Below are positions 1-64,000 of a stretch of 64,000 nucleotides of DNA, one piece after another. The notes under the pieces are model-generated. The model had not been told where the DNA came from. It saw nothing but the letters and a program-made list of their open reading frames with translations, and did not search any database. The stretch's first letter is position 1. The number at the start of each line of letters is the position of its first letter. Where the stretch lies: positions 1 to 64,000 of the forward strand of contig NZ_OZ060383.1 in the NCBI RefSeq assembly GCF_964059015.1, given 5' to 3'. The position numbers were made by a program, and so were the translations under genes. The stretch is from Buchnera aphidicola (Hyalopterus amygdali) (GTDB lineage Bacteria > Pseudomonadota > Gammaproteobacteria > Enterobacterales > Enterobacteriaceae).

Positions 1-237
1 TTGTACACAGTTAGTTAATTAAATAAGTTCTTTGATTATCAATATGACACGTTACTTATCCACAGATTTTGTATTTTCTAATAATAAATGTTTTTTGTTT
101 TTTTTTTTTTAGTTAAATAAAAAAAATTAATATTTAATTTAGTTTTTTTTATTTAACATTTTGTTATATGTCATCTTGATTAAAATATTAATACTGTATA
201 GAATAATTTGAATATTTGAAATGGGCATTTTGTGTGT
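1..237. other. oriC: oriC-like origin region upstream of mnmG
   Basis: This is a non-coding, extremely AT-rich stretch at the start of the record. It holds one perfect DnaA box (56-64), a near-box TTGTACACA at 1-9, a 13-mer-like element at 65-77 (9 of the 11 fixed positions of the E. coli GATCTNTTNTTTT repeat), and a run of 13 T at 98-110 that could serve as an unwinding element. In E. coli oriC also lies beside mnmG, with box R1 facing the AT-rich 13-mers and mnmG beyond them; the order here is the same. I see no GATC (Dam/SeqA) site in the stretch. The left part of the origin may lie at the other end of the circular record. The function is inferred from position and motifs. Confidence 0.7.
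56..64 (+). promoter_or_regulatory. DnaA box (perfect TTATCCACA)
   Basis: The nonamer TTATCCACA is identical to the high-affinity E. coli R1/R4 DnaA box. It lies about 175 bp upstream of mnmG and is followed at once by AT-rich DNA, as R1 is in E. coli oriC. DnaA, encoded at 12620-13984 in this window, would be its ligand. Confidence 0.75.
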
Positions 238-2136
238 ATGTTAAACTTAGATTCAAAAAATTTTGATGTTATTGTTATTGGTGGGGGACATGCTGGCACT
301 GAAGCTGCTGCTGCCTCTTCGAGAATAGGTTGTAAAACGTTATTATTAACTCAAAAAAATACGGATATAGGTGTTTTATCTTGTAATCCTGCTATTGGTG
401 GGATCGGGAAAAGTCATTTAGTGAAAGAAATAGATGCTTTAGGTGGCTTGATGGCTAAAGTTATTGATTATTCAGGAATTCAGTTTAGAATTTTAAATTC
501 TAAAAAAGGTCCTGCCGTAAGGTCTACTAGAGCTCAAGCTGATAGAAAACTATATTCATACAATGTTAAAAAATTATTGAAAAAACAGATTAATTTGTTA
601 ATTTTAGAAGAGGAAGTAAAGGATTTAATTGTTAAAAATTATCAAGTAATAGGTGTTTTAACACAGAATAATGTAAGTTTTTATTCTACTTCTGTTATAT
701 TATCTACAGGTACTTTTTTAGGTGGGAAAATACACATAGGTTTACAAACTTATTCTTCTGGAAGAAAAGGAGAAAAAGCTTCTATAGATTTAGCAGCTCG
801 TTTACGGGAGTTACCTCTTCGTGTAAATAGATTAAAAACTGGTACGCCACCTCGAATTAATACTACTACAGTTAATTTTAATGAGTTATTTGTACAACAT
901 GGTGATTTACCTACTCCAGTTTTTTCGTTCATGGGAGATGTATCTAATCATCCCTCTCAAATACCATGTTATCTTACTTATACTAATGAAAAAACACATG
1001 AAATTATACGTAAAAATTTAGATAAAAGTCCTATATATACAGGTATAATTAAGGGCGTAGGACCTCGTTATTGTCCTTCTATTGAAGATAAAATCATGCG
1101 CTTTCCTGATAGAAAAGCACATCAGATATTTTTAGAACCGGAGGGGTTAAATAGTATTAAAATATACCCTAATGGTATTTCAACTAGTTTACCATTAAAT
1201 ATTCAAGAAAAGTTAGTGAGATCTATAAAAGGACTAGAAAAATCTCAAATTATCACCCCTGGTTATGCAGTAGAGTATGATTTTTTTGATCCTAAAGATT
1301 TAAATCTTACTTTGGAAAGTAAATGGATTAAAAATCTTTTTTTAGCTGGTCAAATTAATGGTACAACTGGTTATGAAGAAGCTGCTGCTCAAGGTCTTTT
1401 AGCAGGTTTAAATGCAGCATTAAGAGCAAAAAATAAAGAACAATGGTTTCCTAAACGTCATCAAGCCTATTTAGGTGTATTGATAGATGATCTAACTACG
1501 CAAGGAACAAACGAACCATATCGAATGTTTACCTCTCGAGCTGAATATAGATTAACTTTAAGAGAAGACAATGCTGATTTGCGTTTAACTGAAATTGCTT
1601 ATAAATTTGGTTTAATAGATCATCCAAGATGGATTCGCTATAATGAAAAAATATTGAATATTTCCAATGAAAGAAATCGTTTAAAAAAAATTAAAATTTA
1701 TCCTAAATCCCCCGATGCTAATATTTTAAAAAAAAGATTCAATATTTTTTTAAATCGAGAAACTACAATTTTGCATTTATTAAAACGTCCAGAAATTACA
1801 TATAAAAATTTATCTTATTTAAATTCGTTTCAAACTGGAATTAATGATTTAGAAGCAGCAAATCAAATCGAAAATGATGCTAAATACGAAGGTTATATTA
1901 AGAGACAATTAGAAGAAATTAATAGACATTTAAAAAATGAACATACTCCCTTATCACCTACTTTTAATTATAACAAAATTAAAGGTCTATCTCTTGAGGC
2001 GGCTATAAAATTAAATGATTATAAACCAGTTTCTGTTGGTCAAGCATCACGTATTTCTGGTATAACACCAGCTACTATATCAATTTTATTGATATATCTC
2101 AAAAGGGAATATTATAAAAAAAATTATGTTTTTTAA
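238..2136 (+). CDS. mnmG: MnmG (GidA), tRNA U34 carboxymethylaminomethyl-modifying enzyme
   Basis: This is the FAD-dependent subunit of the MnmE-MnmG complex, which installs the cmnm5 group on the wobble uridine of certain tRNAs; its partner MnmE is at 16724-18094. The N-terminal FAD motif [10 protein letters not shown] is at about residues 15-24. The family blocks [11 protein letters not shown] and [16 protein letters not shown] are intact, and the C-terminal MnmE/tRNA-binding part is present. The length is 632 aa, about the family norm. The frame opens with GTG at 232, but the ATG at 238 gives the usual start close to [10 protein letters not shown], so I chose 238. In E. coli rsmG and atpI follow; both are missing here. 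Confidence 0.97.
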
Positions 2137-3224
<1,088 letters not shown>

Positions 3225-3251
3225 GATTAAAATTGACTACAATTATATTGA

Positions 3252-3506
<255 letters not shown>

Positions 3507-3521
3507 TTTTTTTAAAAAATT

Positions 3522-3576
3522 TTATAATTTTAAATTATAAGTACAATCTTTACGTTTCTTAGATAGCGTAAAGATT
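3522..3576 (+). promoter_or_regulatory. Two tandem hairpins between atpE and atpF
   Basis: An AT-only hairpin (9-bp arms at 3522-3530 and 3532-3540) is followed by a stronger one. In the second, AATCTTTACG (3545-3554) pairs perfectly with CGTAAAGATT (3567-3576), with an extra G-U and A-U pair inward. No T-run follows, so it does not look like a simple terminator. Inside an operon it may stabilise the atpE 3' end or mark a processing site, giving more subunit c. That role is inference. Confidence 0.5.
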
Positions 3577-3615
3577 AATTTCTATTTTAATACGTAATAA
3601 TTAAGGTTTATTATT

Positions 3616-4101
3616 GTGAATTTGAATGCGACAATTCTTGGACAAGCACTTTCATTTTTTTTATTTGTTTGGTTTTGTATGAAATATGTATGGCCCCCTA
3701 TTATTTTGGCTATCGAAAAAAGACAAGAAAAAATTAAAAAATCTTTGTTAAAATTAAAAAAATCTGAAGAAGAATTTATTCTTATTCAAGAAAAAATGAA
3801 TAAAAAAATTGAAGATTCTAAACAAAAAGCTTCATTTATTATCAATGAAGCAAATAAACAAAAAACATTAATTTTAGAGAATGCTAAAAACTATGCTGTT
3901 GAAGAAAGTAAAAAAATTTTTTTAAAGAATCAATTAGAAATTGATATGCAAATTATGCTTGCACGTAAAAATTTACATAAAGAAATTGTAAATTTATCTA
4001 TTGCTATAGCTGAAAAAATTATTCAAAAAAATATTAAAAAGGATCAAAACAAAGATTGGATAAATAAATCAATTGTTTCTTTGTCAAAAATAAAAAATTA
4101 A
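3616..4101 (+). CDS. atpF: ATP synthase Fo subunit b
   Basis: This is the peripheral stalk subunit that holds F1 static against the rotor. Residues 1-27 form the membrane anchor ([20 protein letters not shown] is near-identical to E. coli at the N-terminus). The remainder is a lysine- and glutamate-rich helical coiled coil ending in the delta-binding segment. The start is GTG at 3616, with TAAGG nine bases upstream. Its 161 aa compare with 156 in E. coli. Confidence 0.96.
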
Positions 4102-4118
4102 TGTAGGTGGAAATATCA

Positions 4119-4652
4119 ATGTCATCATTTGATACTATTGCTAGACCATATGCTCGAGCAATTTTTGAATTAGCAATTGAAAAAAAATCCATAAATAAAT
4201 GGAAGAGAATGCTAATTTTTATTAATGATATCGTTTCTTCAAAAAAAATTGAACAATTTTTATCCGGATCTTTGTCAGCTAATTATTTATCATCATGTTT
4301 TATTTTTATTGCTGGTGATCAAATTGATGAAAATGCAAAAAATTTAATAAAATTATTAGCGAAAAATCAGCGTTTTAAAATATTTGGCCATATATTAAAA
4401 AATTTTTTAAATTTACTAAATTCTTATGAAAAAAATATAGTCGTTGAACTTACATCAGCGTATTCTTTACAAGAAAATCATATTATTAAAATACGTTCGG
4501 TTTTAGAAAAAATACTATTATGTAAAATTAATTTTGTATATAAAATTGATCATCTAATACTTGATGGTATACTTATTAAAATAAATGATACAGTATTTGA
4601 TTTTTCTATTCGTAATCATTTGCAGCAATTGTCTAATATTTTAAAATTTTAA
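4119..4652 (+). CDS. atpH: ATP synthase F1 subunit delta
   Basis: Delta connects the b-dimer stalk to the top of the alpha3beta3 head. The N-terminal motif [12 protein letters not shown] is clear, while the rest is diverged and lysine/isoleucine-rich as expected in this genome. The frame extends to a GTG at 4107, but ATG 4119 aligns with the family start ([12 protein letters not shown]), follows an AGGTGG ribosome site, and gives 177 aa, equal to E. coli. The start lies 17 bases after the atpF stop. Confidence 0.95.
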
Positions 4653-4665
4653 GAGAATATTATAT

Positions 4666-6204
4666 ATGCAATTAAATTCTACAGAAATTAGTCAATTAAT
4701 TAAAGAAAGAATTTCTCAATTTGAAGTATTTAATCAATCTTATAATGAAGGTACTATTATTTCTGTTAATGACGGTATTATAAAAATTTATGGTCTTTCT
4801 AATGTCATGTTAGGAGAAATGATTTTATTATCTAATAATGAATATGCAATTGCATTAAATATAGAAAGAGATACAATTGGTGCTGTAGTAATGGGACCTT
4901 ATATTCATATTGTTGAAGGTACTAAAGTTCGGTGTACAGGAAAAATTTTAGAAGTACCTGTAGGTATTGAACTTTTAGGCAGAGTAGTTAATGCCTTAGG
5001 TGTTCCTATTGATGGTAAAGGTTCTTTAAAAAATAATATTTATCTACCAGTAGAAGCTGATGCGCCTGGTGTGATCGAACGAAAATCAATTAATGAACCA
5101 ATTCAAACTGGTTATAAAGCTATTGATGCAATGGTCCCTATTGGTCGTGGCCAACGTGAATTGATTATTGGAGATCGACAAACAGGAAAAACTGCACTTG
5201 CAATCGATACAATTATTAATCAAAAAAAATTTGATATACCATGCATTTATGTTGCTATAGGACAAAAATTATCGACAGTTATAAATGTTGTTAAAAAATT
5301 AGATGAAAACAATGCTTTGTGTAATACTATTATTGTTGTTGCATCAGCATCAGAATCAGCTTCTTTACAGTATTTAGCTCCTTATTCAGGTTGTGCAATG
5401 GGAGAATATTTTCGTGATCGTGGAAAAGATGCTTTAATTGTGTATGATGATTTATCAAAACATGCAATAGCATATCGTCAGATTTCTTTATTGTTACGTC
5501 GACCACCTGGAAGAGAAGCATTTCCCGGAGATGTATTTTATCTTCATTCGCGTTTATTAGAAAGATCAGCTCGTGTTTCTAAAGAACATGTAAAAAAAGT
5601 TACTAAAGGTCAAATCATCGGAAAAACTGGTTCATTAACTGCGTTGCCTATTATTGAAACACAATCTGGAGATGTTTCTGCATTTGTTCCTACAAATGTG
5701 ATTTCTATTACTGATGGACAAATATTTTTAGAATCTAGTTTGTTTAATTCTGGTATTCGCCCAGCTGTTAATGCAGGTATATCTGTTTCCCGTGTTGGTA
5801 GTGCAGCACAAACTAATATTATTAAACATTTATCTTCTGGCATTCGTACAGCATTAGCACAATATCATGAACTTGCTGCTTTTTCTCAGTTTGCATCTGA
5901 TTTGGATGAAACAACTCGAAAACAATTAATATATGGTCAAAAAATTACTGAATTATTAAAGCAAAAGCAATATAGACCTATGTCTATAGCGGAACAAGGA
6001 TTAATGTTTTTTATTGCTGAAAATAATTTTCTTGATGATATTTCTATAAATAATATTATGCGTTTTGAAAATGAAATTTTAATATATTTTCATAATTATC
6101 ATTTAGATTTAATCAAATCAATAAATAAAGATGGTCATTTTAATGCGAATATAAAACAGAAATTCATAACATTGATTAATAAATTTAAAGGTTCTCAATG
6201 TTAA
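4666..6204 (+). CDS. atpA: ATP synthase F1 subunit alpha
   Basis: Alpha is the non-catalytic nucleotide-binding subunit of the F1 head. The Walker A motif GDRQTGKT is at residues 169-176. The Walker B region ([12 protein letters not shown]) and the arginine-finger region ([10 protein letters not shown]) are intact. The protein has 512 aa against 513 in E. coli. It starts 13 bases after atpH, so it is probably translated from the same polycistronic message. Confidence 0.98.
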
Positions 6205-6242
6205 AATAAATTAATGATATTTAATTTTATTAAGAGAAACTA

Positions 6243-7118
6243 GTGACTAGTACAAAAGAAATAAAAAATCAAATAAATAGTGTTATTAATACTAAAAAAA
6301 TTACTAAAGCTATGGAGATGGTAGCTATTTCCAAAATGAGAAAAACAGAAGAAAGAATGCGATTAGGTCGGCCATATTGTGAAATTATTGGAAAAGTAAT
6401 TCATCATATTTTACAAGGTAATTTAGAATACAAACATAGTTATTTAGAAAGTAGAAATATTAAAAGAGCATGTATAATTATAGTTTCTACTGATCGAGGT
6501 TTATGTGGGAGTTTAAATACTAATCTTTTTAAACAAGTACTATTTAAAATTCAAGATTTTGCTAAAATTAACATTCCTTGTGATTTAATATTATTTGGTT
6601 TAAAAAGTTTATCTGTTTTTAAATTATATAGTGGTTCTATTATTTCTTCTGTAACTAAATTAGGTGAAAAACCGGAAATATCAAAATTAATTGGTTCAAT
6701 TAAAATTTTTTTAGAAAAATATCAAAAAAATGAAATTGATAGAGTTTTTATTGCTTATAACAAATTTCAGAACAAACTTCTTCAGTATCCTACTATTAGT
6801 CAGCTTCTCCCATTACACAGCGAAAAAAAAATACTTTACAAAAAAAAAATAAATTGGGATTACTTATATGAACCGGAATCTAAATTAATTTTAGATACAT
6901 TATTTGATCGTTATATTGAATCTCAGATTTATCAAGGTATTTTGGAAAATATTGCAAGTGAGCAGGCTGCTCGTATGGTGGCGATGAAAACCGCTACTGA
7001 TAATAGCGGGAATCGTATTCAGGAATTACAGTTGGTTTATAATAAAATTCGTCAAGCGAATATTACTCAAGAATTAACTGAAATTATTTCAGGAGCATCG
7101 GCAGTTTCAGCGGATTAA
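6243..7118 (+). CDS. atpG: ATP synthase F1 subunit gamma
   Basis: Gamma is the central rotor shaft inside alpha3beta3. Both conserved terminal helices are present: KKITKAMEMVAISKMRK near the N-terminus and EQAARMVAMKTATDN with ITQELTEIISGA at the C-terminus. The start is GTG at 6243, behind AAGAGAAA. The length is 291 aa against 287 in E. coli. The middle segment is more diverged, as usual for gamma. Confidence 0.97.
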   Translation: MTSTKEIKNQINSVINTKKITKAMEMVAISKMRKTEERMRLGRPYCEIIGKVIHHILQGNLEYKHSYLESRNIKRACIIIVSTDRGLCGSLNTNLFKQVLFKIQDFAKINIPCDLILFGLKSLSVFKLYSGSIISSVTKLGEKPEISKLIGSIKIFLEKYQKNEIDRVFIAYNKFQNKLLQYPTISQLLPLHSEKKILYKKKINWDYLYEPESKLILDTLFDRYIESQIYQGILENIASEQAARMVAMKTATDNSGNRIQELQLVYNKIRQANITQELTEIISGASAVSAD

Positions 7119-7124
7119 AATTAG

Positions 7125-8537
<1,413 letters not shown>

Positions 8538-8560
8538 TTAAATATTTTTTGGATATATAC

Positions 8561-8977
8561 ATGGATTTTTATTTAGATATCGTTAGTGTTGAAAAACGTA
8601 TATTTTCTGGATTAATAGATAAGATAAAAGTATCTGGAAGTGAAGGGGAAATGGGAATTTATCCAGGACATACTCAATTATTAAGTATAATTAAACCAGG
8701 TATAATACACATTTTTCACCAAAATAAAAAAGAAGAATGTCTTTATATATCTGGAGGGATTTTAGAGGTTCAACCTGCTACTGTATCTATTTTAGCGGAT
8801 GTAGTTATTCGTGGTTTTGACTTAGATCGTGAACGTGTTTTACAAGCGAAGAAAAAAGCTGAAGAAAGTTTTCAAAAAGATAATATTGGTCTAAAAAAAG
8901 ACGATATTTTACTTGAAATTTCTAAAGCTATTGCAAAGTTACGTGTACTTGAAATTATAGATAAATTTAAAAAATAA
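8561..8977 (+). CDS. atpC: ATP synthase F1 subunit epsilon
   Basis: Epsilon couples gamma to the c-ring and can inhibit ATP hydrolysis. The N-terminal beta-sandwich ([33 protein letters not shown]) and the C-terminal helical hairpin are both present. The frame begins at TTG 8549, but ATG 8561 matches the family start ([17 protein letters not shown]) and gives 138 aa against 139. It is the last gene of the atp operon, with a GC-rich hairpin just downstream. Confidence 0.96.
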
Positions 8978-8987
8978 AAAATTTTTC

Positions 8988-9008
8988 GCGGCTGGTTTCT
9001 CCCGCCGC
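8988..9008. terminator. Hairpin between convergent atpC and gyrB
   Basis: GCGGC at 8988-8992 pairs with GCCGC at 9004-9008 across an 11-base loop. The GC-rich block stands out in AT-rich DNA and lies between two convergent operons. On the minus strand it is followed by A5T6, and on the plus strand T-richness begins only further on. It may terminate both directions; efficiency cannot be judged from sequence. Confidence 0.5.
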
Positions 9009-9041
9009 AATTATTAGTAAAAAATTTTTCGATTTTATAGA

Positions 9042-11456
<2,415 letters not shown>

Positions 11457-11514
11457 TTATTTATAGTTTTCTATTATTATCTACAATCATAAATTTTTTT
11501 TAAATTAATTAATA

Positions 11515-12615
11515 TTATCTTTTTAATAGCATTATCAGATATGTACTTGGAGAATTCTCTTCTTCTTTAATTTGTATCGAAGATTCAGAGTTATTTACAA
11601 ATAATAAAAATTTTTCGCTTTTTATAGTATTTATTACATCTAGTAAATAATAAACATTTATTGATAATTCTATTTTTTTTTCAAAGTAATCAATTGAAAA
11701 TGTATCTTCAGCAGTCTCTTCTTCTTGATTATCAGATATTACTTTAAAATTTCCATTTTCAATTTTTATTTCAATTCCACAGAATTTTTCATGTGCTAAA
11801 ATAGAAGCACGTAATAGTGATTTTTTTAGTAATACACAATTACACATAATTACATGCAATTTTTTTTTGAGCAAAACAGTCTTATAATCGGGGTACTCAC
11901 CTTCAATTAATTGACAAGTAAAAGTTAAATTATTTATATTTATTCTTATATTATTAGTACCAATGAAAATATGTAATAATTTTATTTCTGTAGTTAATAA
12001 TTTGTATAGTTCCATTATTGCTTTATTAGGAATAATAATTGCAAAAGAATTAATTTTTTTTTCTACTAAAAAATAAGATGTAGCTAATCTATATCCATCT
12101 GTTGCAACTCCACGAAGAACATCACCTTTTTTTTCTAAAAAAATACCATTTAGATAATATCGAACATCCTGTTTTCCCATTGAAAAACTTATTCTTTCTA
12201 TTATTTCTTTTAAAAATTGTGATGATAGATAAAAATCAGAAGTATATTGAAAATTTTGATGATTTGGAAATTTATCAGCAGATAAAGTACTTAATATATA
12301 TTTACTTCTTTCAGAAGAAATATGTATTTTTTTTTCCTTTAATTGTATTTTAACTTCTGATTTTTCAGATAAATTTTGACAAATATATAAAAGTTTTTTA
12401 CCTGAAATTGTTATTTTTCCAGATATATTTTTTTTTAAAATTTTTATATTTGATATAAGTTCTATTTCTAAGTTTGTTGTTGTTAAAGATAATATGTCAT
12501 TTTTAATTTGAATAAGTATGTTTTCTAAAATAGGAAATGAATGATTTTTGACTAATAATCGAGTAATTTTTTTTAAACTTTTAATTAAAATATCATTTTT
12601 AATAGTAAATTGCAT
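11515..12615 (-). CDS. dnaN: DNA polymerase III beta sliding clamp
   Basis: DnaN forms the processivity clamp ring for DNA polymerase III. Its 366 aa equal the E. coli length and fit the three-domain clamp fold. The N-terminus ([17 protein letters not shown]), the segment [10 protein letters not shown] and the carboxy end ([10 protein letters not shown], near the partner-binding pocket) are family-typical, though overall divergence is high. It starts four bases after the dnaA stop, so the two are surely cotranscribed. Confidence 0.96.
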
Positions 12616-12619
12616 AATT

Positions 12620-13984
12620 TTACACTGATAAAGTTCTGATTAAGTTTGAAAAGTCTTCTTTAATATCATGACTTTCTTCGCGTAATTGATCAATTTTTCG
12701 ACAAGCATGTAATACAGTGGTATGATCTCTTCCGCTAAAAGCATCTCCAATTTCAGGTAAGCTATGATTTGTTAATTCTTTTGCCATAGCCATAGCCATT
12801 TGTCTGGGTCGCGCTACTGAACGAGAACGTCTTCTAGATAATAAATCTGCTACCTTTATTTTATAGTATTCTGCAACTGTTTTTTGTATTTGATCAATTG
12901 TAATAAGTTTTTCTTGTGAAACTAATATATCTCTAAGTGCTTCACGAACAAATTCTACAGTAATAGAACGATGAGAAAAATTAGCGTTAACAATAACTCT
13001 ATTTAGAGCCCCTTCTAATTCGCGAACGTTAGAATGCAGATGTTTAGCTATAAAAAAAGCAACTTCATGAGGTAATATAATATTATTTTCGTCAGCTTTT
13101 TTTATTATTATAGCCACTCTAGTTTCTAGTTCTGGTGGATCAATAGCTACTGTTAGGCCCCATCCAAATCTTGATTTTAAACGATCTTCAACACCATTAA
13201 TTTCCTTAGGATAGCGATCAGAAGTTAAAATAATTTGTTGATTACCTTCTAAAAGAGCATTAAATGTATGGAAAAATTCTTCTTGCGAATGTTCTTTATG
13301 TGCAAAAAATTGAATATCATCAATTAACAATGCATCAACAGAACGATAGTATAGTTTAAATTTTTCAATTGCATTGTTTTTTATTGCTTTTACCATATCT
13401 TGTACAAAACGTTCAGAATGCATATAGACAATTTTTACATTATATTTATATGCTAGTATTCCATTTCCTATAGCATGTAATAAATGTGTTTTTCCTAAAC
13501 CTGTACCTCCATATAAAAATAGTGGATTGTAAGAATTTCCAGGATTATTTGCTACCTGTGAAGCTGCTGCTCTTGCTAATTGATTCGATTTTCCTTCTAT
13601 AAAATTTTCAAAATTATATTTTTTATTAATGTTAGAACGGTAAGATAATTTTTGAAAAGTTGGTATCTTATCCCAAATCTTTTCTTCATTTTGATTATTT
13701 ATTTTTTTTAAAGTGTTTTTTTTAAATTTTTTTTCTTTAGAAATTTGATATACTTTAAATTTTATTAATGGTGCATTAGAACCGCAGAAATCTTGTAATA
13801 TTGATTTAAAATTAATTAAATATTTATCTTGTACCCAATCTAATATAAATTGATTTGGAGCATATATTTCTAAAATATTATTGTTTAGTTTGGCTTTCAG
13901 AGAGCGTATCCACATACTAAATTCTGTAGATGGTAGCTCATCCTGCAACCGGTCAAGACACTGTTTCCAAAGACAAAGTGACAC
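12620..13984 (-). CDS. dnaA: Chromosomal replication initiator DnaA
   Basis: DnaA binds DnaA boxes at oriC and opens the duplex. Domain I ([19 protein letters not shown]) is followed by a short, diverged lysine/asparagine-rich linker. The AAA+ domain has Walker [10 protein letters not shown] and Walker [10 protein letters not shown]. The C-terminal helix-turn-helix includes [12 protein letters not shown]. The frame runs up to 13996, but the GTG at 13982-13984 has GGAG six bases upstream and matches the E. coli GTG start (454 aa against 467). Its target box lies at the start of the window. Retention matters because some insect endosymbionts have lost dnaA. Confidence 0.97.
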
Positions 13985-14341
13985 GGTAGACTCCAAGCGA
14001 ACAAAAATTATTAAATAAACTTTGAAAAGTTGCTTTTTTTATTTTGACATATATATTTTACATAAAAAATTATATTTTTTTTTATTAAAAGTTATACAAT
14101 TTAAGATTATCAAGTACAGTAAAAATTATGTAATATATTTTTTATATACTATTTTTTAATATATCTAAATAGTTTTTAGATATAATACTTTTTAAAACAA
14201 TACATTTATCATGCTGTCATAAAATATAAAAAAACTTTTTTTAATTTGATATATTTTTTATTTAAAACAATCTTTTATTTTTCTCTTTTTTAACAATATT
14301 ATTAATTATATTTAATAAAATACATTTAGGTAAATATAAAA
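13985..14341. promoter_or_regulatory. Divergent dnaA/rpmH intergenic region
   Basis: This is 357 bp of non-coding AT-rich DNA between two divergent operons, where the E. coli counterpart carries promoters for both dnaA and rpmH. A TTGACA hexamer occurs at 14044-14049 on the plus strand, but no good -10 lies at the right spacing. A perfect 10-bp inverted repeat (arms 14160-14169 and 14175-14184, five-base loop) is the only clear structure. I see no perfect DnaA box, so DnaA autoregulation is not evident. Confidence 0.5.
14160..14184. repeat. Inverted repeat in the dnaA/rpmH spacer
   Basis: The 9-mer ATATCTAAA (14161-14169) is mirrored by TTTAGATAT (14175-14183) around the loop TAGTT, and the bases at 14160 and 14184 extend it to 10 bp. 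It could be a hairpin in a leader transcript or a protein site. There is nothing to identify a ligand. Confidence 0.5.
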
Positions 14342-14485
14342 ATGAAACGTACTTTCCAGCCTTCAATATTAAAACGTAATCGTTCACATGGATTCAGAAT
14401 TCGGATGGCAACTAAAAATGGTCGTTACATTTTATCCCGCAGACGTGCTAAATTGAGAACACGTTTAACTATTTCTAGTAAATAA
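14342..14485 (+). CDS. rpmH: 50S ribosomal protein L34
   Basis: This is a short gene of 47 codons encoding the very basic L34 of the large ribosomal subunit. The whole family pattern is visible: [19 protein letters not shown] at the start, then the [19 protein letters not shown] core. E. coli L34 has 46 aa. It lies in the conserved order dnaA (divergent)-rpmH-rnpA-yidD-yidC-mnmE, 13 bases before rnpA. Confidence 0.97.
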
Positions 14486-14498
14486 TAGGTTAAATATA

Positions 14499-14843
14499 GT
14501 GTTGAATTACTTTTTTAAAAAAAAATCAAGATTATTAAAGTCTAAAAATTTTAAATATGTTTTTAGCAATCCTTATTCAAAAAATACTTTTCAAATAAAT
14601 GTATTATCACGTTTTAATTTATTAGATTATCCAAGATTAGGTCTTAGTGTTTCTCGTAAAAATATTAAAGATGCATATAAGCGTAATACAATTAAACGAG
14701 TAATTCGAGAAACTTTTCGTTTATTACAACACGAACTAATATCAATGGATTTTATTGTTATAGCTAAGAAAAACATTATTTATCTAAATAATAAGAACAT
14801 AATGAGTATATTGGAGAATATATGGTCAAATTATCATCGATAG
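14499..14843 (+). CDS. rnpA: Ribonuclease P protein component
   Basis: This protein cofactor of RNase P helps the catalytic RNA remove 5' leaders from pre-tRNAs. The family RNR motif region is clear (KRNTIKRVIRETFR), preceded by LGLSVSRKNIKDA. Its 114 aa compare with 119 in E. coli. The start is GTG at 14499; a TTG follows directly and cannot be excluded. The 3' end overlaps yidD by 22 bases, so translation is probably coupled. The RNA partner rnpB is not in this window. Confidence 0.96.
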   Translation: MLNYFFKKKSRLLKSKNFKYVFSNPYSKNTFQINVLSRFNLLDYPRLGLSVSRKNIKDAYKRNTIKRVIRETFRLLQHELISMDFIVIAKKNIIYLNNKNIMSILENIWSNYHR

Positions 14844-15079
14844 TTATATTTTTTTTGATTTTTTTGGTACTAATTTATCAAAAATTTATTAGTTTCTTTA
14901 TGAAATCAAATTGTCGTTTTTATCCAACTTGCTCAACATATATGATTTTGTCTTTACGTGAATTTGGTTGTATTAAAGGTTTAATTTTAACTATTTTACG
15001 TTTGTTAAAGTGTCATCCATTTCATTCAGGTGGACAGGATTTTTTACCCTTAAAAATAAAAGACAAAAGTGAAAATTAA
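14822..15079 (+). CDS. yidD: YidD, membrane protein insertion efficiency factor
   Basis: This is a small basic protein thought to assist YidC-dependent membrane insertion. It has an N-terminal hydrophobic/amphipathic helix (about residues 5-20) and the conserved cysteine-containing block CRFYPTCSTYM followed by CHPFHSGGQDFLP. It has 85 aa, as in E. coli. It overlaps rnpA by 22 bases and its TAA overlaps the first of two candidate yidC start codons, a very compact arrangement. Confidence 0.96.
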   Translation: MVKLSSIVIFFLIFLVLIYQKFISFFMKSNCRFYPTCSTYMILSLREFGCIKGLILTILRLLKCHPFHSGGQDFLPLKIKDKSEN

Positions 15080-15081
15080 TG

Positions 15082-16686
15082 ATGGAACTGCAACGTAATT
15101 TTTTTATTTTTATTTTTTTATTCCTGTCTTTTTTATTATGGCAAGCATGGCAAGACCGATTACCAACAAAAAATAAAACAGATAATACTACTACTTCAAT
15201 TTTTCATGTTAATCAGACAAAAGAAGACAAAAGTTTAATCACCATTGAAAGTGATGTACTTCGTTTAGTTGTCAATATGTATGGTGGGGATATAGAAGAG
15301 GCAATTTTACTTAATTATAAAGATAAATTAAATTCCTCTGAAAATTTAAAATTACTAGAAACACGCTCTGATTTTGTTTATCAAGCACAAAGTGGATTAA
15401 TTGGAAAAGATGGTCCAGATAATTCAACAAATAATAGTAGACCATTATATTTTTCAAAAAAAAATTTTTTTAAATTGAGTAATAATAAAAATGAATTACG
15501 TGTTCCAATTACCTTTGTTGGAAAAAATGGTGTAATTTACAAAAAAATTTTTATTATCAAGTCAGGAAAATATGATATAGAAATAGAACATAATATTTAC
15601 AATACAAGTAATAAAAATATAGAACTAAATATTTTTGGACAATTAAAACAAACAATTAAATTGCCTCAGGATCGTGATATTTATAGTGGTAATTTTGCTC
15701 TTCAAACTTTTCGGGGTGCTGCATATTCTAGTATGGACGAAAAATACGAAAAGTATAAATTTGATGATATTTCTAGTAATAAAAATTTAAATATTATTAC
15801 TCAAAATGGTTGGATTGCTATGCTACAGCAGTACTTTGTCGTTGCTTGGATACCTGAAGTGAATTCTAGTTCTAATTTAATTTATACATCTTATGTAAAT
15901 AATGATGCTGCCGTAATTGGATATAAATCTTCTTTAATTAATATTCCTTTAAAATCTAGATATGTTATTAAATCTAAATTATGGATAGGTCCTGAAAAGC
16001 AGCAAGAGATGGCAATAGTAGCACCAAATTTAGATTTAACAGTAGATTACGGTTGGCTTTGGTTCTTATCCCAGCCATTGTTTAAATTGTTAAGTATTAT
16101 ACATAATTTTGTAGGAAACTGGGGATTTTCTATTGTTCTCATTACTTTTCTGATGAAAGCAATTACATATCCATTAACGAAAGCACAATATGTTTCTATG
16201 GCAAAAATGAGAAAGTTACAACCAAAAATTCATGAATTAAAGAAAAATTTTGGTTATGATAAAGCAAAAATGAGTCAAGAAATGATGGCTTTATATAAAA
16301 AAGAAAAAATAAATCCATTAGGAGGTTGTTTACCCATTTTTATTCAAATGCCTATTTTTTTGTCTCTTTATTATATGCTCATTGGATCTGTTGAATTACG
16401 TCATGCTCCTTTTTTTCTTTGGATTAAAGATTTATCTGATCAAGATCCTTATTATGTTTTACCAGTAATTATGGGTTTAACTATGTTTTTTATCCAAAAA
16501 ACATCACCTAACCACATTTCAGATCCTCTTCAAAAGAAAATAATGAATTTTATGCCTATTATTTTTACAGCATTTTTTTTATGGTTTCCTTCTGGATTAG
16601 TACTATATTATATTGTTAGTAATTTAGTTACTATAATACAACAAAAATATATTTTATCTAATTTTGAAAAGAAACAAAAAATGTAA
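15082..16686 (+). CDS. yidC: YidC membrane protein insertase
   Basis: YidC inserts and folds inner-membrane proteins, alone or with SecYEG; subunit c of the ATP synthase encoded in this window is a known substrate class. It has an N-terminal transmembrane anchor (residues 5-21), a large periplasmic domain, and a C-terminal core of several helices with the conserved segments GNWGFSIVLITFLMKAITYPLT and NPLGGCLPIFIQMPIF split by a basic loop. Two ATGs occur in tandem (15079 and 15082); the second aligns with the E. coli start (M-x-x-QRN). It has 534 aa against 548. Confidence 0.97.
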   Translation: MELQRNFFIFIFLFLSFLLWQAWQDRLPTKNKTDNTTTSIFHVNQTKEDKSLITIESDVLRLVVNMYGGDIEEAILLNYKDKLNSSENLKLLETRSDFVYQAQSGLIGKDGPDNSTNNSRPLYFSKKNFFKLSNNKNELRVPITFVGKNGVIYKKIFIIKSGKYDIEIEHNIYNTSNKNIELNIFGQLKQTIKLPQDRDIYSGNFALQTFRGAAYSSMDEKYEKYKFDDISSNKNLNIITQNGWIAMLQQYFVVAWIPEVNSSSNLIYTSYVNNDAAVIGYKSSLINIPLKSRYVIKSKLWIGPEKQQEMAIVAPNLDLTVDYGWLWFLSQPLFKLLSIIHNFVGNWGFSIVLITFLMKAITYPLTKAQYVSMAKMRKLQPKIHELKKNFGYDKAKMSQEMMALYKKEKINPLGGCLPIFIQMPIFLSLYYMLIGSVELRHAPFFLWIKDLSDQDPYYVLPVIMGLTMFFIQKTSPNHISDPLQKKIMNFMPIIFTAFFLWFPSGLVLYYIVSNLVTIIQQKYILSNFEKKQKM

Positions 16687-16723
16687 AAATTATCTATTGA
16701 TTTAAAAATTAAGAAAATATTTT

Positions 16724-18094
16724 ATGATTTTAAATGAAACTATTATCGCTCAAATTACTCATCCGGGAAAAAGTGCCGTTGGAATATTGAGAATTTCAGG
16801 AAGCCAGGCTAGTCAAGTGGCGATTAAAGTATTAGGCAAAATTCCTATTCCAAGATTTGCAACCTACTCAAAATTTTTAGACAAATATAATAAAGTTTTA
16901 GATGAAGGTATATCTTTATGGTTTCCATCACCTTGTTCTTTTACAGGAGAAGATATATTAGAACTACAGGGTCATGGCAGTCCTTTAACAATAGATTTAC
17001 TTATCAAAAGAATTTTATCTATAAAGAATATTTCAATAAGAATAGCCCAACCGGGTGAATTTTGTCAACGTGCGTTTTTAAATGGAAAAATAGATTTAAT
17101 TCAAGCAGAAGCAATAGATGACTTAATTAATGCAGAAACAAAATCTGTTGCACGTGCTTCTCTAAACTCTTTAAATGGATATTTTTCAATTTATATTCGT
17201 GAATTATTAGAAAAATTAATTGAAATTCGTGTGAATATAGAGTCGCATATTGATTTTTCAGAAGAAGATATCGATTTTGATTCTAATGAATTGATTATTT
17301 TGAATTTAAATAAGTTACATAATAAATTTTTAAAGATAAAAAATATAGTTTTAGAAGGTAGTATAATACGAGAAGCAAAAAAAATAGCCATAGTTGGTCC
17401 ACCAAATGCTGGAAAATCTAGTTTATTAAATACTTTATCACTTCGTGAAAGAGCAATAGTGACAAAGTTTCCTGGTACAACAAGAGATATTATTTTCGAT
17501 AATATTAATATTTTTGGAGTTTTATACGAAATTTCTGATACTGCAGGTTTACGTGATACACACGATGAAATTGAAAAAATTGGAATTCAACGAACCTGGA
17601 AAACTATTAAGGAAGCTGATCACATTCTTTATGTTATGGATAAAACAACAGGTTTAAAAAAACAAAAAGAAATAGCTACTTTATTTTTAAAAGAAATTTC
17701 TGATTTTGATACAAAAAATGTAACCTTTATTTTAAATAAAAATGATTTATTAAAAGATGCTTATGGAATAAAAAAAATAGAAGATTTTGTTTTTATTAGT
17801 ATTTCTGCACTTACAGGTCATGGAATAGATACTTTAAAAAAATATCTCGCTAATATAGAAAGAAAAAAAATTCAAACAGGTAGTTTTATTGCTAGAAGAC
17901 GTCATATACATCAAATTGATTTGTCATATTCCGAATTTGTAAAAGCTAAAGAGAATTGGTTAAAATATCAAAATATTGAACTTTTGGCCGAATCATTGAA
18001 TATAATTAGTCAATTATTAGGAGAAATAACAGGAAAGTTTACTTCTAATGCTTTGTTAAAACGTATTTTTTCTACTTTTTGTATAGGTAAATAA
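16724..18094 (+). CDS. mnmE: MnmE (TrmE), tRNA-modifying GTPase
   Basis: This G protein partner of MnmG is needed for cmnm5 modification of wobble U34. It has an N-terminal folate-binding domain ([30 protein letters not shown]). A central helical domain carries the inserted G domain with G1 [10 protein letters not shown]3 DTAGLRD and G4 NKND. The C-terminus ends in the invariant CIGK, whose cysteine is a family hallmark. Its 456 aa compare with 454 in E. coli. It closes the rpmH-rnpA-yidD-yidC-mnmE cluster and faces tRNA-Phe. Confidence 0.98.
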
Positions 18095-18102
18095 AAATTT
18101 AT

Positions 18103-18175
18103 TGCCCGGAGGCGGAATTGAACCACCGACACGGGGATTTTCAGTCCCCTGCTCTACCGACTGAGCTATCCGGGC
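18103..18175 (-). tRNA. pheT: tRNA-Phe (GAA)
   Basis: This 73-base cloverleaf has a perfect 7-bp acceptor stem (GCCCGGA with TCCGGGC), D-arm GCTC/GAGC and anticodon stem GGGGA/TCCCC. The anticodon GAA is at 18140-18142 (minus strand), and the T-loop reads TTCAATT. The discriminator is A and the CCA end is not encoded. It stands alone between mnmE and the divergent groS. The symbol is by analogy only. Confidence 0.97.
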
Positions 18176-18295
18176 AATTTTCTACATTAAATCATCAAAG
18201 ATGAAACTTTGTCAATCTTTTTTTGTAAGAATACTTTTAGTTCAAGTAATTTATTTTTTTAATTTTTGATTAAAAATAAAAAAAAAATTTTTACC

Positions 18296-18324
18296 CTTGA
18301 AAGTTTTAATAAACATCCCTATAT
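18296..18324 (+). promoter_or_regulatory. Sigma-32 heat-shock promoter of groS-groL
   Basis: CTTGAAA (18296-18302) is an exact match to the sigma-32 -35 element. After a 14-base spacer comes CCCTATAT (18317-18324), close to the -10 consensus CCCCATNT. It lies about 80 bases before the groS ATG. The cognate factor RpoH is encoded at 24368-25225. This is the best-defined promoter I see in the window. Confidence 0.85.
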
Positions 18325-18402
18325 TTAAATATATAGAAAAAATATTCAATTTTAAAAAAATATAATATCATTAAGCAGGATTATTCTTAGGAGTATTGTT
18401 AT

Positions 18403-18693
18403 ATGAAAATTCGTCCATTGCATGATCGTGTGCTTGTAAAGCGTCAAGAAGCAGAATTAAAATCAGCAGGTGGAATTGTTCTTACAGGTTCTGCTGCGGG
18501 AAAATCTACTCGTGGAACAGTCACGGCAGTTGGTAATGGCCGCGTGCTAGATAATGGTGAAATTAAACCATTAGATGTTAAAGTTGGTGATGTAGTAATC
18601 TTTAATGAAGGTTATGGTGCAAAAACAGAAAAAATTGATAATGAAGAACTATTAATTTTAACTGAAAGTGACATTTTAGCAGTTGTTGAATAG
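18403..18693 (+). CDS. groS: Co-chaperonin GroES
   Basis: GroES is the heptameric lid of the GroEL chamber. It has 96 aa against 97 in E. coli. The N-terminus [14 protein letters not shown], the mobile loop region around [18 protein letters not shown] (residues 21-38) and the roof loop are intact. It sits behind a sigma-32 promoter and a TAGGAG ribosome site, and groL follows 69 bases later. Confidence 0.98.
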
Positions 18694-18750
18694 TAAACTA
18701 AATTAGTAAAATAAAATACATTGCTATATCAATAAAAACAATATATTTAA

Positions 18751-20409
<1,659 letters not shown>

Positions 20410-20447
20410 GATTTTTAGTTAATAATTTTTTTAATTAATTTAAAGAT

Positions 20448-20480
20448 ATCCTTCCTCAGATGTATTTTCTGGGGAAAGAT
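20448..20480 (+). terminator. Rho-independent terminator of groS-groL
   Basis: The arms 20448-20460 and 20468-20480 pair over 13 positions, with one G-U and one C-A mismatch, around a seven-base loop. The hairpin runs straight into TTTTTAATTTT. It lies about 40 bases after the groL stop. This is the most canonical terminator in the window. Confidence 0.75.
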
Positions 20481-20626
20481 TTTTAATTTTATTAAAAAAT
20501 ATATTATTTATTTTTTCATATTAAATAAATCTTTTAATTGTTAATAAAATTTTTTTAAAAAAATAAACAATTTATTTTTTAATATATTTAAATTTTTATA
20601 AATGTATTTAAAATATGGAGTTTATT

Positions 20627-21193
20627 GTGAAATTATATAATAGTAATAATTTTCGTTCAGGTCATAAAATTATTTTTGAAAAAGAACCTTATTTAATAGA
20701 ATCTAGTGAGTTTGTTAAACCTGGTAAAGGTCAAGCTTTTGTTCGTGTTAAATTAAGAAAATTATTAACAAAACAGCTAATAGAAAAAACATTTAAATCT
20801 ACACATTCTTTAGAAATAGCTGATATTTCAGAGTATACTTTTTCTTATTTATATAATGATAGTTATTTTTGGTATTTTATTAAAAACAACACCTTTGAAG
20901 AATTATCAGTAGATAAAAAAATTGTTGGTGTTAATAAAAAATGGTTATTGGAACAAGATACGTGTACAATTACTTTTTGGGATAATCAACCAATTTCTAT
21001 TACACCAAATATTTTTGTTGAATTAAAAGTTGTTGAGACAGAAACATCATCAAAAAGCGATACGATTAACTCTAGTAGTAAATTAGCTATATTAAGTACA
21101 GGAGCAATTCTCAAAGTACCGTTGTTTGTACAAGTTGGGTCTTTAATTAAAGTAGATACTAGATCTGGTGAGTATGTATCTAGAATTAAATAG
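20627..21193 (+). CDS. efp: Elongation factor P
   Basis: EF-P relieves ribosome stalling at polyproline stretches. It has three beta-barrel domains. The modifiable lysine is K34 in KPGKGQAF, which in E. coli is beta-lysylated by EpmA/EpmB. The C-terminal barrel carries [11 protein letters not shown] and [10 protein letters not shown]. An upstream ATG at 20615 is in frame, but ATGGAG there looks like the ribosome site of the GTG at 20627, which gives 188 aa exactly as in E. coli. The epm genes are not in this window. Confidence 0.96.
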
Positions 21194-21211
21194 TTTTTCT
21201 TTAAAAAGTAA

Positions 21212-21952
21212 TTAATATTCATTGCCTTTTACATATTTCCTATAACTATCCCATTCAAAAGTTAACCATAAGCTATTACCTAAACGCATTCTATCAATAA
21301 CTCTTTCTCCTAGTAAGTTTTTCATACCTTTATGATCTAAATTAGACAGCATACCAGTAGAACGTTTAGAAGATGATCTTCTATCTACTATTTGATTAAT
21401 GATAACTTTTTCATAACGTGATTCAGTTTGCATACCAATTTCATCAATCATTAATAAATCTACGCTACTGAGATTATGTAATAATTTTTCCTCAGTAATA
21501 TTACTAGTACCGCTAAATGTACCTTTCATATTAGACATTAAATCTGCAACGGTTACAATTAAAATGCTTTTTCCATGTAGAATTAAATAGTTACCTATAG
21601 CTGATGCTAAATGATTCTTTCCAGTTCCTGGTCTCCCTGAGAAAATAAAACTAGCGATATTTTCATGAAATTCTTCGGCATAACGTTTTGCTGCTTTAAG
21701 AACTTTTTGCTGTCCTTCATGCTCAATTTTATAGTTTTCAAACGAACAATTCATATACAATTCACGTATTCCTGATCTTCCTAGAACCCGCTGCATCTTC
21801 ATAGCTTTATTTTCGCGTAATATCGATTCAGAAGATAATCTTCCTTGTTCTTGATTCCAGGCTAATAAGTCTTGATCATTTTCAAATTTTGGTTGTATTT
21901 TATTAGGCATAAGTCGTTGAAGACGTTTAAAAAATTCAGTATAAAATGTCAT
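21212..21952 (-). CDS. dnaC: DnaC, replicative helicase loader
   Basis: DnaC is the AAA+ protein that loads DnaB helicase at origins and restarted forks. The Walker A region is FSGRPGTGKNHLA, Walker B is VDLLMIDEIG, and the block QIVDRRSSSKRSTGML with GERVIDRMRLG is nearly identical to E. coli. It has 246 aa against 245. The start codon overlaps the dnaT stop as TAATG, so translation is coupled. It converges on efp with an 18-base gap. Confidence 0.97.
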   Translation of the reverse strand: MTFYTEFFKRLQRLMPNKIQPKFENDQDLLAWNQEQGRLSSESILRENKAMKMQRVLGRSGIRELYMNCSFENYKIEHEGQQKVLKAAKRYAEEFHENIASFIFSGRPGTGKNHLASAIGNYLILHGKSILIVTVADLMSNMKGTFSGTSNITEEKLLHNLSSVDLLMIDEIGMQTESRYEKVIINQIVDRRSSSKRSTGMLSNLDHKGMKNLLGERVIDRMRLGNSLWLTFEWDSYRKYVKGNEY

Positions 21953-22449
21953 TATTTACCTCTAAATCCTTCGGGTATTTTTTGATCAGGTATCGGTATG
22001 TAAGTAATATCATTTTTTTGTTTAATTATATTTATAGAACGACTGCGTTCTAAACTTCTAGCCAGTTTTTGTTGCCATTGTATATGATGAAAAAAACAGC
22101 CTTCTGCTTCCCAGTAAGAAATAAAAGATGCAAGTTCGAACTGTGAAATTTCTTTGTCTAATGATATACCCCATAGTGCGGATTTTTTAATAAAATCTGC
22201 ATCTGGTTTCCAATTAGAATGCATTGAAAATTTTTTAATAATTTTTTTTTCTGTTTCTGTTATTTTATTTTGTAAATTATATTTTTCAATATCAAATAAT
22301 TTTTTTAAAAAATCAGGATTGATTACATAGAATAAAATTTTTTTATTTTTTGATATAGATATAATGTTATTTTTTTTTGATTTTATTATTTGCATAGGAT
22401 TTTGACAAAATGCGTTAAGAGTTATATTTTTAGAAAATAAAATTTTCAT
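21952..22449 (-). CDS. dnaT: DnaT, primosomal protein I
   Basis: DnaT acts with PriA and DnaC in primosome assembly at restarted forks. The identification rests on the C-terminal half: WKPDADFIKKSALWG, FELASFISYWEAEG and FHHIQWQQKLARSLERS closely follow E. coli DnaT, as does the PEGFRGK end. The N-terminal 75 residues are so diverged (lysine, asparagine, isoleucine) that they would not be recognised alone. It has 165 aa against 179 and is coupled to dnaC. Confidence 0.93.
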   Translation of the reverse strand: MKILFSKNITLNAFCQNPMQIIKSKKNNIISISKNKKILFYVINPDFLKKLFDIEKYNLQNKITETEKKIIKKFSMHSNWKPDADFIKKSALWGISLDKEISQFELASFISYWEAEGCFFHHIQWQQKLARSLERSRSINIIKQKNDITYIPIPDQKIPEGFRGK

Positions 22450-22483
22450 AAATTTTTAATTATCCTATAATAATTTATTTTTT

Positions 22484-23055
22484 TTATAGATAGACAATAT
22501 AAAGATAACACGCTATTTTAGATGTGGTTTTTTTTTTATGTAAGATCCAATTTTTCGGTGCAGAAAAAATATTTTCTTTTTTCATTTCTATATAAATTAA
22601 TGATTTATTTTTTATAAATTTATTTTTTTCTAATAGAAAAATTGTTTGATCAACTAATTTTTGATTATATGGTGGATCAATAAATATTATATCATATGGT
22701 TTTTTTTTTTTTTGAGCCAATCAATAGTATTAGTATGTATTAATTCTAAATTTGATATATTTAAATTTTTAATATTTTTTTTTAAGGAAAATATTGTTTT
22801 TTTTTCTAATTCTAATAAAGTTACAAATTTTGCATATCTAGATATAGCTTCTATTCCTAGTGCACCGCTACCTGAAAAACAATCTAAACAACGAGAATTT
22901 ACAATATATTTAGATAACCAATTGAACAATGTTTCTCTTATTCGATTAGTTGTTGGTCGTATATTAGGATTATTTTTAATTAATATTTTTTTTCCCTTAA
23001 ATTTTCCAGAAATAATATAAATTTTCCCATTTTTTTTAAAAAAATAATTATACAT
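22484..23055 (-). pseudogene. rsmD: rsmD, 16S rRNA m2G966 methyltransferase, frameshifted at a run of 14 A
   Basis: RsmD methylates G966 of 16S rRNA. The coding sequence is split. The first frame (from 23055) carries the N-terminus, RPTTNRIRETLFNWLSKY and the SAM-binding CLDCFSGSGALGIEA, then stops at 22687-22689. The second frame (to 22484) carries the catalytic DPPY (IIFIDPPYN) and the C-terminus. They overlap at T14 on the plus strand (22700-22713), which is A14 in the gene. One extra A would join them into about 190 aa, against 198 in E. coli. Apart from this indel the sequence looks conserved, so the gene may be rescued by transcriptional slippage rather than dead. Confidence 0.9.
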
Positions 23056-23180
23056 TTTATTAGATTTTTTATGTTATTAATATAATTTATTTTATTATTA
23101 AATAAAGTTTAAATAAATATTTTTATTTCTTAATTTTAAAATAAAACAATTATTGTTTATTTAAATATAGGAGTATTAAA

Positions 23181-24236
23181 GTGAGTAGTAATAAAAAAAA
23201 TGGTTTTTTTTCTTGGATTAATTCTAAAATACACATGGAAAGTAAAAAAGACAAAAATGAAGATAAATTAATAACAAATGAAACAAGTAATGTTAAAAAT
23301 TACAAAAATGTATTTAATAAAAAAGCAACTTTTCTTTTTAAATTAAAGAAAGGATTAAATAAAACTAAAAAATTTTTTGGTGATGGCATTAATAATATTT
23401 TTTCATCAAAAAAAATAGATGATACTCTTTTCGAAGAATTAGAAGAAACTATGATTTTATCTGATATTGGAATTAATACTACAGATAAAATTATTAAAAA
23501 ATTAATTAATGATACAAGTCGCAAAGAACTAAAAAATACTGAAAAAGTATATTCTATTTTAAAAGATAGAATGCACTCTATTTTAAAAAAAGTAGAAATT
23601 CCTCTAGAAATATCTCATCAAGTCCCTTTTGTTATTTTAATAATAGGAATTAATGGTACAGGAAAAACTACAACAGTGTCTAAATTGGCGAAAAAATATA
23701 AATTAGAAGGAAAATCTGTTATGCTGGCAGCAGCAGACACGTTTCGGGCAGCTGGCATAGAGCAACTACAAAAATTAGGAAAGTTAATCAATACTCCTGT
23801 TATATCTCAATCTTTTGGTGCAGATCCCGCTGCAGTAGCATTTGATGCCGTAAAATCTGCTATTTCAAAAAAAATAGATGTTTTAATTATTGATACTGCT
23901 GGAAGATTACATAATAAATTGCATTTATTAGGAGAATTAAAAAAAATAATTAGAGTTATAAAAAAAATAAATTTGTCTTATCCCCACGAAATTATATTAG
24001 TTCTTGATGCTTGTAATGGGCAAAATATAGTTAAACAGACAGAAACATTTCACCAAGAAATAGGAATTACAGGATTGATTATTACTAAATTAGATGGAAC
24101 GGCAAAAGGTGGAGTTATTTTTTCATTAGCTGATCAATTTTTAATTCCTATTCGTTACATTGGTATCGGTGAAAAAACAGATGATTTAGTTGTGTTTAAT
24201 AGTAAAGATTTTATTCATTCTATCTTTCAAAGATAA
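23181..24236 (+). CDS. ftsY: FtsY, signal recognition particle receptor
   Basis: FtsY is the SRP receptor GTPase that docks ribosomes making membrane proteins. The NG domain is complete, with GINGTGKTTTVSKLAKK (G1), DTFRAAGIEQL, DTAGRLHNK (G3) and TKLDGTAKGG. At 351 aa it is far shorter than E. coli FtsY (497) because the long acidic A domain is reduced to a lysine-rich N-terminal tail of about 60 residues. The start is GTG at 23181 with TAGGAG upstream. The E. coli order rsmD/ftsY/rpoH is kept with ftsE/ftsX missing. Confidence 0.97.
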   Translation: MSSNKKNGFFSWINSKIHMESKKDKNEDKLITNETSNVKNYKNVFNKKATFLFKLKKGLNKTKKFFGDGINNIFSSKKIDDTLFEELEETMILSDIGINTTDKIIKKLINDTSRKELKNTEKVYSILKDRMHSILKKVEIPLEISHQVPFVILIIGINGTGKTTTVSKLAKKYKLEGKSVMLAAADTFRAAGIEQLQKLGKLINTPVISQSFGADPAAVAFDAVKSAISKKIDVLIIDTAGRLHNKLHLLGELKKIIRVIKKINLSYPHEIILVLDACNGQNIVKQTETFHQEIGITGLIITKLDGTAKGGVIFSLADQFLIPIRYIGIGEKTDDLVVFNSKDFIHSIFQR

Positions 24237-24367
24237 TTTATTAAGCAATATTTTTCTACGAATAGTATTTTTATAAAATTTTGATTTTAATTTTTAATTA
24301 CAGTATGATAAAACAGTCCCACATATTTATACATATTAAATATATTTTTTAATGCGCGGGAATTACA

Positions 24368-25225
24368 ATGATTAGTAAAGTACAGATGTTGTCTGTAACA
24401 GCACTAGGTAATTTAGATGCTTATATTAGAATAGCTAATTTATGGCCCATGTTATCTATTAAAGAAGAAAATTCATTAGCTAAACGTTTGCGTTATCACG
24501 GTGATTTAGATGCTGCGAAAACTTTAATTCTTTCTCATCTTCGTTTTGTTATTCATATTTCTCGCCATTATTCAGGATACGGTTTACTTCAAGCTGACTT
24601 AATACAAGAAGGTAATATTGGTTTAATGAAAGCAGTGCGAAGATTTAATCCAGAGATAGGAGTGCGTCTTGTTTCTTTTGCTGTTCATTGGATTAAATCA
24701 GAAATACATGAATATGTATTACGTAATTGGAGAATTGTTAAAGTAGCTACTACTAAGTCTCAAAGAAAATTATTTTTTAATTTAAGAAAAAGCAAAAAAA
24801 GATTAGGTTGGTTTAATGAAGAAGAAATTGAAATAGTAGCTCGGGAATTAGGTGTAAGCAATGAAGATGTAAGAGAAATGGAATCCAGAATGTCAGCTCA
24901 AGATATTACTTTTAATGCATTTCCAGAAGAGGATGTAAAAGATGGGAAAATAAATAATAATATGCTTTATTTACAAGATAAAACTTCTAATTTTGCTAAT
25001 GGACTTGAACAAGATAACTGGGATAAACATGCTACCGATAAATTAAGTAGTGCTTTATTAAAATTAGATGAACGCAGTCGAAATATTATTCGCGCACGTT
25101 GGTTAGATAATAAAAAAAAGAGTACTTTACAAAAAATAGCAAATGATTATGGTATTTCTGCTGAACGTGTTCGGCAATTAGAACAAAATGCTATGAAAAA
25201 ATTAAAAATAGCTATAGAAAATTAG
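24368..25225 (+). CDS. rpoH: RNA polymerase heat-shock sigma factor RpoH (sigma-32)
   Basis: RpoH directs RNA polymerase to heat-shock promoters such as the one at 18296-18324. Region 2 ([40 protein letters not shown]), the RpoH box ([10 protein letters not shown]) and the region 4 helix-turn-helix ([20 protein letters not shown]) are intact. It has 285 aa against 284. Together with rpoD it probably makes up the whole sigma repertoire of this organism, as reported for Buchnera. Confidence 0.98.
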
Positions 25226-25301
25226 TTTTTTTATTTAATCAATTTAATAAAATAAAACTAAAAATTTATTAATTTTTTTAACGTTCAACGAATATTTATA
25301 T

Positions 25302-25345
25302 AGAGTATGAGATTAAATTTTTTTTTAACTGAGAACTCATACTCT
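25302..25345. terminator. Bidirectional terminator between rpoH and glmS
   Basis: AGAGTATGAG (25302-25311) pairs perfectly with CTCATACTCT (25336-25345). The 24-base loop contains a further weak AT stem. TTTTTT follows on the plus strand, and AT-rich DNA follows on the minus. It sits between two convergent genes. Confidence 0.65.
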
Positions 25346-25389
25346 TTTTTAAAAAAATTGTATTTTTAATATAAATATCGATCAATTTT

Positions 25390-27216
25390 TTATTCTACTG
25401 TAACTGATTTTGCAAGATTTCTTGGTTGATCAATGTTTTTTCCCTTACGTAATCCGATATAATAAGCAAGTAATTGTAATGGAATTATATATAAAATAGG
25501 CGCTATTATTTCTTCTACATATGGAATTTTTATAACAGTCATATTTTCTTCTAAATCTATTTCTTGGTCTGAAAAAACATAAATTATACCACCTCTTGCA
25601 GATATTTCTTTAATATTTTTTTTTGTTTTTTCAAGCAATGAGTTTTTTGGTGCAGTAATAATAACTGGTATATTTTTATCAATTAGTGCTAGTGGACCGT
25701 GTTTGAGCTCTCCTGATGGATAAGCTTCAGCATGAATATAAGAAATTTCTTTTAATTTTAAAGCACCTTCCATAGCAATAGGGTATTGGTCTCCTCGACC
25801 AAGAAATAAAATGTTATTTTTATTACATAATTGATGCGATATAGTTTTAATTATATTGTTTTTTTTTAAAATTTCTTCAATTCTAAAAGGTAAAGTAGTT
25901 AATATATTAGCTATTTTTTTTTCAATGTTACTTTTTTTTTGTTTTAATTTTGTTATTTTTGCTACTAACATTAATAAAACAGTTAATTGTGTGGTAAAAG
26001 ATTTTGTAGATGCTACACCTATTTCTATCCCTGCTTTAGTGAGTAAATAAAAATCAGATTCTTGAACTAAAGAAGAACCTTTCATATTACATATTGTTAA
26101 ATTTCCTAAATATCCTAATTTTTTTGATATTCTCAGTGCCTCTAAGGTATCAGCTGTTTCACCAGATTGTGATAAAGTAATAAAAAAACTTTTTTTTCTA
26201 ACAGCTAATTTTCGTGAAGAAAATTCAGAAGCAACTTCAACGTCACACGGAATACTAGCAAGTGACTCAAACCAATGTTTAGATACCATTGCAGCGTGAT
26301 AGGAAGTTCCACATGCTACTATTTGAATATGCTCTATATTTAAAAATATTTTTTTTGCTCTATATCCTAATTCAGAAAAATTTATTTTATCTTTTTTTAT
26401 ACGATGATGCAAAGCATGACGAATAGAAGAAGGTTGTTCGTATATTTCTTTTTCCATATAATATTTATATTTACCTTTACCTATTGTTTTATATTTTACA
26501 TTTGATATTATTTCTTTTCTTTTTTTTATAAAACCATGTTTATTAAAAATTTTAATATTTTTGCTATGAATAATAGCAATATCTCCTTCTTTTAAATATA
26601 TTAATCTTTTTGTAATATTTAATAGCGCAATTTGATCAGAAGCTATAAAATTTTCTTTTTGACCTAATCCAATAACTAGCGGACTTCCAGAACGTACTGC
26701 TATTAATTTTGATGAATTATATGCATCCATAATAACCATGCTGTAACTACCATGTAGCCTATTTTTACTGTTTTGTATTACTTCTATAAGAGATTTTCCT
26801 GTTTTAGTTTGTTCCCAGTGTAATAAGTGAGCAATGACTTCAGTATCAGTATCGGAATGAAATATATAACCTTTTTTTTCTAAAAAACTACGTAGTTTTA
26901 GACTATTTTCAATAATACCGTTATGAACTATAACAATATTTGAAGAAATATGAGGATGTGCATTTTCTTCTGAAACTTTACCGTGAGTAGCCCATCTAGT
27001 ATGAGCAATACCAATTTTCCCAAATATTTTTTTTTGTTTTACTTTTTTTGAAAGTTCGTTTACTTTTCCTATACATCGGATTCGAATAATATTTTTTTTT
27101 TGATTTATTATAGCTAATCCTGAAGAATCGTATCCTCTGTATTCTAATCTTTTAATGCTTTCGAGAAGAAAATCAGTTATATTTCGTTCTGTTACTGCAG
27201 CAACAATACCACACAT
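25390..27216 (-). CDS. glmS: Glucosamine-6-phosphate synthase (glutamine-dependent)
   Basis: GlmS makes glucosamine-6-phosphate from fructose-6-phosphate and glutamine, the first step to UDP-GlcNAc. The N-terminal glutaminase domain begins MCGIVAAV with the nucleophilic Cys2, followed by [17 protein letters not shown]. Two SIS domains follow ([34 protein letters not shown]), then the C-terminal isomerase tail [11 protein letters not shown]. It has 608 aa against 609. It lies downstream of glmU with an 84-base gap, as in E. coli. Confidence 0.98.
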
Positions 27217-27300
27217 AGAAACGTACCTTTTTAATTTTATGAAATAGTTTTTAATAATATTTTTTGCATTAATCGTTTTATTTTATCGATTAATTTTTTA

Positions 27301-28659
27301 TCATTTTTTAGGATGTATCAATTTTTTTTTTTCTTCTTTATTATTATAAACCAAACATGGTGTATCAACATCGTGTATTAAAGTTGTTCCTGCAGCAATA
27401 ATTGTGTTTTTTGCAATTTTAATGGGCGCAATTAGTTCTGTATTTGCACCTATAAAAACGTTATCTCCAATAATAGTTTTGAATTTATTTACACCATCAT
27501 AATTGCATGTAATGCTACCTGCTCCAATATTCACTCGAGCGCCAACTTCAGAATTTCCTAAATAACTAAGATGTTTAATTTTAGATAATTTTTTTATACT
27601 ACTTTCTTTAATTTCAACAAAGTTGCCTATGTGAATGTGATCGTATAATATAGTTTTAGGTCTTAAATGAGCAAAAGGACCTACAATACATTTTTTTCCT
27701 ACTGTGACGTTTTCTATAATTGTATATTCTTTTATTTCACTTTTATTGCCAATAAAGCTATTTTTAATCACAGATCCAGCTCCAATTTTTACATCATTTC
27801 CTAAAACAATTTTTCCTTCTAATACGACACCAGTGTCTATTTCTACATTTTTTCCATGCTTTAAGACTCCTCTTAAAATAAAATGATATGGGTCTTTTAA
27901 TGTTACACCTGAAAGAAGCAAATCATCAATTTGTTTTTTTTGAAATATTTTTTCTAATATAGATAATTGTAATTTATTATTTATGCCTAATATTTCTTCG
28001 TAATTTGAAGTTTGTATTGTTTTAATTATTTTTTTTTCTAAATAAGCAAAATGAATAATATCAGTTGCATAAAATTCTTTTTTGATATTTTTATTTTGAA
28101 CTTTATTTAACCATCCTTTTAAATCTTTTGCATTTGCTATAAATGTACCAGAGTATACTTCTTTTATTTTTTTTTGATCTGCATTTGCGTGTTGATCTTC
28201 TATTATTTTAATAATTTTTTTATTTTTTCTAAAAATTCGTCCATATCCATCAGGATTTTCAATTTGTGCAGTTAATAGGGTAATATGAGATTTTTTTTTG
28301 TATTTTATTAATTTTTTTATTGATTTTTCTGAAATAAATGGCATATCTCCATATAGAATAATTATATCATCGTTATCTGAAAAGTATTTTGATGCTTTTA
28401 GTATTGCGTCCCCTGTCCCTTTTGGCTCTTTTTGGATTACCCCTTGGACATATTCATTATTAATTATAGATAATATTTTTTTTTCTTGATCTTTATAAAC
28501 TAATATTATTTTATTAGGTTTAATAGATTTCGCTGTTTTTATAACATGTTCCAAAATTGTTTTTCCACCTAGTTTATGCAATACTTTAGGATAATTAGAT
28601 TTCATTCTGCTACCTTTTCCAGCTGCAAGGATAACTATATTTATTTCTTTTTTTAACAT
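27301..28659 (-). CDS. glmU: Bifunctional GlmU (GlcN-1-P acetyltransferase / GlcNAc-1-P uridyltransferase)
   Basis: GlmU makes UDP-GlcNAc for peptidoglycan in two steps. The N-terminal pyrophosphorylase domain has LAAGKGSRMKSNYPKVLH and YGDMPF. The C-terminal left-handed beta-helix shows many hexad repeats and the acetyltransferase segments RPKTILYDHIHIGNFVE and NIGAGSITCNYDG. It has 452 aa against 456. It is the first gene of glmU-glmS. Confidence 0.97.
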   Translation of the reverse strand: MLKKEINIVILAAGKGSRMKSNYPKVLHKLGGKTILEHVIKTAKSIKPNKIILVYKDQEKKILSIINNEYVQGVIQKEPKGTGDAILKASKYFSDNDDIIILYGDMPFISEKSIKKLIKYKKKSHITLLTAQIENPDGYGRIFRKNKKIIKIIEDQHANADQKKIKEVYSGTFIANAKDLKGWLNKVQNKNIKKEFYATDIIHFAYLEKKIIKTIQTSNYEEILGINNKLQLSILEKIFQKKQIDDLLLSGVTLKDPYHFILRGVLKHGKNVEIDTGVVLEGKIVLGNDVKIGAGSVIKNSFIGNKSEIKEYTIIENVTVGKKCIVGPFAHLRPKTILYDHIHIGNFVEIKESSIKKLSKIKHLSYLGNSEVGARVNIGAGSITCNYDGVNKFKTIIGDNVFIGANTELIAPIKIAKNTIIAAGTTLIHDVDTPCLVYNNKEEKKKLIHPKK

Positions 28660-28850
28660 GAATATACCCTTTCTTATAATTTTTAAGATTCTATTTTTTA
28701 AAGAATTTTACAATATTATTTTAATTTCAATTTTTATTTTAGATGAAAGTTTAGATTGGTTTTACAAAAAAATATATCTTTAACTTATTTTTATATTTGT
28801 AATATATTTTGTATATATTAAAAATATATATTTTTTTATTGAGGTTTTTT

Positions 28851-29657
28851 ATGTATCGAGTTATTACAGTAGATTTAGATGGTACTTTACTTTCTCCAGA
28901 AAATAAAATAACAAAATATACTAAAAAAATCATAAAATTATTAATAGAAAAAGGATTTTATTTTATTTTTGCTTCAGGTCGTCATTATATTGATATGATA
29001 AATATTCGAGATAATTTAAATATTAAAGCTTTTATGATTACTTCTAATGGTGCTAAAATATATGATGTAGATAATGTATTAATTTTTGAAAATAATTTAA
29101 ATCCGAAAATTGCTTTAAAATTGTCTAGAATAAGGTATCTAGATACAGATATTATTACTCAAGTATATCGGAATAATCAATGGTATATAAATAATAATAA
29201 AATAGACAATAATTTTTCTCCGACCTTATCATTATTAAAATATAAATATTTTTTTCCAGATAAGTTTAATTTTAATAAAGTTAGTAAAATTTTTTTTACA
29301 AGTTTTAACTTTAATAAATTAAAATTCCTTGAAAAAGAAATTATTTCTACTTTAAAAAATAGCGTTAATGTAAGCTTTTCTATGCCAGGTTGTTTAGAAG
29401 TAGTGTCCAAAGAAGTTTCAAAAGGATATGGACTAAATTTAATATCTAATATTCTGGGTATTCCTTTGAAAGAATTCATCACTTTTGGTGATGGAATGAA
29501 TGATTTAGATATGCTGAGTATTTCTGGTAAGGCATGCATTATGCAGAATGGAGATGTTCGTTTAAAAAAAATTTTAGCATCTGCTGAAATTATTGGAAGT
29601 AATAAATATGATGGTGTTGCAGTTTTTCTAAACAATAAATTTATACAAAAAAATTAA
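28851..29657 (+). CDS. yigL: HAD-family phosphatase, YigL-like (pyridoxal phosphate phosphatase in E. coli)
   Basis: This is a Cof-type HAD hydrolase. Motif I is DLDGTLLSP near the N-terminus, and motifs III/IV are SKGYGLNLIS and FGDGMNDLDMLS. Residue-by-residue similarity (IRDNLNIKAFMITSNGAK) and the position beside metR-metE, where E. coli has yigL, favour YigL over other Cof paralogues such as YidA. The frame extends to 28809, but ATG 28851 has GAGG (28841-28844) upstream and gives 268 aa (E. coli 266). The physiological substrate here is not proven. Confidence 0.88.
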   Translation: MYRVITVDLDGTLLSPENKITKYTKKIIKLLIEKGFYFIFASGRHYIDMINIRDNLNIKAFMITSNGAKIYDVDNVLIFENNLNPKIALKLSRIRYLDTDIITQVYRNNQWYINNNKIDNNFSPTLSLLKYKYFFPDKFNFNKVSKIFFTSFNFNKLKFLEKEIISTLKNSVNVSFSMPGCLEVVSKEVSKGYGLNLISNILGIPLKEFITFGDGMNDLDMLSISGKACIMQNGDVRLKKILASAEIIGSNKYDGVAVFLNNKFIQKN

Positions 29658-29706
29658 AGCCTTTAACGATTTTTAGGACGAAAATTTTTTAAAAAAATTG
29701 CGGTTT

Positions 29707-30609
29707 TCATGCATCACGAATAAACTTTAAATGAGTAGCGGCGTTTAAACATATAGAATGAATAAAATTTTTTATAATTAATTCTTTCTGATCGCCATTA
29801 CGTATAGCAGCATATAAACGTTTCCAAATTCCATTTCCTAATTTTTTTGTTACAATTAATCCTTGTTTTTCAAAATTGTATACAACCCAATGTGGTAATG
29901 CAGTAACGCCCATTTGTGCTGATACCATTTGAATTAAAAGTAATGTATTATTAACATTTTTAAAAATAGGTATAATACCAGCTGGTTGTAAAAATAGTTT
30001 CCATATATCTAATCTATCACGCTGAACAGGATATGTCATTAGTATTTCTGATGCTAAATCTTCTGGTAAAATACTTTGTTTTTTTTGAACTAAATTATGA
30101 TGAGGAGATAGTACTAAACGTACTTCAAAATCAAACATAGGCATATAAAATAAATTACTTCTTGGTAACACTTCTGAAGTTAATACAATATCTAATTTTC
30201 CTTGTTGAAGAGACGGTTGAGGACTAAACATGACATCTGAATAAAAATCAACTTCCACTCTTGGCCACTTTTTTCGAAATGTTTTAAGTGCTGGTGTTAA
30301 CCATTGAATACAACTGTGACATTCAATAGCTAGTTTAATATTCATTTGATGATTTTTTTTACAATTTTTAATTGCTTCATGAATTTTTGGTAATATTTCT
30401 TTTGATAACTGCAGTAGAATTGCACCTTGTATTGTAAATTTTATAGGATTGCTTTTTCTAATAAACAATTTAAATCCTAGTTTTTTTTCTAGCTCATTGA
30501 ATTGGTGAGAAATTGCTGATTGCGTTTGGTGCAATTGAATTGCTGCTCCACTTAATGAACCGCTATTTTTTAAAGCTTGTAGTGTTCGAAGATGTTTGAT
30601 TTCGATCAT
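29707..30609 (-). CDS. metR: MetR, LysR-type transcriptional regulator of methionine genes
   Basis: MetR activates metE in E. coli, using homocysteine as coinducer. The N-terminal winged helix-turn-helix is well kept ([33 protein letters not shown], residues about 18-50). The effector domain is present but diverged. It has 300 aa against 317, with the shortening at the C-terminus. It is divergent from metE, the standard arrangement. It is one of very few specific regulators expected in such a genome and the only one in this window. Confidence 0.95.
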
Positions 30610-30621
30610 GAGATTCCTTCA
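30609..30621 (+). promoter_or_regulatory. MetR-box-like site between metR and metE
   Basis: TGAGATTCCTTCA matches the E. coli MetR site TGAANNWNNTTCA at every fixed position but one (G for A at position 4). It begins at the last base of the metR start codon and lies 123-135 bases upstream of the metE ATG. A chance match is possible in AT-rich DNA, so this is a candidate only. Confidence 0.35.
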
Positions 30622-30743
30622 TATCGAGAATTAACTATTTGCGCTTGCGAATTTTATTTAATACTAGAATTATAAGATATCTATTTTAAATAAATCAATA
30701 TATAAAAATTTATTAGTAATTAATTTAAAAAATTGAGGAAAAA

Positions 30744-33002
30744 ATGCTTATTTCTAATCATACACTTGGATTTCCAAGAATAGGTTTAAATCGTGAACTC
30801 AAAAAAGCTCAAGAAGATTATTGGTCTGGTAATATTACATATGAAAATTTGTTATCTGTAGGATCAAAAATACGAAGGGGGAATTGGAAGAAGCAAAAAG
30901 ATGCTGGAATTGATTATATACCTGTAGGAGATTTTGCCTGGTATGATCATGTATTAACTACCAGTATGATGTTGGGTAACATTCCTGATAGACATCTTAA
31001 TTTGAATAAAGAAAAAGATTTAGATTGTTTATTTCGCGTTGCTCGTGGTGCGTTTCCAGATATTTCTGCTTCAGAAATGACTAAATGGTTTAATACTAAT
31101 TATCATTATATAGTGCCAGAATTTGATAAAAATAGAAAATTAAATTTTTTTTGGAAACAAATTTTACACGAAACTGATGAAGCTTTATCTTTAGGATACA
31201 AAGTAAAACCTGTTATTTTAGGTCCTATTACATATCTTTGGTTAGGAAAAGTAAAAGGAGAAAAGTTTGATCGATTAGATTTACTTAAAACTATATTACC
31301 AATATATAAAGATATTTTAAATAAATTATCTCAACGCAATGTTGAATTTATTCAAGTTGATGAACCAGCCTTAGTATTAGATCTTCCGGAAAAATGGAAA
31401 AAGGCATATTTATATGCGTATGAATATTTACATGGAAAAAATAAAATATTATTAACAACTTATTTTGATAGTATTGAACATAATTTAGAGTACATTCGTA
31501 ATATACCTATTTACGGTATTCATATTGATTTAATTTTTGGAAAATATGACTTATTTAATTTTAATTCTAAAATACCTAAAGAATGGATGTTGTCTTTAGG
31601 AGTGATTAATGGTCGAAATGTATGGCGATCTGATCTGATGTATTGGTTTAAAAATATTTCTACTATTACAGGTTTTCGAAAAAAATTATTAATTGGTTCA
31701 TCTTGCTCTTTATTGCATTCTCCAATTGATTTAAAAAAAGAAAATAAATTGGATCAAGAATCTAAAAAATGGTTTTCTTTTGCTGTACAAAAATGCAGTG
31801 AATTAAGTTTATTATCACAAGCTTTGAATACAAATAATATAGATTTTATTAAAGAATGGTCTGCACCTATTCATGATCGTAATTTTTCCAAAAGAGTACA
31901 CAAAATTGAAGTAGAAAAACGTTTATCTGATGTCTTAAATATTAAATTTAAACGTTTAGATTGCTATGAAGTACGTTCTCAAGAACAAAAAAAGAAATTT
32001 AATTTACCAATTTTTCCAACAACTACTATTGGTTCTTTTCCGCAAACAATTGAAATAAGAAAATTACGAAGCGATTACAAAAAAGGATTAATAAATTATA
32101 GTGCATATGAAATAGGAATAAAAAAACATATTCAGGAAGTCATAAAAGTACAAGAAGAATTAGACATAGATGTTTTAGTGCATGGAGAAGCAGAAAGAAA
32201 CGATATGGTTGAATATTTTGGTGAACATTTAGATGGATTTGTGTTTACGGAGAATGGTTGGGTTCAAAGTTATGGTTCACGTTGTGTTAAACCTCCTATT
32301 ATTATTGGTGATATTAGTCGTCTTAAACCAATAACTGTAAAATGGTCTAAATATGCACAATCTTTAACAAAAAAACCAGTAAAAGGCATGTTAACAGGAC
32401 CTGTAACTATTTTGTTTTGGTCTTTTCCTAGAGAGGATATTTCATTAGAAAAAATTGCTAAACAAATTGCATTAGCATTACATGATGAGGTCTTAGATTT
32501 AGAAAAAGAAAAAATAGAAATTATTCAAATTGATGAACCTGCATTACGAGAAGGTTTACCTTTACGAAAAAGTTTATGGAATGAATATTTATGTTGGGCA
32601 GTTGATGCATTTCGTTTAAGTGCTTCAGGTGTAAAAAATAGTACACAGATTCATACGCATATGTGTTATTGCGAATTTAATGATATTATGAATTCCATTT
32701 CTGCATTAGATGCAGACGTAATTACAATTGAAACTGCTCGTTCAGATATGGAGTTACTGGAATCATTTAAATTATTTAAATATCCGAATGAAGTGGGTCC
32801 TGGAGTATACGATATTCATTCTTCAAATATACCTAATGTTCAATCAATAATTTTTTTATTAAGTAAAGCAATAAATTATATTCCTATAGATCGTATTTGG
32901 GTAAATCCAGACTGTGGTTTGAAAACTAGGAATTGGAATGAAACTATATTAGCATTAAAAAACATGATTTATGCTGCGAAAAAAATGAGAAATAAAATAT
33001 AA
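30744..33002 (+). CDS. metE: Cobalamin-independent methionine synthase
   Basis: MetE transfers the methyl group of 5-methyltetrahydropteroyl-triglutamate to homocysteine, the last step to methionine and a key provisioning reaction for the host. It has 752 aa against 753. Zinc ligands are visible as H and C in HTHMCYCEF (near residue 642) and C in NPDCGLK (near 726). The N-terminal [17 protein letters not shown] and the central [12 protein letters not shown] block are typical. The methyl donor comes from MetF, encoded at 49507-50385. GAGG precedes the ATG. Confidence 0.98.
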
Positions 33003-33007
33003 AATAA

Positions 33008-33112
33008 TTTATAAAAAAAGATTAGTTTTTTATAAAATTAGTTAATAAATTCAAAATTAAATCATCTTTTAGATTTTTTTATTAAAAGTAATTAATCTAA
33101 ATGATGATTTAA
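33008..33112. terminator. Tandem hairpins between convergent metE and purH
   Basis: The first hairpin has perfect 11-bp AT arms (33008-33018 and 33026-33036) with a seven-base loop. The second has 19-bp arms (33057-33075 and 33094-33112) with a single T-T mismatch and an 18-base loop, followed by A and T runs. Together they probably stop both metE and purH transcripts. The second is the longest stem I see in the window. Confidence 0.65.
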
Positions 33113-33202
33113 AAAATTTTTTTCAATATATAGTTAAATGATATTAAAAAAAATCAAATTAAAAATTTTATTAATTGAGTAAATATATTTATTAATTTTT
33201 AA

Positions 33203-34783
33203 TTAATGCGTAAATTGACGTTTATGAGTAAAAATCATCGTTATGTTATGTTCGTTAGCAGATTGAATGACTTCGTTATCTCGAATAGAACCACCTGGTT
33301 GAATAATACAACTAATGCCGATTAAAGCTGCGCTATCTACACCATCCCGAAAGGGAAAAAAAGCGTCAGAAGCCATAGTTGCACCAATAGTATTATAATA
33401 ATTTCGGTCTTTTACTTTTAAATTAGCTAATTTAGTTGCATCAATCCTACTTGTTTGTCCAGAACCTATTCCTATAGTAGTCTTATTAAGACTATAGATA
33501 ATGGCATTTGATTTAACAAATTTAGCTACTTTCCAAGAAAAAATAGCATTTTTTAATTCTGTTTTAGTAGGTAAACGTTTTGTAACAACATGAAGTTTAT
33601 TTACATCTAATTTATCTCTATTATATTCTTGTAGGAGCAATCCATTCGTTACTCGTTTAAAATCTAATCCCTTTTTGTTATCTTTAAATTTTCCACAAAT
33701 AAGAACACGTATATTTTTTTTATTTTGTAGTATTTTTAAACTTATCGGATGTATTTCGGGAGCAATAATAACTTCAACAAATTGTTTTTTAATAATTTCT
33801 TCAATTGTTTCGACGTCTAATAGAGTATTAAATGCAATAATTCCACCAAAAGCTGAAATAGGGTCTGCATGATAGGCAGATAAATAAGCTTCTCGAAGAG
33901 AAGTACTTTCAGCAACTCCACAAGGATTGCCATGTTTAACAATTACACATGTTGGTTGAGAAAATTCTTTTACACATTCTAGTGCTATATCAGCATCACA
34001 TATATTATTATAAGACAGATCTTTTCCTTGTATTTGATATGATGAACTAATCGTTCCTGATTTTAATTCTTTTTTGTCTATATAAAAAGAAGATTTTTGA
34101 TGTTGATTTTCTCCATATCTTAAATTTTGTTTTTTTATAAAATTTAGTTTAATTTTATCTGGAAAGAGTTTTTTTTGATATTTTGATTTAAAATTTTTAT
34201 TTTTTGTAAAATATTTTGAAATTTCTTTTTCATAATTTGAAGTATATTCAAAAGCTTTAGCAGCTAAATCAAATCTTTTTTCTAAACTTATAGCTTTATT
34301 GTTAATTAGATGAATAATTGATTCTAAATCTAAAAGATCTACTATTATTATCACATCTTTATAATTTTTAGCAGCAGATCGAACTAAAGTTGGACCACCA
34401 ATATCAATATTTTCAATAATTTTTTCTCTATTATATTTTTCTTGTATGCTGACTTTATCAAATGGATAAAAGTTAACAATGACTATATCCATAGGTAGTA
34501 TATTATACAATTTCATACATTTTTCGTCTTGTTGTCTTCTACCTAGAATACCACCTATTATTTTAGGATGTAATGTTTTAATTCTTCCATTCATGATTTC
34601 AGGGAAATTTGTATATTTTGATACTTCTATAACTGGTATTTTATTTTTTTTTAATATTTTTGCTGTTCCTCCTGTAGAAAATAAATTAATTTTTTTATCT
34701 AATAACATATTTGAGATTTTTAATAAATGCATTTTATTTGATAAGCTGATTAAAGCATTTTTTATAGAATAATTTAATAACAT
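33203..34783 (-). CDS. purH: Bifunctional AICAR transformylase / IMP cyclohydrolase
   Basis: PurH converts AICAR to IMP in two steps. The N-terminal cyclohydrolase domain shows LFSTGGTAKILKK and GRIKTLHPKIIGGILGRR. The C-terminal transformylase has the catalytic KHGNPCGVAES, RYGENQHQ and DAFFPFRDGVD. It has 526 aa against 529. In E. coli it is cotranscribed with purD, which is absent here. An orphan PurH makes sense because histidine synthesis releases AICAR, which PurH can recycle to purines; that role is inference. Confidence 0.97.
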   Translation of the reverse strand: MLLNYSIKNALISLSNKMHLLKISNMLLDKKINLFSTGGTAKILKKNKIPVIEVSKYTNFPEIMNGRIKTLHPKIIGGILGRRQQDEKCMKLYNILPMDIVIVNFYPFDKVSIQEKYNREKIIENIDIGGPTLVRSAAKNYKDVIIIVDLLDLESIIHLINNKAISLEKRFDLAAKAFEYTSNYEKEISKYFTKNKNFKSKYQKKLFPDKIKLNFIKKQNLRYGENQHQKSSFYIDKKELKSGTISSSYQIQGKDLSYNNICDADIALECVKEFSQPTCVIVKHGNPCGVAESTSLREAYLSAYHADPISAFGGIIAFNTLLDVETIEEIIKKQFVEVIIAPEIHPISLKILQNKKNIRVLICGKFKDNKKGLDFKRVTNGLLLQEYNRDKLDVNKLHVVTKRLPTKTELKNAIFSWKVAKFVKSNAIIYSLNKTTIGIGSGQTSRIDATKLANLKVKDRNYYNTIGATMASDAFFPFRDGVDSAALIGISCIIQPGGSIRDNEVIQSANEHNITMIFTHKRQFTH

Positions 34784-34916
34784 AATGTCTTTTCTTTTTT
34801 TATAAAAAAACTTTTTTTAATTGGTTTGAATATACAATATATAAAAATGTATTTATATCTAAATATGAGAAAAATAAATATTTTATTTTTTTATTTTTCT
34901 TATAGAATTTTTTATT

Positions 34917-34933
34917 AGGGGCGATATGCCCCT
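34917..34933 (-). terminator. GC-rich hairpin downstream of hupA
   Basis: AGGGGC (34917-34922) pairs perfectly with GCCCCT (34928-34933) around GATAT. It lies 27 bases after the hupA stop and upstream of purH. The T-run follows on the plus strand rather than on the minus, so the termination direction is uncertain; it may equally protect the hupA 3' end. Confidence 0.5.
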
Positions 34934-34959
34934 TTAATTTTTTAATATAATTGTATAAA

Positions 34960-35232
34960 TTACTTTATTGCGTTTTTTAGTGTTTTTCCAGATATAAAAC
35001 TAGGAACTTTTGTTGCAGGGATAATAATTTCTTGTCCTGTCTGAGGATTTCTTCCTGTTCTAGATGCACGTAAATTAACTTTAAATGTACCAAAACCAAC
35101 AATCTGTACTGATTCTCCTTTTTTTAAAGATTCAATGATTGTTGATAGTATTGTTTCTAAGGTTGATTTAACTTGTATTTTAGATAAATTAGATTGCTTG
35201 GAAATCATGTTAATTAGTTGAGTTTTATTCAT
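34960..35232 (-). CDS. hupA: Nucleoid protein HU
   Basis: HU is a small dimeric DNA-bending protein. It has 90 aa, as in E. coli, with the DNA-binding arm [20 protein letters not shown] and the core [16 protein letters not shown]. Position next to purH and rpoC suggests the HU-alpha gene hupA; with a single HU copy the product would act as a homodimer. GGAAAG is the ribosome site. Confidence 0.96.
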
Positions 35233-35693
35233 TATTTTCCCTTTCCTTACTTAAAAAGTAACAATTAATTTAATTATTTTTTTCATAAATTCAAGATAAA
35301 AATAATTTTTAATATGAATTTTTATAGATTTTATGAATAAGATAAAAAACATGTCTAATTGTATTTTTAATATAAATGAATTAATATTAGTTTAATAAAA
35401 AAGTTAATTAAAAATAAAAAAAACAATTTTTTAAAGTTGAAATATATAATATATCTTAAAATAATTAAAAAGATAGTATAAATAAAGGATGTATACGTGT
35501 TTTTAGAATAATTAATGTATATTTTTTTTAATAAAATTTATTAAATTTTTAACTTTTTTTGAATAAAAAAATTATTTAAAAGTTTTGAACTGAATGAAAA
35601 TATATACACATAAGTATATGTATTATTTTTTAAATAAAAAATTTTTGTATTTTGGCTGCTTTTAAAAGCAGCCATAGTATTTTTTTAAAATAT
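35233..35693. other. 461-bp non-coding spacer between rpoC and hupA
   Basis: This is the longest gene-free stretch in the window. It is AT-rich throughout. It contains the rpoC-proximal palindrome at 35653-35674 and must contain the hupA promoter, which I cannot place with confidence. I see no tRNA-like fold and no credible open frame, so it is probably degraded ancestral sequence. Confidence 0.6.
35653..35674 (-). terminator. 22-bp perfect palindrome after rpoC
   Basis: TGGCTGC at 35653-35659 and GCAGCCA at 35668-35674 flank TTTTAAAA, so the whole stretch is its own reverse complement. As RNA it gives a strong GC-based stem 20 bases past the rpoC stop. It is the likely end of the rplKAJL-rpoBC transcript, although the T-tract on the minus strand is displaced by several bases. 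Confidence 0.65.
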
Positions 35694-38600
35694 TTATATA
35701 TCATCATTTTTTACAAGAGTAGAATTTAATAATTCTGACAAACTTGCAGATGCTTCTTCTGCACTTAATTGTGAAGAAGAATGATTATTTTTATTTTTTA
35801 TAATTTGATTGTTGTTTTTATGACGACGATTTAAACGTTCTTTATGATATGCATATCCTGTACCTGCAGGTATTAAACGACCTACGATGACATTTTCTTT
35901 TAATCCTCGTAATTCATCTTTTTTTCCTGCTATTGCTGATTCTGTTAATACTCGCGTTGTTTCTTGAAATGAAGCAGCAGATATAAAAGACTCGGTTGCA
36001 AGAGAAGCTTTAGTTATGCCTAATAAATCTCTGGAAAAAGTAGCTGATTTTTTTTTATTTTTATTTAGAATACGATTTGAGATTTTTATTCGAGAAAATT
36101 CTACTTGCTCTCCGTCTAAAAATTCTGAGTTGCCCGATTTTATTATAGTTGCTTTTCTTAGCATTTGTCTGATAATGACTTCTATATGTTTATCGTTAAT
36201 TTTAACACCTTGTAGACGGTATACTTCCTGTACTTCATTTACAATATATTTTGTTACTGCTTGTACTCCTCTTAAACGCAGAATATCATGTGGTGATTCC
36301 GGTCCATCTGATATAACATCACCTCTTTCTACTCTTTCTCCTTCAAAAACATTTAATTGTCTCCATTTTGGAATCATTTCTTCGTATGCATTACTTCCAT
36401 CTACTGGTGTTATAACTAATCTTCTTTTACCTTTTGTTTCTTTTCCAAAAGATATAATTCCACTAATTTCAGCTAAAATTGCTAGTTCTTTTGGTCGTCT
36501 AGCTTCAAATAAATCAGCAACTCTTGGTAATCCACCAGTAATATCTTTTGTGCCTCCTGATTCTTGAGGTACTCTTGCTAGAGTGTCACCAGAACTAATT
36601 TGAACTCCGTCATTAATTTGCACAATTGCTTTTCCAGGTAAGAAATATTGTGCTGGCATTTCTGTACCAGAAATAAGAACATCATTTCCATTTTTATCAA
36701 CAATTTTTAATGATGGTCTTAAATCTTTCCCAATTGCCATTCTTTCAGCTGTATCTAATACGACTATGGAAGATAACCCTGTTAGTTCATCTGCTTGTCT
36801 TGTAATACTTTGTCCATCTACCATATCTATAAACTGAATAAAACCATTGACTTCAGTAATAACAGGAATAGTATGTGGATCCCATTTTGCAACTGTTTCT
36901 CCTGCATTCACCTCTTCGCCATGTCCCTTAGCCATAATAGCACCATAGGGGACTTTATAGGTTTCTTTGGTTCTTCTGAAATTATCAATTATATTGAGTT
37001 CTACATTTCTTGAAGTAATTACTATTTTCCCTGCAGAATTAGTTACAGATTTTGCATTATTAAGATTAATAATACCTTTGTTTTTTATTTGAATACTTGA
37101 TTCTGTAGCTGCTCTTGATGCTGCTCCACCAATATGAAAAGTTCTCATTGTTAATTGTGTACCCGGTTCTCCTATCGACTGAGCAGCTATTACTCCTATT
37201 GCTTCTCCTTTATTAACTAAGTTACCTCGCGCTAAATCACGACCATAACAATAGGAACAAACACCAAAATTAGTTTCACAATTTACTACTGAGCGTACTT
37301 TTACAGTATCTATAGAATTTTTTTCTAAAAGATCACACCATTGCTCATTTAATAGAGTATTTCTTTCAATTAAAATTTTTTTTGTGTTGGGAATTAATAT
37401 TTTTTCAGCTGTAACTCTTCCTAAAACACGTTCACGAAGTGGTTCTTTTACATCTCCTCCCTCTATTAAAGGGGTCATTAAAATTCCTTCATGTGTCCCA
37501 CAATCGTTTTTTGTAACAACTAAATCTTGAGCTACATCTACTAAACGACGTGTTAAATAACCAGAATTAGCTGTTTTTAAAGCTGTATCAGCTAATCCCT
37601 TACGTGCTCCATGTGTTGAAATGAAATATTGTAACACGTTTAAACCTTCTCTAAAATTAGCTGTTATTGGTGTTTCAATAATTGATCCATCTGGTTTTGC
37701 CATGAGTCCTCTCATACCAGCTAATTGACGAATTTGTGCTGCCGATCCACGAGCCCCTGAATCAGCCATCATAAATATGCTATTGAAAGAAATTTGTTTT
37801 TGTATTTTTCCTTTTTTATTTAATACAGATTCAGTAGATAAGTTTTCCATCATTGCTTTAGCTACTCTTTCATTTGCAGCTGCCCAAATGTCAATTACCT
37901 TATTATATCTTTCCCCTGCTGTAACTAATCCAGATTGAAATTGTTCTTGTATTTCGGCTACTTCAATTTCCGCTTCATGAATGATGTTTGATTTTTTTTC
38001 GGGTATAACCATATCATCAATTCCAACGGATGCTCCAGATCTTGCAGCATAAGCAAAACCTGTATACATAATTTGATCGGCAAAAGAAACAGTAGGTTTT
38101 AAACCTAAAATACGATAGCAAGTATTCAACATTTTAGAAATATCTTTTTTACCTAAAGTTTGATTTACAATATTATATGGCAATCCTTTAGGCACAATCA
38201 TCCATAAAATAGCCCGTCCTATAGTGGTATTTATTATTTTTTTTGTAGGAGAAAAACTGTTGTCTTCGTTTTTTTTATATTCTGTTATACGTACTTTAAC
38301 TAAAGAGTGTAGTTCTGCAATACCTAGTCGATAGACTTTTTCTGCTTCATTAGAATCATTTAAAATCATTCCTTCTCCCTTTCCATTAACTTTTTCGCGG
38401 GTCATATAATATAAACCTAATACTACATCTTGAGAAGGCACGATAATTGGTTCTCCATTAGCTGGAGAGAGTATATTATTTGTAGACATCATTAAGGCTC
38501 TAGCTTCCAATTGTGCTTCTAAAGTCAACGGAACATGAACAGCCATCTGATCTCCATCAAAATCAGCGTTATAAGCTGCACATACTAAGGGATGTAATTG

Positions 38601-39941
38601 AATAGCTTTTCCTTCTATTAAAACCGGTTCAAAGGCTTGTATTCCCAATCTATGTAAAGTAGGCGCGCGATTAAGAAGAACAGGATGTTCTCGAATGACT
38701 TCGTCTAAAATATCCCATACTATTGCCTCCTCTCTTTCAACCATTTTTTTTGCAGATTTGATAGTATTGGCTAATCCACGTACTTCTAATTTTCCATAGA
38801 TAAAGGGTTTAAATAATTCTAATGCCATTTTTTTAGGTAAACCACATTGATGTAAATGAAGACAAGGTCCTACAGTAATTACTGATCTTCCTGAGTAATC
38901 TACACGTTTTCCAAGAAGATTTTGTCGAAATCGGCCTTGTTTTCCTTTTATCATATCCGCTAGTGATTTTAGAGGTCTTTTATTAGATCCAGTTATAGCC
39001 CTTCCTCTTCTACCATTGTCTAATAGAGCATCTATTGCTTCCTGTAACATTCTTTTTTCATTTCTAACAATAATATCAGGTGCAGCTAAGTCCAATAATC
39101 TTTTTAATCGGTTATTTCGGTTAATTACTCGACGATATAGATCGTTTAAATCAGATGTTGCAAACCTTCCTCCATCTAGTGGAACTAATGGACGTAAATC
39201 TGGTGGTAGTACTGGTAAAACAGTAAGGATGATCCATTCTGGTTTATTATGAGATTGTATAAAGGATTCTAATAATTTAATTCTTTTAGTTAGTTTTTTT
39301 CTTTTTGTCTCGGAATTAGTATCGTTGAGTTCTGTTCTTAAATTTTCACATTCTTTTGTTAAATTAATATTTTTTAATAAATGTTGAATTGCTTCTGCGC
39401 CCATTGTGGCATGAAATTCGTTTCCGAATTCTTCTAGTGCATCTAAGTATTGCTCTTCAGTTAAAATTTGACGTTTTTCAAGATTTGTCATTCCTGATTC
39501 AATAACCACATATGATTCAAAATACAGTACTCTTTCAATATCTCTTAAAGGCATATCTAATAATAAACCTATACGTGATGGTAAGGACTTTAAAAACCAA
39601 ATATGAGCAGTAGGAGACGATAGTTCTATATGACCCATTCTTTCACGTCTTACTTTACTTTGTGTCACTTCAACGCCGCATTTTTCGCAAATTACTCCTC
39701 GATGTTTTAGTCTTTTGTATTTTCCACATAAACATTCATAATCTTTTACTGGACCAAAAATACGAGCACAAAATAGTCCATCTCTTTCAGGTTTAAATGT
39801 GCGATAATTAATCGTTTCTGGTTTTTTAACTTCGCCAAATGACCAAGATCTAATCATATCAGGTGATGCCAACGAAATTTTAATAGCATCAAAATCTTCA
39901 GTTTTAGTTTGGGCTTTTAAAAATTTTAGTAAATCTTTCAC
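35694..39941 (-). CDS. rpoC: RNA polymerase beta-prime subunit
   Basis: This is the catalytic subunit of RNA polymerase. The N-terminal zinc finger begins [20 protein letters not shown] (cysteines near 70, 72, 85, 88). The Mg2+-binding loop [12 protein letters not shown] and the second zinc site ([11 protein letters not shown]) are intact. It has 1415 aa against 1407, the difference falling in a low-complexity asparagine/lysine stretch near the C-terminus. The start codon is GTG, as in E. coli. It follows rpoB after 73 bases. Confidence 0.99.
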
Positions 39942-40014
39942 GCATGATCTCTCGTTGGAGTGAAATTTTTGAAGGTGTTAAATTCATATTTTTTATTTGA
40001 CATTTATATAAAAT

Positions 40015-43000
40015 TTATTCGTTTTCTAATTCAATATTAATACCTAACGAGCGTATTTCTTTTATTAGAACATTAAATGATTCTGGCATTCCAGGTTCCA
40101 TTTGATGATTCCCATCGACAATATTTTTATACATTTTTGTTCTTCCGTTAACATCATCAGATTTTACAGTTAACATTTCTTGTAATGTATAAGAAGCTCC
40201 ATATGCTTCTAAAGCCCAAACTTCCATCTCACCAAAACGTTGTCCTCCGAATTGAGCTTTTCCACCTAATGGTTGTTGAGTTACTAAACTATAGGAACCA
40301 GTAGAACGTGCGTGCATTTTATCATCTACTAAATGATTGAGTTTTAGCATGTACATATAACCAACAGTAACAGGTCTTTCAAATTTTTCACCTGTTCTTC
40401 CATCAAATAGAGAAATTTGTCCAGAAGTCGGAAGATTTGCAAATTTTAACATTTCTTTTATTTCACTTTCTTGTGCTCCATCAAATACTGGAGTAGAAAT
40501 AGGCAGACCTTTTTTTAAATTTTTTGCTAAATCTAATATTTCTTCATTTGAAAAATCATCTAAATTAACTTTTTGTGTTTGATTTTCTCCTAAATCAAAA
40601 GCTTTTTGAATATATTTTTTTAAATTAGATATTTTTTCTTTTTGTTTGATCATATTGTTAATTTTGTCGCCTATACCTTTTGCGGCCATTCCTAAATGTG
40701 TTTCTAATATTTGTCCAATATTCATTCGAGATGGAACACCTAAAGGATTTAAAACAATATCAACAGGTACACCATTTTCATCATATGGCATATCTTCAAC
40801 AGGATTAATTTTTGAAATTACCCCTTTATTTCCGTGTCGTCCTGCCATTTTATCACCAGGTTGTATTTGACGTTTTACAGCCAAATAAACTTTTACTATT
40901 TTTAAAACGCCTGGTGCAAGATCATCTCCTTGTGTAATTTTGCATCTTTTTGTTTCTATCTTTTTTTCGAATTCTTTTTTTAGTTTATTGTGTTGATGTA
41001 GGAGTTTTTCTATTTCTTTTTTTTGATTTATATTTTTTAAATCTATATTAAACCATTTTTCACAAGGCATTTTATTTAAAAAATTTTCTTCTATATTAAA
41101 AGAAATAAGAGTTTTTTTGATTCTTACAAATAAACTAGATTCAAATATTTTAAATTCTTCTGTTAAGTCTTTTTTTGCTTTTTTTAGTTGCATACTTTCA
41201 ATTTCTAGTGCTCTTTTATCTTTTTTTACACCATCTCTAGTAAAAATTTGTACGTCTATTACAGTTCCAGATACCCCATTAGGAACGCGTAATGAAGAAT
41301 CTTTTACGTCAGAGGCTTTTTCGCCAAAAATAGCGCGTAATAATTTTTCTTCTGGTGTCAATTGTGTTTCACCTTTAGGCGTAACTTTTCCTACTAATAT
41401 ATCTCCTCCAGTTACTTCTGCTCCAATATATACTATCCCTGATTCATCTAATTTAGATAAAGCTGCTTCTCCTACATTTGGTATGTCAGAACTAATTTCT
41501 TCTGGTCCTAGTTTTGTATCTCGGGATATACAAGATAGTTCTTGAATATGAATTGTAGTAAATCTATCTTCTTGTACAACTTTTTCTGACACTAATATAG
41601 AGTCTTCAAAATTATATCCATTCCATGGCATAAAGGCTACTCGCATATTTTGACCTAAAGCAAGTTCTCCTAAATCAGTAGATGGACCATCTGCTAATAC
41701 ATCACCTTTATTAATTTTTTCATTTAGTTTTACACATGGTTTTTGATTGATACAAGTGTTTTGATTGGATCTAGTATATTTCGTCAAGTTATAGATATCT
41801 ATTCCAGCTTCGCCTGTATTTGTTTCTATTTCATCAACTTTAATAATAATACGAGAAGCATCTATATATTTAATTCTTCCCCCTCTTTTAGCTACTATTG
41901 TAACTCCTGAATCTACAGCTACTGCTCTTTCCATTCCAGTTCCTACTAAAGGTTTGTCGGTTTTTAAAGTAGGAACTGCTTGGCGTTGCATATTAGCTCC
42001 CATTAATGCTCTATTTGCATCATCATGTTCGAGAAAAGGGATTAAAGAAGCTCCAACAGAAACGATTTGTTGAGTAGATACATCCATATAATCAACTTGA
42101 TTACAATTAAACAAACTCGATTCACCTTTATGTCGACAAGTTACCAAATCATCGATAAAACAATTATTTTTATCTATATTAGTATTAGCTTGAGCAATAA
42201 TATAATTGCCTTCTTCTATAGCAGATAAATAATGAATTTCGTTGGTGATAAAACGATTTTGTACTTTTCTATAAGGTGTTTCTAAAAACCCATATGAATT
42301 AGTTCTTGCATATACTGATAAAGAATTAATCAAACCAATATTTGGTCCTTCTGGTGTTTCTATAGGACAAACACGTCCATAATGTGTTGGATGTACATCT
42401 CTTACTTCAAATCCGGCTCTTTCTCTTGTTAAACCACCTAAACCTAATGCTGAAATTCGTCTTTTATGTGTTATTTCTGATAAAGGATTATTTTGATCCA
42501 TGAATTGAGATAATTGACTAGATCCAAAAAATTCTTTAACTGCAGCGGATATTGGTTTTGCGTTAATCATGTCTTGTGGCATTAAATTATCTAAGTCGCC
42601 TACAGATAATCTTTCCTTAACTGCTCTTTCTACCCTTACTAAACCAATTCTAAATTGATTTTCTGCCATTTCTCCTACTGATCTAATTCTTCGATTACCT
42701 AAATGATCAATATCATCTACTTCTCCCTTTCCGTTTCGGATATCAATTAGTTTTTTTATTACATCTATAATATCTAATTTATTTAAAGTACTATTTCCTT
42801 CGATTTCTTGACGCAAAAGAGATCGATTAAATTTCATTCTTCCGACTGAAGAAAGATCATATCTATCTTCTAAAAAGAATAAATTTTCGAATAAATTTTC
42901 TGTTGCTTCTTTAGTAAGAGGCTCTCCAGGTCTCATAACTCGATAAATTTCCATTAATGCACTCATGCGATCAACAGAAGAATCAATTCTTAAAGTTTCA

Positions 43001-44043
43001 GAAATATAAGGACCATGATCTAGATCATTCGTAAAAAGTGTTTCTATAGATGAAAAATGAGATTTTTTTAATTTTGTTAATATTTCTAAAGATAATTCCG
43101 TATTAGATGAAACAATTATTTCTTTAGTTTCAGGGTTTATATATGTTTTAGATACTGTCCTGCCTAAAATATATTCTACTGGTACAGTGATGAAATCTAC
43201 TTGATTTTTTTTTAATTCTTGGATATGTCGTGCAGTAATACGACGACCTTTTTTTATATATACTTTTCCATTTTTTTTAATATCAAAAGATGCAGTTTCA
43301 CCTCTTAGTCTTTCAGATACCAGTTCTAGTTGAATTTTTTCATTTTTTATATGAAAAATATTTTTTTCAAAAAATAAATTTAATATATCTTCTGTATTAT
43401 AGTTAAGTGCACGTAAAATAATAGTTACAGGAAGTTTTCTTCGTCTATCAATTCTTACAAATAAATTATCTTTTGGGTCAAATTCAAAATCTAGCCAAGA
43501 ACCTCGATAAGGAATAATCCGTGCATTATATAAAACCTTTCCTGATGAATGTGTCTTTCCCTTGTCACTGTCAAAAAATACTCCAGGACTACGATGTAAT
43601 TGAGATACGACTACTCTTTCTGTGCCATTAATTATAAAAGTTCCATTATTTGTCATTAATGGTATTTCGCCCATATATACTTCTTGTTCTTTTATATCTT
43701 TAACTGTAGGTTCTAGAACATCACGTTCATAAATAACAAGACGCAATCTTACTCTTAATGGTGCTGAATAAGTAGCACCTCTTATTTGACATTCTTTAAC
43801 ATCAAATATTGCATTTCCTAAACGATAACTTACATATTGAATTTCAGAATTTCCATTATACCCCCGTATAGGAAATACAGAACGAAAAGCTGCTTCTAAT
43901 CCATGTTGACCTTCTGGATCCGCTTTAATGAATTTTTTAAAAGAATCGATTTGGATCGAAAGAAGATATGGTATATCTAAAACTTGGGGGCGTTTCCCAA
44001 AATCTTTACGAATGCGTTTTTTTTCGGTATAAGAGTAGACCAT
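40015..44043 (-). CDS. rpoB: RNA polymerase beta subunit
   Basis: Beta forms the other half of the RNA polymerase active-site cleft. It has 1342 aa, the same as E. coli. The rifampicin region ([22 protein letters not shown]) is wild-type in form, and the [13 protein letters not shown] and C-terminal clamp segments are intact. The lineage-specific insertion near residue 1000 is present but lysine-rich. It is separated from rplL by a hairpin that looks like the E. coli attenuator. Confidence 0.99.
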
Positions 44044-44165
44044 GGGGTTCCTAAGCTCGTTGACAAATGAATTAAGACTAAATTGTCTTTTTGTCTGAAG
44101 GAGAGACAGTTTCTATTGTTTAAATTAAATTTTTTAAAATTATTATGTACTATTTACATCAAAAC

Positions 44166-44190
44166 GGCTGGTGAATTAAAAACACCAGCC
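44166..44190 (-). terminator. Attenuator-like hairpin between rplL and rpoB
   Basis: GGCTGGTG (44166-44173) pairs perfectly with CACCAGCC (44183-44190) over a nine-base loop. On the coding strand GTTTTG follows. It lies 40 bases past the rplL stop and about 120 before rpoB. In E. coli a partial terminator at this place lowers rpoBC expression relative to the ribosomal proteins; conservation of position suggests the same job. Confidence 0.75.
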
Positions 44191-44230
44191 ATTCTTATAG
44201 AATTTACATAAATAAAAATATACAGTATTT

Positions 44231-44599
44231 TTATTTTATTTCTATTTCAGCTCCTGCATCTTCTAGAGTTTTTTTAAGAGATTCTGCATCATTTTTACTC
44301 ATATTTTCTTTTAAAATTGTTGGAGCAGATTCTACTAAATCTTTTGCTTCTTTTAATCCTAAACCTGTTGCGCTACGCACACTTTTAATTACAGAAACTT
44401 TATTAGGACCAATAACTTTTAGGAAAATATCAAATTCTGTTTTTTCTTCTACGGTGTTTTGTTCATTTTTGTTATTGTTATTCATAGACATATTTGCAGA
44501 GACGTCAAATTTTTTTTCCATTTCTGCAATAAGCTCGACAACATTCATAACAGACATTTCTGAAATAGCTTCTAGAATTTGTTCTTTAGTAATAGACAT
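44231..44599 (-). CDS. rplL: 50S ribosomal protein L7/L12
   Basis: L7/L12 is the flexible stalk protein that recruits translation GTPases. It has 122 aa against 121. The N-terminal dimerisation helix and the C-terminal globular domain ([15 protein letters not shown]) are present. The normally alanine-rich hinge is replaced by an asparagine-rich stretch ([10 protein letters not shown]), a typical AT-bias substitution. Confidence 0.97.
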
Positions 44600-44668
44600 A
44601 GCAATAATTCCTAATAAAAATTAGAATTATTTTAGATGTGAATAATACATCAAAAATAATAACTTCTT

Positions 44669-45166
44669 TTAAGAAGTCTCTTTTTTTTCTTTTATAGCAG
44701 ATAGTGTATAAATGAGTTTTCCAGCAACTAATATTTTTAGTGTTACTAAAAGTTTTTTTATTGCTTCTTCATAAGTAGGCATATCTGCAAGTTGGTTAAT
44801 TTCTAATTCAGATAATAATTTACCTTCAAAAACAGCTCCTTTGATTTTAAATTGTTTATTTTTTTTTTCAAATTCTTTAAATAATCTTACGCCACTTCCA
44901 GGATGTTCTGTAGAATAAGCTATAAAGTTAGAACCTTTTATTTTTTTTTTTAAACACTCAAAAGCAGTATTTTTAATAGCCAAACACAACAAAGTATTTC
45001 GAACAATACTCATTTTTACACCAACTTCACGTCCTAACTTGCGTAGTTGATTTATTTTATTTACTGATATACCTTGAGAATTTGCTATGATTGCTGATAG
45101 TGCTAAATTAGAAATTTGATGTATTTTAGAAACGATTGTTTTTTTTTTCTTAAGATTTAATGCCAT
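44669..45166 (-). CDS. rplJ: 50S ribosomal protein L10
   Basis: L10 anchors L7/L12 dimers to 23S rRNA. It has 165 aa, as in E. coli, beginning MALNLKKKKTIVSKI and carrying RNTLLCLAIKNTAFECLKK. The 247-bp leader before it is non-coding. In E. coli this leader binds the L10-L12 complex for autoregulation; I cannot recognise the structure here with certainty, but the unusual length of the spacer within a ribosomal protein operon fits a regulated leader or a promoter. Confidence 0.97.
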   Translation of the reverse strand: MALNLKKKKTIVSKIHQISNLALSAIIANSQGISVNKINQLRKLGREVGVKMSIVRNTLLCLAIKNTAFECLKKKIKGSNFIAYSTEHPGSGVRLFKEFEKKNKQFKIKGAVFEGKLLSELEINQLADMPTYEEAIKKLLVTLKILVAGKLIYTLSAIKEKKETS

Positions 45167-45413
45167 TTATCGTATTCTCCTATAATTTTATGCAGAGAAA
45201 AGATTTTATTTGATTTATAAAATTTTTATTAAATATATTAGTAAGGAAAATTGTATTTTTAGCCCTATAATAAGATTTTAAAAAAATGATTAAATAATAT
45301 TTAAATTTAGGTTTTAAAAATTTTTTTAATTATAATTAATTTTGGATTTTTTTAAAAATGGGGTTTTTATTATAGATAAAAATTTTTCTATCGTAAAGTA
45401 AAAAAAGATTCAA

Positions 45414-46109
45414 TTAAATAGATAAACTAGATTGATCAAGGATTAATCCTACACCCATAGTGCTTGATAAAACTATTTTTTTTATATATATTCCTTTGGA
45501 TTGAGGAGGTTTTGCTTTTTTAATAGATTTTAAAAAAGCGTTAAAATTTTCTTTTATTTGATTTTTCTCAAAATTTATTCGACCAATTGTAGCATGAACA
45601 ATTCCATTTTTGTCATTACGGTAATAAACTTGTCCGGTTTTGGCATTTTTAATGGCTTGGGAGATATTATCAGTAACAGTACCTAATTTAACGTTAGGCA
45701 TGAGTCCACGAGGACCTAGTATTTGTCCTAATTTCATAACAATTTTCATAGCGTCTGGAGAAGCAATTGCAATTTGAAATTTAATACCTTCTTTTTTTAT
45801 TTTTTCAGCCAGATCTTCCATCCCTATAAATTCTGCTCCTGCTTCCTGTGCTATTTTTACATTTTCACCTTGAGTAAATACAGCCACTTTAATGCATCGT
45901 CCGATGCCGTATGGTAATATTGTGGCACCTCGAATATTTTGATCTGATTTTTTAGGGTTAATTCCTAGATTAATAGCAACATCAATACTTTCGATAAACT
46001 TTACTTTAGATGATTTTTTTAATAATTTTATTGATTCATTTATAGAATACATTTTTTTAGAATTTATATCATTTTTAATTATTTTCATGCGTTTATTAGG
46101 TTTATTCAT
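45414..46109 (-). CDS. rplA: 50S ribosomal protein L1
   Basis: L1 forms the mobile L1 stalk near the E site. Conserved blocks include [36 protein letters not shown] and [15 protein letters not shown]. The frame extends into rplK (to 46154), but the ATG at 46107-46109 follows TGAGGAA and aligns with the family start (NKRMKII), giving 231 aa against 234. Only one base separates it from the rplK stop, so its ribosome site lies inside rplK. Confidence 0.97.
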
Positions 46110-46110
46110 T

Positions 46111-46539
46111 TTATTCCTCAATAACCAAACCCATTGATTTTGCTGTTCCTTCAATAGATCGAATAATACTATTAATATTAGAACCAGTCATATCATTTTG
46201 TTTAGTTGTTGCTATTTCTTTAATTTGCGATTTTGTTATTTTTCCAATTTCTTCTATTTTTGGTTTTTTTGATCCCGATTTTATTTTAGCTGCTTTTTTT
46301 AATAAAATTGATGCTGGTGGTGTTTTTGTAATAAATGTAAAAGAACGGTCAGAATATACTGTTATAATTACTGGTATTGGTAAACCTTTTTCTATTTTTT
46401 CTGTTTTTGAATTAAACAGTTTACAAAACTCCATAATATTCACCCCTTTCTGTCCTAGTGCAGGACCTATAGGTGGACTAGGATTAGCCATTCCAGCAGC
46501 TACTTGAAGCTTAATATAAGACTGTATTTTTTTTGCCAT
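46111..46539 (-). CDS. rplK: 50S ribosomal protein L11
   Basis: L11 is part of the GTPase-associated centre and in many bacteria is needed for RelA activation. It has 142 aa, as in E. coli. The N-terminal block [21 protein letters not shown] and the C-terminal RNA-binding domain ([20 protein letters not shown]) are intact. Confidence 0.98.
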
Positions 46540-46589
46540 CTCTAAAATTCTCTTAAATAGAAAATACTTATTACTAAAAATAAGTAATG

Positions 46590-47135
46590 TTAATTTTTTT
46601 CAACTTGTCTAAAATCTAATTCTACAGGGGTTGCTCTACCAAAAATAGAAACAGATACTTTTAATCTACTCTTATCATAGTCTACTTCTTCTACAACACC
46701 ATTAAAATCTGCAAATGGACCATCATTTACACGAACCATTTCTCCAGGTTCAAATAAAGTTTTTGGTCTTGGTTTATCTCCAATTTGACGTAGTCTATTA
46801 ATAATGATTTCTACTTCTTTATCACTAATAGGTGATGGTTTATCTGATTTTCCTCCTATAAAACCTAATACTCGAGGAACATTTCTTATTAAATGCCATG
46901 TTGAATCTGTCATAACCATTTGAATTAAAACATATCCTGGAAAAAATTTGTATTCGCTTTTTTTACGTTGTCCGCCTCGTATTTCAATAACTTCTTCCGA
47001 AGGAACCATAACGTCTCCAAAAAAATTTTCCATTTTTTTTAATTTAATATGTTCTTTTATTGATTGTGCAACTCGACCTTCAAATCCAGAAAAAGCTTGT
47101 AATACATACCATCTTTTTTTTTGATTTTGATGCAT
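46590..47135 (-). CDS. nusG: Transcription factor NusG
   Basis: NusG links RNA polymerase to Rho or to the leading ribosome. The NGN domain begins [17 protein letters not shown] and includes FPGYVLIQM. The C-terminal KOW domain carries [19 protein letters not shown]. It has 181 aa, identical in length to E. coli. It starts only five bases after secE. Confidence 0.98.
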
Positions 47136-47140
47136 TTTTT

Positions 47141-47524
47141 TTAAAACCTTAAACTAATAATAAATGCTATTAAACGAAATATAATACTATCTATCCCCCA
47201 TAAAAGTAGAGACAATACTGTTGTTACAGAAATAATGATAATTGTAGTATATAAAGTCTCTTTATATTGAGGGCAAATTATTTTTTTTATTTCATTTTTT
47301 GAAGCATTTATATATAAAAAAAAATTTTTCCCTTTTTTTGTATAACATACAATAATAATTGCACAAAACAGCAATAAAGTTAGTATAGAAATACGTGTAA
47401 AAAATTGAATTTTATCGAAAAATAAATTAATAAAAATCGAAATAATTAAAATTATAGCTATTAAAAACCACTTTATTTTTTCTAAAGATTTATATCTTTT
47501 CTGATTAGGTATGCGAATATTCAT
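47141..47524 (-). CDS. secE: Preprotein translocase subunit SecE
   Basis: SecE is the small clamp subunit of the SecYEG channel. It has 127 aa, the E. coli length, with three hydrophobic helices. The conserved cytoplasmic and third helix region ([21 protein letters not shown] followed by a hydrophobic run) is divergent but recognisable. It is placed before nusG as in E. coli; tufB, normally just upstream, is missing. Confidence 0.94.
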
Positions 47525-47837
47525 AGTTTCTCTTAATAATTATAAGAATAAAATAGTAAAATAGTAAATAAAAAAATAATGTTAATGTTTTTAACATTTG
47601 ATTTATCTAAAATATTTATTTTTTAGATTTTTTCATTTTATGTTTATTTTTTTATGTTTATTTCTATTACTATTTAATGTAAAAAAACTATTAATGATTT
47701 CGTGATATGTTAGACGTATTTGATGTTAATTGAATTTATAAATTAGATATTAAAATATTTAGGTGAGATTTATTTTGACTTAGTAATTATTTTTTTTCAT
47801 ATAAATCTATTTTTGTATATTTTTATTTAATTACTAA
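47525..47837. other. Spacer where tufB is missing
   Basis: These 313 bp of AT-rich DNA lie between the tRNA cluster and secE. E. coli has tufB exactly here, after the same four tRNA genes. I see no open frame or recognisable EF-Tu remnant, and no clear hairpin or promoter. A promoter for secE-nusG, if separate from the tRNA operon, would have to lie here. Confidence 0.6.
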
Positions 47838-47910
47838 TGCTGATACCCAGGTTTGAACTGGGGACCTCACCCTTACCAAGGGTGTGCTCTACCTACTGAG
47901 CCATATCAGC
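47838..47910 (-). tRNA. thrT: tRNA-Thr (GGT)
   Basis: This tRNA has 73 bases and the anticodon GGT at 47875-47877 (minus strand). The acceptor stem GCTGATA/TATCAGC is perfect, and sequence and position match E. coli thrT. CCA is not encoded. Confidence 0.97.
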
Positions 47911-47937
47911 AAATATTATTGTTATATTACTTTTTTG

Positions 47938-48009
<72 letters not shown>

Positions 48010-48023
48010 ATTTATTATTTTTT

Positions 48024-48105
48024 TGGTGGGAGAAGGATTCGAACCTTCGAAGTCTTAGACGGCAGATTTACAGTCTGCTCCCTTTAGCCACTCGGGAATC
48101 CCACC
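48024..48105 (-). tRNA. tyrU: tRNA-Tyr (GTA)
   Basis: This tRNA has 82 bases with the long variable arm typical of bacterial tRNA-Tyr and the anticodon GTA at 48069-48071 (minus strand). The acceptor GGTGGGA/TCCCACC is perfect. CCA is not encoded. Confidence 0.97.
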
Positions 48106-48126
48106 ATTTTATTTATTTAAATTTTA

Positions 48127-48199
<73 letters not shown>

Positions 48200-48357
48200 T
48201 TTTTTATTTTATTTAAATTAATTTTAATTCTTTATTATATAATTTTTCGTCTTTATTGCAAGTTTTTTTGAAAAAATAATTTTTTTCTCATTTATGAAAA
48301 GTTTTTTAAAAATATATTTCTGGAAATATAATTTATAATAAAAATTATTTAAATTTT

Positions 48358-49389
48358 TTATAATAATTTTATTTTTCCTGAAGAATTAATAAAATCTATT
48401 TCAGGTTCTAGCAATATTTTAAATTTTTTGAAAATAGATTTTTGTATTATTTTAGCTAATTTTAATATTTCTTGACCTGTAGCTTTTTTTTTGTTAACTA
48501 ATATAAGATTGTGTTTTTTATAAATTGCCGCGTCTCCAATTTGAATATTTTTAAAATTACATTTTTCAATTAACCAAGCAGCAGATATTTTTATAAAACC
48601 ATTTTTTTGAAGATAATGTGGTACATTAATATATGTAGATAAAATGTTTTTTGCTATTTGAGATGTTACAATAGGATTTTTAAAAAAACTACCTGCATTG
48701 CCTATTTTTTTTAAATTAGGTAATTTACTTTTTCTTGTTTGACATATTATATTAAATATTTTATAAGCATTTATTTGTATTATTTTCTTGCTTTTTAATA
48801 GTATGGGAAAGATAATTGGTTTCCAATTTTTTTTTATTTTTATACCAACTGCAATAACTGCATATCCATTATTATATTTATGTTTAAAAATACTATTCCG
48901 ATAAGAAAATTGACATGAATTTTTTTTCAGCCTTATAATATTATTTCTTTCTAAAGAAAGAACATCGACATATTCACATATATGTTTTATTTCTAAACCA
49001 TAAGCACCAATATTTTGAATAGCTGCTGATCCTACTGAACCAGGTATTAAAGATAAATTTTCTAATCCAAATAAACCTATTCGCATGGTATATTTAACTA
49101 AATCGTGCCATTTTTCTCCAGAAAAAACATGCAATATCCACACGTTTTTTTTTTCCTGAATTGTAATACCCTTAATACGGTTAATGATAACTATTCCCAT
49201 ATAATTTTCTAAAAATAGTACATTGCTACCTTCACCTAAAATTATGTAGGGTAGATTATATGACTTGCATATTTTCCATATTTCAATTAAAGATTGAATT
49301 GTATTTACAAAAATTATTTTTTTTGCTGTAACATCCATTGAAAATGTGTTTAAATCTTTTAAAGATTGATTAGATTTTTTTTTATACAT
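48358..49389 (-). CDS. murB: UDP-N-acetylenolpyruvoylglucosamine reductase
   Basis: MurB is the FAD/NADPH enzyme that reduces UDP-GlcNAc-enolpyruvate to UDP-MurNAc. FAD-binding blocks include LGEGSNVLFLE and LIPGSVGSAAIQNIGAYG. The substrate-binding region GNAGSFFKNP contains the catalytic serine, and LEPEIDFI near the end carries the catalytic glutamate. It has 343 aa against 342. In E. coli murB also neighbours this tRNA/rpl region, with birA next; birA is absent here. Confidence 0.96.
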   Translation of the reverse strand: MYKKKSNQSLKDLNTFSMDVTAKKIIFVNTIQSLIEIWKICKSYNLPYIILGEGSNVLFLENYMGIVIINRIKGITIQEKKNVWILHVFSGEKWHDLVKYTMRIGLFGLENLSLIPGSVGSAAIQNIGAYGLEIKHICEYVDVLSLERNNIIRLKKNSCQFSYRNSIFKHKYNNGYAVIAVGIKIKKNWKPIIFPILLKSKKIIQINAYKIFNIICQTRKSKLPNLKKIGNAGSFFKNPIVTSQIAKNILSTYINVPHYLQKNGFIKISAAWLIEKCNFKNIQIGDAAIYKKHNLILVNKKKATGQEILKLAKIIQKSIFKKFKILLEPEIDFINSSGKIKLL

Positions 49390-49506
49390 AAAAATTTAAT
49401 TTTATAATAGTTTTAAAATAGTATTGTTAAAAAAATGATATAAATTTTATGTATAATATACTAAAAAATATTTTTTAAAAATTAAATTATTAATGGAAAT
49501 ATAAAT

Positions 49507-50385
49507 ATGAATTTTTTGAATCATTATCATCAAGATATAATTGAGAAGAAGTTAGAAAATTTAAATGATAACATAAAATGTTCTTTTGAATTTTTTCCAC
49601 CTAAAAGTATTAATGGAAAAGAAAAATTATTTTCTACAGTTTTAAAATTAAGTAAATTAAAACCATTTTTTTTTTCTGTGACTTATGGTGCAAATAGTGG
49701 AGAACGGCAAAATACTTATAATATTGTTCAAAAAATATATAAAAAAACAGGTATTACAACAGCCCCACATCTTACTTGTGTAGATGCAACATTTAATGAA
49801 TTAAAAGAAGTTGCCAAGTTCTATTGGGATAAAGGTATTAGAAGCATAGTTGCTTTAAGAGGCGATGCAACAGAAAAAACATATCGACATAAAATATATG
49901 CTGTAGATTTAGTTTTATTATTAAAGAAAGTAGCAGATTTTGATATTTCTGTTGCTGCTTATCCAGAAATGCATCCAGAAGCAAAAAATGCACAGTCTGA
50001 TCTTTTAATTTTAAAAGAAAAAATTGATGCCGGTGCAAATAGAGCTATTACTCAGTTTTTTTTTAATGTTGAGAGTTATTTACGTTTTCGAGATAATTGT
50101 ATAAAAAATAATATAAATGTTGAAATTATACCTGGTATATTACCAGTTTATAATTTTAATCAACTAAAAAAGTTTTCTAGTATGACGAACGTAAATATTC
50201 CCACCTGGATGTTTAAAATGTTTGATGGATTAGATAATGATTTATTAACTCAAAAAATTATAGGAACAAGTATCATAATAGATATGGTAAAAAATTTATC
50301 TCATGAAGGAGTGAAAAATTTTCATTTTTATACTTTAAATCAATCAGATGTAGTATATTCTATATGTCACATGTTTGGTTTTTAA
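49507..50385 (+). CDS. metF: 5,10-methylenetetrahydrofolate reductase
   Basis: MetF is the FAD-dependent TIM-barrel enzyme that makes 5-methyl-THF, the methyl donor for MetE. The catalytic glutamate region is SFEFFPPKS, with VTYGANSGERQNT, ALRGDA and YPEMHPEA typical of the family. It has 292 aa against 296. It converges on argE with only six bases between stops. A TATAAT at 49452-49457 could be its -10, but no good -35 accompanies it, and I see no MetJ box. Confidence 0.97.
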   Translation: MNFLNHYHQDIIEKKLENLNDNIKCSFEFFPPKSINGKEKLFSTVLKLSKLKPFFFSVTYGANSGERQNTYNIVQKIYKKTGITTAPHLTCVDATFNELKEVAKFYWDKGIRSIVALRGDATEKTYRHKIYAVDLVLLLKKVADFDISVAAYPEMHPEAKNAQSDLLILKEKIDAGANRAITQFFFNVESYLRFRDNCIKNNINVEIIPGILPVYNFNQLKKFSSMTNVNIPTWMFKMFDGLDNDLLTQKIIGTSIIIDMVKNLSHEGVKNFHFYTLNQSDVVYSICHMFGF

Positions 50386-50391
50386 ATTTTT

Positions 50392-51540
50392 TTATTGACA
50401 AAATATTTTTATCAATTTTTTTATAATTTTTTTAGTTGGTTTGATAAAAGAACAATCCAGATATTCATCTGCTTGATGTGCTTGTTCGATAGAACCTGGT
50501 CCTAATATTAAAGTTGGTGCAATTTTTTTAAGAAATGGTGCTTCGCTACAATAATTAGCTGTTATTGGAACTAATTTACACGTATTCTCTATTATTTTAA
50601 TTATTTTATTTTCTTTAGGATATTCGTACGGAGGTACTGAAAAAAAAAGATTTTTTAAAAAAATGCGATTTGGCCATTTTTTTATTATTTTTTCTAACGT
50701 TTCTTGAACTAAAAATTTAATTTGTGTTAAAGTCAATCCCGGTATAGGTCGTATTTCAAAAGTTAAATTACACAATGAGCAAATTCGGTTGATCGTATTT
50801 CCTCCATTGAGAGAAGCAAAATTCATAGTAGGGTATGATATAGAAAAATCTTTATGAAAATATTTTTTTTTTAAATATTTTTTTAGTTCCATTAATTTTT
50901 TTATAATTAAATACATAATTTCAATACTATTAATACCATTATGAGGATTACTAGAATGACCTGTTCTGCCTATAACATCGATGGAATAAGAAATATGCCC
51001 CTTGTGTGCTTTTACTAATTTTAAAGATGTAGGTTCTCCGATTATTATACAATCTGGTTTGATATTTGCAGATTTAACAAAATATTTTGCTCCTGACATA
51101 TCAGTTTCTTCATTTGCCGTTGCAAGAATATAAATTGGTTTTTTAAGCATTGTCATGTTTATAGAACATAAAACATCCAATATAAAAGCAAAAAAACCTT
51201 TCATATCTACTGTACCTAGTCCATATAATTTATTATTTTTTTCGGTTATTTTGAAAGGATTATTTGTCCACGTATGTTCATCAAAATCAACAGTATCTGT
51301 ATGACCAGAAAGAAAAAGACCTCCTTTTCTATTGCCATTAAACGTAGCTAACATATTGAATTTTTTTGTATTTGGAATTTCTTGTATTTCTATTGAAAAT
51401 TTTAGTTCAGAAAAATAATTAGATAGTAAATCAACAAAATTTTTATTACTTTGATCAACTATTTTTTTTTCACTACTAATTGTGGGTATTTTAATTAACG
51501 ATCGGAAAATTTCAATAAAAGAAGGCAATTTTTTTTTCAT
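50392..51540 (-). CDS. argE: Acetylornithine deacetylase
   Basis: ArgE is the M20-family metal hydrolase that frees ornithine from N-acetylornithine. Metal-binding blocks are GHTDTVDF, GLGTVDMKGFF, NEETDMSGA and IIGEPTS. The C-terminal LGPGSIEQAHQADEYL is typical. The frame opens at a TTG (51555), but ATG 51540 aligns with the E. coli start (MKxKLPxFIEI) and gives 382 aa against 383. It is divergent from argCBGH. Confidence 0.97.
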   Translation of the reverse strand: MKKKLPSFIEIFRSLIKIPTISSEKKIVDQSNKNFVDLLSNYFSELKFSIEIQEIPNTKKFNMLATFNGNRKGGLFLSGHTDTVDFDEHTWTNNPFKITEKNNKLYGLGTVDMKGFFAFILDVLCSINMTMLKKPIYILATANEETDMSGAKYFVKSANIKPDCIIIGEPTSLKLVKAHKGHISYSIDVIGRTGHSSNPHNGINSIEIMYLIIKKLMELKKYLKKKYFHKDFSISYPTMNFASLNGGNTINRICSLCNLTFEIRPIPGLTLTQIKFLVQETLEKIIKKWPNRIFLKNLFFSVPPYEYPKENKIIKIIENTCKLVPITANYCSEAPFLKKIAPTLILGPGSIEQAHQADEYLDCSFIKPTKKIIKKLIKIFCQ

Positions 51541-51556
51541 TGAATTAAACTTCAAA
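51539..51556. promoter_or_regulatory. ARG-box-like palindrome in the argE/argC region
   Basis: The core TGAATTAAACTTCA (51541-51554) matches the E. coli ARG box core TGAATWWWWATTCA at 13 of 14 positions. Over the full 18-bp consensus I count two mismatches. It overlaps the argE start codon in the divergent argE-argC spacer. No argR lies in this window, and Buchnera genomes are generally reported to lack it, so this may be a relic or chance. Confidence 0.3.
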
Positions 51557-51681
51557 ATTATTTACAAGATATAATCTATTTTAATTATAAAAAAGAAAAG
51601 ATCAATAAAAAATTAAATATATAAAATATATCTATAATTTTTTATAGAAAAATAAATTTATTTTTTATTTAAGGTTTGTTT

Positions 51682-52686
51682 ATGTTGAATGTATTAATTG
51701 TTGGTGCCAGTGGGTATGCTGGTGCAGAAGTGGTAAATTATATCAATCGTCATATTTTTGCTAAAATAAAAAAAATTTTTGTTTCAGAAAATAGTTTAAA
51801 TGTAGGTAAATTATTTTCAGAATTACATCCAGAATATACAAATATTATAGATTTACCATTTGAAGAAATAACTCATTCAACTATAATTGATGAAAATATC
51901 GATGCGGTTTTTTTAGCTACAGATCATCATGTTAGTCATAGTTTTGTACCTTTTTTTTTATCTCTTAATTGCGTTGTATTTGATTTATCTGGTGCATATA
52001 GAGTTAAAAATGTTGATATTTATTCAAAGTATTATGGATTTTCGCACAAATATAAAAATATTTTAAAGAAATCTGTATATGGATTAGCTGAATGGAATGA
52101 AAAAAAAATTAGTAAAGCTCAGTTAATTTCAGTCCCAGGATGTTATGCAACTTGTATACAATTAGCTTTAAAACCTCTTATAGAAGCAAATATTTTATAT
52201 AAGAAATATATTCCTGTAATTAATGCAGTAAGTGGTGTAAGTGGTGCTGGTAGAAAGGCTAGTATTAATAATAGTTTTTGTGAAGTAAGTTTAAATCCTT
52301 ATAATATTTTTACTCATCGTCATACTCCTGAAATTATAGAACATTTAGGAATACCAATAATTTTTATTCCAAATTTAGGTTCTTTTGCACGCGGTATTAT
52401 TGCAACGATTACATGTAAGTTAAAATCTTGTTTAAAAATAGAAGACGTTTATAGTATATATAATCAATTTTATAAAGAAAAACCATTAATTCGAATATAT
52501 CAGAAAAATTTTCCTAGTATCAAAGCAGTTGTAAAGTTACCTTTTTGTGATATTGCTTTTGTACTTCAAGATTCATATCTTATCATCATTACAGCAGAAG
52601 ATAATCTATTAAAAGGTGCAGCTACTCAGGCAATACAATGTTTTAATATTCGTTTTGGATTTTCGCAAATTGAATCAATTATTTAA
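51682..52686 (+). CDS. argC: N-acetyl-gamma-glutamyl-phosphate reductase
   Basis: ArgC is the NADP-dependent reductase of arginine synthesis (third step). The dinucleotide motif is [12 protein letters not shown], the catalytic cysteine is in SVPGCYAT, and the substrate loop is HRHTPEI. A TTG at 51676 is in frame, but ATG 51682 with AAGG at 51671-51674 gives 334 aa, identical to E. coli. It is the first gene of argC-argB-argG-argH. Confidence 0.97.
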
Positions 52687-52704
52687 TTAATGAGGTATTT
52701 TTTT

Positions 52705-53481
52705 ATGATGAATCCCTTAGTTCTTAAATTAGGTGGAGTTCTTTTAGAAAGTCATGATGCAATGAAACGTTTATTTCAAGCACTTCTTAATTATCAAAAA
52801 TACAATAAACGATATATTTTAATAATTCATGGAGGAGGAAGATTGATAGATGACTTAATGAAAAAGTTATCATTTCCTATTGAAAAAAAAAACGGTTTGC
52901 GAGTTACTCGTGCTGAGCACATTAATTTTGTTACAGGAGCATTAGCTGGAACGGCTAATAAAATTTTACTTTCATGGGCATTAAAATATAAAATAAATGC
53001 TGTTGGTTTATGTTTATCAGATGGAAAAAGTATAAATGTAGAAAAATTAGGTGAAGATTTAGGACATGTAGGAATAGTTAAACCAGGTTCTCCTATTTTT
53101 TTGAGACGATTATGTAAAGAAGGTATTGTGCCCATTATTAGTTCTATTGGTATTACAGAAGATGGACTGTTAATGAATGTTAATGCCGATTTATCAGCAA
53201 TGGCTTTAGCTGCTACTTTATCAGCTAACTTAATTTTATTATCTGATATTAGTTCAATATTAGATGGTAAAGGTCAAAGGATTGCTGAAATTAATAATGT
53301 TCAAGCTAAAAAATTAATTTCTCAGGGTATTATTACTAATGGTATGATTGTTAAAGTAAATGCAGCTTTAGAAGCTTCACGTATTTTAAAGTGTCCTGTG
53401 GATATTGCTAGTTGGCAAAATACAGATAAACTAAAATTGTTATTTGATGGTATAAATATTGGAACAAGAGTTATAGCATAG
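52705..53481 (+). CDS. argB: Acetylglutamate kinase
   Basis: ArgB phosphorylates N-acetylglutamate (second step). Nucleotide-binding blocks are [10 protein letters not shown] and [12 protein letters not shown], and the N-acetylglutamate site is [16 protein letters not shown] 52690 is in frame, but TGAGG (52691-52695) sits just upstream of the ATG at 52705, which aligns with the E. coli MMNPL start and gives 258 aa. The spacing to argC is 18 bases. Confidence 0.97.
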
Positions 53482-53509
53482 TTTAATTACAATTTATAAG
53501 AGAATATAT

Positions 53510-54712
53510 ATGAATAATAAAAAAGTTGTTTTGGCATATTCAGGTGGGTTAGATACTTCAGCAATTATTCCATGGTTAAAAGAAAACTATAGTCTTGATG
53601 TTATTGCTTTTGTCGCGGATATCGGTCAATCAAAAGAAGATTTATATGGAATAGAAAAAAAAGCATTACAATCTGGTGCAATTCAATGTCATATAATTGA
53701 TTTAAAAGAGGAATTTATAAAAAATTACGTATATCCAGTGTTAAAAACTGGTGCTTTATATGAAGGTTCTTATTTATTAGGAACGGCAATGGCAAGACCT
53801 ATTATTGCTAAAATGCAAGTCGAATTTGCTTTAAGCATTGGAGCTGATTTTTTATGTCATGGTGCAACTGGAAAAGGTAATGATCAAGTACGTTTTGAAA
53901 TAGCTTATGCAGCATTGGCACCTCATATGAAAATCATTGCTCCATGGCGTGAATGGAATCTTAATTCACGAGAATCGTTATTAAAATATTTAAAAAAAAG
54001 AAATATTCCAACTTCAGCTAGTTTAAAAAAAATTTATAGTAAAGATGAAAATGCTTGGCATATTTCTACAGAAGGTGGTTTACTTGAAAATCTTTGGAAT
54101 GCACCAAACAAAGATTGCTGGAATTGGACAGTAGAACCAGAAAAAGCCCCAGAATCGCCAGAATATATTTCTTTAAGAATAATAAAGAGTTCTGTAGTAG
54201 CTGTAAACAATGAAAATTTAAGTCCTTTAAAATGTTTAGAAAAATTAAATAAGATAGGTTCTAAACATGCTATTGGAAGAATAGATATTGTTGAAAATAG
54301 GTTAATTGGTATTAAATCTAGAGGTTGTTACGAAACGCCCGGAGGTACTATTATGAATGTAGCAATTCGGTCAATCGAACAATTAGTTTTTGATAGAGAA
54401 AGTTTTCAATGGAGAGAAAAAATTGGTTTAGAGATGTCTATGGTTGTTTATGATGGTCGTTGGTTTACTCCTATACGTGAATCTTTGCAATCTGCTGCAG
54501 ATTCTTTATCTTCTGAAGTTAATGGTGAGGTTATTTTAAAACTATATAAAGGCAGTGTAGTTGCAGTACAAAAAAAATCACCAAATTCTTTATATTCTGA
54601 AGAATATGCAACTTTTAATGGAGATGAAGTTTATAAACATTCTGATGCCGAGGGTTTTATTCGTCTTTTTTCTCTTTCTTCTAGAATACGTGGAAAAAAA
54701 AAGATAAAATAA
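53510..54712 (+). CDS. argG: Argininosuccinate synthase (short, type 1)
   Basis: ArgG joins citrulline and aspartate using ATP. The PP-loop is [12 protein letters not shown], and the citrulline/aspartate-binding region is [15 protein letters not shown]. At 400 aa it belongs to the short type of ArgG rather than the 447-aa E. coli type. Unlike E. coli, where argG stands alone, it lies inside the arg cluster, as in Vibrio and Yersinia relatives, so this probably reflects the ancestral arrangement. Confidence 0.96.
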
Positions 54713-54768
54713 AAAAATATAAATATTTTTCATATTAATTAATTTTAAATTTTATAGAGAAAAAATAT

Positions 54769-56148
54769 ATGTCACTTTGGGGTGGAAGATTCTTGAATGA
54801 ATCTAATAAAATATTCAAAAAATTCAATTCTTCTTTAACTTTTGATTATCTTTTAGCAGAAGAAGATATATTTGCATCTATTTCTTGGTCTCATGCTCTT
54901 GTAGAAGTTGGAGTTCTCACTTTAGAAGAACAAAAAAAAATAGAATCTGCATTAATTTTTTTGAAAAAAGAAATTTTTAATAATCCAAAAAAAATTCTTG
55001 AAAGTAATTATGAAGATATTCATAGTTGGATAGAATCTAATCTTATTAAAAAAATAGGAGAATTAGGTAAAAAATTACACACTGGACGTAGTCGAAATGA
55101 CCAAATTACAACTGATTTAAAATTATGGTGTAAAAGAAAAGTTAATTTTTTATTAGAAAGTATTATTCTTTTACAAAAAACTTTTGTTTTTGTTGCCGAA
55201 GAAAATTACGATATTATAATGCCAGGATATACTCATTTACAGCGCGCTCAGCCAATTACATTTGCTTACTGGTGTATGGCTTATATAGAAATGTTAAAAC
55301 GTGATGAAAGTCGATTAAAAGACATTTTAGTAAGATTAAATATTAGTCCACTGGGATCAGGAGCTTTATCTGGAACAGCATGGAATATTGATCGAACTAA
55401 ACTTGCTATATCTATGGGGTTTGATTCTGCGACTAATAATGCATTAGATAGCGTTTCTGATAGAGATTATGTAATAGAATTATTATCTGCTTCTTCAATT
55501 AGTATGACACATCTATCTCGATTTTCTGAAGATTTAATTTTTTTTAATTCAAGCGAAGCTAATTTTATCGAATTATCTGATTCTATTACATCTGGATCAT
55601 CTTTAATGCCTCAAAAAAAAAACCCCGATGCATTAGAAATTATACGTTCTAAATGCGGTCGTGTTCATGGAGCTTTGATGTCTATTTTAGTTGTTTTAAA
55701 ATCTCTTCCTTTATCCTATAATAAAGATATGCAAGAAGATAAAGAAGGTCTGTTTGATTCTTTAAAAACTTGGCATGATTCTTTATCTATAGCAAATTTA
55801 GTTTTAAAAAATGTGAAATTAAATCCTGTATCTTGTCGTAAAGCTGCAGAGCAAGGATATGCTAACGCGACAGAAATTGCTGACTATTTAGTAAAAAAAG
55901 GTGTTACTTTTCGTGAAGCACATCATATATCTGGTCAATTAGTACTTCGAGCTATTAATGAAAAAAAATCTTTAAATGATTTAGATCTATCTACATTTAA
56001 AATGTATAGTGATCTTATTGAAAATGATATATATAAAGAAATAACTTTAGAAGCATGTCTTGAAAAACGTGGATCTCAAGGTGGAGTGTCTTTTCAAGAA
56101 GTACGTAAACAAATTAATAAAGAAAAAGAAAGATTGAATATTTTATAA
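54769..56148 (+). CDS. argH: Argininosuccinate lyase
   Basis: ArgH splits argininosuccinate into arginine and fumarate. The family signature [12 protein letters not shown] is intact, as are [10 protein letters not shown] and the histidine-containing YTHLQRAQP. It has 459 aa against 457. It is the last gene of argCBGH. Carbamoyl-phosphate and ornithine transcarbamoylase genes are not in this window. Confidence 0.98.
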
Positions 56149-56270
56149 AAAAATTTATTGCTAATCAAAATGCTATTTAATTTTTAAAATTTTAAGAATG
56201 TACTAAAATTTTTTAATATTAAAAATAAATTTTTTGAAGCATCTGCAAAAAAATATAGGATATTTATTGT

Positions 56271-56708
56271 ATGCAAGATATATTATTTTTTATTTCTAAT
56301 CATTTAGTACTTAGTATTATATGGTTATTTTCTCTTTTTTTAATAATTTTTTTTAGTACTAGAAATTTATATTCAAAATCTAAAATCATTAATAACTTTG
56401 ATGCAATAAAATTAATAAATAAAAAAAAAGCTATTATTATTGATACACGTTCTTTTGAATTATATAGTTCAGGACATATTGTCAATGCAATTAATATTCC
56501 TATTAAAGATATTAGTTTAACAAATATAAACAAGTTAAAGTTGTCTAAATCTCTTCCTATTATTCTTATAGTAGATTCATTAACTCATCACAATAAATGT
56601 ATTAAAGAATTTATTCGAAGTGGATTAGATAAAATTTATCTTTTAAAAGACGGTATGGATTCTTGGGAAAAAGAAAGATTACCTATTATTGTCAATAAAA
56701 AAAAATAA
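56271..56708 (+). CDS. yibN: YibN, membrane-anchored rhodanese-like protein
   Basis: It has an N-terminal transmembrane helix (about residues 10-28) followed by a rhodanese fold (AIIIDTRSFELYSSGHIVNAINIP). The usual active-site cysteine position carries aspartate (ILIVDSLTHH), as I recall it does in E. coli YibN, so sulfurtransferase activity is doubtful. It has 145 aa against 143. The order yibN-secB-cysE follows E. coli minus grxC and gpsA. Its function is unknown; a link to protein export has been suggested from context. Confidence 0.9.
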   Translation: MQDILFFISNHLVLSIIWLFSLFLIIFFSTRNLYSKSKIINNFDAIKLINKKKAIIIDTRSFELYSSGHIVNAINIPIKDISLTNINKLKLSKSLPIILIVDSLTHHNKCIKEFIRSGLDKIYLLKDGMDSWEKERLPIIVNKKK

Positions 56709-56782
56709 TATTTTTAAGAAAAATAAAAAAATATTTTTTTAAGATCTAAATTATAAATTTAATTCATTTAAATGGATAATAT

Positions 56783-57247
56783 ATGTCAGAAAAAAAATTA
56801 AAAGAAAAATCTTTTGAAATTAAAAGAATTTATATAAAAGATGCTTCTTTTGAAGCTCCAAACACTCCTAATATTTTTCATAAAAAATGGGATCCAATTA
56901 TAAAATTTAATTTAAATATAACTTCTAATAAATTAAAATCAAATATTTTTGAAACTGTTTTACAGGTACGAGTAATAGTTAAAAGTGAAGAAAATTTATT
57001 TTTTTTATGTGATGTACATCAAGCAGGTGTTTTTTTGATTTCTTATTTTAATGAAAAAGAATTAAGACATTGTTTGGGTTCTTATTGTCCTAATATTTTA
57101 TTTCCTTATGCTAGAACATGTATATCAAGTTTAGTATCCTATGGTAGTTTTCCGCAGTTAAATCTTACTCCTATTAATTTTGATGATATTTTTTATAAAA
57201 ATTTAAAATCTGAAAGTAATATTTTTAATAAAGAAGAAAATTGTTAA
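56783..57247 (+). CDS. secB: SecB, protein-export chaperone
   Basis: SecB is the tetrameric chaperone that holds preproteins unfolded and hands them to SecA. Conserved segments are IKDASFEAPNTPNIF, LRHCLGSYCPNILFPYAR and GSFPQLNLTPINFD. It has 154 aa against 155. The C-terminal tail, which binds SecA in E. coli, is shortened and diverged. Confidence 0.96.
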   Translation: MSEKKLKEKSFEIKRIYIKDASFEAPNTPNIFHKKWDPIIKFNLNITSNKLKSNIFETVLQVRVIVKSEENLFFLCDVHQAGVFLISYFNEKELRHCLGSYCPNILFPYARTCISSLVSYGSFPQLNLTPINFDDIFYKNLKSESNIFNKEENC

Positions 57248-57305
57248 TAAATATTAGTGTTATACATAAAATAATTTAATTGATATGTTTTTTTAAGGAG
57301 GAATT

Positions 57306-58136
57306 GTGGTTTCTTTAAAAAATTTGAAATTATGGAATAAGATACAAGGCGAAGCTCGACTTTTATTTAAAAAGGAACCAATTCTATCAAAATTATATGA
57401 AAAAAGTATATTAAACCATGATAAATTAAGTCATTCTTTAAGTTATATATTATCTACTAAATTATCAACATCAATTATATCTTCAAAAAAATTATTTAAT
57501 TGTTTTAGTGAAATATATTCAAAAAATATTTTTATAATTAATTCTGTAGTTAAAGATTTAAAAGCAATATTAGAACGTGATCCGGTTGTAAATAATTATA
57601 TAACTCCGCTTTTGTATTTTAAAGGATTTCATGCTCTAGAATCTCATAGATTAAGTAATTATCTTTGGAAGAAAAAAAAATATGAATTATCTACATATCT
57701 CCAAAGTAGAATATCTACTGTATTTTCAGTAGATATTCATCCTCGTGCTTATATTGGTTCTGGAATTGTCTTTGATCATGCACATGGTATTGTTATCGGA
57801 GAAGGTGCAATTATAGAAGATGATGTATCAATTTTTCATTCAGTAACATTAGGAGCAACAGGTAAAAATACTAGTATCAATAGACATCCAATAATTAGAA
57901 AGCAAGTTGTTATAGGTGCTGGAGCAAAAATATTAGGAAACATTGAAGTTGGTCAAGGAGTTAAAATAGGTGCTGGCTCAATAGTCTTAAAGAATGTTCC
58001 TCCATTTGTTACAGTCGCTGGTATTCCTGCGAAAATTATTAAAAATGTAAATATTTGTAAAAATTTTTCCTTTGAAAAAAATAAAAATAATTCAATGCAT
58101 TATACAAAATTTTTACAATATGGAGACGGTATATAA
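57306..58136 (+). CDS. cysE: Serine O-acetyltransferase
   Basis: CysE makes O-acetylserine for cysteine synthesis. A left-handed beta-helix with hexad repeats follows the helical N-terminal domain. Catalytic residues lie in VDIHPRA and DHAHGIVIGEGA. It has 276 aa against 273. The start is GTG at 57306, four bases after a full AAGGAGG, the best ribosome site I see in the window. gpsA, which lies between secB and cysE in E. coli, is absent. Confidence 0.97.
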   Translation: MVSLKNLKLWNKIQGEARLLFKKEPILSKLYEKSILNHDKLSHSLSYILSTKLSTSIISSKKLFNCFSEIYSKNIFIINSVVKDLKAILERDPVVNNYITPLLYFKGFHALESHRLSNYLWKKKKYELSTYLQSRISTVFSVDIHPRAYIGSGIVFDHAHGIVIGEGAIIEDDVSIFHSVTLGATGKNTSINRHPIIRKQVVIGAGAKILGNIEVGQGVKIGAGSIVLKNVPPFVTVAGIPAKIIKNVNICKNFSFEKNKNNSMHYTKFLQYGDGI

Positions 58137-58139
58137 TTT

Positions 58140-58225
58140 ATACAATTAAAACTTCTTTTTTTATTAAAACTGAAATTTATATTTTACGATTTTATCGTGT
58201 ATAGTACAGAAGTTTTATTTTGTAT
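58140..58225. terminator. Long stem-loop between convergent cysE and rpoD
   Basis: The segment 58140-58156 pairs with 58208-58225 (AAAACTTCT with AGAAGTTTT at the core, then TACAA with TTGTA, one bulge). The large loop holds a small hairpin (ACGAT/ATCGT, 58186-58198). It is placed where both transcripts end and is probably a two-way terminator. Confidence 0.5.
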
Positions 58226-58246
58226 AAAAATACATTTAATTTTAAT

Positions 58247-60136
58247 TTAATCATCTAAAAAACTACGTAACACTTCTGATCGACTAGGGTGACGAAGTTT
58301 TCTTAATGCTTTTGCTTCTATTTGTCTTATTCTTTCACGAGTAACATCAAATTGTTTTCCTACTTCTTCTAAAGTATGATCAGTATTCATATCAATCCCA
58401 AAACGCATACGAAGTACTTTTGCTTCACGAGCTGTTAGACCTGATAAAACATTATGTGTAGCTGATCTTAAACTTTCCGATGTAGCTGAGTCTAGTGGCA
58501 ATTCTAGTGTTGTGTCTTCTATAAAATCACCTAAATGAGAATCATCATCGTCTCCAATGGGTGTTTCCATAGATATTGGTTCCTTTGCTATTTTTAATAC
58601 TTTTCGAATTTTATCTTCAGGAATCATCATTTTTTCAGAAAGTTCTTCTGGAGTAGGTTCTCGACCTATTTCTTGAAGCATTTGTCTAGAAATTCTATTT
58701 AACTTATTAATAGTTTCGATCATATGTACGGGTATTCGAATAGTTCTTGCTTGATCGGCAATAGAACGAGTAATGGCTTGTCTTATCCACCATGTGGCAT
58801 AAGTTGAAAATTTATAACCTCGACGATATTCAAATTTATCTACTGCTTTCATCAATCCAATGTTACCTTCTTGAATTAAGTCTAAAAATTGTAATCCTCT
58901 ATTAGTATATTTTTTAGCAATAGAAATAACTAATCTTAAATTAGCTTCCACCATTTCTTTTTTTGCTCTTTTAGCTTTTGCTTCTCCAATAGACATTCGT
59001 TTATTAATATCTTTAACTTGTTCAATTGTTAAACCTGTTTCTTTTTCTATTTGAATTAATTTGTCTATACTAAAAAAAACTTCTTCTTTAATATATTCTA
59101 ATTTATTAGACCACGTTTGATTTGAATCCTGTTCCTTTCTAAACCAATTTTTATCAGTTTCTCTTCCTAGAAAAATTTTGAAAAAATTTTTCTTCGGCAT
59201 TTTGCATTTTTCAATACATAATTTCATAATAGTTTTTTCTTGTTTTTTAACTCTATTCATCATGTTACGCATATTATTCACTAAATGATCAAATTGTTTT
59301 GGGACTAATCTAAATTGTTTAAATATTTCTGAAAGGTGATAAATTTCTAATAGTGAATCTTTATGATTTCTATTCTTTTCTTTAATCGTATTACTTGTAC
59401 TAGTATACTGTTTTCGTAATTCTTTAAACTTTTCGTTTGCTAATTCTGGATCAATGCTATTTTCATCGTCGTTCTCATCGTCGTTCTCATCGTCGTTCTC
59501 ATCGTCGTTCTCATCGTCGTTCTCATCGTCGTTCTCATCGTCGTTATTATGAGTGTTGGGAACTTCATCTAAAATTTCAGAATTGATATGAATCGTTGAG
59601 GGATGAGAAAAAATTTCTTCATTATTTGGATCGACAAAGCCAGTTATTATATCTGATAATCTTATTTGACCAGTTTTAATTCGATCATATTGCTCAAGAA
59701 GATAACTAATAGCTTCTGGATATTCTGATACGGAAGATTGAACTTGATTAATTCCTTCTTCAATGCGTTTAGCTATATCAATTTCACCTTCTCTTGTAAG
59801 TAATTCGACAGTTCCCATTTCTCGCATATACATACGAACAGGATCAGTGGTTCTGCCAAATTCAGATTCTACATTAGATAAAACTTGTGTAGCTGCTTCA
59901 ACTGCATCTTCATCTGTATCTGTATTTATTTCGTTTAAAATTAAATCATCTGCATCAGGTGCTTCTTCTACAACTTGAATTCCCATATCGTTAATCATCT
60001 GAATAATGTCATCAATTTGTTCAGAGTCAATAATTTCTTCTGGCAAATGATCATTAATTTCAGAATAGGTTAAATACCCTTGCTCCTTACCATGTGTCAC
60101 AAGGAGCTTAAGTTGTGACTTTGGGTTTTTCTCCAT
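58247..60136 (-). CDS. rpoD: RNA polymerase housekeeping sigma factor RpoD (sigma-70)
   Basis: Sigma-70 directs RNA polymerase to most promoters. Region 1.1 is followed by 1.2/2 start [14 protein letters not shown], then the non-conserved acidic region. After it come region 2 ([35 protein letters not shown]), region 3 and the region 4 helix-turn-helix ([20 protein letters not shown]), all nearly identical to E. coli. It has 629 aa against 613. The excess is an exact DDEN repeat at residues 199-226, in the region where E. coli has an irregular Asp/Glu run. It is the last gene of rpsU-dnaG-rpoD. Confidence 0.98.
59463..59546 (-). repeat. 12-bp tandem repeat, seven copies, in rpoD
   Basis: The unit TCATCGTCGTTC (plus strand) recurs seven times head to tail starting at 59463, 59475 and so on; the last copy ends with A instead of C. 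Six copies are identical. On the coding strand each unit gives Asp-Asp-Glu-Asn. The unit is half G+C, in sharp contrast to its surroundings, and keeps frame whatever the copy number. Confidence 0.95.
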
Positions 60137-60223
60137 ATGAAAACATCCAAATTTTATTAAAAATAATGAATATTAATTGACTTGTTAGTCAATAATGAAT
60201 AAAAATTAATTTTTTATATGAAA

Positions 60224-61963
60224 TTATTTTTTTGATAATTTTTTATTAATAGACCAAATTTCTTTTTTTTCATTTTTTGTTAATCCTTTAACTCTTTCTT
60301 TCGCAATTAAATTTTCTTGTCTTTTTTCTAAAATTTTACTATATGTGTTTTTTATTAAATCTAAAAACATATTTTCAATTTTTTCTCTAATTATCATGTG
60401 ATCCCATTTAGATAAAATTTTTAAAATGTTAATTATTTTGCTATTTCTATAAAATTCTAGTAATTGACCTGTATTAATAATAGGATTGTTAGAACATGTT
60501 TTTAAAATTTCCAAAAAAATAGGAAGTCCTTTTATTTTTTTATTTTCAAATTTTTCAGTTGAAGATACTAATCTTGATAAATTAGGATTTTGAATTAATA
60601 GACTAATTAGTGTTCGCATAGGAGTATATTTAATTTGGAATGATGTATTTTTATTTTTTCTTTCTTGTTCATATAAAAATTTTTTAAATTGATAATCATC
60701 TAAAATTCCTATTATTCTAGCTAATTTTTGTCGTAAATAAATTCTTATTATATCGCTAGATATACAATTTATTAAAGGTAAAGCAAGTGAGCTCAAGTAA
60801 AACTTATCATTATTAGATGATAAATCAATATCTTTTAAAATGTTTTTAAAAAAAAATTCTGACATTGTGAGAGCATTATCAATTCGCAATTGGAATTTAT
60901 TTGTCCCTTCTTTTTGAATAATTGTATCTGGATCTTCATTTTTTGGTAAGAGTATAAATTTAATACATTTTTTTTCAGATATATATGGTAATGCAATTTT
61001 TAAAGTTCTCCAAGAGGCATTTCGACCCGCATCATCTCCATCATAACAATATATAACTGTATTAGTATAACGAAAAAGTATTTGTACATGTTCTTTTGTA
61101 ATACATGTACCCAATGATGAAACGACATATTCAATATTATGTTGTGTTAACATGATAACATCTATATAACCTTCTACAACTAATAGATGTTTTGGTTTGA
61201 AGTGTTTTTTTGTAACTTGGTATAATCCATAAATTTGTTTTCCCTTTTGAAAAATATCTGTTTCACGAGAATTTAAATATTTTGGAGAAATTTTTTTATT
61301 TATTGAACGCCCTCCAAAACTAATAGTTCTTCCATGTTGATCATATATAGGAAAAATTATTCGTCCTTGAATAGGATTATATATATATCCGTAATTATTA
61401 GTTGAGATTATTTTTTGAGTTAATAATTCTTTTTCAAGGTGCTTTTTTATATTAAATTTTTTAGAAAATACATTCCATTGATATCCTGAAAATCCAATTG
61501 AATATAATTCAATCATCTCTTTGCTAATTCCTCTTTTAATTAAATATTGATAAGCAGAATTAGAAAGGATAATGTTTTTTTGGTAAAAATAAGACATCTT
61601 CTCCATTAATAAATATAATCTTTGTTTTTTTAAATAATCATTTTTTTCAATTCTATTTTTTTTTTCAAAGGGTATTTCGACACCATGAATTGTAGCAAGT
61701 TCTTCAATGCTTTCTACAAAATTAATATTGTCATATTTTATTAAAAAATCAATTGCATTACCATGTGCGCTACATCCGAAGCAATAATAAAATTGTTTTT
61801 CATAATTTACAGTGAAAGATGGAGTTTTATCGTTATGAAAAGGACAATGAGCTTGATAATTTTTACCATTTTTTTTTAATTTTATTCGCGTATTTATAAG
61901 TTCAACAATATTAGTGCGAAATAAGAGTTCATTAATAAAATATTTTGGTATTTTTCCAGACAT
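60224..61963 (-). CDS. dnaG: DNA primase
   Basis: DnaG makes RNA primers at the replication fork. The N-terminal zinc ribbon has C40, H43, C61 and C64 ([22 protein letters not shown]). The RNA polymerase/TOPRIM core has [11 protein letters not shown] and [10 protein letters not shown]. The C-terminal helicase-binding domain is present but diverged. It has 579 aa against 581. It sits between rpsU and rpoD, 68 bases after rpsU with a hairpin in the gap. Confidence 0.98.
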
Positions 61964-61990
61964 GTATTTTATGTATAGTATAATAAAATT

Positions 61991-62010
61991 CCGTTCTTGT
62001 TAAAGAACGG
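61991..62010 (-). terminator. Internal hairpin between rpsU and dnaG
   Basis: CCGTTCTT (61991-61998) pairs perfectly with AAGAACGG (62003-62010) around a four-base loop. On the coding (minus) strand AATTTTATT follows. It occupies the place of the E. coli terminator T1 that makes rpsU more expressed than dnaG. Confidence 0.7.
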
Positions 62011-62031
62011 TTTTTTTATTTTTTTAAAATT

Positions 62032-62247
<216 letters not shown>

Positions 62248-62453
62248 TTATATTCAACCTCAATTTTTTGTTTTAAAAACATAAGAAATATTATTTCTTT
62301 ATCTGAAAAGAAATTATATCTTAATTAATATTATTTTTGTAAAATATCATTTTTTTAGAAAAATGCAATTAATAAATTATCTGTGATATTATTGATATCG
62401 AATAGTATTAAATATTATTTAATTATTAATTAATTTTATAGGTATGTAAAAAA

Positions 62454-63467
62454 ATGAAGGTATTAGGTATCGAAACATCTTGCGATGATACTGGAATAGC
62501 TGTTTATGATGTGTCAAGAGGTTTATTAATTAATGAACTGTATAGTCAAAGAAAAGTACATGCTCATTATGGTGGTATAGTTCCAGAGTTAGCATCACGT
62601 GTCCATGCAAAAAAAATAACTATTTTGATTGATAAAGTTTGTAAAAAAATAAATATTTCGAATGAAATTGATCTTATTGCATATACTGCTGGTCCTGGTT
62701 TAGTTGGTTCTTTGTTAGTTGGTGCAACATTTGCTTGTTCTTTAGGTTTTTCTTTGAATATTCCAGTTTTACCCGTTAATCATATGGAGGCACACTTATT
62801 ATCACCAATGTTAAATTATAAGTCAATTAAATTTCCATTTATTGCACTTTTAGTTTCTGGTAAACATACACAAATCATTGCTGCTCATCATTTAGGAAAA
62901 TATGAAATATTAGGTCAATCTTTAGATGATGCTGCAGGAGAAGCATTTGATAAAGTATCAAAAATGTTAGGTTTAAAATATCCAACTGGACGTATTTTGT
63001 CTGATTTAGCTGCTAGAGGTATAAAAGACAATTTGTATTTTCCAAGACCTATGCTAAATCATTCAAATTTAAATTTTAGTTTTTCAGGATTGAAAACTTT
63101 TACCTTTAATACTATTAAGAATAGTATTTTAAATATGCAAAAAAAAGCGAATATTGCAAAAGCTTTTGAGGATGCGGTAATTGATATACTGTTAATTAAA
63201 ACTAAAAAAGCATTACAAAAAACAGGATGGAAACGTTTAGTAATAGCAGGTGGTGTTAGCGCTAATAATGTATTACGAAAAAGATCAAAAATTATGATGA
63301 ACAAATTTTTTAATGGAAAAGTTTTTTATTCTAAATTAAAGTTATGTACAGACAATGCAGCAATGATTGCTTATCTTGGATCATTGCGTCATAAAGACGT
63401 TAATTCTTCACTCGTAGAAATATTTGTTGATCCAAAGTGGTCTATAGACAAATTAAATCTCGTTTAA
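62454..63467 (+). CDS. tsaD: TsaD, tRNA N6-threonylcarbamoyladenosine transferase
   Basis: TsaD transfers threonylcarbamoyl to A37 of tRNAs reading ANN codons. It is an ASKHA-fold protein beginning VLGIETSCDDTGIAVYD. The metal-binding histidines are in NHMEAHL, and other motifs are LVSGKHTQI and VIAGGVSANNVLR. It has 337 aa, as in E. coli. It is divergent from rpsU, the classical arrangement (formerly gcp/ygjD). Confidence 0.98.
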   Translation: MKVLGIETSCDDTGIAVYDVSRGLLINELYSQRKVHAHYGGIVPELASRVHAKKITILIDKVCKKINISNEIDLIAYTAGPGLVGSLLVGATFACSLGFSLNIPVLPVNHMEAHLLSPMLNYKSIKFPFIALLVSGKHTQIIAAHHLGKYEILGQSLDDAAGEAFDKVSKMLGLKYPTGRILSDLAARGIKDNLYFPRPMLNHSNLNFSFSGLKTFTFNTIKNSILNMQKKANIAKAFEDAVIDILLIKTKKALQKTGWKRLVIAGGVSANNVLRKRSKIMMNKFFNGKVFYSKLKLCTDNAAMIAYLGSLRHKDVNSSLVEIFVDPKWSIDKLNLV

Positions 63468-63498
63468 AAAAAATAACATTATTACGTAAAATCAATAT

Positions 63499-64000
63499 TT
63501 ATTTATAAAAAATTGGTTTCTTTTGAAGATATAGGATTAAATCTTGGATAGTTAGAATTTTCATATTTTGAGATTTTGAAAATTTTATAATTTCAGGTGC
63601 GCGAGACATAGATCCATCTTTATTTGTTAATTCGCAAATCACCCCAGATGGTTTTAGTCCCGCAAGAGATACTATTTCAATGGCTGCTTCTGTATGTCCT
63701 GCTCTTGCTAAAACCCCCCCATTATCAGCTCTAAGAGGAAATACATGTCCGGGTCTATTTAAATCGCTAGGCTTAGCGTTATCGGATATAGCTGTTTTTA
63801 TAGTAGTCAATCGATCTTGTGCTGATACACCAGTAGATATTCCCTTTGATGCTTCTATTGTTACCGTAAATCCGGTACGATAAGTACTTGTATTATTTTG
63901 AACCATCATAGGCAAATCTAGTTTTTTTCGTTTGTCTTCTGTTATACATAAACATACAATTCCACTACCATATCGAATTGTTAATGCCATTTGTTCAACT
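63499..64000 (-). CDS. ribB: 3,4-dihydroxy-2-butanone-4-phosphate synthase (5' part missing at window edge)
   Basis: RibB makes the four-carbon precursor of riboflavin from ribulose-5-phosphate. The visible part covers about the last 166 residues of an expected 217: [33 protein letters not shown] and the catalytic GHTEAAIEI are clear. The ATG at 63990 is internal; the codons beyond it (V-E-Q) still match E. coli up to base 64000. The acidic metal-binding N-terminal motif and any upstream riboswitch lie outside. It converges on tsaD with a 31-base gap. Confidence 0.96.

Follow-up and report, generated by a model that had tools for sequence, protein, structure and literature searches.

The acidic loop of a Buchnera housekeeping sigma factor, RpoD, carries a 12-bp coding minisatellite

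The housekeeping sigma-70 factor of this Buchnera genome carries within its acidic loop a coding minisatellite, that is, a series of head-to-tail DNA copies of a 12-bp unit that goes beyond what the protein demands. It is likely that RecA-independent slippage expands and homogenises a length-tolerant, probably disordered acidic loop, in which purifying selection keeps the reading frame and the acidity.

The gene, rpoD, lies on the minus strand (58247..60136 of the 64,000-nucleotide stretch analysed, referred to as the window) and was identified as an ORF of 629 aa that matches E. coli RpoD along its whole length and contains six Pfam sigma-70 domains above cut-off, regions 1.1, 1.2, the non-conserved region, 2, 3 and 4 following in order. 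In codon register the array encodes (DDEN)7 at residues 199-226 (59459..59542, minus strand). Units 1-6 are all GACGATGAGAAC, while the last or edge unit (59459..59470, minus strand) is GACGATGAAAAT, with two silent differences, both to codons common in the window. Tandem Repeats Finder delimits an exact 12-bp periodic tract of 6.9 copies at 59463..59545 on the same strand (period 12, match 100%, score 166). The seven copies, six of them identical, that a preliminary description had reported in rpoD were therefore borne out by Tandem Repeats Finder and by the codon register; the array was also found where it had been placed (59463..59546), although that span is 4 bp off the codon register and base 59546 falls outside the exact period. 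The G+C content, 0.49 in the 84 bp as first given vs 0.27 window-wide, agrees with the half-G+C unit described in AT-rich DNA.

The run of bases matching at lag 12 extends over 71 bases; when the window was simulated 20 times with a Markov model, the longest run at any lag from 7 to 60 was 11-14. Five arrays scoring at least 80 in Tandem Repeats Finder were detected in 264 kb sampled from the genome, the rpoD array with 6.9 copies and the other four with 1.9-2.1. A mobile or dispersed repeat was ruled out, as the 72-bp core formed by the six identical units has a single matching place in the 646,967-base genome; plasmid records searched with the array gave no meaningful match. That the array is an artefact of assembly or sequencing is hardly credible: this genome was seen as one assembly, but ordinary reads are longer than 84 bp, the silent edge differences mark the array and similar arrays occur in relatives.

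The window also contains an imperfect 64-bp tandem duplication at 20485-20614 (2.0 copies, 77% match), and a 104-bp unit repeated 1.9 times with 77% match occurs at 7765-7956 of locus L132 (about 617765-617956 of the genome's contig C1); neither is spanned by an ORF of at least 120 codons. The latter is G-rich for this genome and perhaps represents tandem structural-RNA genes, which is a guess. A second sigma-70-type match (window 24398-25207, 27% identity) is presumably rpoH; its counterpart crosses one or two stop codons in five of 36 Buchnera genomes (G003, G019, G029, G031, and G032), where the stops may merely be the gene's end.

The codons of the array evidence copying at the level of DNA. 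GAC, GAG and AAC, used in the units of this genome (G000), account for 11%, 7% and 12% of their synonyms in the window, respectively, and the probability that five further units match the first spelling by independent choice is 4e-16. Agreement of six DDEN spellings on any spelling would arise by chance with a probability as high as 0.07, because common codons dominate; the improbable part is the agreement on a rare spelling specifically, not agreement as such. Since rare codons are exactly repeated, copying happened at the DNA level, in support of the slippage origin first proposed, and selection on amino acids alone (convergent DDEN with no DNA copying) is ruled out. When the protein was held fixed and the codons were redrawn from the gene, the observed periodicity was reached in 0/400 draws for G000, and in 0/400 and 1/400 for G008 and G010, two of its three nearest relatives, but was not significant in the third, G001 (p 0.10); DNA-level significance hence extends to two of the three related 12-bp arrays. 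Under this null p<0.01 was obtained for 3/36 Buchnera RpoD and for 0/79 other RpoD (a set of 80 rows from which one truncated row was dropped).

The pLeu plasmid of G000 is nearest, among the 20 of 35 matches listed, to that of Schizaphis graminum (82.5%), and G000 is probably a symbiont of the Rhopalosiphum/Schizaphis group. The four genomes with 12-bp units (G000, G001, G008, and G010) form one clade (support 96/90), and the cross-species comparison proposed in the preliminary description showed that unit and copy number differ between these related species (3 to 8 units per array), so that an array identical in all was not seen at the species level. G008 has seven copies of GAAGACGAAAAC plus an edge unit, eight in total; G001 has three units, GAAGATGAAAAC; and G010 mixes GAAGATGACAAC with GAAAATGACAAC in the order ABABAA, followed by an edge unit, an order that would fit what a 24-bp duplication leaves. 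The array also ends in GAA AAT in two relatives of G000. Units differ less within than between genomes in G000 (0.57 differences per 12 bp within vs 2.24-3.09 from others) and in G008 (0.25 vs 1.38-3.09); G010 offers no contrast (2.33 within vs 2.03 from G001), its pairwise count being partly inflated by the counting of out-of-phase units. Units are species-specific despite a dS of 0.47-0.66 from G000 to the three relatives, which speaks for the recent homogenisation that had been suggested. Outside the loop, rare D, E and N codons of G000 are shared with the three relatives at 5/15, 6/14 and 6/15 sites, and the probability that all 18 rare codons of the units survived since before the split, assuming independent sites, is 5e-5 to 5e-4. 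Taken together with the dS values, this low sharing indicates that the six identical units would hardly pre-date the split, an age that cannot comfortably be assigned to them from these comparisons.

Homogenisation of the units by homologous recombination or gene conversion instead of slippage is very improbable. Species-specific homogenisation is expected from either process, but recA was not found in 36/36 Buchnera genomes, in a search whose control was found in 14/14, and units of 12 bp are short for homologous recombination. As recA was undetected, slippage of whole units is likely the mechanism. The retention of mutS in G000 speaks against it; mismatch repair does not act on 12-base loops. 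Instability driven by a hairpin was ruled out: no strong hairpin was found in the array strand, the folds reaching z values of -1.1 and -1.7 at best vs shuffles. In the slippage explanation, replication slippage without RecA would duplicate or delete whole in-frame 12-bp units, and repeated gain and loss of units would re-homogenise the array to a lineage-specific spelling; selection would purge frameshifts and losses of acidity, and changes in length would be tolerated, the loop probably forming a disordered acidic brush in which the precise order of residues would count for little. That a period of four codons keeps the frame, as initially pointed out, is consistent with this scheme. Ongoing slippage is inferred from one genome per species.

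The array is situated in a part of the protein known from E. coli sigma-70. Residues 199-226 fall within Sigma70_ner, the non-essential or non-conserved region (Pfam PF04546, 228 bits; residues 139-364, 59045..59722, minus strand), and align with the acidic stretch of E. coli sigma-70, which at this position has an irregular acidic run, as the preliminary description had it; the tract also precedes region 2 (residues 395-465 in Pfam), again as described. Both the E. coli alignment and PF04546 thus place the array in the acidic stretch between regions 1.2 and 2, that is, the acidic loop of sigma-70. The variable loop, delimited here by aligning 36 RpoD sequences from Buchnera with 80 others, comprises 57 aa (residues 172-228; 59453..59623, minus strand). 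In the predicted structure of RpoD, residues 171-227 have pLDDT <50 and lack secondary structure; the whole model is poor (mean pLDDT 53.6, with 319/629 residues <50), and for this reason the shapeless loop is weak evidence. In E. coli the loop corresponds to residues 167-213 and is reported as not resolved owing to its dynamic behaviour (PMC7822876). The Buchnera loop is probably disordered.

Length change in Buchnera RpoD is confined to this loop. The gene was present in 36/36 Buchnera genomes, and the protein minus the loop measures 572 aa in 34/36, the remaining two (573 and 584 aa) being attributed to start-codon choice. In contrast, the loop itself ranges from 36 to 63 aa (sd 7.0) in the 36 Buchnera, vs 37-55 aa (sd 3.3) in 79 other RpoD. 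It contains on average 17.6 acidic residues (range 12-31) in Buchnera vs 21.1 in the others, and the arrays raise this number to 26 in G000 and 31 in G008. These figures would fit a selective reading, in which AT-biased mutation erodes the acidity of the loop and expansions supplied by slippage are fixed for restoring negative charge. However, most Buchnera are array-free, and many have 12-20 acidic residues in the loop. Moreover, any duplication in an acidic loop adds charge, and therefore charge compensation is inseparable from neutrality here; it is a possible reason for retention of the array, although a rather unlikely one. The retention is most simply explained by the tolerance of a disordered acidic loop.

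Tuning of sigma by the length of the tract, as suggested in the preliminary description, is not supported. In its heritable form, copy number would differ from clone to clone or inside a single aphid and would set global transcription like a tuning knob. Species do differ in copy number, as described above, and an effect of the loop on promoter complexes has been reported; on the other hand, the same source reports a weak effect of deleting the entire E. coli loop (PMC7822876). A global factor is, in addition, an unlikely site for frequent variation, and such a role is not required by the data; it is quite improbable. The same doubt, to the same degree, applies to the more specific version, a putative slippage-driven length dial in which a copy number variable both among and inside clones of this aphid clade would shift promoter opening genome-wide and replace lost regulators.

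Repeats unrelated to the 12-bp units have arisen independently in the same loop of other lineages. The loop of G053 contains an exact 42-bp duplication, whose periodicity was reached in 0/300 codon draws. Among proteins, P0005, a metagenome RpoD of 626 aa on a 4814-base contig, shows EQNTEEDD x4 in the loop (seen as protein) and is, outside the repeat, 97.9% identical to G034, whose loop measures 40 aa. P0122 and P0123 (RpoD of E. coli and Shigella flexneri) have two tandem copies of 10 aa in the loop, and P0121, an E. coli-like RpoD, a 47-aa repeat. These protein cases come from the best 120 matches of each search, out of 8000 or 7991 word-sharing candidates, and are examples, not a census. 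P0122 and P0123 resemble the Buchnera array as in-frame tandem duplications in the same loop, but hold two copies only, unlike the seven of G000, and their bacteria are RecA-proficient. When 48 additional RpoD from the family were scanned (20 hand-picked small genomes plus the best 28 of 119 genomes searched), one passed p<0.01, with loose loop limits that started too far upstream in many rows. The 80 kept loci of a named genome collection included no Buchnera.

The loop can also be stable. Like its Buchnera counterpart in protein position and acidity, the E. coli loop differs in being irregular, free of a DNA repeat and of near-constant length in 60 sampled genomes. The loop region was matched in 5375/5426 E. 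coli genomes, and in 59/60 evenly sampled ones it came in one full-length piece. In NZ_CP117020.1 (2376586-2376855) the match is split into two and has 270 bases where 300 were expected, which suggests that 30 bases have been deleted from the rpoD loop. The Aphis-type RpoD P0003, P0004, and P0006-P0008 are near-identical and all of 624 aa. Based on the E. coli and Aphis-type loops, the loop is not unstable everywhere; an array, once present, seems to feed further change.

In-frame coding minisatellites are already known, and the rpoD array adds one in an essential factor. The tolA repeats of Blochmannia, an ant endosymbiont, are likewise in frame and differ in unit and copy number between species, but their units measure 81-102 bp and belong to an envelope protein, compared with 12 bp in a housekeeping sigma factor (PMC4389277). 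Slippage in the same genus is described for Buchnera poly(A) tracts; that is transcriptional slippage, an RNA-level frame correction at homopolymers, whereas the rpoD array involves whole in-frame DNA units (PMC3164680). In the open-licence literature, no title or abstract describing a repeat in RpoD was found. The word "rpoD" is absent from the main text of studies on four M. persicae Buchnera strains (PMC3890641) and on 14 Aphis Buchnera (PMC11813355); the repeat survey in the latter covers units up to 10 bp, and a 12-bp unit would therefore escape it.

The rpoD array is a candidate marker for Buchnera strains, and the loops of 36-63 aa constitute a natural length series for probing the role of the sigma-70 acidic loop. 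In Buchnera, with recA undetected, an essential protein of elsewhere constant length has one segment in which tandem copying has rewritten the sequence again and again.
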